Shown here: positions 1 to 64,000 of the stretch, piece by piece
Position numbering within the stretch: position 1 is the stretch's first letter
How the letters are laid out: every line of letters begins with the position of its first letter
Origin: Isoetes taiwanensis
Taxonomy: Eukaryota; Streptophyta; Lycopodiopsida; Isoetales; Isoetaceae
Assembly (NCBI GenBank): GCA_021234155.1
Contig: JAJEKV010000021.1
Coordinates: 19,405,881-19,469,880, forward strand
Length of the DNA stretch: 64,000 bases
Direction of reading: 5' to 3'
Program-made: the position numbers and the translations under genes
The notes under the pieces: generated by a model
The model's database searches: none
What the model was told of the DNA's origin: nothing
What the model saw: the letters and a program-made list of their open reading frames with translations, nothing else

Positions 1-2
1 GC

Positions 3-871
3 CGCCGGGAGCAGAGGACAAAGAGTCGGGAAGACGACCCGACTACAGCCAGCGCACCCAAGAAGAGGAGGGCCAAAGCCGTAAAGGCAGGCAAGAGGAA
101 GCTGGTAAAGGTCGGGAAGCGAGCCGAAGGGCCTGTCATCAACGAGCCATCGGGAGGGGAGACCCCGCCCACCACCGACGACTCGGATGGAGACTACGTG
201 CCGGGCGCAGACGGGGCAAGCTCTTCAAAGCCCCCGGTCGTAGAGGAAGAGGTCCCAGAGCAGACGGCCCAAGAACAGGAGGAGGCCGGGCAGTTGGCGA
301 AGCCCCCACCATTTCCGACGTGGGATAGGGTCAAGACCCCACGGCCGCAACGGGAAGCATATGTGATAGACCCCCTAAAGGTCTATCAGAAGAGGATCAG
401 GGAGCACAACGCGTATATGGCAAAGTGGGAGGCCTACAATGCCTATTACCAGGAGCACCGGGTGAGAACGATTGAAGGCGGACACCCGACGAAGAGCCAG
501 GCGCTGAAGCCCCCTCCACCAAAGCCCAAGCCTCCCCGAGCACCAGGGAAGAAGCGGAACAAGAAGAAGAAGCTGGAAGACAGGGCACTCAAGGAGATCC
601 GCCACTTTCAGAAGAGTTACGGACTCCTGATTCCCCGGGCGCCGTTCCAGCCGCCTTTGGTCCGCTGGGTCATCCAAGAATACAACACGTATACGCGCTG
701 CGGACCGATGAGATTCGTTGTGTTTACAAGAGGCGGCCAAGCGCATATAGTAAAACATTTTGAAGATTCAACGGCCCGCGATAAAGGCACGCCAAGAGGG
801 TTACCCTCATGAGGCAGGATATGTATCTTGCCGTGCACATCAAGGGAGAACGCCTTGAACCTTGTAAATAA
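3..871 (+). CDS. Histone H3-fold protein with long basic N-terminal extension (5' partial, one frameshift)
   Basis: The frame is open from the left window edge to a stop at 812, so the start lies outside. Residues before about nt 570 are Lys/Pro/Glu-rich, with a basic nuclear-localisation-like patch near 50-120 and a proline-lysine run near 510-570. From nt 585 the frame matches the histone H3 fold: ALKEIRHFQKS and LLIPRAPFQ align with the H3 alpha-N helix, LVRWVIQEY with helix 1, and AHIVKHFED (to nt 767) with the end of helix 2. After a 1-2 nt shift, nt 788-868 reads HAKRVTLMRQDMYLAVHIKG, matching H3 helix 3, and stops at 869-871. Helix 2 is about five residues short. It could be a divergent H3 or CENH3-like variant, or a mobile-element protein with an H3-like domain. 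The H3 match is seen in the sequence; any role is unknown. Confidence 0.6.
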
Positions 872-1003
872 CCGAAAAAATTTTGTTAATATAAAGAAAA
901 TTTTGTGTAAATAAAGTGTCAAACCTTGTTTAAATAGGTCAAGATATCCATCCCTAGCCTTCGCTTTTAACTAAATTGGAGTTTTGAGCAAAATTGAGAT
1001 GAT

Positions 1004-1267
1004 GTCTCACACGCCGCCGCCAGACAGATTTCTACATTTTAGAAATCGGGCCGGGCGCAACGCGGTGAGACCATGCCCAAAAATGCCCAAAACAGCTCCA
1101 AATCGACCAAGTAAGGGGTCAATTCTGCCTAACTCGATGAGTTTAGTGGAATTACAGCCTTAGATCACCTAAATTGAGTAATCCTAGCCCAATTAGGACC
1201 TATGTCTCATACGTCGCGCGCCAGACGATTTCTACATTTTAGAAATCGGCCGGGCTTAACGTGAGAC
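1004..1267. repeat. Two hairpin repeat units (1004-1071 and 1204-1267)
   Basis: Each unit begins GTCTCA(C/T) and ends GTGAGAC, so the ends pair. Each also holds an inner perfect hairpin (GATTTCTA, 5-nt loop, TAGAAATC) at 1027-1047 and 1227-1247. The two units are about 200 bp apart in the same orientation and differ by small indels. No coding function is visible. Confidence 0.75.
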
Positions 1268-1445
1268 CCCGCATTCATTTCATCACCAAATGATCCCCAA
1301 ATTGCACAATAGGTTCAGTAGCTCTCCTTAGCATGCTCAAACCCTAGAAATATACGTCAAACTTGCAATTGCATCACTTAATAGGTTAGAATTGCCTAAT
1401 CTCAGTAAATTCTAAGTCATCCAAAAATTAGGGTTTTCCCCCTTT

Positions 1446-1455
1446 CTATAAATAA
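1446..1455 (+). promoter_or_regulatory. Candidate TATA box
   Basis: CTATAAATAA follows a pyrimidine-rich stretch and lies about 115 bp upstream of an ATG at 1569. It could be the TATA box of a decayed LTR or of a small gene. No matching second LTR was found. Confidence 0.3.
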
Positions 1456-1568
1456 GTCCCCCATTTCTTAGTTGGCACCCTGCAAATTTGCTCCCCACTG
1501 CTTAGGCGATCTTTCAGCTCCCTGAGGCGCTTCTGCATCCGTTTGATACTCCCTCCTTTGATAGATCA

Positions 1569-3125
1569 ATGGCTACTGCTGATTTTGGGCGATGGTACAG
1601 CGCCAGTGCCCATGCACTGAGGCAGATGTCAACGACATCTTCCAAGTCTTTGTGAAAGAAATTGACATCCAAGCTACGTTAAATGCAACCCCAAAGATAT
1701 AGGCATGTGTGCTAGCAGAATTTCAAAGCTAGGGTAGGACCCTCCCTTGTTCAAGTTCCCCCTTGCATAGGATACTTTGTTCCCCGACCATCCCTTCAAG
1801 CAGCCTTGGGCGATGTCCCCAACATCGCCAAGTACTTGACTAACAAGGCGCAGAGATTATTCGATTACATGGTCCCCGACAGCCAACAGACCAAGTACTT
1901 TCTTACACCGCCTTTAGCCATCTTCTTATCCCCCGCCGAACCCCGATGGGGGCAACCTCTATCCCTCCGATGGAGGTAGACCCCATACAAAGCAAGAGGA
2001 AGAGCAAATGCCGCTGTTGTAAAGATCAACAGAACAGAAGCAAGAGAGGATGAAGAGGAGTCTGGACGACTAAGGATACACCCGAGCTCGACTCGCATCT
2101 AAGAACGGCCAAGGAGAGCAGGAGCTGATCAATTTCGAGAGGAGAGCCAGCCAGGCATCGAGTTGTTCCCCACTCGGGCTAGGCATCACAAGCCTAGCCC
2201 CTATCATCATCGACGGAGAGGAGTATCTACTCCTCACGACATCCGTAACCTTCCCAATGCGTGGAGAGGGAGCTCGTGTTGGACTAATCGCTTCCACCAC
2301 CGGGTAGACTCGACATGGACGACTTCATCGCCCGGGGAGCCTCGCACTTCCCGCCCAAGTGAGGGAGTCCGACACCTACACACGTGGGAGACGACCTCCG
2401 ATATCCGTGCCTACACGTTAAAGATCGTGCAATTGATGGACGAGCGGGAGCTGCCAACAGAGGAGGAGTTCCTCGCCCTCCAAGAACAGATGGGGATCCG
2501 TGGGAAGACCACGAGCATCCTAATGCCGGGTCCTTCGATATCACCCCTGCCAAAAGGAGAAGGAATCGACCTCGTGGAGGCTCGACCGCACAATTGAAGA
2601 CTACAGGAGCTCACCGGGTTGAGGTCGACGAGTACGGCACCGGGGCAACGAAGCCGGAGGCCAAACAAGCCGAGAAGCTTGGCGACACACAACGACGTGT
2701 CGCCCGATACTACTTGCCGGGCGATGGATGGATGGGAGAATAGCGTAATTCACCGCAAGTTCAGTCCCGTGAGGCTAAGAAGGAGTGTTTATGCCGATTG
2801 CACTCTCGTGCTTCGCGCAGCATGCTCGAATAGCAACAAATGTCGACTATGTTGTCTTAGTCAAGAGGGCAATGGCACTTTCGACCTCTTCGACTTCGCC
2901 ATCCCCCACCGACGCCGCGAGATTAGCAAAGGATCGCGCCCTTACATCCCAATCGCTAGTGGTAGAAGACCGGTGAGAGCCATCCGTGGAGGCTCGCCGC
3001 AAGCATCATCGTGAACTTGGGTCACCTGGTAGGGACGGCCCAAGTTAAGAAGTTTCTTGAAGACAACCCGCCTTACCGGGCGATTTCAAGACTAGTTAGA
3101 CTCTTGATCCCGGAGACTTTTTGTA
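1569..3125 (+). pseudogene. Degenerate coding region of unknown family, possibly retroelement gag-like
   Basis: A short frame (ATG at 1569, begins MATADFGRWYSASAHAL) stops after 28 codons. A second frame continues as EADVNDIFQVFVKEIDIQ and stops near 1724. Further protein-like stretches lie at 2163-2743, 2619-3014 and about 3013-3125 (includes VKKFLEDNPPYRAISRLVRL). No stretch is long enough to assign, and no catalytic motif or zinc knuckle is visible. It lies between the H3-like frame and the gypsy element and might be the 5' part of either. Confidence 0.3.
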
Positions 3126-3385
3126 TTTAAAATATTATATGATATATAAATACAATTTTGCAAAGACTTTAAATGTTTTGTTGATGTATTTTTGCCCCAC
3201 AATTATACCAACAAACATAAACAATGCAAGAAGAACAAATGGAACTAATCATATAGCCATGAATTGCTTGTGTATGCAGCCAGAGGCCTAAACGCAGGGG
3301 GAAACCATTAACCGCGAGACCTTATAGAAGAACAAACCCCGCCTGCACACCCCCCGGAAGAAACCTATTTGAAGATAGGGAACCC

Positions 3386-4516
3386 ATGACCCCAGAGGAG
3401 GAGATAGCCCGTGATGAGGACAGACCGGAGCAGATAAAGGCATTACCGTCCGCAAGCGTGAGGGGGTTGGTGGGCAATGCTCGCTTGCCGCAAGCAATCA
3501 GCCCGGAGGGAAGGAAGGGACAAGAAGAGGAGCAAGAGAAGGAGATCCCCCAACCGAATCTTCCCGACTCAAGTTCGACTCTGACCGACTCGGAGGAAGA
3601 GGAAGAACGTGCTCGTGAACCAAACGTGATGGAAGGCAGAGGAACACCCCGTGAGGGACGATAAAGAGATACCGTGGCCTCTCGACTACCGTAAGAAGGT
3701 GGATTCCGCGACCGGCAATGTATGGAAGGCCCTGAACTAGAACAGTTCTCGTGGGAGAACAGGTCGATTGGAAGCAGAGGCATGGTGGACGAAATGAGCG
3801 AAGTACGGAAATGCTTATGGCATGAAGGATAAGGACAAAGGCGAGTTGCAACAGCCAACTTGAAAGGAGCCGCCGGATTTGGTGGAAGGGTTATGCAAAG
3901 GCACACGGCTTAAGCAGGATGCTTGTAAGTTCGTAAAGTTTGCTAAAGCCTTCAAGCGCCATTACGCTCCAAGGGAACATAAGTCCAAAGATGATGCAAG
4001 CAGCTTTACTGTGTTGCAAAGAAGGCAACAAATCAGCCCAGAAATATACAGAGGAATTCATGAGGCTAAGGTCAGATGTGCCCGGTTGGGAGAGAAGCAT
4101 GCAAGAGAAAGCTATATTGAGGGGTCTGAATGAGGAGATCCGCAAGCTTGTGAGGGCAATAAACCCTAGGACAAGATCGGAAGCGGAATCCAAGGCTATA
4201 AGCTTGCAGGGTCGTGACCTCGTAATAGCGGGCACAAGCAGCAAAGACTTCCGTGATAAAGGCAAGGCGACAGAAGCTATAGCCCCTGTGGCAGCAAGTC
4301 CCAGTCCGGCTAGAGCCCCATATGGTGGGGAACCGGGGGAAGCAAAGCAGAGAAGAAGCGGTGTGTCCTTCAAGGACAAGTGAGAGAGGTCAAACTACTC
4401 CAAAAAAGGTAATCCTTTTTGCAAGCGATGCCCAAGGAAAAAGGAGGGGAGTGCATAGAAAAAAGCATGATGTGCTTCGTGTGCTTCCAGCCCAGCCATA
4501 GGACAGCAAACCGCCC
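3386..4516 (+). pseudogene. gag: Ty3/gypsy gag, frameshifted
   Basis: The first frame (3386-3664) is acidic and low-complexity. The next two overlapping frames (3879-4133 and 3940-4383) carry the retrotransposon gag core, recognised by KYTEEFMRLRSDVPGWER and LRGLNEEIRKLVRAI. At 4473-4514 a zinc knuckle reads CFVCFQPSHRTANR, a CX2CX4HX4C motif whose last Cys is replaced by Arg. Gag would form the retrotransposon particle and bind RNA. The shift between the two core frames shows it is no longer intact. Confidence 0.7.
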
Positions 4517-4689
4517 CACGCCATGAGTGCAGCTCTAGCGAGTTGGGAGATTGGGACGCCTGTCCGGACGACGACGGCCGAAGAGGCCCGCGACTACATC
4601 CGTGGTGAGTGTCACATCTTTGCCAATAGATACGAGAAAGCAAGCAGAGAGCCAAGATAAGGTAATTTCCACAAAGAGGGGAAGGCTAA

Positions 4690-5012
4690 AGCTAAGTCCT
4701 TCATAGTCTTGATAGACTCGTGAAGTAGCCATAACTTTGCATCCCCCGTAATGGTTCAAATGTTGAAGTTGAAGCCGCTAAAGTCAAAGCCAAGACCCGT
4801 TGTTTTAGCAAGTGGTGCAAGAAGGCGCACGGGCGGGCAAGAGAATTAACTTCGACATCGACTTGCCAGGATTAATATCCGATGGGGCAGAAGTAATGGG
4901 CATTGGAAAGTATGACTTGATCATAGGAATGGAGTACCTTGGCCAGCAGGGCCATTATCGATCGTGGAAAGCGGAAGGTGACCTTCCCAACGCCCGACGG
5001 CAAGATCATTGA
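4690..5012 (+). pseudogene. Ty3/gypsy aspartic protease remnant
   Basis: Near 4700-4765 the translation reads SFIVLIDS, a stop, then SSHNFASPVMVQ, the usual D-S/T-G-S/A active-site loop with a stop replacing Gly. The following frame (4812-5012) includes ISDGAEVMGIGKYDLIIGMEYL, resembling the second half of the protease with the DxxLGM(D/E)WL-type motif. It is inactive as written. Confidence 0.6.
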
Positions 5013-5339
5013 GATACGGTGTAAGGAAGTTGTTCCCATCATGCGGGTATGTCTTCTAAACGGCTGTTCAAGTGCATCAAGAGTGAGCAAGTGGCATACA
5101 TCTTCAAGCTTGAGATTAGTGAGCCGGAATCGAAGGAAGCAAAGAAGACAAGGTGCTCAGCAAGTTGCCGGGCAAGTAGCTAAGCCGATCACGCGGAGTT
5201 CCATGATCTCTTCCGTGATGAGATCAAGCAGCCCTCCTTATAGGGGAGTCGAAGTGCAGATAGCACTCGAACCCCAGAACAAAGCCAACAAGCAAGGCTC
5301 CATATAGAATGACAACGCAGAGTTGTCGGAGCTGAAGAA

Positions 5340-5925
5340 GCAGATTAGCAGGAGCCGCCGACCTAGGTTTCATTAGACCTAGTGTCTCGCCGCTTGGAGC
5401 CCATTCTTTTGTCAAGAAGAAGGATGGATCTTTGAGGATGTGCATAGACTATAGACATTGAATAAGCACACCATTAAGAACAAGTATGCGCCTTCCAAGA
5501 TCGACGACTTGATGGATCAGCTCCAAGGTGCAAAGATCTTTTCCAAAATCGAATTTAAGGTCGTTATCATCGATCAGGATAAAGGAAGAAGATATCCATA
5601 AGACCGCCTTTCGTAACGCGGTATGGGCATTATGAGTTCACAGAATGCCTTTCGGCTTATCAAATGCCCAACAACGCTCATGAGGCTCATGAACGATATC
5701 TTCGTGGAGTTCCCGGACACCTTTGTGATTGTTTTCTTTGACGACATTTTGGTGTATAGCAGATCCCTTGAAGAGCACGCATAACACTTGAGAAGAGTGC
5801 TAGAAAAGTTGAAGAGGCACCAGCTTATGCGCCAAGTTGTCGGCGCCACTTCGCTGAAACGTAAAAGGTGGAGTATCTAGGTCATGTGATCTCGCCAGAA
5901 GGCATCTCAACGGACCCCGCCAAGA
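5340..5925 (+). pseudogene. Ty3/gypsy reverse transcriptase, frameshifted
   Basis: The stretch carries RT blocks in shifting frames: [21 protein letters not shown] near 5390-5450, MPFGLSNAQ near 5645-5675, and the catalytic block FFDDILVYSRSLEEHA near 5735-5785. The FxDD pair is intact, but several frameshifts and stops separate the blocks. RT would copy element RNA to cDNA. Confidence 0.75.
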
Positions 5926-6717
5926 TTGAAGCCGCCATTCAAGGGTCGGGCCAAGAATGTGCATGAAGTCAGAAGTTTCTCGGCCCAGTGGTACTACAGA
6001 AGTTCGCGGAAGAACTTTGCTAAGATAGCAGCCCCGTTAACAGACCTGACGAGGGCAGAGAAGGTGAAAGATTGGGTAGAGCATTGGCACAAGAAAGCCC
6101 AAAAGGGGTTTGAATTGTTGAAGGAAGCTTTAACAACAGCCCCAGTCTTAACCCTGCCGGACCCGGAGAAAGATAAGCTTGTAGCAACAGATGCGAGTAA
6201 GATAGCTACAGGTGCAGTGCTTATGCAAGAAGAGCGTGTGGTAGCGTATGATTCCAGGAAGATGAACGACGCCGAGACGCGCTACCCAACGCACGATCAG
6301 GAGTTGCTTGCGGTTGTCAGGGCATTAAGAATATGGAGGCATTATCTCTTGGGAAGGAAGTTCCAATTGGATACCGACCATCAGAGCCTCCAATATGTAT
6401 TCACGCAACCACACCTTAATCTGAGGCAGCGGAGATGGATGGAGTTCCTCGAAGAATATGACTTTGATATAGTCTACAAGCCGGGGAAGCTCAATGTGGT
6501 AGCAGATGCGCTTTCAAGGCATCCCCTGACAACTAGAGTGCATTGCAATGCAATTTCGACGCCTCCGGCGACTTTTGGTAAGAGGATTGAAGAGTCCTTG
6601 CCAATGGATGTGGATTTCGTGGAAGTATGGGCAAGCCTTTCAAGGAGGCTAGAAACAGATAAAGAGCGGGAGGCCTTCAAGCATTATAAGAAGGAAGGCA
6701 ACCCTGTTATACCATAA
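5926..6717 (+). CDS. Ty3/gypsy RT connection and RNase H domain
   Basis: This 263-codon frame is the only long intact stretch of the element. It starts in the RT thumb/connection (SFSAQWYYRSSRKNFAKIAAPLTDL) and continues into RNase H. The putative acidic active site is kept: ATDASK (about 6189), HDQELLAVV (about 6295), DTDHQSL (about 6370) and VADALSRH (about 6500). RNase H removes the RNA strand during reverse transcription. The ATG is not a true start, because this is part of a pol polyprotein. Confidence 0.85.
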   Translation: MKPPFKGRAKNVHEVRSFSAQWYYRSSRKNFAKIAAPLTDLTRAEKVKDWVEHWHKKAQKGFELLKEALTTAPVLTLPDPEKDKLVATDASKIATGAVLMQEERVVAYDSRKMNDAETRYPTHDQELLAVVRALRIWRHYLLGRKFQLDTDHQSLQYVFTQPHLNLRQRRWMEFLEEYDFDIVYKPGKLNVVADALSRHPLTTRVHCNAISTPPATFGKRIEESLPMDVDFVEVWASLSRRLETDKEREAFKHYKKEGNPVIP

Positions 6718-7881
6718 GAACAAGCAGCGCACTCGAATCATCGGGTGTAAGGAAGTTGATCCTCCATGACACGCACAAAAGCCCAATAGCTGGCCAGGCT
6801 GCGGGATTCATGAAAAACATATTTCAAAGCGCAGCTAGCCTATTATTGGCCAGGAATGAAGAAGCAAATAGCTCGCTACATCAAGGAATGTCGTATTTAT
6901 GCCGCCAGATTTAAGGCGGAGCAGCTTCAATTCCAGGGGGCATTAGAGCCATTAGCTGTGCCAAACGCTAAGTGGGAGGTAATCAAAGATGGATTTCATC
7001 ACAGGACTCCCCAAGAACAGCAAGAGGGAAGGATGCCTTGATGGTAGTGGTCGCATTAAGTTGTCTAAGATGGCACATTTTGTGCCTTGCGTGACCACGA
7101 TACTGCCTATGGATACAAAGAAAGCTCTTCACCAAAGAGATCTTCAGGCTTCATGGCATGCCAAGGGAGATCATCTCCCAGGGGATCCAAGTTCATGAGC
7201 CTTTTGGCAAGACCTCTTTGGCGACAATTCAGACGGTTATCCATGAGCACGCGGCATACCACCCTCAAACGGATGGCCGACGGAGCGGACCAACAGGATT
7301 TTAGAGGACATGCTACTTAAACTATGTCCGAATAAGCAAAGTATGTGGGAAGAATTTATTCACTTGGTGGAGTTTGCATACAATAGCACCAAGCAGAATC
7401 ATCCCAAATGTCGCCGCTTATGATCAATTACGGGCTATCGGTTGCCTAACTCCGTGATATTTGGCACAACCCCCCGTCAAAAGTGGAAGTTTAGCAGCCA
7501 GATGTTGGCCGATATGCAAAGCAGCCTTGTGGAAGAAGTTCGAGGGTATTTGCTAGCAGCAAGAAGTCGTCGAAAGAGCATCGCCGACAAGCATCGAACA
7601 AGAAGAGAGTTCAAAGTTGGAGATGATGTTTGGCTCAAGATCAAGGTGAAGGTGCAAAGCTCGGGATAGGCAATTGCAAGAAGCTTGCTCCAAGGTGGGC
7701 TGGACCTTTCAGAATAGTCAAGAGAGTAGGTAATCAATCCTACAAGCTAGATTTGCCAGCACACCTAAAGATTCATAAGGTCTTCCACGTGAGTTTGTTG
7801 AAGAAGCATACCCCAAATCCGCATTTAAGTCTTGATTCGCCAACGTTGTTGGAAATGACGGAGGAGCGTGTTTGGAGATAG
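6718..7881 (+). pseudogene. Ty3/gypsy integrase, frameshifted
   Basis: Pieces follow in order. 6856-7041 is the end of the HHCC zinc domain and the linker (YIKECRIYAARFK, one zinc Cys apparently lost). 6989-7198 is the catalytic core start, MDFITGLP with the first Asp, then KMAHFVPC. 7240-7320 holds the frame-shifted HAAYHPQTDG-like region. 7442-7669 is the core C-terminus (SRRKSIADKHR). 7630-7881 is the GPF-like C-terminal module (KLAPRWAGPFRIVKRV). The DDE triad cannot be read in one frame, so it is inactive. Confidence 0.7.
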
Positions 7882-7896
7882 TTCCGTAATTGATTC

Positions 7897-8094
7897 TTGA
7901 TAAAGCTTTCAAGAAAACGAGGAGATCAGAATTCCTCCAAAGATTTGGTCAAGTGGAAACACTTACCGCTGGAAGACGCGACGTGGGTACTTAAGAAAGA
8001 TTTAGTAAAGCAGTATCCACAGTTTATGGAGCAATGGGACGGCAAGGTCATCTCCGAAGAAATCGGCTCGTGCATGTCGATTTGTGTAGGTTAA
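7897..8094 (+). pseudogene. Chromodomain at integrase C-terminus
   Basis: The frame reads SSKDLVKWKHLPLEDATWVL and ends with QYPQFMEQ, the classic chromodomain core (VKW.....ATWE) of plant chromoviruses. The domain tethers integrase to marked chromatin. It is separated from the integrase frame by one frameshift. Confidence 0.75.
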
Positions 8095-8942
8095 TTCTCG
8101 TGTAGTTAAGATTAATCTCACGATGCCACCTATGCTTAGTATGGGCCCATGCGTTGTTACCGGATGATGGGACCACCACGGTGATCTCTAGGGCGGTGTA
8201 ATGTCAATGTAGGCATGACCGTTGCCTGGGCGAAGTGGAAGGTAGATTAGAAAGTCTACTGCCTCCCACTAAGTAGACGACCTCGAGAGAAAGGAGGTCA
8301 TGAAGGAATACATTGATAGGGAAAGCACCTTTAGCCCCATATATGCTTTGATAGGAGGAATCTATCCTTCACTCCCCACGCCGTAGAAGGATATCCTCCA
8401 CCGGGCAACTAGAGGTGTAGGCATGAGCCGCATATAGGCATATAGGGGCCGCCTCCGCGGCCATAATGGAAGATTCACCCTCTTCCTACGGGAGATTAGC
8501 CATGCATCCATGTAGATAGTTGGGGTGGTCACCATATAACCAAAATTTTATTTAATAATTAAATGGTACTAACGTAGTGTCGAATGGCAGCCAAAGAGAG
8601 CGCCCGGAGGGCAAGGAGGTCGAAGTTACGAAGACTTGCAAACACAAATTTTGTTGGAATGTGTTGCAAGGAATGAAGAGTGTCTCGGACGTTAATTTTA
8701 AATTTTGATAAACTTAATTGTAATGTTAAGTGAATTTTGGAGTAACTGCTTAGTAATGTTGGGAATTGATAAGTTATTTCATAATATAATGATGTGATAA
8801 TGTCATAAAAAATATTACCTTAAGGTAATTTTAATAAATGTGTAGGAATTAGAGTAGTAATCGTATGTATCGTGTTGATTGCAGGTTTACGATGATCCCA
8901 AGGTGGGGAGATCCTCCACGATGCCGCGACAAAGATCATTTC
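8095..8942. other. Non-coding 3' region of the chromodomain element
   Basis: About 850 bp lies between the chromodomain and the polypurine tract. I see no open frame of note and no recognised motif. GGTGGGGAGA occurs twice, about 8901 and 8944, as an imperfect duplication of the polypurine tract. Confidence 0.5.
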
Positions 8943-8954
8943 AGGTGGGGAGAA
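8943..8954 (+). promoter_or_regulatory. Polypurine tract
   Basis: AGGTGGGGAGAA sits directly before TGTGACG, the expected layout for plus-strand priming next to a 3' LTR. Confidence 0.6.
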
Positions 8955-9780
8955 TGTGACGTTTCAAAGACAAAGATACGCCCCGTGACGATATGTTATC
9001 GCCCGCCACGCCGCGACACACCCCTCGATCGACGACGCGGTACCGCCAACGCGGTAGCCAAGTGGGTAGCCCCTAGGGGCAACTTGCTAAGAATGTGCAT
9101 TAGTATTAATGTGCACATTTCCCAATGTACACATTAATGTGGGCACACATTTCCATGTGGACACTTGATGCCAAGTGGGCCATACCCATAGGTGCAATTA
9201 ATGTGCACATTTTCCAATGTACACATTCATTTGCACATTTCCATGTGAGCACATTTGGGCACACATTTCCATGTGGGCACATTTGGCCACCTAGCCCTTA
9301 AAGGCAAAGTGGGCCCATTTCCAATTATCCCACATGCTAAAAGGGGATAATTGGAAACCCTAGCCACCCCCTTGTCTATATAGGGTAGGAAACCCTAACT
9401 AGCCCAATTTTCGATTTTAGGGCTTTTTTTAGAACCTGCTTTGGCTGCCTCAACGGCCAAAAACCGCATCCCACTCGCCTCGGGAGAATTGCATCCTTAG
9501 TTCCTCTAGATTCGAAAGCCAAGCCAAATAGATGGTCGAAGCTCAGTCGAGGAGCCCCTCAAGGATCGTATTTGGCCAATTAGATAGTCTAAACCTTATT
9601 TTAGTCCTAAGATCAAGAGGGTTTAGCCTATTAGATTACCCATAGCAGCCCCTCTAGAACTCTAGATAGCAGATCCTAACTAAAGAACCTAACTCTATGT
9701 TGTAGATTAGATCTAGTTCTTTTAGTTCTCGTGGAAGTATATGGATGATGCATCTCTATGAACTCCTTTGTATTGGGAAG
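8955..9780 (+). repeat. Candidate 3' LTR, including CACATTTCC-type subrepeats
   Basis: It begins TGTGACG after the polypurine tract. From about 9095 to 9300, short direct subrepeats built from GTGCACATTTCCAATGT alternate. A TATA-like CTATATAGGG lies at about 9375. No second copy is in the window, so the right end is a guess. Confidence 0.45.
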
Positions 9781-10570
9781 GGGGTAGAGACCTAAAGCTT
9801 TGTAGTTGATGCTCCTAGAGTAGCCTCTCTAGCACAATCAGATTCTACTGTGCACAAGAGCCACCCAGGGATGTGGGTGAAGGGGCCGACTGGCCGAGAA
9901 GGAGGTTCATGTCCCCACTCATGAACGTTCCTCCGGGTGTGTAAGGCCCACCGGGAACCATTGTGGCTAGGTCCAATGGCTTGCCACCGCGTGCGGGCAA
10001 GGCATGGGCTCGACACCCGGGGGTGGTGTTCACCTTCCAGTGGGTTCAGTGGAATACGGCAAGGGCCCTCTAGCCACCTTGAGTCAGCATGTAGATCTCT
10101 CGGAGGGAGTGATCCCACCGCCCCATCGAACTGGGAAGATGAGCCCCGTGAGTAGCCCTCTTTGGCTATGCATCCGGCCTGGCTACGGTGGGGTCCCCGA
10201 CACTTTTGAGACCACTCGCAAAGTGTGCACAGAGGGGCGGATGGAGTGGACAACCCTAAGCCATGCTCATATGCCAGCCAAATCCATTGTTATGAATTCG
10301 CACCTGCAATGAACTGAGACCCAAGCCCGCCGGGCCATCCCTTGAGTCTCGAGGCCTTGGGTAGGATTCCCTATGTGATGTGGCCGATCTTTGTCTATGC
10401 AGATATGTGGAGGACCATCCTTCGCGGATGGTCATATGATGTTGATGTATGTGCTACCGACATGTATGTTTACGCTTCAGCAGCCTAGGTAGGCCCCCGA
10501 GGGAGACGGGGTGCAATGACCTTCCACTCTTCCCATCGGAACCCGCCACTGGTTAAAGTGTCATGTGGAG
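9781..10570. other. GC-rich stretch, nothing recognised
   Basis: Frames up to 153 codons occur on both strands, but all mirror each other and none resembles a known family. It is probably part of an unrecognised repeat. Confidence 0.4.
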
Positions 10571-10578
10571 GGCCCTCA

Positions 10579-11530
10579 TTAGCATGGAGCCGGGTATGGG
10601 GGATGAACTCCTCGCTTGTATACGGTGAGTGCACCGTAATGAAAGTAGGGGACGCCACGGCGGTCACTATCAGCAGACCTCTCATCAGCAGGCTTCTTAG
10701 TGGACTTCACAGGAGAATCATGTTTATGAGCATCAGCATCATTCCTCTTCTCATCCTGATGCACATCATCCTCATCTCTCTTCTCATCGTCTCGTCCTCC
10801 TTCTTGTTCTGTATCCCTTTGTAATTCCATCACCTCCACTTTGTTTTGCTACTTTGGCAACTCTGGTGGCTGGTTTACCTTTTCCACCTTTTCTCTGCAT
10901 CTCTCCTAGCAGCCATCTGCTATCCATTACTGCTGGCATGTTGCCTGAGATCTTCGCTCTTACAATGTAGGACACGGAGTTTTTGGACATGTCCATTGCC
11001 GCCGCGAATACCGAATCCTTTTAGGATCTCTACCCGCCTTTGATATCGCTTGCTCTCACGGACTCATAAGATGGCAGCGGCCAACCTTTTTTTCATGCCG
11101 ATCCATCATTGCGAAGCTCGAGTAATCGCCAATCCATGCAATAGAGATCAATGTCGCCGTGACGGATCTTCCATCAGGCAACCAAGAAAGTCAAGTCTTC
11201 CTTGTTTCTTGACTTCCCTCATGTTGACAATGATGCCCATCGGGCCACTTACCGAGGCTCCTTCTTCATTATACTGATTTGACAAGGAGGCAAAGTTCTC
11301 GCCTCTTGTCTCCCTGGGTTGGGTCTACGCCTTGGTCAAGGGTATGGCTCTAACGATCTCCATACACCAAGACCTTCCGGTGAGGACTATGCTCGATGTC
11401 ACCATCGTTCCATTTCTTCTACAAGACCAGTCATGCGAGGTAAGCATGGTGAGAGAAATGGCATGTGCTAGAAAGTTAAAACAAAGAACAAGATTTAGAC
11501 TAAATGACGACCGCGCCATTTAGCTTTTTA
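10579..11530 (-). pseudogene. Unknown minus-strand pseudogene with acidic C-terminus
   Basis: Reading from the high coordinate, one frame near 11280-11150 gives GASVSGPMGIIVNMREVKK. A second (10996-10784) gives SVSYIVRAKISGNMPAVMDS followed by a basic stretch. A third (10839-10579) is very acidic and hydrophilic (DEDDVHQDEKRNDADAHKHD). The change of frame shows breaks or introns. I do not recognise the family. Confidence 0.3.
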
Positions 11531-11825
11531 TATAATAGAGCAAATGGCAGGTGGGCCAAGATGACTAAAATGGCTTTGCGCCATTTAGTCTTTTACTAAA
11601 TGGCGCTAGCTATTTATTTGTCTAAATAATGGACCGCGCCATTTGTTTATTATGGGTCCCTTCGAAAGCAAATGGCAATGATTCGCTTATTTAGACTAAA
11701 TGGCGCATGCGCGCCATTTGCTCTTCTATGGGTCCGCTTCTACAAGAATATGAACAGACATTATGGAAATGGCGCACCTCTATAGGAGGAAAGGCTGCTA
11801 AAAGCCCACCCTCCGCGCCATTTCA
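11510..11825. repeat. Cluster of GCGCCATTT / AAATGGCGC palindromes
   Basis: The 9-mer GCGCCATTT or its complement occurs about eight times in 315 bp, in both orientations. Two adjacent pairs make near-perfect hairpins, at about 11570-11598 (12-bp stem, 5-nt loop) and about 11698-11719 (stem around ATGC). It resembles the end of a small inverted-repeat element, but no outer boundaries or target duplication are clear. Confidence 0.6.
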
Positions 11826-11839
11826 GTTACCTAAGACAC

Positions 11840-12290
11840 TACAAATCGATAAGAATAGAAACAACAGATACTAACCTGAGCCTGGCTCCTGGATTTTGAT
11901 CGAAGATTGCGCCATTGTATAAAAGTATAAAAGTACAGGACCATATAAATCCTACTCCACTTTTTTTCCGAAAGGCCCCAGGATCAATAAGCGCTAGAGA
12001 GAGAAGATGGTTGAATAGGAGAGAGAGTGTGCAAAGGCTTAGGGCTGGCCAGTGGCCATGGAAGGCTAAGGGGAGAAAAGAACAATGAAATTGAAAATGA
12101 AAATTGGACGGAAAGAAAAGAAAAGAAAAGTCGGGGGAAAGAAAAGAAAACCAATTTTACCCAAATTGTTTCTCTTCAAATTTCTACCGTCAGTCTCTCT
12201 CGAAATTTTGAAAATTTCGATTTTTCTTGCCCCGCCAAATCCGTCTCTATTGGGAGGTAGGCTAGAGAGATGGGGCAGGGAAGAGTTCCT
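11840..12290. other. AT-rich stretch with AAAAG repeats
   Basis: No gene is recognised. A purine-rich GAAAAG-type run lies at 12095-12150 and inflates the local frames. Confidence 0.4.
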
Positions 12291-12298
12291 CGCGCTAG

Positions 12299-12613
12299 AA
12301 AAAATCCCGATTTAATGCAGATGGAATTGTCATTGAGCCAAATGGATTGGTCTCCCCCATATTTCACAATGTTGGTTCATTGAGGACCGTCGTGAGAGGT
12401 TCTAGAATCATAGGCATCTTTACTACTACAGATCGCGTTAGCCAGAGAAGCCAATTTCGTGTGAGGGAAGGCGATGTGGTGGTCATACCCCGGGGGCATG
12501 CATTTTGGTTTTACAACGACCAAAAAGAGCGGGCAGAAATAGTTGGCGTTGGCTTCTCCCACATTGGCAGGCATCCTAAGGTTCCACATTGCACTTTGGC
12601 TTTTTGTTATTGA
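12299..12613 (+). pseudogene. 11S-globulin-like cupin fragment
   Basis: The open stretch reads NADGIVIEPNGLVSPIFHN, then LRTVVRGSRIIGIF, then FRVREGDVVVIPRGHAFWFY. This is one conserved cupin barrel of the plant 11S globulin/glutelin type. The pattern is gly-rich strand, VxxG, EGD...IPxG, W.YN, and it ends after about 95 codons. Such proteins are seed-storage-like or secreted cupins. There is no start codon, signal peptide or second barrel here, and a stop lies just upstream at 12296. It is best read as a single displaced exon. Confidence 0.65.
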
Positions 12614-12672
12614 ATGCTTCTTTCCTCATATTTGTTTTCTAGCACAGCATCAAAACACTAAATTACGTCGGC

Positions 12673-13314
12673 ATGCTATTTTTGGATGCGCAGGATTTTG
12701 ATTGGAATGAAGTTCATATACTTTTAGGGAGTTTGGACACAAGTAGTATCGTCCTTCGAGAGGGTTGGCTACCTCAAAGTCGATGGAGGCTCGACCATGG
12801 TCAATTCCAATCTGATCAGCAGCCGATCCACTTGATGACAGAGGAGTCTGAAGAGGAGGTGAAAGAGGATCAAGAGCACTATCTTGGACCTAGAAAAGAG
12901 TGTCCCAAGTATTATGGACTTGCTCCATATGATCCTAAGATGGATTTGAAGGATAGCCAATATTTGATCGTCAGGCATGAAGATACTTATCCTATTTGGT
13001 TAGGGTATACCATCTCGAGTGTTTGTAGAGAAGCTAATAACTCTAACAGAAACAAGATGCGCGTGGAGTGGGGGCGTCCAGTAAGTGGAAAAGGAGTCAT
13101 TACTGAAAAAGAGCGCTACAAAGATTGTTTTAATAAGCAATGGAAGTATGATGCAAGTGATCCGGCCCAATGGGTGGAAACAAAATCCGTGCTGATGTCA
13201 TGGAACCCCAGAAAGGGAAAGGTGGAACCGAGAAAGGGGTGCATGAAGATTCCAATCTGTGTGAAGGATAAAGTTCTGAAGTCACTAGAGAAGATAGACA
13301 AACAAGCAAAATAA
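12673..13314 (+). CDS. C-terminal part of a DUF7869-type protein (copy 1)
   Basis: This frame of 213 codons has an acidic linker near residues 55-70 (EESEEEVKEDQEH). A small domain follows, with VRHEDTYPIWLGYTIS, MRVEWGRPVSG, and SDPAQW...SWNPRKGK. The same spacing (WLG, then V-W--PV, then a Cys-Trp block, then SDP) appears in the C-terminal part of the minus-strand protein at 18166-18729. The core with the GHTHDDID motif is missing here, so this is a truncated copy. The first Met is arbitrary. The family link is from my own alignment and moderately sure. Confidence 0.5.
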   Translation: MLFLDAQDFDWNEVHILLGSLDTSSIVLREGWLPQSRWRLDHGQFQSDQQPIHLMTEESEEEVKEDQEHYLGPRKECPKYYGLAPYDPKMDLKDSQYLIVRHEDTYPIWLGYTISSVCREANNSNRNKMRVEWGRPVSGKGVITEKERYKDCFNKQWKYDASDPAQWVETKSVLMSWNPRKGKVEPRKGCMKIPICVKDKVLKSLEKIDKQAK

Positions 13315-13377
13315 AGTACGAGAGTTGATGAGTAATAGACGAACAAGCAAAATAAAATACGAGAGTTGATGAGTAAC
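13294..13377 (+). repeat. Tandem duplication of about 41 bp across the stop codon
   Basis: A unit containing ACAAGCAAAATAAAGTACGA is repeated at once with three or so substitutions. The first copy contains the stop of the preceding frame. Confidence 0.8.
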
Positions 13378-13394
13378 TTATGATGTGAATCTTA

Positions 13395-13565
13395 CTTTCA
13401 TTGTATAAATCCTACTTTCAGTGCATTTTCATTGTCTTCGTGCTTTCATTGTAATCTTACTTTCAGTGTATATATATTACTCTACTTGAATGTGAAATAC
13501 TGGCTTGTGATTATCTACTTGAATTACATCTACTTGAATGTGGAATACTGGCTTGTGATAAGTGT
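13395..13565 (+). repeat. Short AT-rich direct repeats
   Basis: TACTTTCA(T/G)TG recurs about four times between 13395 and 13470, and a unit with CTACTTGAATGTG and ACTGGCTTGTGAT occurs twice. It is probably the 3' flank of the truncated element. Confidence 0.5.
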
Positions 13566-13712
13566 TAACTTGTAATTTGAGACCTATTAGAATTAAGGCT
13601 GATAATAAAAAGTATTCACATGCAATTCCACATTGTTGAAATTGGGGTTGTCACTATTTGTAAATTTCAAAATGATGGAATAATTTCAAAATAATAGAAT
13701 TATGGTTTAGTG

Positions 13713-15708
13713 GCCTTGTTGACCAACAAAAGGTATCTCCAAACATTGCCGAACTCTTTATATGTGGGGATGCAGGTGTTGGCAAGTCAACAATCAGAAA
13801 GAGTTTGACTAAAAATTCCATAATTCGAAGGCTGCAGTCACATGACCGTCGTCCTACAGTAGGTATGGACTTAACTACTATTCAATTTCCAAATCAAGAA
13901 TTGCAAATCTGTGATTTGGCTGACCAGAAGGAATATCATGCATTCCACCATCTCGTTCTTAAAGGCTCTGATAAGGATATTTTTCTAGTTGTATGTAAAG
14001 CACCTACATCAAATCTTGGCTATAGCTACCCACAGTTTTAGTCAGCTCTTGACTACTGGCTTCACTTCATTGCATCCCATCGTTCCTCCTCTTCTCTTGC
14101 AAAACCAAAGGTCTTTATATATGTAAATTATTTTCGCAATTCCAGACCACATCTCAAGAACATGAATACAGATGTCTTTGAATTCATTAGTAATTACCTT
14201 CAAGTGTATTACAAATTTTTGGATTTTAGTTATCCACAACATAATGTCTGGGGATTAATGGCCTTAGATCCTTCACAATTTAAGCCTCTAAAGCTTGAAC
14301 TCCAGCAAACTTTGAATAATCTTCTTCAACAAAGACCTCAAATTCCTCAAATATGTGGCCAGATAGTAAGTGAGCTCAAGAAAGTTTTTAAAGGCACTAA
14401 GATCAAAGATATTCCTTGGCGCTGATGTTATCAAAAAGTTATTTCATTTCAAGATTTTCTCTCTCTTTTGGGTAATTTAATCGTCAAGCACACGATTCCG
14501 GAACAGTTGGTAAATGCAGCAGAGCATTTGTTTGATATGGGAGAACTAATCTACTTCAAAGACACAAGTGAGTTCATTATCTTAGACGTGCAATGGTTTG
14601 TTAGAGAAGTAATTGGAGTTTTCATCCAACCAGAAGCAACTTCAGAGAAATGAGATCATTTTGAATTACTGGAGGTGAGAAGATCTCTTATAGAAGTATG
14701 TGAGGATACTTACTTCGATGCAATCATGAATTGCTTGGAAAGATTAGGAGTGCTTTACAAATTCCAAGAAGAAAACAAACCTATGTCTGTATTGATGCCT
14801 GCTCTTTTGAAGAACCCATTATCAGGTTGGCCAGAAGATGATTTGGAGTTTTTCTATATTGGTCGCAGATATAGTCGCACTGAAAAAAAGCATATGTTGC
14901 TCCCTTCGGGAATATTCACTATGATGCAGGTCCAACTAAAGTAATCATACCCCAATCCTTACCATGTTGGAGATGGTTGGATAAGCTTCACAACAAAAAG
15001 TATTGATATTACTTTTATCATAAAAATAGGGAGGATCATTGGACCGATCGTCATTTGATTGATATCATGCTAAGGCTTCCTTTGAACAAAAGAAAAAATC
15101 TAGAGGTAGCCAGAGAGTTTTTTGAAGTCAGAGATAAAGTTTTCAGTATATGTGCCTCATCTACAGGTGTTTCATTAGATGAATTCGTGATACGGCCACA
15201 ATCTATTCGAGAATTAAAAGTTTCAGTTGAATATGACATCATCTTATTTAGTTCAGTTAAAATTGAAGCTCAGGAAGGAGGATTCTCATGTTACCATACC
15301 TAGAATACTCCAGAACTTGGTCAAGTTTCAAGAACAATTGTTTCAGATCTTTTGTTTATTCAGGAATGGGAAGAGTATATAGATAAAAATATGGAAAAAC
15401 TCATGAAGTACATGGAAAATGAGATTGAGAGTCTTGCATGCGGGCAGAAGGTCAACATTCCAGTTGTGAAATCAGTACGACCTCAGTTGTGCAAGACCCA
15501 TACTTTCAATAGAACGGATTTGCTTTCTCGCATGGATGGTAAATTAAACTGGATTATAGACAAACAGAATCAAATGGAAGCTAAATTGGAAGGTAGACAC
15601 GATGAAATATTGGAGAGGTTGGATAAACTTCAAAGTCGTGCAAAAGAAACTGCAGATAAATTTCTACTAAAGTTATTTATTCTCATGGAAATGTCAGCAG
15701 CAACATAG
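13713..15708 (+). pseudogene. ROCO-family (Roc-COR GTPase) pseudogene
   Basis: One frame runs from about 13713 to 14944. A P-loop GDAGVGKST lies near 13770, a switch-like RPTVGMDL near 13850, and DLADQKEY near 13915 in place of the Roc DxxGQ. The COR domain follows at about 14440-14930, with ELIYFKDTSEFIILDVQWFV and then NCLERLGVLYKF. Stops at 14039, 14423, 14651 and 14942 all lie in this same frame. After one frameshift, 15055-15708 continues with a stop near 15301 and ends in a helical stretch (ILERLDKLQSRAKETADK). ROCO proteins are large GTPases usually preceded by leucine-rich repeats; none is seen here. Confidence 0.75.
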
Positions 15709-16118
15709 CCATGCTTACCTTATTTCACTGACGAAAACAATTGCATTCAAAAGCTAACAACAGTTAAAAACATTTCGGTTACATCTACTATGTGAATCAA
15801 AGATGGGTGGTGGTCATCATATGATTCCAAATCAAAAGGGAATTAGCGTCATTGGATGGTAGAATTTTCTCAGATCCTTGCACCTGCACTCACATGCATA
15901 GCTTTAACTGCTTGTGTTGCAGCAACCATAGTTGGTGTTTATGTTCCCACTAGTGTTCTTAACATCTTCACCCAAAGCACCGGAATTGGAGACATTGTCA
16001 AGTCCATGTTAACGCTTGATGGCCCATCTCCCTGCGACTTGTTGGGAAAATCTAGAAAAGCACAATTTCATTATAATGGAAAAAAATTTAGTAAACTGGA
16101 TTTTTTTTATTATGGGGG
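15709..16118 (+). pseudogene. Probable ROCO 3' tail with a membrane-like segment
   Basis: The frame of 15055-15708 resumes at 15856-16173 and encodes a hydrophobic stretch, ALTCIALTACVAATIVGVYV, then a polar tail. Stops at about 15706 and 15811 separate it. It may be the end of the ROCO gene or an unrelated fragment. Its last codons run into a tandem repeat. Confidence 0.35.
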
Positions 16119-16268
16119 TTGTATAGACCTTATGCAGGGGTTGTATACACGTGTACAGTACCCCGTATCATAGACCTTATGCAGGGGTTGTATACATCGA
16201 ATATGCGGTTCCCCTCGTATCATAGACCTTATGCAGGGGTTGTATACACGTGCAGTACCCGTGTATCA
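16119..16268 (+). repeat. Three tandem copies of a ~50-bp unit
   Basis: The core ATAGACCTTATGCAGGGGTT followed by GTATAC recurs at about 16123, 16171 and 16223. The spacer between copies varies slightly. Confidence 0.85.
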
Positions 16269-16456
16269 TACATACATGAATATTTAGAGAACATATTAAC
16301 ACGTATCATATACCAACTTCCAAACACAATAGAGACCGAAGTATGAACTATGTATGATAGATAGCAAAGGTTACTAGAGACCCTAAAGATGTCCCTAGTA
16401 ACCTTCCCCTAGGTTCCTAACCCCTTCCCTTCCCCTTTTCCCTTCCTTAGCGAGGT

Positions 16457-16930
16457 CTAACCCACGCATTTGGGTAGGGAACCCGAGCTCGCGATATCCC
16501 AGACTGATTCTTCCCACCAAATGGGGTACCTAGTCATTGCAAAAAGTAATTCCACGGGATGATACTCACGAAGAAGAGCGGACCCAACTCCACAAAGTTG
16601 TTGTACTTTTCGTTGTAGTACGGCCCTAATAAGGCCATACATCTGTCCCTTGCAAATTTCATGAATGAACTCGATATGTATTGATCGGAGAGGTGCTAAA
16701 TAACCAGCACAAAGAAGAGGCCTCAATCTGGCAGAAAGCATCTCATCCAGATGAGGGAGGGGTTCAAGAATTCCCCTCATTGCAAGTCTCCTATAACATT
16801 GGGGATGGATTAATTTCCATCGCTGGCTCATGACCACAATCAAATCGCTCCATAATGAAGTTGATCAACTCCATTGCAAGCTCCTTGGTGGGGCGCGGGC
16901 GCAACCTCCACTCAAGAAATGGTCAAATAG
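16457..16930 (-). pseudogene. Unknown minus-strand protein fragment
   Basis: A 128-codon frame (16843-16457) reads protein-like text such as HLDEMLSARLRPLLCAGYLA and YPIWWEESVWDIASS. An overlapping frame upstream (ELINFIMERFDCGHEPAMEI) seems to be its N-terminal part, one frameshift away. I do not recognise the family, and it ends beside the minisatellite. Confidence 0.35.
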
Positions 16931-17029
16931 CTCATCTTGACGGGCCGCCATTGAATGCCTAGGGCATGCTTGCGGGGCTTCTAGAGTAGCCAGGAGAGGA
17001 TTGGGTCCAATCATTTGCAAAAAGCAAGC

Positions 17030-17530
17030 AAGGATCACAAGCGGAACAGGAACATGGAGGCGAGCAAGGAACAAGGAGCAAGAAGCAAGGAACAAGATCA
17101 AGTAGCAAGGAGCACGTAAGATCAAGTAGCAAGGAACAAGGATCAAGATCAAGTAGCAAGAAGCAAGGAACAAGGAAGATCAAAGGAACAAGGAAGATCA
17201 AGGAGCAAGAAGCAAGGAATAAGATCAAGTAGCAAGATCAAGAGCAAGGAACAAGATCAAGTAGCAAGATCAAGAGCAAGGAACAAGATCAAGTAGCAAG
17301 GAGCACGGGAATGAAGTAGCAAGGAACAAGGATCAAGATCAAGTAGCAAGAAGCAAGGAACAAGGAAGATCAAGGAGCAAGAAGATCAAGGAACAAAGAA
17401 GATCAAGGAGCAAGAAGCAAGGATCAAGATCAAGTAGCAAAGAACACGGAACACAAGGTGAGAAGTGAAAGCAAGGTGAGAACACGAAGAAGTGAAAGCA
17501 AGGTGAAAAGTGAGAAGTGAAGGCAAGGTG
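17030..17530 (+). repeat. Purine-rich minisatellite (AGCAAGGA / ACAAGATCAAGT)
   Basis: About 500 bp is made of shuffled units AGCAAGGAACAAG, GATCAAG and TAGCAAG. Long frames on the minus strand here (Leu/Ser/Cys-rich) are by-products of the repeat. Confidence 0.9.
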
Positions 17531-18165
17531 AAAGAATTTATAGCTCTGAATCAATAATGTTGAAGTATAATACCAATAATGTTGAAGTATAATACCAATA
17601 ATGCTGAAGTATTATACCAATAATTCTACAACGACTATAAAAGCAGCTCCATTCGGTGGTAGAAGTCATTCCTCTCCCATGGCTTATAATATGTATGAAG
17701 ATCGGTTTGAGACCATTACTTGCTCCATGAGCTACAATGATCTTGTTGGATGCATACATAGAGGTGTTAAGCTGGATCCCTACTTGCAATCCAAAGCTGA
17801 TGGTCGTGAGTGTCATTGCCCCGGCCTTACTCGTGTTGTGATCTATCTTCTTTGGCTTCCTGAGTGCCATACCTACGAGCTGAATGCGATCACGTTAGTA
17901 GGGGTTGATGAGTGAATCATTGACTGTAATGCCATCAATAATATAATATGCATCTAAATTATATGTATACCATCAATAATGTGTGCATCAGATGTAATGA
18001 TGTGCATTAAACACCTATTATAAAAGATGTAAGGATGTATAAGCATAATGAAAATTATTTGATGTATCGTTGAGTATTAGTTATCCAAAATGCTTAGTAT
18101 TATTATAGCAAGAGAAATTACATGATTATCAAGAACATGATGAGATTGAGAGCTTTTAGCTAATG
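17531..18165. other. AT-rich stretch with one unassigned frame
   Basis: GTTGAAGTATAATACCAATAAT is almost tandemly repeated three times at 17555-17625, adjusting for one changed base (short direct repeats). A 104-codon plus-strand frame (17601-17915) has no recognised domain. The rest is AT-rich and may be the 3' flank of the minus-strand gene beyond it. Confidence 0.4.
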
Positions 18166-19390
18166 CTATGTCCCCCACATGTCAACAATGTATTTTGGAA
18201 TCCCGAGCAGGTCTTGGGTCTTTTTGCCATTTGCATCCCATGCATAATGTATGGCATCTAACTTCTCATACCTTGATGGATCTGATGGATTGGGTCGCCA
18301 ACATTTAGTTAAGCAACCTATATAGTCACGACCAACAGGCATCCACCATGATACATAAATGTGACCATAATTAGTAGACTCTGGATCCAGGATGGCATCT
18401 TCTTCTACAAAGCCCAACCACGTTGGACTTTCATCATCTCCAGGTCGGACTAAAACGAACATACCTTTCATAACATGTGCATGAGGGTCGAACTCATCAT
18501 CCATAGGTAACAGTGGACACCCATTTGCTGGCCCACAATACGTACACAAAGGTCTTACAAGCACAGCGGCTTCATCGATCTCTGGAGTAAAGGCAGCTTG
18601 TAGAGGTTCTTGCCTTGTACGCAGCCAAAAGTTATCATTTTGAGGTCGTCCTGGAGATACATCTTCCAAACACAAAAGAATCTCGTTCAAAGAATCCATA
18701 GTTGCTTTTGTAAATCGTTGCAAACACACTATCTTCTTGATTTTTGCAAAAGAAATTCCATAATGCTATGTACTTGTTGATGCTGTCTGCCAGGCCAGGG
18801 AGATCTTTCAATGTCTTCCTTGGAGGGATATTTTTAGGCACCCCTGTTGGTAACGTTGGCTCACCATTTTCATCCTCCTTCCACATTCTTATTCCTTTTT
18901 CTGGAATCCACTCTTTATGGGTTGGCCGCATCTTATATTGCATAATGGGCCATTTCCCATCCATTTTAAATCCGAATAGAAATGGGTCGGTATGGCCTGT
19001 TAGACGTTGGCCTTTATCAGGGATATATCCCTTGACAAAGCCTTTCCAATCCGAAACTTCATCCACAAAATATGGAACAGGAGACTTTGCATTGCACTTG
19101 CTAAACAAGTAAAGCAACTCAGGCAAAGTTAGAGCATCCGATAAACTCATTAACGTCGAAAAGTTCCCAAACAATGCATCAATGTCGTCATGAGTGTGCC
19201 CAATCATCATGAAGCAAACCTGAATCTCATCGAATACCTTAAACCATGTCAAATAAGAGAGGTAGGAGAACACATATCTATTTTTATTTTGACTCGATGC
19301 ATTATCCAACTGTAAGTAGAGATTTCGAGGAAGAGGATTGAAGCCTTCTAAGTAGGCACTAGAAGATGAAGGCATCATCTCTTGTGTCTG
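18166..19390 (-). pseudogene. DUF7869-type protein (copy 2), 5' truncated, one frameshift
   Basis: The first frame (19378-18635) opens with RNLYLQLDNASSQNKNRYVF and continues to the motif GHTHDDIDALF at about 19200-19170. It ends in a region with LLYLFSKCNAKSPVPYF and VDGK-like blocks. A frameshift near 18700 leads to the C-terminal frame (18729-18166) with TWLGFVEEDAILD, VSWWMPVGRD and NPSDPSRYEK. LDN...KNRY and GHTHxDID are the hallmark motifs of this uncharacterised family. Their conserved Asp residues suggest a DDE-like nuclease or transposase, which is inference. The N-terminal part with the first Asp (IDGMD) is missing at the junction with the gypsy element at about 19390. Confidence 0.65.
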
Positions 19391-19412
19391 CGCTAGCTTA
19401 TGCTGCAGAGAG

Positions 19413-20990
19413 TTGAAGATTGAGAAAAATGGTAAGGAAATAACTTTGTTTGTAGGAGACTTGTTTAAAGAGGAAAATAGAAGTAAGATTACTCAAATGT
19501 TTGATGATTGGAAAGATGTGTTTGCTTGGGACTACAATGAACTTGTAGGAGTGGATAGAAATGTGTGTGAATTTGAAATTAAAGTTAAAAAAGATGTGAG
19601 ACCTGTTGTGCAAAAACTAAGGAGAATTAATGTTGCCTTGTTAGATCTGATCAAGGAAGAGTTGTGCAAGATGGAAAATGCAGGGGTCATATGTGAGATA
19701 GTGAATCCAGAGTGGTTGTCATGCATAGTTCCTGTGGAAAAGAAAAATAAAACCATAAGAATCTGTATTGACTATAGGGATTTAAACAAAGCCACTGTCA
19801 AGGACTGTTCTTCTTGGAGTAAGTTTTACATGCTATTGCAGGGAAGGAAATCTATTCATTCTTGGATGGATTTTCAGGCTTCAATCAAATCAGCATAAAA
19901 GAGGAAGATCAAGCAAAAACAGCTTTCATCGCTCCTTGGGGTACATATGCAATGAAGAGAATGCCATTTGGTTTGATGAACGCCTCAGCTACATTCCAAA
20001 GGGCTATGGATACCATATTCAAAGACATGCCCCCGGATCGATTCAGTATTTCGGATGATCCGTGCTTAGGTACTTTGCTAAGTAATCATTTTGCTGATCT
20101 CACTAAGGTTTTTCTCCTTGAGAAAAAGGAGGAGTAAGTCTTAATCCAAAGAAGTGTCTATTCATGTGCTCAAAAGGAGACTTGCTAGGGCATGAAGTCT
20201 CAACACAAGCGATACAAGTTGCAGAGAGTAAGGTGGATGCTTTGAAGAAACTCACACCACCCAAAACTATCAAAAGGTAAAATGTTTTTAGGTATGACAA
20301 GCTTTTCGAGGATGTACATACCACACTTTTTCTCACACCACAAGTCCTATCTCAAATCGACCAAAATAGGAAAGTTCTCCAAACATGAGAGCAAGCATAT
20401 CCAGGTCCAATGGAATGAAGAACACTGGAAGAGCCTTTGAAAAATCATTCAAGCCATATCGAGATCTACTCTCACGAAACCACCTGATCCCGTGAAACCA
20501 TTCCAAGCTTACATAAGTGTTACCAATAGGGCTATAGGAGCAGTTTTGCTCCGGGATGAGATGATAGTAACATTTGCAAGCAAAGTATGGTCGACATTAC
20601 GCAGTCGAGATATTCCGGACTTGAAAAAGTGCGGCAGCCTCGATATTTTTGATTGATAGGCAAGGTCATGTTTTCGAATAGCAAAGTTAGTTGTCTCTAT
20701 GAAACAAAATCCCATGGCTCTCCTTTTTGCAAAAAAAAACAAACTAAAGCCAAAATATGTAGATGGGCATGCAGAGTACACGCATATGATATCACTATTA
20801 AAGTGGTAAGTCTGGTCAATGACCCGAGTGCCTATTTGCCTAACATGTTTTTTGAACATGAAGACCAGGAAGGATTAGAAGACTCAGAGGCTGTTAATAA
20901 CTGTAGCCTAATCATGAGCAAAAGATCAAGAACGGGATTGGCAAGAGGACATCGAGGAAATACTTGGAGACCAAAGAAGTGCCAATGAGG
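19413..20990 (+). pseudogene. Gypsy reverse transcriptase and RNase H, frameshifted
   Basis: The first frame (19413-19898) holds the RT N-terminus with IRICIDYRDLNKAT. The next (19862-20137) holds WMDGFSGFNQI and MPFGLMNASATFQRAM. The YxDD block is lost: the text reads FSISDDPCLG instead. Then NPKKCLFM, GDLLGHEVS and KLTPPKTIK mark the end of RT, and FQAYISVTNRAIGAVL near 20500-20550 is the RNase H start. It is inactive. Confidence 0.75.
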
Positions 20991-21054
20991 ACATGAACTC
21001 CGATAACCGAGAAGGTTCAAAGAGAAATGTGGTAAATTTAGACTAATAAATGAT

Positions 21055-22023
21055 GTGTTGTGCAGGGTTAACAAAGAGGGAGTGCTAATGAGATGCGTGG
21101 ATAAGGAAGAAGCCAAACTGGTACTTGAAGCTTGTCATGAAGGAGTGTGTGGAGGGCATTATCGTGTGAGACACAAACCTAAGAAAATTCTGAGGTCAGG
21201 TTACTATTGGCCATCCTTATTCAAAGACTGCTATGATATTATCAAATGTTGTCACAAGTGCCAGGTTTTTGGTAAAAGAATTCTGCAACCAGCACCTCTT
21301 ACAGCTATAGTATCCCCTGGACCCTTCCAAGTTTGGGGGTTAGACTTTATAGGACCCATAGACCCACCTTCATCTGCTCAGCATGAATTTATCTTGGTTG
21401 CCACTGATTATTTCACCAAATGGGCTGAAGCTGTCCCATTAAGGCAAGCAAATGCCTTAACCACTGCCAGATTTCTTCATGAGAACATATGTGCAAGGTT
21501 TGGTATTCCTTTGAAAATCATCTCTGATAGGGGCACTCAATTTATGAATGAGGTTATTGCCACATTGCTAAACACCCTCAAAGTGAAACACACAAAAAGC
21601 TCTGCCTATTACCCTCAAGGCAATGGCCAAGCTGAATCTACCAACAAGGTCTTAAAGTCTATCTTGCAAAAAACTATAGCAGTATCAAAGAAAGACTGGC
21701 ATGTGAAGCTATGTGATGCACTATGGGCATACAGAACCACCATAAAGGCTGCCACTAAACATACACCCTTTAGCCTAGTCTATGGGATTGAAGCCATCTT
21801 ACCTATTGAACTAGAGCTCCCCTCACTAAGGTTGGCATATAAGATTAACTTGGAAATGGAAGAAGCTCATAGGGACAGGTTAGCAAAGTTGATGCAGTTA
21901 GAAGAACATAGGTATGAAGCTGAGAATGCAGTGCAACTGAAGAAAGCAAGAGATGTGGCAGCATTCAAAGCAGCTCACAAATTGCAAGGGATTCTGAGAA
22001 CTGGGGAGTTGGTGCTAAAATAG
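21055..22023 (+). CDS. Intact gypsy integrase domain
   Basis: This 322-codon frame begins before the HHCC zinc-binding domain (HEGVCGGH ... CCHKC, residues about 29-70). The catalytic core follows, with all three acidic residues: LDFIGPID (about residue 98), IISDRGTQF (about 160) and NGQAESTNK (about 195). The C-terminal part is helical and charged. Integrase inserts the cDNA into host DNA. The tail continues after one stop at 22021 as FENLWEGPYEVIGVV and INILHLKRY, ending near 22187. The start codon belongs to a polyprotein and is not a true start. Confidence 0.85.
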   Translation: MLCRVNKEGVLMRCVDKEEAKLVLEACHEGVCGGHYRVRHKPKKILRSGYYWPSLFKDCYDIIKCCHKCQVFGKRILQPAPLTAIVSPGPFQVWGLDFIGPIDPPSSAQHEFILVATDYFTKWAEAVPLRQANALTTARFLHENICARFGIPLKIISDRGTQFMNEVIATLLNTLKVKHTKSSAYYPQGNGQAESTNKVLKSILQKTIAVSKKDWHVKLCDALWAYRTTIKAATKHTPFSLVYGIEAILPIELELPSLRLAYKINLEMEEAHRDRLAKLMQLEEHRYEAENAVQLKKARDVAAFKAAHKLQGILRTGELVLK

Positions 22024-22432
22024 AACAAAGCAAGAGAGAAAGTTGCAGCCAAATTTGAGAACCTATGGGAAGGTCCTTATGAGGTGATTGGAGTTGTAGG
22101 AAAAGACTCATATTGGTTGAAATCTCTTGCAGATGGACATGAATTGCTCAACCCTATCAATATACTGCACCTGAAGAGGTATTGACAACAGCATGTTGCC
22201 TTAATTCTCTTTGAATAAATTTATATCATGCTCAAGATGTAGGTTAACTTAGATTAATTAAGTTTCAGGTGTTTAGTAGGATTGGTATTGTTTCTCTTTT
22301 GAAAATATGATTAAATTGCTCAGTTATTAACCAGATAGTATAAATTAGCAAGCAAGTTTGAAGAAACAATTGAGTTCAGTTCTCAGGTGAGAGCCAGGAA
22401 TACAGGTTCATATTCAACAAGCAACTGATTTC

Positions 22433-22730
22433 CATGCAGGTGCATCAGCAAATCCATTGTCACCCTTCCACAATTGACCATTATCATGGAAATCTGCACT
22501 CTTTTGCATCACTCAGGTCCCCATAAAAGTTGCTGATCACCTTCTCATAAAAAAGCAACTTGATTGTGAAGACATAAATTCCTAATATTGTTTCAAGTGT
22601 CATGCAGGTGCATCAGCAATTCCATTTTCATCCTTATCAAAGGCAATTGGCTAAAGACACAAACATGCTTAACTTTCTCCATTGTCATGCAGGTGCATCA
22701 GCAGATTTCATGATCATCCTTCATTAGTTG
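22433..22730 (+). repeat. Three dispersed copies of a ~40-bp motif
   Basis: CATGCAGGTGCATCAGCA starts copies at about 22434, 22603 and 22688. Each is followed by a related CATCCTT-containing tail. Confidence 0.75.
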
Positions 22731-22826
22731 GCCACATCCACAAAAGTTGATTCATTATCCACATCCAAGATCCCACAGGTTGCCTATCACCTTCCCATCC
22801 AAGGCAACCTATTTGGAAAAGGGCTG

Positions 22827-22986
22827 TCAAGAGTAAGGGGCTGGAAAATCAGTTTGTTCCTTTTTTAGCATGATGCTGCCATGATTTGGCAGCATAGAAG
22901 AGCAAAGTCAAGAGTAAGAGGCTGGAAAATCAGTTTGTTCCTTTTTTTAGCATGATGCTGCCATGATTTGGCAGCATAGAAGAGCA
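22827..22986 (+). repeat. Near-perfect tandem duplication, ~79-bp unit
   Basis: The unit begins GTCAAGAGTAAG and ends GGCAGCATAGAAGAGCA. It contains a hairpin-forming ATGCTGCCATGATTTGGCAG. The two copies differ by one or two bases, so the duplication is recent. Confidence 0.9.
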
Positions 22987-25242
22987 TATGGCATTTCATA
23001 TCAATGGCTAATGATTTGATGAGATGTGTGCATGGACCAAGTCAACTCAAGAGCTCGAGCTGAAGAACCAAGCAAGGACTTTCATTTGAAGCATCACAAG
23101 AAAGGATTCAAGGTGAAAAGGTCAAAAACATACAAGGAGGAAGGCAAGGTCAACTCAAGGAAGCTTAATGGCAATAACAAGATAAGAAGACCCCTTTGAG
23201 AAGTAAGATGTTTATTCAAGTTCAAATTCTTGGGCATTAATCATGTTGAGAGCACTCTTCACCTCCACTTCCCTCATTTCACTTGCCTGCACCCCTATAC
23301 ATATCCCACCATGGTTCAAAACTCTTTCCCTAGTCAAGAACTTCTCACACATCCTCAAAACAACCTCCGTTTGCTTGAAACACAAAAAAATCCACCTACC
23401 ATTAGTCAAAGTGGCTTATTCTCTCTCTAAGTCAAAAAGAGTAAGAAAGAACTTACATCTTCAATGTCAAATTGCATGGACAAAAATAAGCTCAAAACAT
23501 GGTTTAAACCATTGCTCAAATTCACATTTGATAAACTTGGCATGCCACATCATCATCCACCTCACCAAATTTGTCCACCTCATCACACATCATTTTTTTT
23601 TCATCTCACAAAGTTTTTGACTAGGGGAAAAGTTTTGCCAAGTCACCACATGCCACGTCATCCTATGCCACATCATCCTTGGATTGCCCACATGTACCCC
23701 ATACTCACCCCATGTCTAAACTCCTAGTTCATGCCATTCGAAAAGAAAAATATGTGCAAGCAAATCTTTTCCTAAGAAATTCTCCCATAGGTTGGAGCAT
23801 CTAAGAGATTCCATGCAGAACAAAAAGATTCCCTAGTAGATCATGTCGTTGCCCTAAAATGTGGCTCCTATGGAAGTGCGCCCAACATTTGGAAATTGCA
23901 AACACGATATTTTCTTATGCACCCCTTTACCTTAGCATTACCTTGCCCAATCACAGCGCGCCACGCCATACAAGCATTATTTTTCTTCGAACGCCTGTGG
24001 GATATTGTTCTTCAGTAAAAGCCCTCTGACCTAAAAGGGTCAGGCCAAGATCCGTTCTCTCTGAGAGATCTGGCCTATTAATCACGAACCTTAACCTCCA
24101 TTCTGTCTCCTTGTGCCCCAAGAAACACCATAGCACGCATGAGCTAGAGCCAAACAAACTCAAAATGCCAAGAAGATGCCGGAAAGGAGAAGATAAAAAG
24201 GGGAAATTATTCGGAAACAAGGGCCGGCTTCTGTGCGAAAGATTCGACCTCTGTGAGTGCATGCGGAACGGATTTGCAGAATATGAGCGGAGAATGACCT
24301 GCCTTGCATGAAATACCTGAATATTTGATGCAAACTACTTGAATGTGTACCTTCATCTGATTACTTTCGATCCTGTGCCCAAGACTATGAGCTTGGAAAT
24401 TTATGTTCCTATTCTGTGATGTTTCAATGAAAGAAAATTCGAACTTGGTAAGCATAGTCTTCATTTGATAACTAAAAGCATAACTTAGAAGCAAATCAAA
24501 GATCTCAATTCGATTAATTAGCCCATAAGTAAAAGTGTGTCTCGAGAATTAAACATTAACAGAAAAATAAAACATTGTGGTGTTGTGTTTTTCTTAGGAA
24601 AAATCCATTTGCTTGTCTCAGAATTTGAAGTTGCAATTTCTTACTAAAAATCTTCATAACAAAAAGGGAAAGACCAGATCTCAAAAAAAGATGTTTATGC
24701 ACCTAGCTTGCAGAGCCATCAGAGAGTATTCCAATTGACAAAACTTGAAAAGACATTCTGCTCATATACTTGCAAAAATTAGCTCTCGGGTTGGGATATT
24801 GACCCAAAATTGACTCAGTCATTGTGATCAAATGCCCATAGCTACCCTAAAGATTTCCCAGCAGACTTTTATAGGCAAATCTAGCATCCTGTCTAGTGTC
24901 CAATGAAATTGATTGCATGGAGAAAAGCCCAAAGAACCATATGAGAGAAGTGTTTTGCTGTGACAGACTCTTTTCTGTTTTGGGAAACTAAACTGTCTTG
25001 GTTGTTTGAGCAATTTCACTGCAGTATTCTCTCACAGATTGGTTGCATATAGCACCCTGGAGGTTCTACACCATTGAGGTTGAGGGATTGCCAGGAATAT
25101 CCTCAACATCCCTCTACCCCTCATGCTTATAGAAAACTAGAATGCAAGAGAAGTGAAGTGAAGTGAAGTGAAGCGTAGCGTATTATTGCGTCTTTGTGAG
25201 ACCATCAGGTCTATAAGACAATTATATAAAATGTCATTTTAG

Positions 25243-26351
25243 TCAATCCTCATCTGAGACCCCCTCATGGGGATCCTCACTGCTCCCCTCTCCTTCCTCA
25301 TCTGTCAAGTAGCTCTTGATAGCTTTAGTCCCTGCCTCCCTTAGTTGCATCATGTCAATCAAGAAGCTTCCGGCTATAGTAGCTGGTAGGTTAAAAAACT
25401 GGTGCAAGCTGCTCACACGCGCCGTGTGCAACCCTCAAGGTCCGGTACACTGGGCAATATATGATTGCATGCTCTTCATCCTCTACCTCATCTGGCCCAC
25501 ACATACTACGTCCTATATTCTCGCGGAATATTATACCATCTCCCTACCTCAATCCCCAAGTGATGTGCACTTAGTCGCATCCTGCATATGGCGTATCTTG
25601 TTTTCAAAGAGATGTTCTCATTTAGGTATCTCATTTCTTGCAATGTGGGATTCATCTTCTCCCGGTAGTGAAGCATTTTCACTCCAGGGCTATGCCAGAC
25701 TCTTTCCTGAACTGTCTCCCGCACCCATTCATGTATTCTATTTTTATTGGTTGCAAGTTCTTCTATCCTGAGACCCCATTTGTGCATCCAATTCTGCCCT
25801 TCCGCATACCATCCTTTCTCAAATGTTTCCTTCATAGCCAATCTTGGGTAACTGTCTTCTTCTAGGACACCTAATTTACTCAGGTATCCCAGGTACCGTG
25901 TGAGAGCTTCACACTCTAAGGGCATCATCCCACATTCAGCTAGCATCATCTTATAAGGGGTTTGCAATTTGACCGCGAACTCCGTACATAGGAATTTTTT
26001 TTGTATCTTCTCAATCTTTTGCCATAACTCCAGAGATAATCCTGGCCCCCACACCTCGCATCCATAAAGCAACACTGCCTGTACAAGAACTTTAAAGAGC
26101 ATCTTCTTTAGTTCAAACCTCCAGATCTCGGCCTTCACACATTTCTTCTGCATGGCAAATAGGGCCTTTAACCCTCCATTTACCAGTTGTTCTACTGTTT
26201 GATTCCATCTGAAATTCTTATCCACGATCACCCCCAAATATTTGTACGTTTGTGTTATTTCAACCGTATCCCCGCGATATGTAAATGCAAATTTATGATC
26301 TAGCGTAGTACCAAAGAGCACAATTTTGGACTTATTTAGGTTTACCTGCAT
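25243..26351 (-). pseudogene. LINE RT thumb and C-terminal region
   Basis: The frame 26351-25506 begins NLNKSKIVLFG and includes YKYLGVIVDKNFRW and LLYGCEVWGPGL, typical RT thumb blocks of plant LINEs. It ends in a helical region. A frameshift near 25506 separates the terminal Cys/His motif (VCGPDEVEDEEHAIIYCPVY). A second shift leads to the acidic C-terminus ending at 25243. Confidence 0.8.
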
Positions 26352-26898
26352 CCCTGTTGCCTCGCAAAAAAGATGCCAAAATATCTAAATGTTTCTGCAT
26401 CCCATCCTTGCTGCGCGCAAGCAAAACAATATCATCAGCATATAGAAGTATACATATAGCATATTCTGCGAGACATGTGCCATCTCCCTCAAGTGTACCT
26501 ATCCACCTTTCTAGATCATCAATAAAAATGCCAAACATCGTAGGGGATAGGGGGCAACCTTGCTTAACTCCCATGTTACTTTCCACCTGTTCACCGCATT
26601 CATCTTTGTATGGGAAGGACAGTTGCACCAGCACTTTCTCATATAACAGTTTTACCGCATCTCTGAAATGACTAGGCACCTTGATTTTCTCCATACTTTC
26701 CCATAAATGGTCCCTACTCACCAGATCATCAACAAAGCCTGCAAATAATGGTTTTCGTGTCCCTTTCACTGAATCCATCATAGCTCTAAATTTTACTAGA
26801 TGATCTATTGTGGATTTTTTTGGTCTAAAGCCTGCTTGCCCTTGCCCTTTAGCACGTACATCATGTGCCTCTGCCCAACCACTTATTTTATGTTCCAC
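26332..26898 (-). pseudogene. LINE reverse transcriptase, palm and fingers
   Basis: The frame has QAGFRPKKSTIDHLVKFRAM, then FAGFVDDLVSRDHLWESM. In that block the usual F-DF-KAFD motif A is shortened, so the first catalytic Asp region is damaged. Next come GVKQGCPLSPTMFGIFIDDL and the catalytic YADD in ILLYADDIVLLA. A frameshift near 26340 leads into the thumb. RT would prime on nicked target DNA. The family is clear, but I do not assign the clade. Confidence 0.85.
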
Positions 26899-26904
26899 AA
26901 TAGT

Positions 26905-27019
26905 TGCAAAAGGAGGGAGAGGGAGGGAGGGAGGGAAGGAGGGAGGGAGGGAGGGAGAGGGAGAGGGAGGGAGAGGGAGGGGGGGGAGGGAGGGAGGGGA
27001 GGGAGAGAGAGAGAGAGAG
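26905..27019 (+). repeat. GGGA/GA purine tract
   Basis: Over 100 bp of GGGA and GA repeats fills the gap between the LINE 5' truncation and the first PIF element. Gly/Arg/Glu-rich frames here are artefacts. Confidence 0.95.
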
Positions 27020-28480
27020 ATGCGTTGGCCACATGGGGGTTGAGAGACAATTTGAGAGATGGGGAGAGATGGGAGATGGCGAGAGATGAAGGGAGAATCA
27101 AAAATTTGGCTCTCCCTTTGAGGGACAAAACGCCCCTAACTATTGTTAGGGGCGTTCCCATTAACCCCCTCGCCTATTTTATGGTTAGGGGCATAACGGC
27201 CGGTTTTTTAGTTTTGGCGCCCGAAAACTCTCTGGAAATCGAGCCACCAATTCCGACCCCTTCAAGAAATGATCCCCTGTTCTTTGATCTGCCCGCGCAC
27301 CTCCTGCTCCAATTCCGCATTAGGGTGTTGAGATCGGCCTTGCAATCCAAATTCCTCAAGCATTTGCATTAAGATTTCGGGTCTCAGGTTTGGAATCCTT
27401 CTTGAAAATTTCTGATTTAAATTGTGTTCAAGAAGTAATTTACTGTCAAATTCTGTTACAACAGATTCTAAATCATGACTAGAGCTTCTACATCACCGCT
27501 CTTCCAAAGAAACATGAAACCCTTTGTACCCCTAGAATGAGAAATTGCCTTCTAAGAGGCCGAAGAAGATGAGTGGTCAAATTCCTGAATGTGATGCATT
27601 GCAGATCAGCTCTCAGCGATTGCAATCCGAGGAAGCAGAAAAAGGCAGTGGTTCCAAATCCTGGTGAATCGATGCCCCCTGATAATTCTTTGGCCTTGAT
27701 TGTTCATGGAAGTGATGCTGATGCCATTCAAAGCAAGAAAAGAAAGCGTCCTGTTGATTGGTCTGATAATGCAATTGGCACTATGCTTTCCTTGATGAAA
27801 GAATATAAAGTGCATAATAATGGAAACATTAAAAATGCCCGGTACCGGTGGAGAGAGATCATGATATAACCGACATTCAATAGAGGGCTTAGAAGATTTA
27901 AGGCAATTGAGAAACAAATGGGATAAATTGCGAGATTAAATTTAGGGATGAAAAAAAGCTTCGAATTTGGACCGAGCGAACCTTCGAAGTTGGCCATGGT
28001 TTGAAGTCATGGAAGATTTAAAGCGAGACGGACTAATGAGAGAGACATACCGGTAGTGGAGATGATGGATCTTTTTTTGGTCCCGAGGCATTTGAAGAAG
28101 TCGATATGTTCACAAATGAATTTATGTCTCAAGCATTCTATGAGACAATTGGCACTGAAGCTTCATTTGTTGAAGAGGAATTTATGAATGGTGAGAATGT
28201 GAATGTTGAGAACAATGGTGGTGTTCCTGCCAGTCCATACAGTCCAATTGGCAATGGCGGGAAGGACACCGGGCATTAGGGATAATCCGAGCTTGGAGCT
28301 GGCGCCAAGGAAGAGGCGGGAAGAAAAATCCCGGTGGATTCCCTTCCTTTCCGGTGGATCTCCCTCCTAACGGGCCAGTTAGAGGACGAGAGACATTTGT
28401 CTCTCATCCATCTCTCAAGGCATATGGTATATTTTTTATCTCTCGTTGAGAGATAAAAAATTTCGAGGCATATGGCTAAT
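27020..28480 (+). mobile_element. PIF/Harbinger copy A, transposase-less
   Basis: It starts ATGCGTTGGCCACATGGG and ends GGCATATGGCTAAT, with imperfect inverted ends built on GTTGGCCACATG. The first about 1.2 kb and last about 0.2 kb match copy B. The transposase part present in B is absent, so A is an internally deleted derivative. Both flanks on the plus strand are GA repeats. Confidence 0.7.
27573..27869 (+). pseudogene. PIF/Harbinger Myb/SANT-like protein, partial
   Basis: The frame carries KRPVDWSDNAIGTMLSLMKE followed by RYRWREIM, the trihelix-like Myb/SANT domain encoded by the second gene of PIF/Harbinger elements. That protein brings the transposase to DNA. The frame stops at 27869. 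Related text (MGxIARLNLG and the C-terminal VNVENNGGVPASPYSPIG near 28195-28255) continues in other frames, so the gene is broken. Confidence 0.65.

Positions 28481-28487
<7 letters not shown>

Positions 28488-28520
<33 letters not shown>
28488..28520 (+). repeat. (GA)n tract between PIF copies
   Basis: About 16 GA units separate the end of copy A from the start of copy B. Confidence 0.95.
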
Positions 28521-28524
<4 letters not shown>

Positions 28525-28959
28525 GTTGGCCACATGGGGGTTGAGAGATGATTTGAGAGATGGGGGAGAGATGGCAGAGATGAAGGGAGAGTAAAAAATT
28601 TGGCTCTCCCTTTGAGAGATAAAATGCCCTAACTATTGTTAGGGCGTTCCCATTAACCCTCTCTACTGTTTTATGGTTAGGGGCATAACGGCCGGTTTTG
28701 AGTTTTTGGCCGAAAACTCTCCAGGAAATCAAGCCACCAATTTGACCCCTTCAAGAAATGATCCCCGTTCTTTGATCCGCCCGCACACCTCCCGCTCCAA
28801 TTCATTATTAGGGTGTCGAGATCGGCCTTGCAATCCAAATTCCTCAAGCATTTGCATTAAGATTTGGTCTCGGGGTTTGGAATCCTTCTTGTAAATTTCT
28901 GATTAAATTGTGTTCAAGAAGTAATTTTTGTCAAATTACATTTGGCCAGACTCTAAATC

Positions 28960-29977
28960 ATGACTAGAGCTTCTAGATCCGCGCTCTTCCAAAGAACTGA
29001 AACCCTTTGTGCCCCTAGATCCAGAAATTGCCCGCTAAGAGGTCAAGAAGATGGCCCGGTCAAATTCCCGAATCGATGCATTGCGAATCAGCTCTCACCT
29101 GAAGGTGCAAAAGGATTGCAACCGAGGAAGCGAAGAAGGCAATGGTTCCAAAACCTAGTGAGTCGATGCCCCGATAATTCTTTGGCCTTGATTGTTCATG
29201 GAAGTGATGTCGATGCCATTGAAAGCAAGAAACTAAAGCCGCCCCGTTGATTGGTCTAACAATGCAATTGGCACAATGCTTTCCTTGATGAAAGAATATA
29301 AAGTGCATAATAATGGAAACATTAATCTATCCATGGTCGGTGAGAGAGATCATGATAAAACTTCGACATTCGGTTGAGGGCTTAGAAGATATAAGGCGGT
29401 TGAGAAACAAATGGGATAAATTGCAGATAAAATTTAGGGATGAAAAAAGAAGCTTCGAGAGAGGACTGGAGCGAACCTTCGAAATGGCCATGGTTTGAAG
29501 TCATGGAAGATTTAAAAACGAAGATGGACTAATGAGAGAGACATATCTGGTGGTGGAGATGATGGATCTTTTGGTCCCGAGGCATTTCAAGAAGCTGATA
29601 TGTTCACAAATGAATTTATGTCTCAAGCATTCTATGAGACAATTGGCACTGAAGCTTGAATTTGTAAATGTTGAGAATGTGAATGTTGAGAACAATGGAG
29701 GTGTTCCTGCCAGTCCATACAGTCCAATTGGGAATGGCAGTAAAGACAATACTAGTGCTCAGAAAGAGACTCCAAGTGGCTGCAATATTTCTGATACAAG
29801 CACAAGATCTGCTGCTTGCAATAAACCAGGAGTTTATGGGAAGCCAACAACCAAAAGAAGATCTCGAGTTCATATAGATGAAGATATTGCAGCAGGCATA
29901 TCTAAAATGGCAAACAGTTTTGGGAAAAATGAAGCAAGAAAATTGGAGTTCATGAGGGAGGATCAAGCCAAGCAGCA
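28960..29977 (+). pseudogene. PIF/Harbinger Myb/SANT-like protein (copy B), broken
   Basis: The 5' part (28960-29250) mirrors copy A up to the SKKLKPP region but has lost the SANT core to indels. The 3' part (29640-29977) is well kept: VNVENNGGVPASPYSP, SGCNISDTSTRSAACNKPGV, then DEDIAAGISKMANSFGKNEA and KLEFMREDQAK. This is the C-terminal half of the Myb-like accessory protein. Confidence 0.6.
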
Positions 29978-30020
29978 TTTGTGGAATTGTGGAATCCCCA
30001 AGCAGCATTTGTGGAATTGT
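29975..30020 (+). repeat. Tandem AAGCAGCATTTGTGGAATTG at the gene junction
   Basis: The 20-bp word occurs twice with a 10-nt gap, exactly where the Myb-like gene and the transposase are fused. It probably marks the repair of an internal deletion. Confidence 0.8.
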
Positions 30021-30029
30021 AACAGCCAC

Positions 30030-30930
30030 CTCCTGATCAGTCATTTGACCCTGACTAATCTTTTTACCTGTCATCTGAATAGTAGGCTCTTGCATTATCT
30101 GTTTGGCAGCCAACCTCTTGTACAACAAACTTTTCTTAAATTGATTTGCATCATGCACAGAACCAGTCCTATTCACACAAACATTAATAAAAATTCTTTG
30201 GTGAGTAACCACACCTTGCATAAGGCAGGAATGTCTTTTGTGCCTGGAATAATAGTCATCACCCTTGTCTTTGCTCCATGGTTTTCTGTACAAATATATA
30301 TGAGATCCATCAACAGCTCCAAATATATTTGGTATACCTGTTGCATCTTCAAAATCTTTGTTTATGTCCAACAATGTTTGACCTATTGGTAAAGCAATGA
30401 ACCTCTTGTAAAGCATAGTCTTGGATGCCAAAACAAGAGTTATTTTTTCGTGTATTTCACGCACGGTAGCTTTACCTACATAAAATCTTTGGCCTACATG
30501 CAAGGGTTTCTCACCATGTGCTAAAAAATAAAGCACCATGGCCACTGCTTTCCTGGGATCAACAGGCAGTCTGACCTTCATTCCAGGCCTGATTAAGTAA
30601 GGCACAATCGGGTCGAACTAAATTCTCAAATGCAGACCTCTTCATCCGATAGAACTGGTGCCACATATCGTCCTCAAAAGAGGGGAGGCAATTCCAAGCG
30701 TGATTATCAATGTTGTCCCACTGTGTTGTCTGCCTTGGACATACCCAAAATCTTCACGGGGAGGCCTCCTTAATCTCGAACAAGCTGCTAGGAAGAGTGT
30801 GGATCTTTGCACACATGTGATGAATATTATCTTCTACCTCGCATTACGCTCTAAAATATCCATTGACCCTTCTCGTTCATTCTCACGTATCAAATGTGGC
30901 CCAGTAGCTTTGGAAAGCCAAGCCGAAGTT
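30030..30930 (-). pseudogene. PIF/Harbinger DDE transposase, C-terminally truncated
   Basis: From the high coordinate, a piece with MWHQFYRMKRSAFENLVRP (about 30670-30610) is followed, after a frameshift, by the long frame 30605-30030. This has LPVDPRKAVAMVLYFLAHGE, VGKATVREIHEKI and IFGAVDGSHIYLYRKPW, which holds the first catalytic Asp. Next are DYYSRHKRHSCLMQGVV and the GSVHDANQFKKSLLY block. The frame then leaves the family at about 30060, so the later catalytic region with the last Glu is missing. It cuts and joins transposon ends in intact relatives; here it is inactive. Confidence 0.85.
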
Positions 30931-31370
30931 GAATAGCCCTCAAAAGCATGGCAATCATGCCCAAAATGACCCCGGATCCATCAAACAATGCAAATCCGGG
31001 GCGCTGAGAAGTCCGATTGTAGAGGCTGAGATTGAACACAAATGGCTCTTGAACACAAAAAATGGGACAAATGTAAACTGGAAAACAATGATATGGGATA
31101 TTTCGATACTCACCGGGAGGAGAAATCTTGCACGTGGGATAATTCCAGCTTCGGATAAGCCAAGAAAGAAGCGGGAAGAAAATCCCGGTGGACTCCCCTC
31201 CTTTTCGGGTGGATCTCCCTCCCCTCCTAGAGGGCGAGAGACATTTGTCTCGTCCATCTCTCAAGGCATACCGTATAATTTTATCTCTCGTCCATACCAC
31301 TGAGAGATAAAAAAAAATTCGCGGCATGTGGCTAACGAAGAGAGAGAGAGGGGGGGAGGGAGGTGAACTA

Positions 31371-31480
31371 GTGAAGTGTTTATTACGCCTATTGAGACCA
31401 TCAGGTCTATTAGACGCTTACGAGAATTACATAATTCTCATACAAGGCATCTCAGACGATGGGCCTTCATCAAGGTCCCC
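31371..31480 (-). mobile_element. Second LINE 3'-end fragment
   Basis: GAGACCATCAGGTCTAT and its flanks match 25198-25215, the 3' untranslated end of the LINE at 25143-26898, in the same orientation. Only about 110 bp remains, a typical severe 5' truncation. Confidence 0.6.
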
Positions 31481-32760
<1,280 letters not shown>

Positions 32761-33109
32761 ACATGGCATGCAAAGTAAGCAAGGCCAAGTTTTGACTAGG
32801 CCAAAAATGAAAAGATATCTATCTTTGGTCTTTCATTGGGTGACGTTGGCAAATTTTGGGTGACATGGCTAGATGGTGGTGATGTGGACATGATGACTAG
32901 GACTTTATGCAAGAAATATGATAACCTTTGGAATTTTTGGTAGAGGAGTTTGGCAAGGGATAGAATAGAGGGATCTTGAAGAACATAAAGCCGACACCCT
33001 TCCCCAAATCGAACCATGCGGGACTTTTTTGCGCTTCCTCCTCCCGAGGGAGAGGCCGAGACCCGGAGAGGCGGCCCTCGAAAAGTTGTCGAGGACTTTT
33101 CCGCCTTTC
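32761..33109. other. Short unique stretch between minisatellite and LTR
   Basis: No gene is seen. The first 150 bp contains TGACATGG-type motifs that loosely resemble the reverse complement of 23540-23690. Confidence 0.4.
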
Positions 33110-33678
33110 TGTTAGTCCCAGTGCCTCACGGTACAGGACTATTCATGCATCTGACATGCACTGAGGTCAAGCTCAAGTATCCTCGATCCCACGGGTCAGC
33201 CATCAAAGGCCTCGCCAGAAGACCAAGCGGCAGACCCACGCAGTCAAAGCCCGTGGCGATCAACAAGAGGCGCCTCGGACAAGTGGCGACCCGTTACCGC
33301 GTCGGCGTCGGCATGATTCTAGGCACTTCAAGAGGCACCGCCAACATTCCAGAATCGGGCCTCCTTCCGTGAGTGGCACCGAGATCGGTCAGTGTCTATA
33401 TTGGGCCCAAGGCCATTGTACTATATATATGACTAGAGCTCGCACATGAGTTCTAGATGAGTTTAGTCTTGTCTCCTTTGGTTTTTCTCTCTATTGCGAG
33501 CTCATATATGTTCATCATTGATATCAAGGAAGCTTATCATTTTCCTCTCATTTGTTGTTTTCTTCTTCTTCTTCTCTTCTTGCAAATCCGTGACATAGTC
33601 CTCCGGACTCTCCCTGTTAGATCCGCGGGTCCTCACAGGGTCGCTGTCTTCCGGAGTTCCCGAACCCGGACCCAAACA
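33110..33678 (+). repeat. 5' LTR
   Basis: It starts TGTTAGTCCC and ends CCCAAACA. It matches 56891-57490 almost throughout, with many small indels. A TATA-like ACTATATATATGAC lies at about 33420. Confidence 0.85.
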
Positions 33679-33682
33679 ACGC

Positions 33683-33698
33683 TGTCGCCGCTGCCGGG
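33683..33698 (+). promoter_or_regulatory. Primer-binding site, tRNA-Asp type
   Basis: TGTCGCCGCTGCCGGG differs at two positions from the plant tRNA-Asp-complementary site TGGCGCCGTTGCCGGG that Athila/Tat elements use. It lies 4 bp after the LTR. Confidence 0.7.
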
Positions 33699-34966
33699 TC
33701 TGATTCCATCCTACTTTCTTTCATGCGCCATGTGCGTCCGTAATTTCGCGGAAGAACTCCTTTCTCAGCGGCCTCTGGCTTGGAGGCGCGTAGCATCAAG
33801 CGTCGAAGCTGACGGCGACATGTATGGATCGCTTATGACATAGAGGAGGCCATCGCCGGTCTAGGGCTTTCGGTCGGCGCCACCCACCCCTGGTGTCTGT
33901 CTCGTCCGGTTCCCAAAGCGTGCAAACATTGCTCACAACCTCGGTCCCCTCATCACTATCCGGGGAGCCTTATCAGGCTCAACCTTCTCAACCGTACTTT
34001 CATACCCACGAACGTGCCTACATCCATCATTCTTGGGCCATCGCCCTCTTCCTTCACAACCATCATCTCCACGGGGTGGGCACGGATATCCACCGCGTCT
34101 CCTTTCGCCTACCGAATAATATCCTTTCCCCACGTTTCCCCTTTGCCCTTCTGTTTACAACCTTACGGATCTCAAAACCAATGCTCGGCTACTTGGTTTC
34201 TCAGCCGCGATCACCCCTTCGCCGGGGTCCTTCGGGCACCATGCCACATCCAACTCAACCTCAATATCCTCACTATCTTGTTCTGTCGTCCAGCCCAAAG
34301 ACTTTCACATCTACCTTTCGGACTCTAAACCGACTTATCCCACCTTTGGCAACACGAAAGGCAAACCGTTAGACCAAAGTGCTCAGCCCACATGGAAGAA
34401 TTTGAGGCTCTAGCTGTCCTAAATGGTCATGCGCAACCTCAACTGAAATTCCACATCTTTTTCCACCACCCTGCGTGGCTCTCCTCATCAATGGCTCATG
34501 TCCAACAAAAAGCCATTGGAAACAAGATCGGTCCGAAATGAGAACTGCTTTGTCTCATTATGGAACCCGCGGATGATGATCAACTTTATCTCAAGCAACT
34601 CAATGAACTTCAACAAGAGCCCACGGAAATGCAGGGATTTTATGGATCGACTTCACATTACGCTAAGTAAGCTCAAGGAGTACCCCACACGAGCCCGATT
34701 TTGGTGCGGGTTTCTCAAGGACTTCCTCCGGCTATTCGACTCATGATCGAATACCAAGGCCCCAAGACTTTGGGTAGGAGCTATCGACCTTGTCAATCAC
34801 TCGTCAATGTTTCCTCCCGAGGCGTGGCTCTTCAAGAGCTCCCGTTCATTCCACTGTCATGGTTCCACAAACATTTGTCAAAGCCTCAACACGCTTAATC
34901 CAAATAAGTCAAATAACTGGTGCCATATTTGCAAATACCAAGGCCATTTGACAAATGAGTGCAACT
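33699..34966 (+). pseudogene. gag: Gag of the 24-kb gypsy locus, 5' part
   Basis: The first 600 bp is degenerate. From 34391 the gag is readable in shifting frames: MEEFEALAVLNGHAQPQLKF, QLNELQQEPTEMQGFYG and VSQGLPPAIRLMIEYQG. At 34942-34962 a clean zinc knuckle reads CHICKYQGHLTNEC (CX2CX4HX4C). The DNA transposon is inserted right after it. Confidence 0.65.
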
Positions 34967-34996
34967 AACAAGGTTTAAAATGAAACGCACTTATTT
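34967..34996 (+). repeat. Left terminal inverted repeat of the 8.8-kb transposon
   Basis: It begins AACAAGGTTTAAAATGAAAC and runs to ACTTATTT, matching the complement of 43721-43749. A local hairpin (AACGCACTT/AAGTGCGTT) sits at 34984-35009. Confidence 0.85.
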
Positions 34997-34999
34997 AAG

Positions 35000-36180
35000 A
35001 AGTGCGTTTGAAAGATTCCTTTATAAAAATTGGAAACTTGAAAAAAATGGACAAAATAGGGAGCAAAATAGATTGTTGAGCAAATAGCATTCGAAATACC
35101 CAAAAAAAAGCAACATTTTTGAAGCCTTTTCATTTTTTTAAGAAGGGCAAAAAAAAAAAAAAGCTTGTTTTGAGGGAGAGACATTACATTTTAAAACTCA
35201 TTAAGTATTTGTTGTTGAAAATAGAAGGAAATATAGTTTTGTGTTTTTGCAAGCTTAATATAAGTACTAAGAAAATCAAACATAGAGAAGAGAAAGAGTC
35301 TGAAATCATGAATCAAAAAAAGAATTGTTCTAATTAAGCATTGTTGAAGAGACAAAGTTTTCAGTTGAAAAATCTTCATCAAAATATATTGAAATTAAGT
35401 AGCACATAGATTACAATGAAAGATAGTTTAAAATCTTTGTCTGTATAAATTTATACTCTGAGGTGGCTCTTCCAGTCCACAGGACTCTCTCTCCCCTTAG
35501 GATCGGTGTCTCTTGTGAGGTTATAATAGCGAAGCGCCCTCTTCCTCGATTCCAATGGTGCAGTGCAGGCTGTTTCAAGCCGGCTCGTGCACCACGGGCT
35601 CAGTCGGCCGAACTCCACCTCCTCATTTCTTCTTCCCGTAAGTGGAGGTGGATTTACGTATATGTGCCTTTTACATCGCCAAACACCATTTTTTGCTCCC
35701 AATTCCTCGTTTTCATCGGGGAAAGGATTCACAAGAGCTTATCCCGGTCCCGATGAAACTTATTTTGTCGGGTCTATGTCGACGGAGACAACATTGCGCC
35801 CTTTAGGGGGCAAGCGGGCTGTGGTGCCCGAGCGAGAAAATGCGTCTAAGATCCAGTCCCTGTAGAAAACCATTGTATCAAATTATTAATAAGTCGCTGT
35901 GGCTTCGATATAGGACACCACAAATACTTTGTCATTAATGGGTCTCTTAATTTTTGCAAAACCGCCGGCGAAACGCATTGCGGAGTGAGTCTTTTCATTC
36001 TGGCATTATTAAAGTGAACCATGGTTTTTTTTGGCGCTCGCGTAAAACCCTATGTGAAAGTGCTCAAACAACTTACTAGCAGCGGACCACCACCATGACC
36101 CTTTAACGCTTGTTTTAAGCCACCTTAAACAAATACAACAATGAAATATTAGTAAAATAAAACAAGGAAAATAAGTTAGC
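35000..36180. other. Left part of the transposon, no gene recognised
   Basis: It is AT-rich to 35455, with one palindrome copy at 35442. The GC-richer stretch 35460-35870 has frames on both strands but no recognised domain. Confidence 0.4.
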
Positions 36181-36189
36181 TCAAGAGTG

Positions 36190-39100
36190 TGGCGGTATAA
36201 ATTTATACGGGGTTGCCTTACGGTATAAATTTATACAAGGGCCGCAACATTATAAATTTATCACAGACATTGCCTTGCTATATAAATTTAAACCTTAGGG
36301 CTGGTTGTGGTATAAATTTATCTGGAGTTACTAAAAAGAAAAGCGTTAAATGTTAAGCTTACCAAATCACGATTTTCAAAGCGGCATTATTGCATGACCC
36401 CATAGGTTTAAGCACCGACATTGTTTGTAGGTCCGAATGGAAAATGATGACCCTCCGTTAGCGTGATAAGGTGACTTCCTTCAGGGCCTTCCAAAAAGAG
36501 TGGACTTGCACGGCGCGGAAAGCCTCCTCGTCAAAGCTATCGCTTAATTTTGAAACCATAGGGAATATCTCGAATGCATAATGTGAAGTTTCGCTTCTCA
36601 AAAGTGTCCCCGGCCTGCGTGTAAATCACCCTCAACAACTTCTGTACATGCGGTCCGACCAAACGTTGTAAATCTTTTTCATAAGAAGTGTCCAAAGCCG
36701 CTAGTGGCGACCTCCTTTCCCTCGTTGGATTGCCTTAAGTCTCTCTCTTCCTTGGCCCCCACGAACCAGGTTAAAAAAATGGAGCCCCTTTTTTCTTGTT
36801 CTGCAGAAGAATATTGAGAAAAAGGCACAAACACGTAACATATTTTTAGCAAAACTTACCCGCTACTAAAGTTACAACATGCTCTCTAATGATACCATAG
36901 GCAGGTACAACTTGGGTAGAGAAGCTTGCACTCCTCCCACCCCTCTAGGTTTAGCCGCTTCATTAACTCGCCCTCGGCGGTGACAATGTCTTTTCGACTG
37001 CAAAGAGAAACATGTTGTAAGACCGTCAGAAAATGTAGAAGAAAGACGGCATTGCAAATGTGGCTTTACGCCTTAGCTTCCTTGGCCATTTCGTCTAATG
37101 TAAATTCCTTGGCCACGACTTTTTCCAAAAGGCGAACAAAAATTTCTTTTGTTTTTTCCCCTCAGAATCGCCCCGTGGTACAATGCTCATATTTTTCTCG
37201 TTTTAATTCTCCACCCTTTTTGGTTTTTTTCCTTCGGAGCTGGCTTGCTTTAAGCTCACCATCTTGAACATACAAAAATTTTTCTTGAAGATCCTTACAC
37301 CGTAAATGGACAAACGCCATTAGTTTAGTGTTGCTTAGCGTGAAGAGAATATGTTGCACAGTCTACTTTCTAAATAACACGAGGGTGTGTAGTCACGGTA
37401 TAAATTTATACCGTCCCGACACCTGCGGATAAATTTATACGAGCGACTTTAAACTGTGATAAATTTATACCAGGGATTAGGATCGGTATAAATTTATAAC
37501 GCGTCCTACCACCAGATAAATTTATCGGTATCCTACCACCTGTGATAAATTTATACCGCGATTAGGGATTCGGTATAAATTTATACCGTACGGTTACGCG
37601 CTGCAGAGACTATGTGATAAATTTTATACCGGGATTAGCCCAGACTACTGATAAATTTATACCGCCACTAGTCGTGGTGATAAATTTATATCGCCACACG
37701 GTATAAATTTATACCGTGCGAAGGCACTTGTAACCACGCTAAACATACTACAAAACATAGAAAGAAGAGCAGCTTCTTACTTGACCATCTCTGAATGCCA
37801 GCTGAAAGTAGTTATCGTATTGCTTTTATCGCCATAATGGGCTTCTTTATCATAGTCATAAGCCGAGGCAAGATCACACGCGGGGCTTCTCGAAGCTCCC
37901 GCAGCTTGTTCTTTTGCTTTTAAAATCCTCTCCATACATTTGTTTAAATTCCACGTTACTCACGGTGCATGAAACGGATCTTGTCTATTAAACTCATTTT
38001 AATCAAGTCATTGTTTAGATTATGACTCCGCGCAATGACTTTTGCTTCTTCATCTGTTACACCAATTATATATGTGCTTCAACGCGCTCTTCCACACTTC
38101 GTTCACGGCTTTCCTCTTTTGCTAGTTCTTTCCTTGCCTTGTAACTATGTGTGCCTCCAAGAACGTAGTATGTGTAATCTTCAAGTCACCTTCTTGTAAT
38201 CTTTTAGTTGGTTGTGACCGACTCTCGCCCCACCATAACAACTAGTGGCGACACATGGGCATGAGGATTTCTTCTCATTCTTTGTTTCAAAGATAGCCAC
38301 ATGTGCCGCGATCTGACTTCGGACCAGAGCACTTTCGACCCCATCTTCATTTTAGGTGGCCTCTTAATGGTGCTCAATGTCAAAGAAATAGTTTGCTTTA
38401 GCGGTTTAGTGTCATTCACCCGCTTGAGAATAGCACTTGATTTATCCGGGGGCTTCACAACAATATGCGCTCCAGAGCCTTCAAGAGCTTCTCGTTGACT
38501 CCTCTATAGTCAAAGCCTTTGTGCCTCTAGATTTCTTTTTTTTGTAGGAGCTGTGTATCTACTACGAGGGAATGCTTTCTACCCTTTCCCTTTGTTACCA
38601 CCTTTTGGTTCCTCTTCCTCTTCTTCTTCTACTTCCTCGTCCTTCTCTTCAAACTCTTGGGTTAGAGGGGTACCACAGACCTTTGACCAACTTTGTTTCT
38701 TCAAGAAAGCACAACCTGACATCAAAATGTCCACTATATCCCGTAATGCGTGGTTAAGTTAGGAAGATGACGGTATAAATTTATACGTGAAGACACTAAA
38801 CAACACTTACATGGCCACTCTTGTAATTGTCGATACCACGTACTCATGCACATCTTTGGGTTTGCACATGCTTATTCAAGCATTTTACTTTCAAGAACGT
38901 AGAAGACTTCCCCTTGTCATGCATGCACTTCATTAAGATTTCATCATCGACCTCTGTAGTAATAAGGTTGACAATTTCGCCTAGGGTAATAATCGTCACT
39001 CTTGTACTTGCCCTTCCCCGATTGATGACACAAGTAAAGGTGCGCTCGGTGGGTTTGCTCTCTCTTGCACCCCTCGTGGACGCATTTCACGCCCGGTCTT

Positions 39101-40212
39101 TCGATTCAGATATCGCGTGGCTCTATTGGTGCAGCCTTTGATGGTCGCCCCTTGTTTACAAACCCGATCTTGGGGCTGGAAAAGCGTAAAGAAGGCCATT
39201 TTTATGCAAGAACGCAGAACCTTTTCGACCTTTTTGTAACATAAAAACAAGAAAAATAGAGGCGAAAAGAGCATAAAATCTACACTAAATTATCACTTTA
39301 TTTGTGTTATTTAAGCTTAAAAACGCAAGAATATTACTGAAATATTAAGGTTTTTGACACTTCTTTAAGCACTAGACAACCAAGATTCCAAAATGGTTCT
39401 CGATGGGTTTTAATTTATACCGCCGAGCTAACGTAGTTTATAAATTTATAATCGAACTGGAATGTCACTTCAGATAAATTTATACCCGCTAGTGCTCGGC
39501 GGTATAAATTTATACCGTTCCCGCGTCGGTATAAATTTATACCGCAGGTGCTCGAGCGGTATAAATTTATACCGTTCCAGAACACAGTCGGTATAAATTT
39601 ATACCGCAGGGTGAAGCGGTATAAATTTATATCGATCGGTTTGGAACGGTATAAATTTATACCGCTCGAGACCTGCAGGTATAAATTTATACCCATCCGA
39701 ACTATATCGGTATAAATTTATAATCGATCGGTAATTCTCGGCAGAGTAAATTTATAACGCCATTCAGCGCAGATAAATTTATACCGATCCAGAACCATAT
39801 CGGATAAATTTATACCGCGGGCGCTTTACACGAAGCGCATTAAAACAAAAGAGAAACTAGAACAAAGACGTAGTAGACTTGCATTGGCCATGACAAGATA
39901 GACCCCGCATAGGCGTTGCCCAGAGCAAATGGGGGGGTATATAAAGTTTGACCGCGCCTTCGACCCGTGGCGCGATATAGAAAATAGGGTACGGCGCTTA
40001 AGTACCGCTAAGGCCGCCATATAGCGCTTCTCCATAAAGTTTTGTCACAAGTGTGCAGCGTGAGTTTTCAGATAAATTTATACCTTTCGTTCTATATTTG
40101 CCCTCCTCTTCAGATAAATTTATACCATCTCGTATAAATTTACTCTATACTGCCGCCTTAAGTTTTCTTCCCAGATAAATTTATACCAACTCAGTATAAA
40201 TTTATACCCCGT
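36190..40212. repeat. Dispersed 16-bp palindrome GGTATAAATTTATACC, about 37 copies
   Basis: Clusters lie at 36193-36325 (5 copies), 37396-37720 (11), 38771 (1), 39408-39830 (14) and 40070-40210 (5), plus one at 35442. About a third are the full palindrome, often extended to CGGTATAAATTTATACCG. Others lack one or two outer bases (GATAAATTTATACC). Spacers of about 15-30 bp are all different, so the motif itself is conserved, not a tandem unit. The 37.4-37.7 kb cluster lies in an intron of the minus-strand gene, and the 39.4-40.2 kb clusters lie between the two divergent genes. Confidence 0.95.
36370..39280 (-). pseudogene. Multi-exon minus-strand gene with a ParB-like stretch
   Basis: From the high coordinate: LGEIVNLITTEVDDEILMKC (about 38975-38830); LNHALRDIVDILMSGCAFLK with an acidic Glu run (38757-38577); HIVVKPPDKSSAIL (about 38470-38360). 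Then YTYYVLGGTHSYKARKELAK (38184-38100) and TDEEAKVIARSHNLNNDLIK (38060-37985). The last two have the G-G-x-H-xx-x-A and later 'ls.eeA..lA..hN...' layout of ParB/sulfiredoxin-like N domains. An exon ends at a GTAAGA donor near 37770. The next (37359-37162) reads TKLMAFVHLRCKDLQEKFLY, and more pieces follow to about 36400 (SYEKDLQRLVGPHVQKLL). Several frameshifts are present. The ParB link is my inference. Confidence 0.4.
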
Positions 40213-40253
40213 ATGGCTCGAGAGAAAAAGAACCTGAGCCTCAACTCCACGTC

Positions 40254-43200
40254 TTGGGCTTCCTCCTACAATGGCTTTCACACCTCCTCCAATTAACACG
40301 TGAAGTAGCATCAATATTCTACATCCTAACATTCCAACACCCGGCTTCTGTTGAGTTTACTCCGGCAAGACCACCTCGGCTTCCACCACCGGTTCAATTT
40401 ACTCCACCACACCACGCTCTCACGAATGTCGATGCCCCCCACCAATGCGTTTCACCCCACCTCAGGCTAGAGAGGTGGACTACCTCCTCCAATTCATTTT
40501 AGTAATTCGCCCATAGTCCGTAGGCTCCTCCCTCCCAGGCAAATCACACCAACTCCATCCATTTCGCTAAATGGTACTACAACAAGTGGGGCAGTCGGCC
40601 GACACGCAACTCTGTGTTCTGACGACGCTTGGGAGCTGGTCAACTACGTCACCGACCTCGATTACTTTTCGGAGGGAAAGCACCTCCCCAGGCCTTGCCC
40701 ACATCAAACCTCTCAGCATCTACAAGTACACCTCATGTTGATCTCTCAGACGAAGAAACACCTCATGTTGATGTCTCAGACGAGGACCTACCAAAGCCAC
40801 AAGACTCCATGTTCGAATTCAAAGCCCCTGCAAGTAAAAATCTGCAAAAAGCGTAACTTACACAAGGCGGCATGTACAACCGTTAGAAGAAAAGAAACTC
40901 ATGGACGAGGCTCACTTTGCGGGCAACACATACAAAGCAACGTTGTTCTCAACGTTGTTTGCTTTAAGATTGGACTAAAGGAATTGAGGTTGCTTCGTGA
41001 TAGTTACGGTTCAATGACTCTGCTAGACCAAGGGGCTATTTAGCCTTCAATATTAGGCGGATGATGGTGAGAAGTTTACTTTGACGGCCAGCTGGTGGCC
41101 AACTGCCCGTCCGTCCAAACGGCCTTCAAATTGATTCATGCTTTAGGCAGCAGACGACTTGACCGCCTGAAGAAAAGGCTTGACAAGAATCCAGGCATCA
41201 ATGACTACTGCCATTCAGGAGGCATAACCAGAATTCATGCTCTTCAATGTGTTTCCTGGATGGAAGGTTTCTTTAAGGAGTCTTGTGAGAAACTCCCCTA
41301 ACAGCCCTATGTACCACTTGAGTGACAATTTCACGAAACAAGAAGTCTAATGATAATTATAAGGAGATGTGTGTTGAGGTCGGAGAACGCTTTGTTCCGC
41401 TACTCTTACTTTCATCGTGCTTTCGGAAAAAAGAGTTTTCTCGCGTGGCCATTCCTAGAAAGCATAGGATGTCATTTTGTGCTACATGCTCTGAATTAAA
41501 AGCTCGGAGACAAAATGCAAGGACACTTCACACTAAAAGTAAGCTTCGGGACGTGTTCTTGCCTAGTTCTACTTAAAGTAGGTTCTTTCCTAAACATGTT
41601 TTCCTTTCGGATGCATTGAAGGAGCCTGAACAAGCCTGAGAGAACAACAATCTTTGGAAAGGAGAAAATTGACAAAACATAGGAAGAAAACCTTTGGAAC
41701 AACCACTCAACTACATATCGGTTGTTATTGATGGAATGGACAGGAAGAAGACCACCTACCACATTTTGTCAATGTGCCTAAGGATCTTCTTTGAAGAAGA
41801 TTTCATACATCCGCATGTTGTTGGTGCTATGGTATTTAATGGAAAACTATCTTGCAAGGCATTTTTGAATTATCCAAACATTCATGCTGATCCAAATCTC
41901 ACTATCACAATATTGAATAAGCTTCTTTCCAATCTAGAACATATCTGCTTGATTCTCAGATCTTCAAATTAGATAACACGACAAGGAAAAAAATAAGAAT
42001 CCGGGCGTTGTTTGCTTATTGTGCTTTATGCTAGTAGAGAAACAAATCTTCAAGAAGGTGAAGATTGGTTTCACCGCTTGTTGGTCATACACGCGACCAA
42101 ATTGATCGATGTTCAAGAGGTTCTCTAAACGTCTTTCGAAAAAAAAAGCTCTAAGCCACGCCAGCCATGATTGAGGTCATCCAAGATTCCTACAATCCTC
42201 GCCCGGACATCGAGTTATTGGAAGAAACTTATGATTTCAAGGAATGGATTTTTCGGAGAGATCAACTAGGTCTTGTGCTATTGAGCCCTTGAGAAACATT
42301 ACATTCCAAAGATCGATCAAAATTTCACTTGTAGATGGCAAGGCCATCTTACAAGGAAAGAAATACCACATCCTTGCGATTGGCGACCCAGACAGCAGTA
42401 TTCAATTCATTCGCAACATCCCCAATACTAGTTCCATGCTCTGCAGAGCAAATGCCTCTAAAAAGCTTGAAAGAAATCACAAAGAGTAAAAAGGAGGGAA
42501 GAGCATTTGACTCAAATAAATCATTGGATTGTATTGAGACAAGTATTGATCTGCTCTAACCACTTTGGGGAGGCAGATGCTTTATGGTGGCCTCAATTTT
42601 TTTCGAAAGAGCGTGACATGTTGCAAGCTTCATTACAAGGTCGAAGACCAGTTACATTCAACTGGCCATCTAGGCAAACCCTCCCTGTGCAAGTTGAGAA
42701 TCAAGAGGAACATGTAGAGATATTGGCTAGCTCAGATGAAGATGACAGAGTCATGTACACTGGCCCTAGGCGCCTGACACAACAAGTTGCTTTCGAGTAT
42801 CCGGTTGGGTCTCGAGATTGAGAAAGGAATGCTCATAGCTGTCCCGGTGATAATGATGAACGGGAGGCCATTACGGCTAGCTAAAAATCTTGGAGGTAAC
42901 AAGAGGATGGAATTCCCACTCAATTAAAAAGTGCACCTGGATGAGAACGATCACGCCAATGCTTTGATGGGGAGTTATACTTTGGAGATGGTAAAACAGA
43001 GTGGAAAGAGAGCTAAGTCCAAAGCAAGCTTTCTTTGTCATAGATCTAACTGAAGTAAAGGTTCTTGCATATGACTTTGTTCGATTGCTTTGCTAATAAG
43101 TTACGTATGGTCACTCAAACTTTAATAAGGTCGAAGATGTGGATTAGACAAACAAGCCAAAAGGTGGCAAAAAAGATGATGATGAAGACTCACTTGTAGA

Positions 43201-43280
43201 CGGTGAGGAAGAAGATGGATTCAGAGTACATGAAGTCTTGAGAGTGAAGTCGAGGATGAAGGCTCGAAAGTGATCGGGGA
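40254..43280 (+). pseudogene. DUF7869-type protein (copy 3), most complete, frameshifted
   Basis: An acidic N-terminus (40629-40856: VDLSDEETPHVDVSDEDLPK) is followed by a helical block (41095-41250: CPSVQTAFKLIHALGSRRL). The core comes next: YISVVIDGMDRKKT (Asp at 41730), KLDNTTRKK (Asp at 41972) and, in another frame, VGHTRDQIDR (42080-42109). After it come FQRSIKISLVDGKAILQGKK (about 42310-42365) and a WWPQFFSKERDM block near 42575. The C-terminal domain starts near 42790 (KGMLIAVPVI), and an acidic tail (DDDEDSLVDGEEEDGF) ends near 43270. Three conserved Asp positions would suit a DDD/E transposase; that is inference. At least five frame changes occur. Confidence 0.65.
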
Positions 43281-43720
43281 ATAAATGAGTCGAGAGGATG
43301 AGATGCATCTGATCTTGCTGCAAAATGTAAGTTTGTCCGATGACTCGAACATGTAAAGAACAGAAAGTCGGGGTGATGATTGTCCATCAAAATATCCTAT
43401 ATTTTTGACAATTTTGTTCATAATTTTGTACAATTTTCACAACCTTGAATATATCACTTCTTTGTCACTCTACTACCCTTGCTATTTTTTTATTGCCCCT
43501 TTTTTGCTACACTTTATAAAAGTAACTATTTTTGTTCTAGTTTAGGAGGATGAAAATTGCTATTTAAAATTTTTTGCACGAAAGTTATGTTCAATCAACC
43601 CCTCAAAAATGGTACCTAAATTACTTAAATTGTCTTTGTCACAAAAAAAATCTTAAAAATGGACTTTTTAAGGAATTTTAGGAATCTTTCAAAGATTCCT
43701 TTTGAAGTGTTTGTTCCGGC
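43270..43720. other. Right subterminal region of the transposon
   Basis: It is AT-rich and non-coding. A perfect 9-bp-stem hairpin GGAATCTTTCAAAGATTCC lies at 43681-43699, close to the right terminal repeat. Its TTTGAAAGATTCCT half also occurs near the left end at 35007-35020. Confidence 0.6.
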
Positions 43721-43749
43721 AAATAAGTCGTTTCATTTTAAACTTTGTT
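43721..43749 (-). repeat. Right terminal inverted repeat of the 8.8-kb transposon
   Basis: Its complement reads AACAAAGTTTAAAATGAAAC and on to ACTTATTT, matching 34967-34996. AACT follows directly. Confidence 0.85.
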
Positions 43750-43753
43750 AACT

Positions 43754-44275
43754 CCACCAATGGCCGCCTCATTGCAAGCGATGCAACATGTGCAATCATG
43801 CCACGGAAGAGTGCATTTTCGCACTCATCCCACACCGTTCGCAACAAAATGGTTTATCAAGTGCAAACCACACCTCGGCAACAATCGCACTATCGCCAGC
43901 CCACCGCCGGGTGCAACCCACCAACTCTATCGACGCGGGGAGCAACCACGGGGATCCAACCCCGTCCTCCTTTTGATCCTTCTAAAGCTCGGTGTTATCA
44001 CCGCCAAGAATGGGGTCATACCACCCACGGCGTGTCCTCAACTTCCACAAGTTCGTGTGCTTCACGGCACAAATCAGACCACATCGGTCCGCCTCACGGC
44101 TTACCAACTCTGGATTGCTAATGGCAAACAAGGCGAGACCAGTTCTTAAGAAGCCACCAAGGCGCCTCGGCAATCACGCTATCAACCAGCTCCACCAAAT
44201 CAACCTCAATTTGGATCAACAAGCACAAAGAGGAAATTTTCGGGCACTTAATCCTCCGGTCCGGTAGTCAAATTG
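43754..44275 (+). pseudogene. gag: Gag 3' part with further zinc knuckles
   Basis: Gag resumes after the transposon. A short knuckle-like RCNMCNHATEEC lies at about 43777-43812. CYHRQEWGHTTHGV, a CX2CX4HX4C knuckle with two Cys replaced, lies near 43993-44034. Between them the text is polar and Pro-rich. Frames differ by one nucleotide across the stretch. Confidence 0.6.
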
Positions 44276-44331
44276 GGTTGGTTTAGTTTCACGCCAGACC
44301 AAGGCATCACGTCCCTTGACCATTATTCCGA

Positions 44332-45075
44332 ATGGCACGCAACCTGCCTTTGCCGTTGACACCATTCCTCATGCGGACGAAAAAAAGGTACACTTTGCAC
44401 CGACTTGAAGAAGCTCATGCCACATGTCATGCCAAAAGTTCGCCAAAGCATTTTGAACCTCATGCAAGTGCTGGAAGGCCGCACATTGGCAAATGTTCAT
44501 GCCACCACCGAGCTCAACAAAGACAAGATACACCTTCCACATCTCAACCTCCACGCTCTCAAACGTATCCCAATATTGTTTGTAGGGTTGACTTACTCAA
44601 AGAAGTTCTTTGCTTCACTACCACGCACTCCCGCACCAGTGGAACCAGCAGATCCTTTTTCTCATGTGCCTCTAGAACTCCAAGAGGAGCTAGCCAAGAT
44701 CAAAATTCCTTTAAGCTTGGCAACCATTTTGAAACTCTGTCCTGCTCTCAAGGACCGATTACCACTCCTGTTTTTAGTTGGGGTGGCCTACCTCTACACC
44801 CCGGTCCATGCCACGGTGGGTAATCAACAAGTCAACCATGTTCAAATAGATGGAGGTAAGCGCGGTCAATCTCATCACGGATAAACTCCGCAAACAAATG
44901 GGCATCATACAACTCTTTCGTGCCCCATATGACATCAAGTTGGCTAATGGCCATATCAGCGACCTCAAGGCGTCACCTCTTCTTCACATCAACATCGGTG
45001 ATCTCAAAACTTCCCCATGGAATTTGGAGTTTGGAAAGGTGGCGAAGATCGAGGTGACTATGAAATGTTGGTAGA
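44332..45075 (+). pseudogene. Aspartic protease region of the 24-kb gypsy locus
   Basis: The frame 44405-44884 has a conserved pre-protease region (LQEELAKIKIPLSLATIL, LKLCPALKDRLPL). It leads to NHVQIDGG at about 44840, where a 1-nt shift passes to SAVNLITDKLRKQMGI (44850-45074). Together these show the D-x-G-S/A active loop. It would cleave the polyprotein. Confidence 0.65.
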
Positions 45076-45799
45076 ACGGACCTTTTCTCCGCCGGGCAAA
45101 GAGTATCCATTCTTGGGCCACGGACGGTTAGTCATCGATGGTCATCTCAATGCCACCATGGACTTGCAAGCAAGGCGGGATCATTTTTGACAATGCGGAA
45201 CCCTCTCTCTCGCACCGCGGATTCTCAAGAAGCTCGGAATATTTATCAAGTTCGGGCTCCACTGCCGAGTACGCCTCATCATCCTACCGAATATCACGAT
45301 CCTTGGGGAGAAATGACTCTTGATCGGGACGGTGTGGCCGCTTTGATTTGACCCTTACGGCTCCTTTCGAAATCGAATCCAGCGTGTTGATCACTTTTCA
45401 GATGTTGCACCTCCCTGCCAACTCACGTTGATGTACATTGTCATGAAGCAACCCTACGCTGGATGAAACCCGAAAGTAACCCCTCTTTTTCACCACAAAG
45501 TGCCACGCATCTGGTTATGCTCCAACCTCCGCACACATTGTCAGGATACCGAAGTAATACCCCATATTCGGACTCGGAAGTCGAGAGGGTGGACGCGTGG
45601 GCAACATCAACTGCCCGCATTCTTTGTAATCTTCCGGCTCCTTATCGTAGCGAAATGTCATCAAGGCCGTTCACAAAATTCGCCACATTTCGCCTGGAGT
45701 TACAGAGATCTTCGGGGAATCAACAAAAGCTTGGGGAACTCACCATTCCTACCAAATCGATGCACGACCCGATTGTAACAGCGACGATACCGGCTCAGC

Positions 45800-46560
45800 C
45801 CTAATTACCGTGGATCGCGTCAAGGCGGAAATTGACAAACTCTTTGCTGCGGGTTTGATCTATGAGGTCAAACATGCGAATGGGTGAGCCCCATCGTCAT
45901 TGCCCTCAAACACAATGGTAAGATCCGGCGTGCGTGTGGACTATCGGAAACTCAATCAGGCCACGGGCGTGATCATTTTCCACTTCCTTCTGAGACCAGT
46001 TACGGAAGAGGTGGTGGACATGAGATGTACTCCTTCATGGATGGTTTTTCGGCTGTCAAGATCTCAATCAAAGAATCGATCAACTCAAGACTACTTTCAC
46101 CACCGCGGGGCACTTTTGCCTACAAGGTGGTTCCTTTTGGATTATCAAACTCTCCATCCCGCGTTTTCAACGCATCATGCTCTCGATTTTTCATGATTTC
46201 ATGAAGGAAAAATCCCTTCTTGCAAATTTTTCAAGATGACTTCTCTCCCTCTGATTCCATGGCTGACCATTTGGATAAATTGGAACTCGTCTTCGAAAAT
46301 GTGATGAGTCCGGCATTAGTCTCAATCTGAGAAATGCACCTTTTTCGTCACCTCACGGTGTCTGTTAGGCCATGTTGTCAACAAGCGGTATCACCACAGA
46401 TCCCGCCAAAATCAGTTTGTGCTCAAGGCTCAAGCACCGGCCAATATCAAGGAGACACGCTCTTTCTGGGTAAGGTCAATTATTACTCCACCTTCATACG
46501 GACTAGCGACCATTGCGGATCCCATTCATAAACTCACGGGTGATTTAATCTACCTGGGCT
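45800..46560 (+). pseudogene. Reverse transcriptase of the 24-kb gypsy locus
   Basis: Blocks in shifting frames are FAAGLIYEVKHANG, SPIVIALKHNGKIR, then VRVDYRKLNQATG (about 45840-45970). MYSFMDGFS follows near 46030. The catalytic block reads QIFQDDFSPSDSMADHLDKL near 46220-46280, with FxDD intact. Multiple frameshifts are present. Confidence 0.75.
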
Positions 46561-46591
46561 TGGAATTTGAGGCGGATCTTCGCTTTCAACG

Positions 46592-47068
46592 GTGAAGCTT
46601 TTGCTTTTCGAGCACGGTTCTTGTTCCTCCTCAATGGGACAAGCCCCTTTTCACGTTCATGTCGATGTCTCGGCGTTTGCTATTGGAGCTGTTCTTTCTC
46701 AAGAATATGATCGCTTAATCGACAAAACCAAATCGCTCGCCGGCCGAAAACTCAATTTCCGGCGTTTAACTATTACGCCCGCGGGCGTGAAGCTTTGGGT
46801 CTCATTTACGTGTCCAACGCCCGTCATTACCTTTTGGGCATCAAATCAAGTTCTTTGTGGACCACAAGCACTCCTCTATTTGATCAACAAGTCCGCCCAC
46901 GGGCGCATTGCTCGTTGGGTCCTTCTTCTCAAGAATTTGCTCCTTTTTGAAAATGCGTTCATAAAGGCCAAATCTCATGTAGTCCCGGATTATCTTTCCG
47001 CATCACACGATGATGATCCCTCAAGCGGAGTCTCGAGACGCCTTTCACGATGCTTTCGGCTCTTTTAG
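46592..47068 (+). pseudogene. RNase H of the 24-kb gypsy locus
   Basis: The frame reads APFHVHVDVSAFAIGAVLSQ, then QALLYLINKSAHGRIARWVL and VVPDYLSASH, standard RNase H blocks. The middle, with the second and third acidic residues, is partly out of frame. Confidence 0.75.
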
Positions 47069-47239
47069 TAGCAACACCACATTGGTTCCATGATTTTCAG
47101 CAGTACCTCCTCGGGTGCTCTTCCACCGTAAGGCAGGCGGCTCTCTCACCTTAGCGGCAATCCCGTCGCCATCAATTTCTCCGAGGTCCGTGACTACACC
47201 ATGGTTGCGAGGACATCTCTACAAAAGATGGTAAAGGAC

Positions 47240-48380
47240 ACCATCCTTTGATGTGTTCTACCTCATGAAGTTCCGGATATTGTTCGAGAAGCTCATCAAG
47301 GGCTAGGTGGTGGTCATTTTCATGGTGACACCGCGACACTCCAAAATCCTTCTCATTTGGGTATTATTGGCCCCGCTCTTCAAAGATGCTCACTGCGCGC
47401 CGCGTGTGGCGCTTGCCAGCGGGTGGGGCCACGCCCGTGACTCTTCCCTTGGACGCTAGTCGCCACGCCCACTTCCCTTCAGCAAATGGGGAATGGACTT
47501 TGTGGGACCTATAGATCCTTGCTGCGGAAGCGCGTGCGATACATCAGTTCTCAGCGGCCTACGCCGCAAATGGGCGGAAGCTTGTGCACTTCTGCACAAA
47601 CCGCGCGGCATGACGGCTAGGGTCCTCTATCAACAAATTATCCGCGATTGTTTGCCCTACCTGAGCTGGTGACCGTGGTGTCCATTTCATCAATCATACT
47701 ATCAAGGAGCCGGCGGATTATCTCACGATACATCATCACAAGAGCACACCTTACTATCCTCAAGGTAATGGTTTTGTGAAAGCACCAACAAAACTCGGTC
47801 ACCATTCTCAAGAAAATTTGTGGCGCTTCCCGCCGCATTGGCGAGACAAAACTTCCCTCTTGTTCTTTGGGCCTACAATACTTGTTTCAAAGATTGCTAC
47901 CGGTCCTCCTTTTAAATTGGTTTATGGTCGGGAAGCTCTCATGCCGTTTGAATACATCCTTCCAACACTCGTTTTCAAGCGGCTCTCTTGCTCATAATCC
48001 ACTTCTTTGCACTCAAAGAAAGGGTCTATCAATTAGAGCAGTTGGATGAACTTCGAGCCAGGATGCTTATATTCGTGTTCTTCATGGACTTGAGTTGCAA
48101 AAATCTTTACATGACAAAGCGTCGAAGACAAAAACATTCAAAGAAGGCGATTTGGTTCTTCTTTATGATTCCGGTACAAAAATTTTCGGGGTAAACTCAA
48201 GTTTTCGTTGGCTTGGCCCTTATCAAATTGTTCAAGTGGTTAGACCAAGCGTTTTTCCAGCGGCGTAATTAGATGGCACTCCATTACCTACATTGGTTAA
48301 TGGTTTTCGTCTCAAAACATTTCATCACGTGACTAAAAATCAACAAGCAGATCTGAGTTCAAGGCGCCAAACACCACGAG
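47240..48380 (+). pseudogene. Integrase of the 24-kb gypsy locus
   Basis: The zinc domain starts near 47260 (VPDIVREAHQGLGGGHFHGD), and CGACQRVGP lies near 47410. A core start resembling FVGPIDPC lies near 47500. The C-terminal core has PFKLVYGREALMPFEYILPT (47907-47970), and a GPF-like tail reads RWLGPYQIVQVV near 48210. It is heavily frameshifted. Confidence 0.7.
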
Positions 48381-49248
48381 AAAGTGACTAGAAAGGCGGC
48401 ATATTCTATTATAGTGGAGATTTTTTACAAAATGTGGCGCGTTTCAAAATTTCCGCTTATGGGCACGCCTATATACAAAAAAGGCTCGAGCCCTATCTCC
48501 TAAGTCCTAAGAGGACAAACCCTCTACTCCGGGTTTTGGGCAGAGGTGATGCGGAGGAGATGGTAGAGATTACGCTTTCGGGATCCCAAGGTGCGAGAAC
48601 CACCTCCATCCCGTTGGTCTTCGGTGGGATGTTCGGCCATCCCGACACCGGCCCCGTCCATTGAATGCCACGCGGTTGTGGCGGCGAGAGGTCCGAACAA
48701 TTCATCTTGCGGGTAATCCACTCTCGGCAGTTCGTGGGCATAGTGCGGTCCTCGTTCAAACCGGCGGCGGCCATCTTGCGCCATCGGATGCCTTCGTTAC
48801 TCGGTTCGTCTTATATAGCCAAGCCCGAGGAACTCCTTGTCGGCGTGGACCAATCACACAAATAAATAAGCGTGTTTTGCAATGCAAATTTGTTTCTAAA
48901 TGAGAATCTTTTTTCTCCCAAGCATATCTAGCCATGGTACCGACACATTCCTTTTAATGATATCCCACTTCGAGTTGCCAAAGATTGAATGCAATTTCTT
49001 CTTTTCGCCGTCGAACATTAATGTGTCCTTGTCCTTTTGTCACATCCGATCCTTCTTTCACGTCTCATCCTCACCGTTCATTTGCTTCTCCCTTACGTTT
49101 TTTGGGACCGCGACCAAATTTTTGCCTCTCAATACACTTCTTGGCATCTTTTGACACCTGGCACCATCAACGGTTCCAGTTTCGCCCTCTTCATACCTCT
49201 TCGCCTCCAGTTGTGCGCCCTAAAAAAACCTTTTCGTTCTTCTGCGCC
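48381..49248 (+). other. Post-integrase region, first part
   Basis: Several frames occur (48434-48664, 48900-49154, 49037-49318), but none is recognised. The sequence continues after the second transposon at 53897. Confidence 0.35.
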
Positions 49249-50339
49249 ACAAGGCACCCAAAAATTTAACCACTGTAATGAACCACTAAAAAACCACTAT
49301 AGACGTGGCTTTCTATGATAAAATTTTTATTCTTAGTAAGAACCGCATAACATAGTGGTTTTCATAATGAGTACATGGTTATTAATGTTGGTTTTTATGT
49401 TATAACGTGGTTTATTAAAACCAATATTAGTTTATTACATGTTTCTAGCATCAATGGTGGTCATTGATGTTGGTTTTCTAACTTAGTATGGCTTATTAAA
49501 TCAATCGTGGTTTGTAGCATGATTTTCAACATTACTTTAAATATGGCAATGGTTTTTTATGTTGGTTTTGTATTGTAACATAGCACAGATAATTTGAGGT
49601 CGTTTATGACATGGTATTTTATACTAATTTAAATGCCATAGTGGTCATTCATGCTAGTTTTCTATTATGACATCACATGATATAAAGTGGTTGTGGTTCG
49701 TAGCATGGTTTTCAATTCTGAGTTAATTGTCATGGTAATTATTCATAGTTATCACCTAAAAGGATCATAGTGGTTACCCATAAGGCACCCAAAAGACTAT
49801 TATCATAATTTACTGCTATTAAACCACTATAAAGATGGTCTTTTGTAGTTTTTCTTTTTTGAAGGACGCCAGATTACTCAAATATCAAGCAAACCAGAAC
49901 ATGTGAAAGCTCAAAGGCATCTTTTCTAATCTGCATATCCCTCAACACCATACCATAACCAAGAAAGCTAGGCTCATAATACAAAATATACTTCCTTGGG
50001 GGATTCATAGTTCCATGCGGAATAAAAATACTAGTGGTAGACGTGAAAATAAGAATACTAGGTACTCAAGGCGACTTTTCTAATTTGCATCATCATGCCA
50101 TAACTAAGAAGGCTAAGCTCATAATAAAAAATATACTCCCATGGGGAATTCATACCTCCATGGGGAATAAAATACAAGGGGTAGACATGAAAATAGAAAA
50201 ACTAGGTGCTCCTCCTCCATACTCTACTCAAATTAGTCATCTTACCCATGGGCGGATTCTAGATCATCATAGATATAAGAATGTGGAGCTTCATGCGAAA
50301 TATGGCATAATGGAAAAAACCATTGGGCTTCATTCTGCC

Positions 50340-50840
50340 TTCCCATCCAATCAGATTACGACACGTGGCAAGTTTTCTTTATTTGAAAGTCGAGCAAGAA
50401 CAACGACATATTTTTACCTTCCTTAAGTCGATTTTATCCTACAGTCCTTGGATCTTACCTTGCATTCCATTGATCTTACCTTGCATTCAGCAACAGAACG
50501 AAGCCCAATGGATATTTTCCATTATGCCAAAGGCCCGCAAGGTTGTTTTCTGGTCGGTCAAGCTAGCCTCCACGCTCCGCGCGTGGGCCATCTTTCCCGG
50601 CTAGAAAGTAGCCCAGCGGGCCTTTCCCTTATACAGAAAGAAAACTTACCTTTAAGTCTGCAACCAGATTTTGAGGTAGAATCAGTGGAATGCGGGATAG
50701 AAATAGCTGAATGCGGAGTAAAAGCAGCAGAATGCATGGTAAAAATCTGTGTAGAAACAACGACATGCGAGATGCTGAGTTTTGTATTTTCAGGATAAGA
50801 AACACCGACATGTGTCAAGGCGCTATTGGACGCGGCGACA
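50340..50840. repeat. Possible second small inverted-repeat element
   Basis: TCCAATCAGATTACGACACG near 50346 and the complement of 50805-50842 (TCCAATAGCGCCTTGACACA) are similar imperfect inverted ends. Inside, GAATGCGG-type units repeat three times (50687-50740). Boundaries are weak. Confidence 0.3.
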
Positions 50841-51004
50841 AAATTGAAGGTAAGGATTCTTTTCGGCATGCAAAGAATGCCCCTTCTTCCAGAGGTTCTA
50901 TTTTCTATACTTTCACTTAATTATTCAAATGCTTCTTTCTTGCTTCAAATCTATGATTTAGAGAAATTACGAAATCAAGAGTAGTGGTTGATAACGGAGA
51001 CGTT

Positions 51005-51275
51005 AGGGGTGGCCACATGATCATTTTTCTGCCTTCAACGGCAGATTTTGAGGCAAAAACGGAAGTGGAGGCCTCCATCTTGAAGTCGGAGGCCAGTTTT
51101 CAATCTTCCATTCTTGGAGGGGAGCATCCACGAAAATTAGTGCAATCTGCTCGTTCCCCTCTCTTCTGAAGCTCTTCCCCCTTAAATCTGCCTCTCTTCA
51201 CCTCTCTGGTATCCGCTCTCGTATGATATTGAGATACGGAGGTGGAGGCAGCAAATATTGCATGTGGCCACCCCT
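51005..51275 (+). mobile_element. 271-bp MITE-like element
   Basis: A perfect 15-bp inverted repeat AGGGGTGGCCACATG lies at both ends (51005-51019 and 51261-51275). GTT flanks both sides. There is no coding content. Confidence 0.7.
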
Positions 51276-51344
51276 GTTATCACCAAAATCAGAAAGTAGA
51301 ATGGTAACCCTAAGCACATAGCCCTAACGGCGTGAACAGAGGAT

Positions 51345-53180
51345 ATGGCGGCCAAGGCGAGGAGGCTAGATTTGGTGCGTCAAAACCTCATTCGGATGCT
51401 CATCGTTCTCTTCCTGTATTTTTCGGTTTATCAGGTGATTAGGTCTTATGTTCTTGAGCTGCAAATATTTCCTGTCTCTCACCGTAATGATCCAGCATTT
51501 TGAATCTATGGATCAAGAATTCTTGCCATAGTTTCCAATTACTAGCAGATCAGCGGCCAGGCTTTGCAAACCGTGGGTGATTTAATTTGTTTTATGATGG
51601 AGCTCAAAGCCAGACTACCTTACAATTTCGAATCCATATCCATAGCCAGATTCTGGAAGGATTCGTCACCAAATTCCAACAGCTTAATTGTGGGGTTGCC
51701 TGTGCATTCTACCGCAGATATGCTCTGCCGTTGATCTGTGAAAATCTTAGAGCTGGCAACACAGGTAATTGTTGAAGCATTAAAAAGCTGTAAAAAAAAT
51801 GGATGTCCATGCAGGATAATGCGAGCAATGGGGCCTGTTTTTGCAGCAATATCTTGTATCTTGGAAGGCGCTGGTTAATGTTGTATGTTAATCGCTATTT
51901 TTTGAGGAAATGTTCTCCGAGAATGCTCTATTGTGAATAAATCTTCTTTTGGAATGTTCTATTTTGAAAACTTCTTCCTGATTATAAGCAGTTACGCAGA
52001 TATAGAGTTAGTCCGTTGAGACAAAATAGAAGGTGCAGCGGCCATTAGGAGGAATTCCCTTTAGGAAGCTTCAAAAGCTCTGGCGCTTATCTGCATGAGT
52101 TCTGGTAAGTCTTAGAGATCACAATCTTTTGTAGAAACAGTATTCAAAACATGCAGCATTTTTGTTTTGAGGTTTCCTTGTGATTTTCTTAAAATAGATG
52201 CTTCATTTTCTGCAGGTGATGGCTCAAGCATGTAATCAGAAGGTTTTGTGCTGCAAATTGACAGATTGGGCGCCCTTCATCTACCAGCTCTGGTTTGTAA
52301 GCCATGGGCTTGTTTTCACATTTTAGGAAAAGCTAGAAGGGCCGTCTGGCAAAGAACCTCATCGCCGAACGTTGAAGAAGAGAAACCTAATGGCGGTTCA
52401 TTCTATTGTCCCCAAAATCACTAAGGTTAGATTCTTAAGCTGAAAGTGGTATTTCTGATGCGATTTTTTGTGATTTTATGCTGCATTTTGCAGCTGCATG
52501 ATTTTACAGTGTTAAGCATGATTTTTCATCTAATTTAGAAGAATGGGCTTTGAACCTTTGCTTGTTCTGGCAGGATTTTGATGATTTTGGTAATGGATTT
52601 TTTAGATGGATAGACCTTCTATTGTGCTGCAAAGGCTTAATGATCTTCACAAGTTTATTCTATATCATAGACTGGTATTAAAAAAAATGGTCGCTATGCA
52701 TTTATATTGGAAAACAAGTTTTTGTTTGAAGGTTTTATTTGCAACTCCTGGTGATAATCTTGTATATGGAGATCCAGCAAGGAACTTTGTCTTAGGTGAA
52801 ACATGTGTAACTTATGCAGCTAAGTTATGCAGCTTTATAGTAAGCATTTGATTGTGAAATTTTGTAGCTTTGCCAACAAGGTAATGGCAATGCGTATATT
52901 TGTTTTTGCGGATGGATGAGGTATTAGCATCTTCCATTTCATTGAGGTGTTTGAAAAGGTACGAGCTTTACGATTCATGCATAGCTATGTTTTTCTTTTG
53001 TAACAAGCATATCATTGTGTATCATAAGAAAGGAATTATCCATCGACCGGATGGTATCCTAGTCAACAATATGTATCTTAGTACGTTACATGCACTAACA
53101 TACCTTCCATGCATGCTTAAACTTATTATTGTTTGTGCAGATTTGATAAATTTGAGTTATGGAATTAATTGTTTATGAGT
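51345..53180 (+). other. Possible captured host gene fragments inside the 4.6-kb transposon
   Basis: At 51345 an ATG opens MAAKARRLDLVRQNLIRMLI and a hydrophobic segment, stopping short of a possible GTGATT donor near 51434. Farther on, frames at 52606-52851 and 52900-53178 are unlike transposon proteins. The AT-rich spacing is intron-like. I do not recognise any of these; capture of host exons is an inference. Confidence 0.3.
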
Positions 53181-53896
53181 TTTGGAAATGGTATGGGGTT
53201 CAAATCCCCTTGCTCTCTAATTTACCATCTACAGTTCTTAATAGTTCTAGTCTACTAAACTTGAAATGCTTCTGACTACAGAGCATTATTGATTATTATA
53301 GTGGTTTATAAGACCATTATTGATTATCACAGTGGTTTATAAAACCATGAAGCTAATGCTTACAAAACCATGCACATTTGGAGAGATAACAATTATAGTA
53401 ATGGTGGTTTATTATGTTAACACATTGCGACCATGTGCATTTACGATGACATTTAACCATGCTAGTTTATCACAATAACCAACCACATTATAAAATTTCA
53501 TGAATAAAGCACCATATTAAACCACATCCACAACCAAGCTAGTTTATCACAAATAACCAACCACATTGTAAAATTGCATGAATGAAGCACCATATTAAAG
53601 CACATCCACAACCATAACGTTTATCACATGGACAAACTATATTATAAAACCACTATAACATACTACATCCATTTACCAATATAATATACCACTTTGACAA
53701 ATTCTACAAAGAAGCCATTTGCATTTACCATGTCATAATACCACCCTAACAAAACTTACAAGAGAACCCATTACTTTAGCCACATATGGTTTTTAATGAA
53801 ATTAACCCCCAAAGCTGCATTGGTTTGGTAGAATGGTTTTCTAGTCATAACCATGGGAAAAACCATGTAGTGTTTTAATTCTAGGTGCCTTGTGCC

Positions 53897-56875
53897 CTTG
53901 TCCTCCGCGGCTCGACTTTCGTCCCTCCGCCTTTGAATCACTCTTCGTTTACTCGCAAATCGTTACCATGGCTGCCCCAAGATTTTCTACACTTCAAACT
54001 CTTTGCTCCCCAAGGATCCGGCTCTTTTTTGCATCACGTATCCTTCTTGGGCCCACTTTCCTCGCGGAAGCCCTTGTTGGCCCAAATAAAGAAGTCAGCG
54101 AGCGCCACAACTTTACGGAATTCTCTCAAATGGAACTTAGGCCCCATCTCGACCCGATTGACGCGGTTCATCGCCAATATCGTTAACGACCCAAGGCTAC
54201 ACCACTATGGTGATGGCACCACCATTTCATTGCGACTCAACATTTGATTTCCGAGGTATTTCATATTCCCTTGCACACCCCTTGTATCATGGTTCCGCCA
54301 TACAGGATCTCGATGTCACAGGTGCACTGCTTATCATGCCAATGTCCATCGCCCGACCAATATCGACAAGCCTCCACGAAACCTTTGTTAAATTTACGTG
54401 GGCGACGTTTTTGAGTATTCTATCAAGAACACCCATATCAATAAGCCTTTCTATAACACGGTCATCCTTGCTTTACACACTCCAACCACCACATAGATTG
54501 GCCCCAAATGATGTTCTATTGTCTTCTCCAAGAAATGGACCGGGCCGGGAGGCCACTTTCAAGCCCTCATCCGTCATTACTTCCCTCCCACACCACAAAA
54601 TTCTCATAATTCCACTTTCAAAGGCTCCTTCCAATGACTAACCGAAAGGCGGCACTTCACGCCCTTCTTCCCCCTGGTCATGTCCAAAGTCCGCGACACC
54701 CATGTCCTTTGTCTTCTCCTCCGCTTACACCATCCGTTCACACCATCTTTCCCAAACATCACAAAACTGGCCTTGGCCCGGCTCCACCACCACAACACCC
54801 TCCCGGGTTGTTGTATCGATGTCGCCAGGATGCTCAAGCTGCTTTGCTCTCAAGTTACAAGAATCCCAAGGCGCTCTTATGAGCGGGTTCAACCCGCACT
54901 AGAGGCCTCGATCGCGTACACCGGGACCTTCAAGCTGAATGCCCAGGGTTGCAACTTTGGAGGCCAAACTTCAAGACAAGCACTAAGCTCTCTTTACGGG
55001 CTCATGCATCTCAAAGTGCACAAGATCAAGTCACCAATCCTAAGCGGATCAACAGCTCACTCAATCGTGAAATCTTAATTTGTTGGGAGCACAACAAATC
55101 AAACCGCTCTCCCCGAAAGTGAGTTCAAGGACGCCAGATATTGCTAAGCTCAACGCCTTTGTATAGAACTTTGTGAAAAATTTCAGCACTCAAGTTCAAA
55201 CCTTTCAAAGACTAGGATCAAGTTGCCTCCTTGATCTGGCCGACTCACACGTCTCTTCAAATTTCACCTCTTCAAGATCACTAGGTGAGGTGCGTAAAAC
55301 GAATCTTGGATGATGCGGAGATTGCCGTGTTTCGTCTCAATACTCGGGAAATCCTCCTCCAGTCAACACTTCGAAACGGGTCGTGACGATCACGCTTCAG
55401 CCGCTAGAGCGGGACAACTGATCGTGATCTTGAACAACAGCCTACAAACAGCTATTGATGGCCGATGAGGCTCAAAGCAAAACTTGGCGGCCATACCGCC
55501 ATTCTTAGCGAATGCCTTTTGACTTCCGGTTCCTTCCCGCTATCACGATTATGTGGTTTTAGCCCACCTCTTCCTTCGGGCGGCATCGGTGAGATGGACT
55601 GTGGATATTCCCCTGGCGGTGAAGATTTTCTTGGTTGGCGAACTCTCCATTGAAGACAAAGGGTTGTTTTTGCCGCCCTTGTGGTCTTTGATCTCATTTC
55701 GCATGCCGATCGAGACTTTATCACCTTGAGTTGTTCAGCCCATGGCTTACATATTTCATGATTTCTATCCGCAATACCACGGGAACACCGGAAATGGGCC
55801 ACGCCCGGCTTTTTGGTGACCCCCGCGTGCAATGGGTGCTTCAGGATAACAATCCATATCTTGCGGATCACGCTCGGACCCAAACTCTTCATCGAGTACA
55901 TGCGAGCTTGCCAATCATTTATCTCGTGGCAAGCCGGAAGCGCCGCAATGAATAAGGAAGTATCTAGGACATCCAGGGATCTTCCCTATGCACAAATTTA
56001 TATCACGACACCTCGTAGGTTATAATCAATTACGAGCTCGTTGGATAGCAAGACCGGTCCCCACGGGATGGGATAGCCCTCCTCTGTCAACTCTCAACTC
56101 TCTGCTTCTCTTTGGGATCGTTGGTGTCAAGCTCTTGATCCGGATCTTGTCGGTCAATTCAGGGGAGACCGGCTTTCAGCAACCCACCCACGGGCATGGT
56201 TCCTTCTCCCTATGCTTCCCCGGGTGTACCTCCATGCCCCGGGTTCGACTTCGATTGGCGCCTCCCTTTTTGGACCAAGGTCATGGATGGTCATGCCGGA
56301 TGGACTCCACCTCAGATCTCGACGGATCTCCGGTGGGATCCACGTTTTGTTCGCCGCTCACATTGGGAAGAAGGTGCCACTCGATACCACCACCACGAAT
56401 TGGATCTACATTGCTAATGGCGTGGTTGGCAGCGGCCGGGCGGATGCGCTTCATGGTCTTGACACCTTCTTGCAATGCCACCACCTCACCACGATCGCCC
56501 AGTCCATCTTCAAGCAGGATTTTGTGCTGCTCTCAAATGCATTTTGCTAAGCTCCTTAAATCGGCAGCGTCCCATTTTTCACTGCAATCCGAATGCCAGT
56601 GTCAGTGCCTTTGGCCTCCAGACCTGTCTCCTCATGGAATGTCGGTACATTTCTTCGAGGGGCGCCCATGCGCCCTTTGAAGACATAGTGCGGCTCTCGC
56701 TTTCTTATTGATGCAGATCCCGCCCTTGGCCAAAACACTCCTCCACGCTCTTCAAAACCCGGGATCTCATTAGCCAGCATTACCATAATGGTGCCCGTCC
56801 TCACTCCGTGAGGATCACTTTCGCATTGGATGGCTTCAGCCCGTAAACACTTCCTCCTTTTCTTCACTGAAAGTC
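53897..56875 (+). pseudogene. Post-integrase region of the gypsy locus, unknown ORF remnants
   Basis: Nearly 3 kb of protein-like but frameshifted text continues, for example WATFFEYSIKNTHINKPFYN near 54400, FDFDWRLPFWTKVMDGHAGW near 56240, and frames at 54680-55078 and 55988-56680. No integrase, RT or envelope motif is visible. Tat/Athila-type elements often carry an extra ORF after pol, which this may be. Confidence 0.35.
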
Positions 56876-56890
56876 GTTTGGTGGGGGGAG
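56876..56890 (+). promoter_or_regulatory. Polypurine tract of the 24-kb gypsy locus
   Basis: GTTTGGTGGGGGGAG ends exactly where the 3' LTR begins (TGTTAGTCCC). Confidence 0.7.
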
Positions 56891-57490
56891 TGTTAGTCCC
56901 ATGCCTCCCAGTACGGGGACTATTCATGCATAACCTGACTGCACTGTGTCAAGCTCAAGGATCCTCCCCCAGCCACCGGGTCAGCCATCAAAGGCTCGTG
57001 AGGAAGACCAAAGCGGCGGACCACTTGATCAAAGCCTTGTGCCCCGTCAACAAGAGGCCCGCTTCCGGACAAGTGATGACCGTCACCGCCTTTCCCGTCA
57101 GCACAAGATGATTCTAGGCACTCAAGAGGCACCGCCAACATTCCTGCAGAATCAGGCCTCCTTCCGTGAGCCGGCACGAGATCGGGTGAGTGTCTATATT
57201 GGGCCCAAGGCCATTGTACTATATATGACTAGAGCTTCGCATTACGAGTTCTAGATGAGTTTGAGTCTTGTCTCCTTTGGTTTTTCTCTCTATTGCGAGA
57301 GCTCATGTATGTTCATCATTGATATCAAGGAAGCTTATCATTTTCCTCTCATTTGTTACATTTTCTTCTTCTTCTTCTCTTTCTTGCAAATCCCGGCGTG
57401 ACATAGTCCCCCCAGGACTCTCTCGTTAGATCCACGGGTCCTCACAGAGGGTCGTCTTCAGGGGAGTTCCCCGAACCCGGACCCCAAACA
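56891..57490 (+). repeat. 3' LTR
   Basis: It matches 33110-33678 from TGTTAGTCCC to CCAAACA with scattered substitutions and small indels. The same TATA-like ACTATATATGAC is present near 57220. Confidence 0.85.
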
Positions 57491-58210
57491 CGCTCCTCCA
57501 GGAGGGTAAATGCCAATGCTCCCCTACCCTCCCAGAGCTCGGTTTCCGTATCCGATCGTTGAATCCAATGTTCAAGTAACCTGCTTCAAGCATGTTCAGA
57601 AAAATCCAAGATCGGTCCAGGAGAACTTATCAAACCGTGAAGTGTCCTGCGGTCGACCGTGTAGACACCCAAGTGTTTTGTCATTCGGGCAGTATAAAGG
57701 CTCCGGAATGGAGATTCGACTTCGCCATGCCATCCAGAATGACAAAATTACCCTAAAGACCGAGTTACACGGTCATTTTTGGCAACAAAAGGAAAACGAA
57801 CCCTCTACATGGCGTTATTCATGACCATCTCTTTAGACCAATTGACTACTGAACATGTTGGATATGAGCTATTTTGGCGCTTTTTTTGGAGAAGGGGTGG
57901 TCTCTTGCCCACTAAACTTGGTCCCCTGTGGTAATGTCAATGTTTTGAGTCCATTGGCGAGTCGGTTCATAGATCGGAGTGGGGAGAGTTGCCCGTCCGC
58001 GTGGCGGGGTTCTTGAGGAGAGGACCTTTGGGGCGGAACTACTTGGGGAAGGTTTTAAGGGTCCTTCTTAGCGCCAACACCCTCCCCTACGCCATGGCAT
58101 TGTGCAAGATCCTGGTCAATCGACTAGGATATGGTCTCCCAAACGTAAACCCCGTGTGTTGCTAGGTTATTGAAGGGTTTATGTTATGGGGTCGAAGTTT
58201 TAATCGGTTG
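57491..58210. other. Unique stretch after the LTR
   Basis: A 104-codon frame (57510-57824) is not recognised. At 58125-58200 there is a partial copy of the loop region of the foldback that follows (CCCGTGTGTTGCT and flanks). Confidence 0.4.
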
Positions 58211-58764
58211 CACTTGGGACATTGTCGAGATCTTTGCGAGTTGAAAGCGAACAATAAGGAATCGACGGAATGGGTTTGGAGTTATCCTCCTCCCCGTGTG
58301 GCAATTAGAAGTCAAGAGCACCTTTTGATGTAGTAAAATTGTTTAGGATCATTTGGGATGGGCAATAGATCTAAACTTCATTATTCGAGTTGCCATGGCT
58401 TTATGCATGTTTAGCAAAGGTGCACCTAGTTATCAAGAAAACGACTACATTTTGGTCTCCTAAATGTAAACCCCCGTGTGTTGCTTAGTTATTGTGCGGT
58501 TTATGTTTCGGGAGGCCAAAACGTGCGGGTCGTTTTCTTGGATAACTAGGTGCACCTTTTCTAAACATGGATGAGCCATGGCAATTGAAGTAACAAAGTT
58601 TGGATCTATTGGCTATCCCGAATGATCCCAAACAATTTTGCTACTGTAAAAGGCACTCTTAAATTCTAATTGCCACACTGGGAGGAGTATAACTCCAAAT
58701 CCTATTCTGTCAGTTCCTATTGCTTTATTTTTTCAACTGCAGCTTCTCGACCATGTCCCAAGTG
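58211..58764. repeat. 554-bp foldback (long inverted repeat)
   Basis: Two arms of about 260 bp pair over their whole length. Outer ends CACTTGGGACATTG and CATGTCCCAAGTG pair, and GGTGCACCTAGTTATC pairs with GATAACTAGGTGCACC near 58420 and 58538. The loop is only about 20-25 nt near 58485. Mismatches are spread evenly. It may be a foldback transposon or a young hairpin RNA locus. Confidence 0.85.
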
Positions 58765-59079
58765 TTTTCTAAACTTTTAAAGCATTGCAACATGGTAATG
58801 TCAATGTTCAAAGGAAACTTGGTACTTATTCTAGGCAAGAGAATACCCTGCTTTCCACAACCATGTTACACAAGGCTCATGCCTGATTGAGAACGCTTGC
58901 ACATTTGGAGGTGTTATTATAGTAGTGAGAATGGAAGCTGCACATGAATTGTTGTTTACAGTCAGGATAGGCTTGATAACAAAAAACAATTATCTTTCAA
59001 AAGATATGACAGTGGAATGGATGCTAGATAAATCATATATAAGGTGAACTTTCTCCACTATCTAGCTCCAAGGAATGTT

Positions 59080-60665
59080 GCGCTCCTTGTTACTCACTAT
59101 GAGCTTCCAAGACACTCAGAAAGGTTGTTGCAGACACTGGAGATGTGCTAATGGACATACTGCTTACAAAATCGTATACTTCATCTAATTTTCTTGATCG
59201 ACCAAGAATACTAATGATACAATTGTAATATTCCTCAACTTCAATATAAACATCCTTACTCAAGGACAGAAACCAATGGCATCCTTCATTCAATAAGCTG
59301 GCACTGCTACATATGAAAAGAAAACTAGTAATTGTAACTTTGTGAAGAATTATGCCTTCTGCATGCATTCTTTAAAATATATTGATAGCTTCCATTTCAT
59401 GCCCATTGTTGTTGGCATAAGCTGCTACCATAGAGAACAATGAAGTTGCATCTTATTTACAGAGCTTGTTGAACATTGCAAAGGCATTCTCAATGCTTCC
59501 ACACCTAGCATACATGTTCAAGAGAGAAGTTCCAATAGCAACAGCAAGCTCAATGCCACTGCTTTATGGATCAGCTTGCCCATAAGTTTTGCATATTCAG
59601 TAGCTGATGTATTAGCTACATTTTCTGAGATACACCAACAGGATATTGGACGTATCCAGTAATCATGGTGGTCCAAGAAATAATATCTTGTTCAGACATA
59701 GCATAAGCAATCATGCATGCGGAGAAAATACTTCACATTTTAAATACAAGCCCAAGAGAGAATTTCCCACTGGTGACATCTAAGATGAAATCACGAGCCA
59801 TAAAATAGGCATGAATCCTTTTGCCATCAGCCAAGAGGTGAAAACTCGGAGCATGTATATAGAACATTGATAGTTGTTACCCTATCCTCTCCAAGCCTTC
59901 CAACTGGATTTTTTGGGCAAGCTGTATAGCATCTTTGCTCAACCCATTCTGAGCCAGAGCTCCAACCATCAAAGTCCAGAGAATTCTTTCACACCGATTC
60001 TCTCAAATGTCTTTTACGCATCCTCCCGACTTCGGACTTACTATACATATTAATGATTGCAGTTCTAGTGACAACACTTGATGTGTTGCATATAACATAG
60101 CTATGTATCCTTTTGACTAAGGTGGCCTCATTTGGAAAATAACCTTCAAACCGCATTGGATCATTCCGTGGCACTCTTTTCTAAACCCATTTTGAAGACG
60201 GGATCCTATCATAACATTCAGAAATGATATCCCATAATAGAATTGTGTTGAAACTCTATATGCTTCTTCCACTCTTTGAAATTGCGATACTTGATAAAAG
60301 AAGTCTCAACAACAATATGACATTCAATTTCTTTGCTTGCAATAAATACCCTATTCGAAATAACCATAACCGTAACAAGCACTAGTAATGATGGAGATCG
60401 TGAACCTTATCGGCATCTCAACTTCCTACAAGATCGTCTAAAATGGTAAAAAGCCCTTTTGAGTTGTTCATGTACCATATATGCATTTATCATAAGAATC
60501 CATGAATATAAATTCCGTTTCCATGTTCCATCAACATATGCTTTGCCTCATCTATATTTCCACATTTGCCATACATATCTATTAGAAGGTTTCTTATGAA
60601 TGTGCATGTGCCTTGCCCCAGATTTGACAATGTTGGCATGTACTAATTTGCTATCGAAGAATCCA
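59080..60665 (-). pseudogene. PLS-class pentatricopeptide-repeat (PPR) pseudogene
   Basis: From the high coordinate: NLLIDMYGKCGNIDEAKHML near 60590-60530; NEATLVKRIHSYVICN and TAIINMYSKSEVG near 60140-60020; WTLMVGALAQNGLSKDAIQL near 59985-59925; LADGKRIHAYFMARDF near 59835; and the last frame 59368-59090 with CSSASLLNEGCHWF and YYNCIISILGRSRKLDEVYD. This is the P-L-S repeat series plus the start of the E region typical of plant organelle RNA-editing PPR proteins. Stops and frameshifts are scattered, and no E+/DYW end is seen. The translation is unambiguous for family, not for member. Confidence 0.85.
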
Positions 60666-60959
60666 TGGCCTGTCTAAAGAATTCGCGGCCTAGCTATGGC
60701 AACGTAGTAGGAGACGTAGACATCAAAGTTGGGTCCGATCTCAAAATGATCTACCATTTGTCCATTGTTTTTCCAACATGGTGGAGGTGTAATTTTCCCA
60801 CCATGCCCTATCATAATGGGAGAGCTGCATCCCAGTTGAGAGAGTTGGAAGATATGAAGTTTGCACGTGGTGTGCATGGGCCATCAATTCTATCAAAAAT
60901 GTCTTCGTGCATAACTTGTCTACTCTGTTCTCTTTACTATCAGATTATGTAACATGGCC

Positions 60960-61615
60960 GCTTTATCTCACCACATGATAATCGGGTAAAAGCAAAGAAC
61001 CAATAGATGAAATTAAGCTTGTATCTCTAGGATTTTGTATCGAGGAGAAGCAAATGGGTAATGTACCTACACTACAATAATTCTAAGTTCCATCATCTCC
61101 ATTTCCAATAAGGTTGCAAATAGCACTACACCTCAAAGAAGTCGCAAAACGACAACATTGATGGAGAATTGGGACATGGCTCACTTTATTTTTTGGCTTA
61201 AGGCTTAAGCTTTTGGAAAGAAATGTAAGACCAACCAAGAATGTCGGCTCCGAAAGGTATCCTCGAAAACAACAAAAGGCACGTGATCAACTTCTTACAT
61301 TAAGGGGCCCCCTCGTCGAAGCCCCCATGATGTAAATATCACTTTAGCTCTAGAAATAGAACCGAGCCATACCTATCGGCCAGATTTAAGCCCATTTCGA
61401 ATACACGATGTTTCTTGAGTCGGGCTGCTTTCCATTGTCTCGAGTCAGTGATAGAAAAGGGAAAATCTACTGACCATCACAAAATATATCTGCGATACTC
61501 GGGGCGGGCTCTTTTATTTTTTGCACCGCATAGATTACTCTTCCTCCATGTTGCATTAGAAGCGACTCTATTAAGAAGAATAAACCGTGAGCTAGATTGA
61601 CATTCAAGACAAAAT
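60960..61615. other. Intergenic stretch, nothing recognised
   Basis: One 61-codon frame (61415-61600) is the only open stretch, and it resembles nothing I know. Confidence 0.45.
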
Positions 61616-61619
61616 GATG

Positions 61620-62860
61620 AATAGATTTTTATACCTCATCGAAAGCCTCAAAGATGTCTATGCTAGGTTGATGTATAGTACAAACAATAGTTCTTCCTGT
61701 ATCAACTGTATTCTGCACTATCCGCATGACAATGGGCGCACCACGAGCATCCAAACCTGATATAGGCTCATCCATAAAGATAATGGGCCTGATTTGCAAC
61801 AAGTTCTACCGCAATTGTCGGCCTTTTTCTTTGTTCAGTAGATAAGCCACTTATGCCTGGGAGTCCAACTATGCTATCTCGCAATGGTGTAAGCTCACCA
61901 AGTTCCATAATCTCTTCCACAAATCCCTGTGGCTTATAAAGTCATCATGTGTCCCACTAGTAATTAACAGTCTCAATTATAACAATAAAAAACTTGTCCT
62001 CACCCTTTTTTCTTCATGAATGTCTCTTGAAAGACGAAGCCAAGCAGAGTAGATAAGAGCTTTTGTATGGTTACATGCGGTGAATGAATGTCATTTTGTT
62101 TGCAGTACCCTGAGATTCTCTTGCTTTTTTAAGAATCCAGAAATACTGATGCTACCCTCAATATAACCTCCTATTTTCCTTCCAGCTAGAACATCTAAGA
62201 GAGTACTCTTACCGGCTCCACTTACACCCATAAGAGCCGTAGCACTCGACTGAATGCACCAGCGATATTTTGCAATAATTGAAGGCGGCTTTTCGTTTTA
62301 TCCTTGTTGTTTCATTTCCTAATGAAAATTGCAAGAGCAAAATGAGGCATGGAAGGGAACTCTGCATGGAAATTTTTGTATCATACTTCGCGGAGCATAT
62401 CCACATAATAGTTTATATGGTGAAAAGCCATAGACAGAGTGACTCAAAAGGCAGCACCATTAATGGCTTTTCCTGCTTAGAATCAATAGAAATGCAACAC
62501 TAACTAACCTATATCATTTTTATATTAGCAAAGGCGATTGCCATTTTCATGTATCTTTGTCGATATTGAAGGTAGCAAACTATTGAGGGAAAAGCCATCT
62601 TAAGAGCTTAAAGTTCTTTTCAGCTATGGTAGCTTGAGGTCTCCCAAGAGTCATGTAAGATTATGTAAGCAAGTATTTAGAAATACAGATATAACCAACG
62701 ATTATATCTTCCAACTTACTGGTTTAAGAACTTCAAAGCCAAGGTAAACACAACGATAATAGCATATGAGATAAGTGCTCAATGCCAATCCAATACCAAG
62801 TATTCGTGCCTCGAGATCGCAAGACAAAGAATACCAATCGTAGACCCATTTTGTGGTCGC
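61620..62860 (-). pseudogene. PDR-type ABCG transporter fragment (second nucleotide-binding domain)
   Basis: From the high coordinate: VLRSRGTNTWYWIGIE, a membrane-loop block (about 62835-62785), and TLALKFLN then GTAAGT (about 62725). Then [20 protein letters not shown] with the Walker A site (62240-62180), [13 protein letters not shown], and ALIYSAWLRLSRDIHEE after a 1-nt shift (about 62070-62020). Next [20 protein letters not shown] and [12 protein letters not shown] (signature, 61940-61820), and [20 protein letters not shown] (Walker B, 61795-61735), with Thr to Ile in the usual [24 protein letters not shown] ends it. An intron with GT...AG ends seems to lie between 62005 and 61930. PDR pumps export terpenoids and drugs at the plasma membrane; this copy is broken. 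Confidence 0.9.
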
Positions 62861-62869
62861 ATAAACAAA

Positions 62870-64000
62870 TATTAGGTGATTACCCCGTAAAGGCATGCAA
62901 ATCCGGTGCTTTCGACAATTCAGCTACAACAACCACCATCAGGAACACAGGTTGCCGGTTTTCCGTGAGTGGTCGCCCAAAGAACAAAAAACAGCCACTT
63001 CTACGACCAATAATGGGTTTGGAGCGAGTTATAAGCATATTAAAGAAGCATATATTGGCATATACTAGAATATGCCATAAACCCACATAAACAAGGGTTT
63101 GCCCCTAGGGGAAACCCAAAAAAAATGTGTATTTTCTAGTAGCTATATATTGTTTTAGGAAAACAACAATTATTTTATAAACAGTACACGTGGCTTTCTT
63201 AAAAATTACGTATTTCTTTTTGGGAAAACAATGTGAACTTAAAAAAACTTGGTAGAGAAAAGAAAAACAACACACGTAGAAAAGGGAAAATATCGCTTTT
63301 TTTTGTTTTCCACGTGTACTAATATTCAAGCCTATATGTGTTATTTAGACGACAAATAACGCGTGGTTCCTCTAAAAACAACAGTCAAGAAAAAACCATA
63401 CGTTGGCAAAAGTTCGCTAAAAACAATAGTTGAAAAAAAGGACACGTTGACCAAAAAACAAAAAGATGCCAGAAAAACCACGGTGGGATTTTTTTGCCAA
63501 AAAACCACTGTCTCTTTGTGCAAATCCGGATAAACGGGCCACATGGACTTTTGGGGCCATTTTGGTATTGTTTTTGGCATAAAACAACACTTCCTTACAA
63601 GTAAAAAACAACTGTGGACCAAAAATTGGGGTCAGTGTGTTCGCCAAATGGTGAACACTTGGATCAAATGGCGCCAAATGGTGTAAATTTGTACAATTAG
63701 AGTTAAGCAATTTAGTTTAAGCTTACGATCAATTGACAATTAACTTCTACTATAACTTCTTCGGGAACCAAGAACAAGAATGTTGTCTTGGGCATCTCCT
63801 TTCATAACCAAACACAAGTACATATTGAGGCCCAGATAGTGCGACCATTATGGCCGGGATTAAAAAACCTCGCACTCTTGGGTTTTCGAGGAAAAACCCT
63901 GACAATAATGGTGTCACTAATCTATGCTAGGGTCAAAAAATTACAATCGCCTCTATACCCTCATGCTGACAAGACTTGTTGAGCAAGAAACTACATTATA
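62870..64000. other. AT-rich right end, nothing recognised
   Basis: Runs such as AAAAACAAC and CACGTG/ACGTGG motifs recur between 63180 and 63620. Frames of 60-100 codons occur on both strands but are low-complexity (Phe/Lys-rich). No gene is supported. Confidence 0.45.

What the first reader, a model, noticed from the sequence alone, without database searches (positions are those of the whole stretch)
34963..43753. An 8.8-kb DNA transposon with a DUF7869 gene, a divergent partner gene and a palindrome array
Seen directly: matching terminal inverted repeats, a perfect AACT duplication, clean insertion into a gag gene just after a zinc knuckle, and cargo of two divergent genes plus about 37 copies of one palindrome. 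DUF7869 proteins are, as far as I know, of unknown function. Here one sits inside a bounded mobile element, which gives it a role as a likely transposase. The 4-bp duplication fits the Sola superfamily, so this may be a known group seen whole or a new one.
Basis: partly seen in the sequence, partly recalled or inferred. Interest (0 to 1): 0.92.

Follow-up and report, generated by a model that had tools for sequence, protein, structure and literature searches.

The report
Plant transposon carrying its own methyltransferase
This is a real, many-copy jumping gene in what is very probably the genome of a quillwort; besides a likely mobility gene of a so far unexplained family it carries a bacterial-type DNA-methylating enzyme gene and dozens of copies of one mirror-symmetric DNA word, which may be how it marks or protects itself.

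Summary
Window 34967-43749 is one copy of a DNA transposon family in a 1.658-Gb genome whose size matches the published Isoetes taiwanensis assembly. Of 20 further copies fetched, 18 have both ends within 10 kb (8.5-9.6 kb long) and 17 of 18 have perfect 4-bp target duplications of varied sequence. The plus-strand gene is DUF7869 (105.5 bits once frameshifts are read through) and keeps acidic positions conserved in relatives, so it is the likely transposase; its fold could not be tested. The palindrome (consensus CGGTATAAATTTATACCG; 32 exact 10-bp cores against 0.065 expected) lies, in the window copy, in the partner gene's introns and the divergent promoter, spaced about 30 bp. Its A/T core is far better conserved than spacers or its own arms, and recurs in the same intron of six copies whose partner proteins are 70-88% identical. 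Best reading: the partner protein recognises, and perhaps methylates, the array, most likely against host silencing. Sola membership is not supported.

The parts
34963..34966 (.). left target-site duplication AACT
   Evidence: 17 of 18 other copies with both ends have perfect 4-bp duplications of varied sequence
34967..34996 (+). left terminal inverted repeat (similarity continues, with gaps, about 80 bp inward)
   Evidence: in all 30 loci the match starts at element base 1
43721..43749 (-). right terminal inverted repeat
43750..43753 (.). right target-site duplication AACT
35720..36060 (-). partner gene, C-terminal exon: DNA amino-methyltransferase motif I (ILDAFSGSGTT in L037 and L050; 35814-35852 in the window); borders approximate
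   Evidence: window read-through 16.7 bits, below cut-off; single-copy frames of L037 and L050 55.7 and 59.2 bits for PF01555; PDB MboIIA E 1.2e-8
36061..36365 (-). partner-gene intron with 5 palindromes (borders by eye, acceptor uncertain)
   Evidence: donor GGTAAGC seen; counts
36366..36700 (-). partner-gene exon with putative methyltransferase motif IV, DIPYG (36552-36578)
   Evidence: DIPYG in 8 of 19 copies, the other 11 frameshifted there
37301..37780 (-). partner-gene intron with 10 palindromes; GT...AG borders plain by eye in L052 and L056
37786..38752 (-). partner-gene exon, ParB-like stretch YYVLGGTHSYKARKEL (38123-38170) and AKVIARSHNLNND (38007-38045)
   Evidence: PHROG ParB-like families E 0.028 and 0.029 over this stretch of P0078; open frame 333 aa in L037
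38986..39093 (-). partner-gene N-terminal Cys/His-rich stretch (CVHEGC...), by eye
   Evidence: no Pfam match
39301..40215 (.). region between the two divergent genes with 18 palindromes spaced about 30 bp
40471..42820 (+). DUF7869 gene, frameshifted (start uncertain); acidic motifs VVIDGMD 41721-41753, KLDN 41960-41986, GHTRDQID 42077-42118

Best explanation
A cut-and-paste-type DNA transposon family. DUF7869 is its transposase: an RNase-H-like enzyme (inferred) that cuts at the ~30-bp inverted ends and inserts with 4-bp staggers at little-specific sites. The partner gene encodes one protein with a Cys/His-rich start, a ParB-like DNA-binding part and a C-terminal N6-adenine or N4-cytosine methyltransferase. 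Its target is the palindrome CGGTATAAATTTATACCG, above all its A/T core, of which each copy examined holds tens, in the window in introns and the divergent promoter. By binding and methylating this array the element marks its own DNA, most likely to keep its two promoters open against host CG/CHG methylation, in the manner of plant VANC proteins but with a bacterial-type writer enzyme. Shown: the family is mobile DNA with 4-bp duplications; the two genes; the methyltransferase domain; the array, its placement in the window copy and the conservation of its core. Inferred: DUF7869 is the transposase (about 0.85); the partner protein recognises the palindrome (about 0.65); it methylates it (about 0.5); the purpose is anti-silencing (about 0.4).
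For: Mobility: 18 of 20 fetched copies have both ends, 17 of 18 perfect varied 4-bp duplications. Transposase: 105.5 bits to DUF7869; in 77 relatives D485, N486 and D527 are invariant and D353 and D525 at 90% or more; VIDGMD is in frame in 11 of 19 copies, the other 8 frameshifted there; the pieces of the element that I scanned show no other recombinase. Methyltransferase: PF01555 at 59.2 and 55.7 bits against a cut-off of 26.7; MboIIA, CcrM and RsrI structures at E 1.2e-8 to 1.1e-7; five phage methyltransferase families at E 1.3e-8 or better. ParB-like: two PHROG ParB families are the top hits, at the stretch picked by eye. Array: 35 sites in the window, 0 in the five bins taken as coding; 385 of 549 spacings are 27-32 bp with uninformative spacer sequence; at A/T sites the core deviates in 52 of 6,090 letters against 1,557 of 40,460 in the unclassed remainder of the element and 240 of 1,862 in spacers; the palindrome recurs in the same intron in 6 of 6 copies with partner proteins 70-88% identical to L037's. 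Host silencing: CpG and CHG sites in the interior classes deviate at 8-14% against 2.6-4.9% for other sites. Partner ParB-like exon: third-position excess, 9.4% against 4.4% and 6.3%. Analogy: VANC21 protein sits in noncoding, motif-bearing tandem repeats of its own transposon (PMC10398659, passages).
Against: No binding or methylation data. The ParB-like match is weak (E 0.03) and Pfam has no ParB hit. Motif IV is DIPYG, not the usual DPPY (recalled). The C/G arms of the palindrome are no better conserved than spacers, so only the 10-bp A/T core is tightly kept. The DUF7869 and methyltransferase exons show no clear third-position excess, and no complete DUF7869 frame was seen in the 19 copies. 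Copies were chosen by similarity of the left 201 bp (20 of 40 listed, 1,194 candidates), palindrome sites were defined from the window copy, and coding and noncoding bins were drawn by eye after the sites were seen; in the other 18 copies cores were binned by coordinate only, not by exon. Spacer divergence is inflated by misaligned repeat units. Four of the six divergent copies have stops in the partner frame, so part of their divergence is decay. No empty site and no fold were obtained. A palindrome with TATAAA on both strands could be a promoter element, although that does not explain the intron copies.
Confidence: 0.55

Rival explanations
1. The palindromes are internal binding sites of the transposase (or of a transposase complex), needed in cis for transposition like subterminal repeats; the methyltransferase is a side cargo.
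For: Cores and element ends are the best conserved parts while coding frames decay, as expected for sequences needed in cis by copies moved in trans.
Against: In 19 copies the cores lie between the 250-bp and the 6,000-bp bins from the left end and none further right, with the largest groups in the partner gene's introns and the promoter region of the window copy; known transposases bind subterminal sites at both ends (recalled).
Confidence: 0.2
2. The palindrome array is an unselected tandem repeat that spreads and homogenises by slippage or gene conversion.
For: Array sizes vary (26-40 cores per copy; 1-9 in one intron); the arms vary as much as spacers.
Against: Spacers carry no shared sequence while the core persists with regular spacing, and it recurs in copies 70-88% identical in partner protein; slippage would copy spacers too.
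Confidence: 0.12
3. DUF7869 is cargo and the family is moved by an unrelated transposase supplied in trans.
For: The DUF7869 gene is broken in the window copy and no complete frame was seen in 19 copies, yet the copies moved; part of the frameshifts may be assembly errors.
Against: Both ends, 4-bp duplications and an alignable DUF7869 gene co-occur in the family; relatives keep conserved acidic motifs; no other recombinase in the pieces scanned.
Confidence: 0.12
4. The element is a member of the Sola superfamily seen whole.
For: 4-bp duplications; some Sola2 elements also carry extra genes (PMC3627910, passages).
Against: Only 2 of 18 duplications fit AWWT; no comparison with Sola proteins was possible.
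Confidence: 0.2

Closest known systems
VANDAL transposons with VANC anti-silencing proteins (Arabidopsis)
   Same: A further gene beside the transposase gene; a short motif repeated in noncoding regions of the same element; host DNA methylation as the opponent (PMC10398659, passages)
   Different: VANDALs are Mutator-type and VANC is not a methyltransferase, both recalled; VANC target repeats diverge quickly between families, whereas this palindrome core is unchanged in copies 70-88% identical in partner protein
Fungal DNA transposons encoding TET/JBP dioxygenases
   Same: DNA transposon carrying an enzyme that changes DNA modification, thought to escape silencing (PMC12730594, passages)
   Different: Dioxygenase acting on 5mC, not an amino-methyltransferase; different transposases; no palindrome array in the passages I saw
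DIRS retrotransposons with Dam-like N6-adenine methyltransferases, and retrotransposons with C5 methyltransferases
   Same: Mobile element encodes its own DNA methyltransferase (PMC5890265, passages)
   Different: Retroelements, not terminal-inverted-repeat DNA transposons; no matched target array in the passages I saw. The same passages mention DNA transposons encoding a DNMT in marine viruses
Sola2 DNA transposons
   Same: 4-bp duplications, extra genes in some (PMC3627910, passages)
   Different: AWWT target preference not seen here; transposase relation untested
Bacterial and phage beta-class amino-methyltransferases (MboIIA, RsrI, CcrM) and ParB-like proteins
   Same: Methyltransferase motif I region; weak ParB-like stretch
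   Different: Here inside an intron-containing transposon gene; motif IV is DIPYG

Membership tests
DUF7869 (PF25273) | Match to the curated profile above its cut-off (26 bits) | tested here: met
   Read-through 105.5 bits; best single open piece 21.6 bits, below cut-off
[quoted passage not shown]
   17 of 18 copies with both ends, of 20 fetched, plus the window copy
[quoted passage not shown]
   Joined-flank query made, genome search did not complete
RNase-H-like (DDE/D) transposase | Conserved acidic triad | tested here: met
   D485 and D527 invariant, D353 and D525 at 90% or more in 77 relatives; VIDGMD, KLDN, GHTRDQID in the window. Which of them are catalytic is not shown
RNase-H-like (DDE/D) transposase | RNase-H-like fold | not testable with these tools
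   Structure job failed; no PDB sequence match
Sola | 4-bp duplication | tested here: met
Sola | AWWT target preference (reported for Sola2-type elements) | tested here: not met
   2 of 18 duplications fit
Sola | Transposase homologous to Sola1-3 | not testable with these tools
   no Sola protein available; the paper sought by DOI was not held
DNA N6/N4 amino-methyltransferase (PF01555) | Profile match and motif I (F-x-G-x-G) | tested here: met
   59.2 and 55.7 bits in the L050 and L037 frames; the window read-through alone is below cut-off
DNA N6/N4 amino-methyltransferase (PF01555) | Motif IV (D/N/S)PP(Y/F/W), recalled | tested here: inconclusive
   DIPYG in 8 of 19 copies, 11 frameshifted at that place
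ParB | Profile match to a ParB domain | tested here: inconclusive
   two PHROG ParB families at E 0.028 and 0.029; no Pfam ParB hit
VANDAL/VANC-like system | Motif array in noncoding parts of the same element | tested here: met
   window copy and one intron in six divergent copies; bins drawn by eye
VANDAL/VANC-like system | Partner binds the motif and lowers host methylation | not testable with these tools
   needs protein and methylome data

The most novel reading that the evidence does not exclude
A plant cut-and-paste transposon writes its own DNA mark: a bacterial-type ParB-methyltransferase fusion that reads and methylates (6mA or 4mC) a 30-bp-spaced palindrome array kept in its introns and promoter, protecting the element from, or distinguishing it for, host silencing; and DUF7869 defines its own transposase superfamily.
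Probability: 0.4. Interest if true: 0.93.

Novelty: new variant of a known kind. Interest (0 to 1): 0.83.

Why it matters
It gives a 'domain of unknown function' with at least 77 database relatives a concrete, testable role as a transposase, in a plant lineage with many copies. If the array is methylated, it would be a transposon with its own base-methylation code in a land plant, where 6mA and 4mC are debated (recalled), and it could be checked on raw nanopore signal of the kind from which the published Isoetes assembly was built.

Tried and rejected
Homologue search with the single open piece (2 candidates, none significant) and with the 578-aa read-through (2,990 candidates, none at E 0.001) failed; the better preserved DUF7869 remnant at 18-19 kb gave 77 relatives. 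Viral contigs and plasmids gave nothing. Two other DUF7869 remnants in the window were considered as further copies of this element: their best matches (P0001/P0002) differ from those of the element, and this element's end motif occurs nowhere else in the window above chance; other ends were not sought around them. Sequencing noise as the cause of all frameshifts was considered: the published assembly is nanopore-based with polishing, so some may be assembly errors, but in-frame stops also occur. A/T composition as the cause of core conservation was tested and does not suffice. I expected that copies with divergent partner proteins might carry a different palindrome; they do not. Literature: searches for DUF7869 (0 papers), Sola terms, transposon plus 6mA, transposon-encoded methyltransferases and transposon plus ParB plus palindrome listed no report of this element that I could recognise from titles and abstract starts; the library holds only open-licence PMC papers. 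Three papers were not held.
Full report
What was checked. The inverted ends, the AACT duplication, the divergent genes and the palindromes are in the sequence at the stated places. No random pair among 19,868 pairs of 60-mers from the window reached the score of the two ends, and 32 exact palindrome cores stand against 0.065 expected. The DUF7869 gene is broken in this copy; one open piece scores 21.6 bits, the read-through 105.5 bits.

Is it a mobile family? The window lies in a genome of 1,658,258,908 bases in 1,110 contigs. A published Isoetes taiwanensis assembly is 1658.30 Mb in 204 scaffolds and 909 contigs (PMC8566536, passages), so the host is very probably that quillwort; this is inferred from size alone, and 204 plus 909 is three more than 1,110. 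The 201 bases 34963-35163 found 1,194 first-look candidates, of which 40 were scored and listed, all at 98-100% identity. In all 30 loci cut out the match starts at element base 1 (window 34967), and the 21 flanks that were printed differ. I fetched 20 of the 40 places as 10-kb stretches. Of these 20, 18 have both ends by exact 21-base matches (8,536 to 9,626 bp); 17 of 18 have perfect 4-bp duplications (ACGT, TACT, AAGA, TCAT twice, AATT, AAAA, CTAT, CTGT, ATTT, TCTT, TTTT, TACC, GAAG, TTAA, CAGA, ATTA) and one, L035, has one mismatch; L034 and L044 show no right end in the stretch. Empty sites were not shown because the genome search did not complete.

DUF7869. A search with the better preserved DUF7869 remnant at 18.2-19.4 kb found 77 relatives, all with PF25273, three of them named as Physcomitrium patens. 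In the alignment of all 77, D485, N486, N491, N493, T522, D527 and F530 are invariant, and H349, D353, G520, H521 and D525 are among the columns at 90% or more. The window gene keeps VIDGMD, KLDN and GHTRDQID; VIDGMD is in frame in 11 of 19 copies, 8 being frameshifted there. Acidic residues in three spaced motifs are what a DDE/D nuclease of the RNase-H type needs (general knowledge), but no PDB sequence matched and no fold could be computed. No complete DUF7869 frame was seen in the 19 copies; the longest, 506 aa in L050, ends before VIDGMD. That DUF7869 is the transposase rests on this pattern, on its presence in a bounded mobile element, and on the lack of another recombinase in the pieces scanned.

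The partner gene. On the minus strand the window copy is frameshifted, so I turned to single copies. L037 has an open frame of 333 aa over the middle exon; L037 and L050 have open frames of 174 and 177 aa over the last exon. These two match PF01555, DNA methylase, with 55.7 and 59.2 bits against a cut-off of 26.7, whereas the window read-through reached only 16.7 and 14.9 bits. The L050 frame matches the solved methyltransferases MboIIA (E 1.2e-8), CcrM (7.3e-8) and RsrI (1.1e-7) and, more weakly, PvuII N4-cytosine methyltransferase (0.0017), and five phage methyltransferase families at E 1.3e-8 or better. A putative motif IV, DIPYG, is in frame in 8 of 19 copies, the other 11 being frameshifted there. 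The middle exon holds YYVLGGTHSYKARKEL (in 12 of 19 copies) and AKVIAVSHNLDND (in 11 of 19), which I read by eye as ParB-like; the two best PHROG matches are ParB-like families over that stretch, at E 0.028 and 0.029, while Pfam offered only weak unrelated names and DUF6551 at 15.3 bits. So the methyltransferase is well supported and the ParB part is a lead.

The array. In the window 35 sites (32 exact, 3 with one mismatch) fall in two introns of the partner gene (5 and 10), in a short gap between its exons (1), between the two genes (18) and near the left end (1); none falls in the five bins I took as coding (5,621 bp) nor in the last 899 bp. These bins were drawn by eye after the sites were seen. 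Intron borders GT...AG flanking the array are plain in L052 and L056. Over 19 copies, 677 exact cores give the consensus CGGTATAAATTTATACCG with uninformative flanks, and 385 of 549 neighbour distances up to 60 bp are 27-32 bp; there the positions were binned by coordinate, not by exon. In 18 aligned copies, at sites defined from the window copy, the core deviates from the majority letter in 52 of 6,090 cases (0.9%), A/T positions in the unclassed remainder of the element in 1,557 of 40,460 (3.8%), in spacers in 240 of 1,862 (12.9%), and in the flanking arms in 162 of 1,366 (11.9%). In ungapped repeat units with spacer identity of 70% or more, the core differs in 6 of 5,060 letters, spacers in 803 of 9,360 and arms in 493 of 3,872; requiring an exact core in one partner favours the core there, roughly twofold by my estimate. 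So the ten A/T letters are tightly kept and the C/G arms are not. Spacer rates are raised by misaligned units.

Divergent copies. The L037 protein has 3,574 first-look candidates in the genome, 121 scored, 124 matches listed, the long ones from 70% to 100% identity; 26 of the 30 best-scoring rows have no stop inside. All six hold the palindrome in that intron: 4, 5, 4, 6, 9 and 1 exact cores, with spacers not visibly related. Four of the six have stops in the partner frame, so part of their divergence is decay. The fixed palindrome speaks for a fixed recognition sequence but gives no co-variation test.

Selection and silencing. At positions outside CpG and CHG, the ParB-like exon differs between copies at 4.4, 6.3 and 9.4% for codon positions 1, 2 and 3; three DUF7869 stretches (8.1, 4.8, 6.3; 4.6, 3.3, 4.8; 6.2, 3.9, 5.3) and the methyltransferase exon (12.4, 9.0, 12.3) show no clear third-position excess. 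CpG and CHG positions deviate at 8-14% in the interior classes against 2.6-4.9% for other positions, the footprint expected of cytosine methylation in these contexts. The left 200 bases deviate in 1 of 3,562 letters, but copies were chosen by that stretch; the right 250 bases, not used for the choice, deviate at 1.1% of A/T sites. Decaying frames with preserved ends and cores suggest that many copies were moved in trans, with the caveat that some frameshifts may be assembly errors.

How it most likely works. The DUF7869 protein excises and inserts the element with 4-bp staggers (inferred). The partner protein is directed to the palindromes, which sit in its own introns and in the promoter that it shares with DUF7869, and methylates adenine or N4-cytosine there or nearby (inferred). 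The purpose I favour is defence against host CG/CHG silencing, by analogy with VANC proteins, which bind noncoding regions of their own VANDAL elements, where short motifs stand in tandem repeats, and remove silent marks (PMC10398659, passages). Self-regulation of the divergent promoter, or a role in transposition itself, remain open.

Known relatives. [quoted passage not shown] I found no report of a DUF7869 transposon or of a DNA transposon with an N6/N4 methyltransferase and a palindrome array in my searches, which cover open-licence papers only and of which I saw listings. Repbase was not available, so the family may already have a name there.

Noticed in passing
window 18166-19350 (-): Second DUF7869 remnant (LYLQLDNASSQNKN...IGHTHDDID), its 5' part cut off where retroelement-like polyprotein sequence begins; its best relatives differ from those of the element's gene.
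   Followed up: partly
window 12643-13314 (+): Third DUF7869-related piece: similar to the C-terminal part of P0001/P0002.
   Followed up: partly
window 33110-33683 and 56891-57494: Long direct repeats, 84% alike, both starting TGTTAGTCCCA, probably the LTRs of the retroelement into whose gag the transposon inserted.
   Followed up: partly
window 31606-32754: Long array of self-similar sequence (about 72-80% alike) beside a short-period repeat near 31484-31605.
   Followed up: no
window 29616-30617 (-): Open frame of 333 aa with FGAVDGSHIYL, by eye a Harbinger-type nuclease remnant; not tested.
   Followed up: no
L050: This copy is 9,626 bp, about 0.6 kb longer than the next longest of the 18, and has the longest open frame in the DUF7869 gene, 506 aa, ending before the acidic core motifs.
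   Followed up: no
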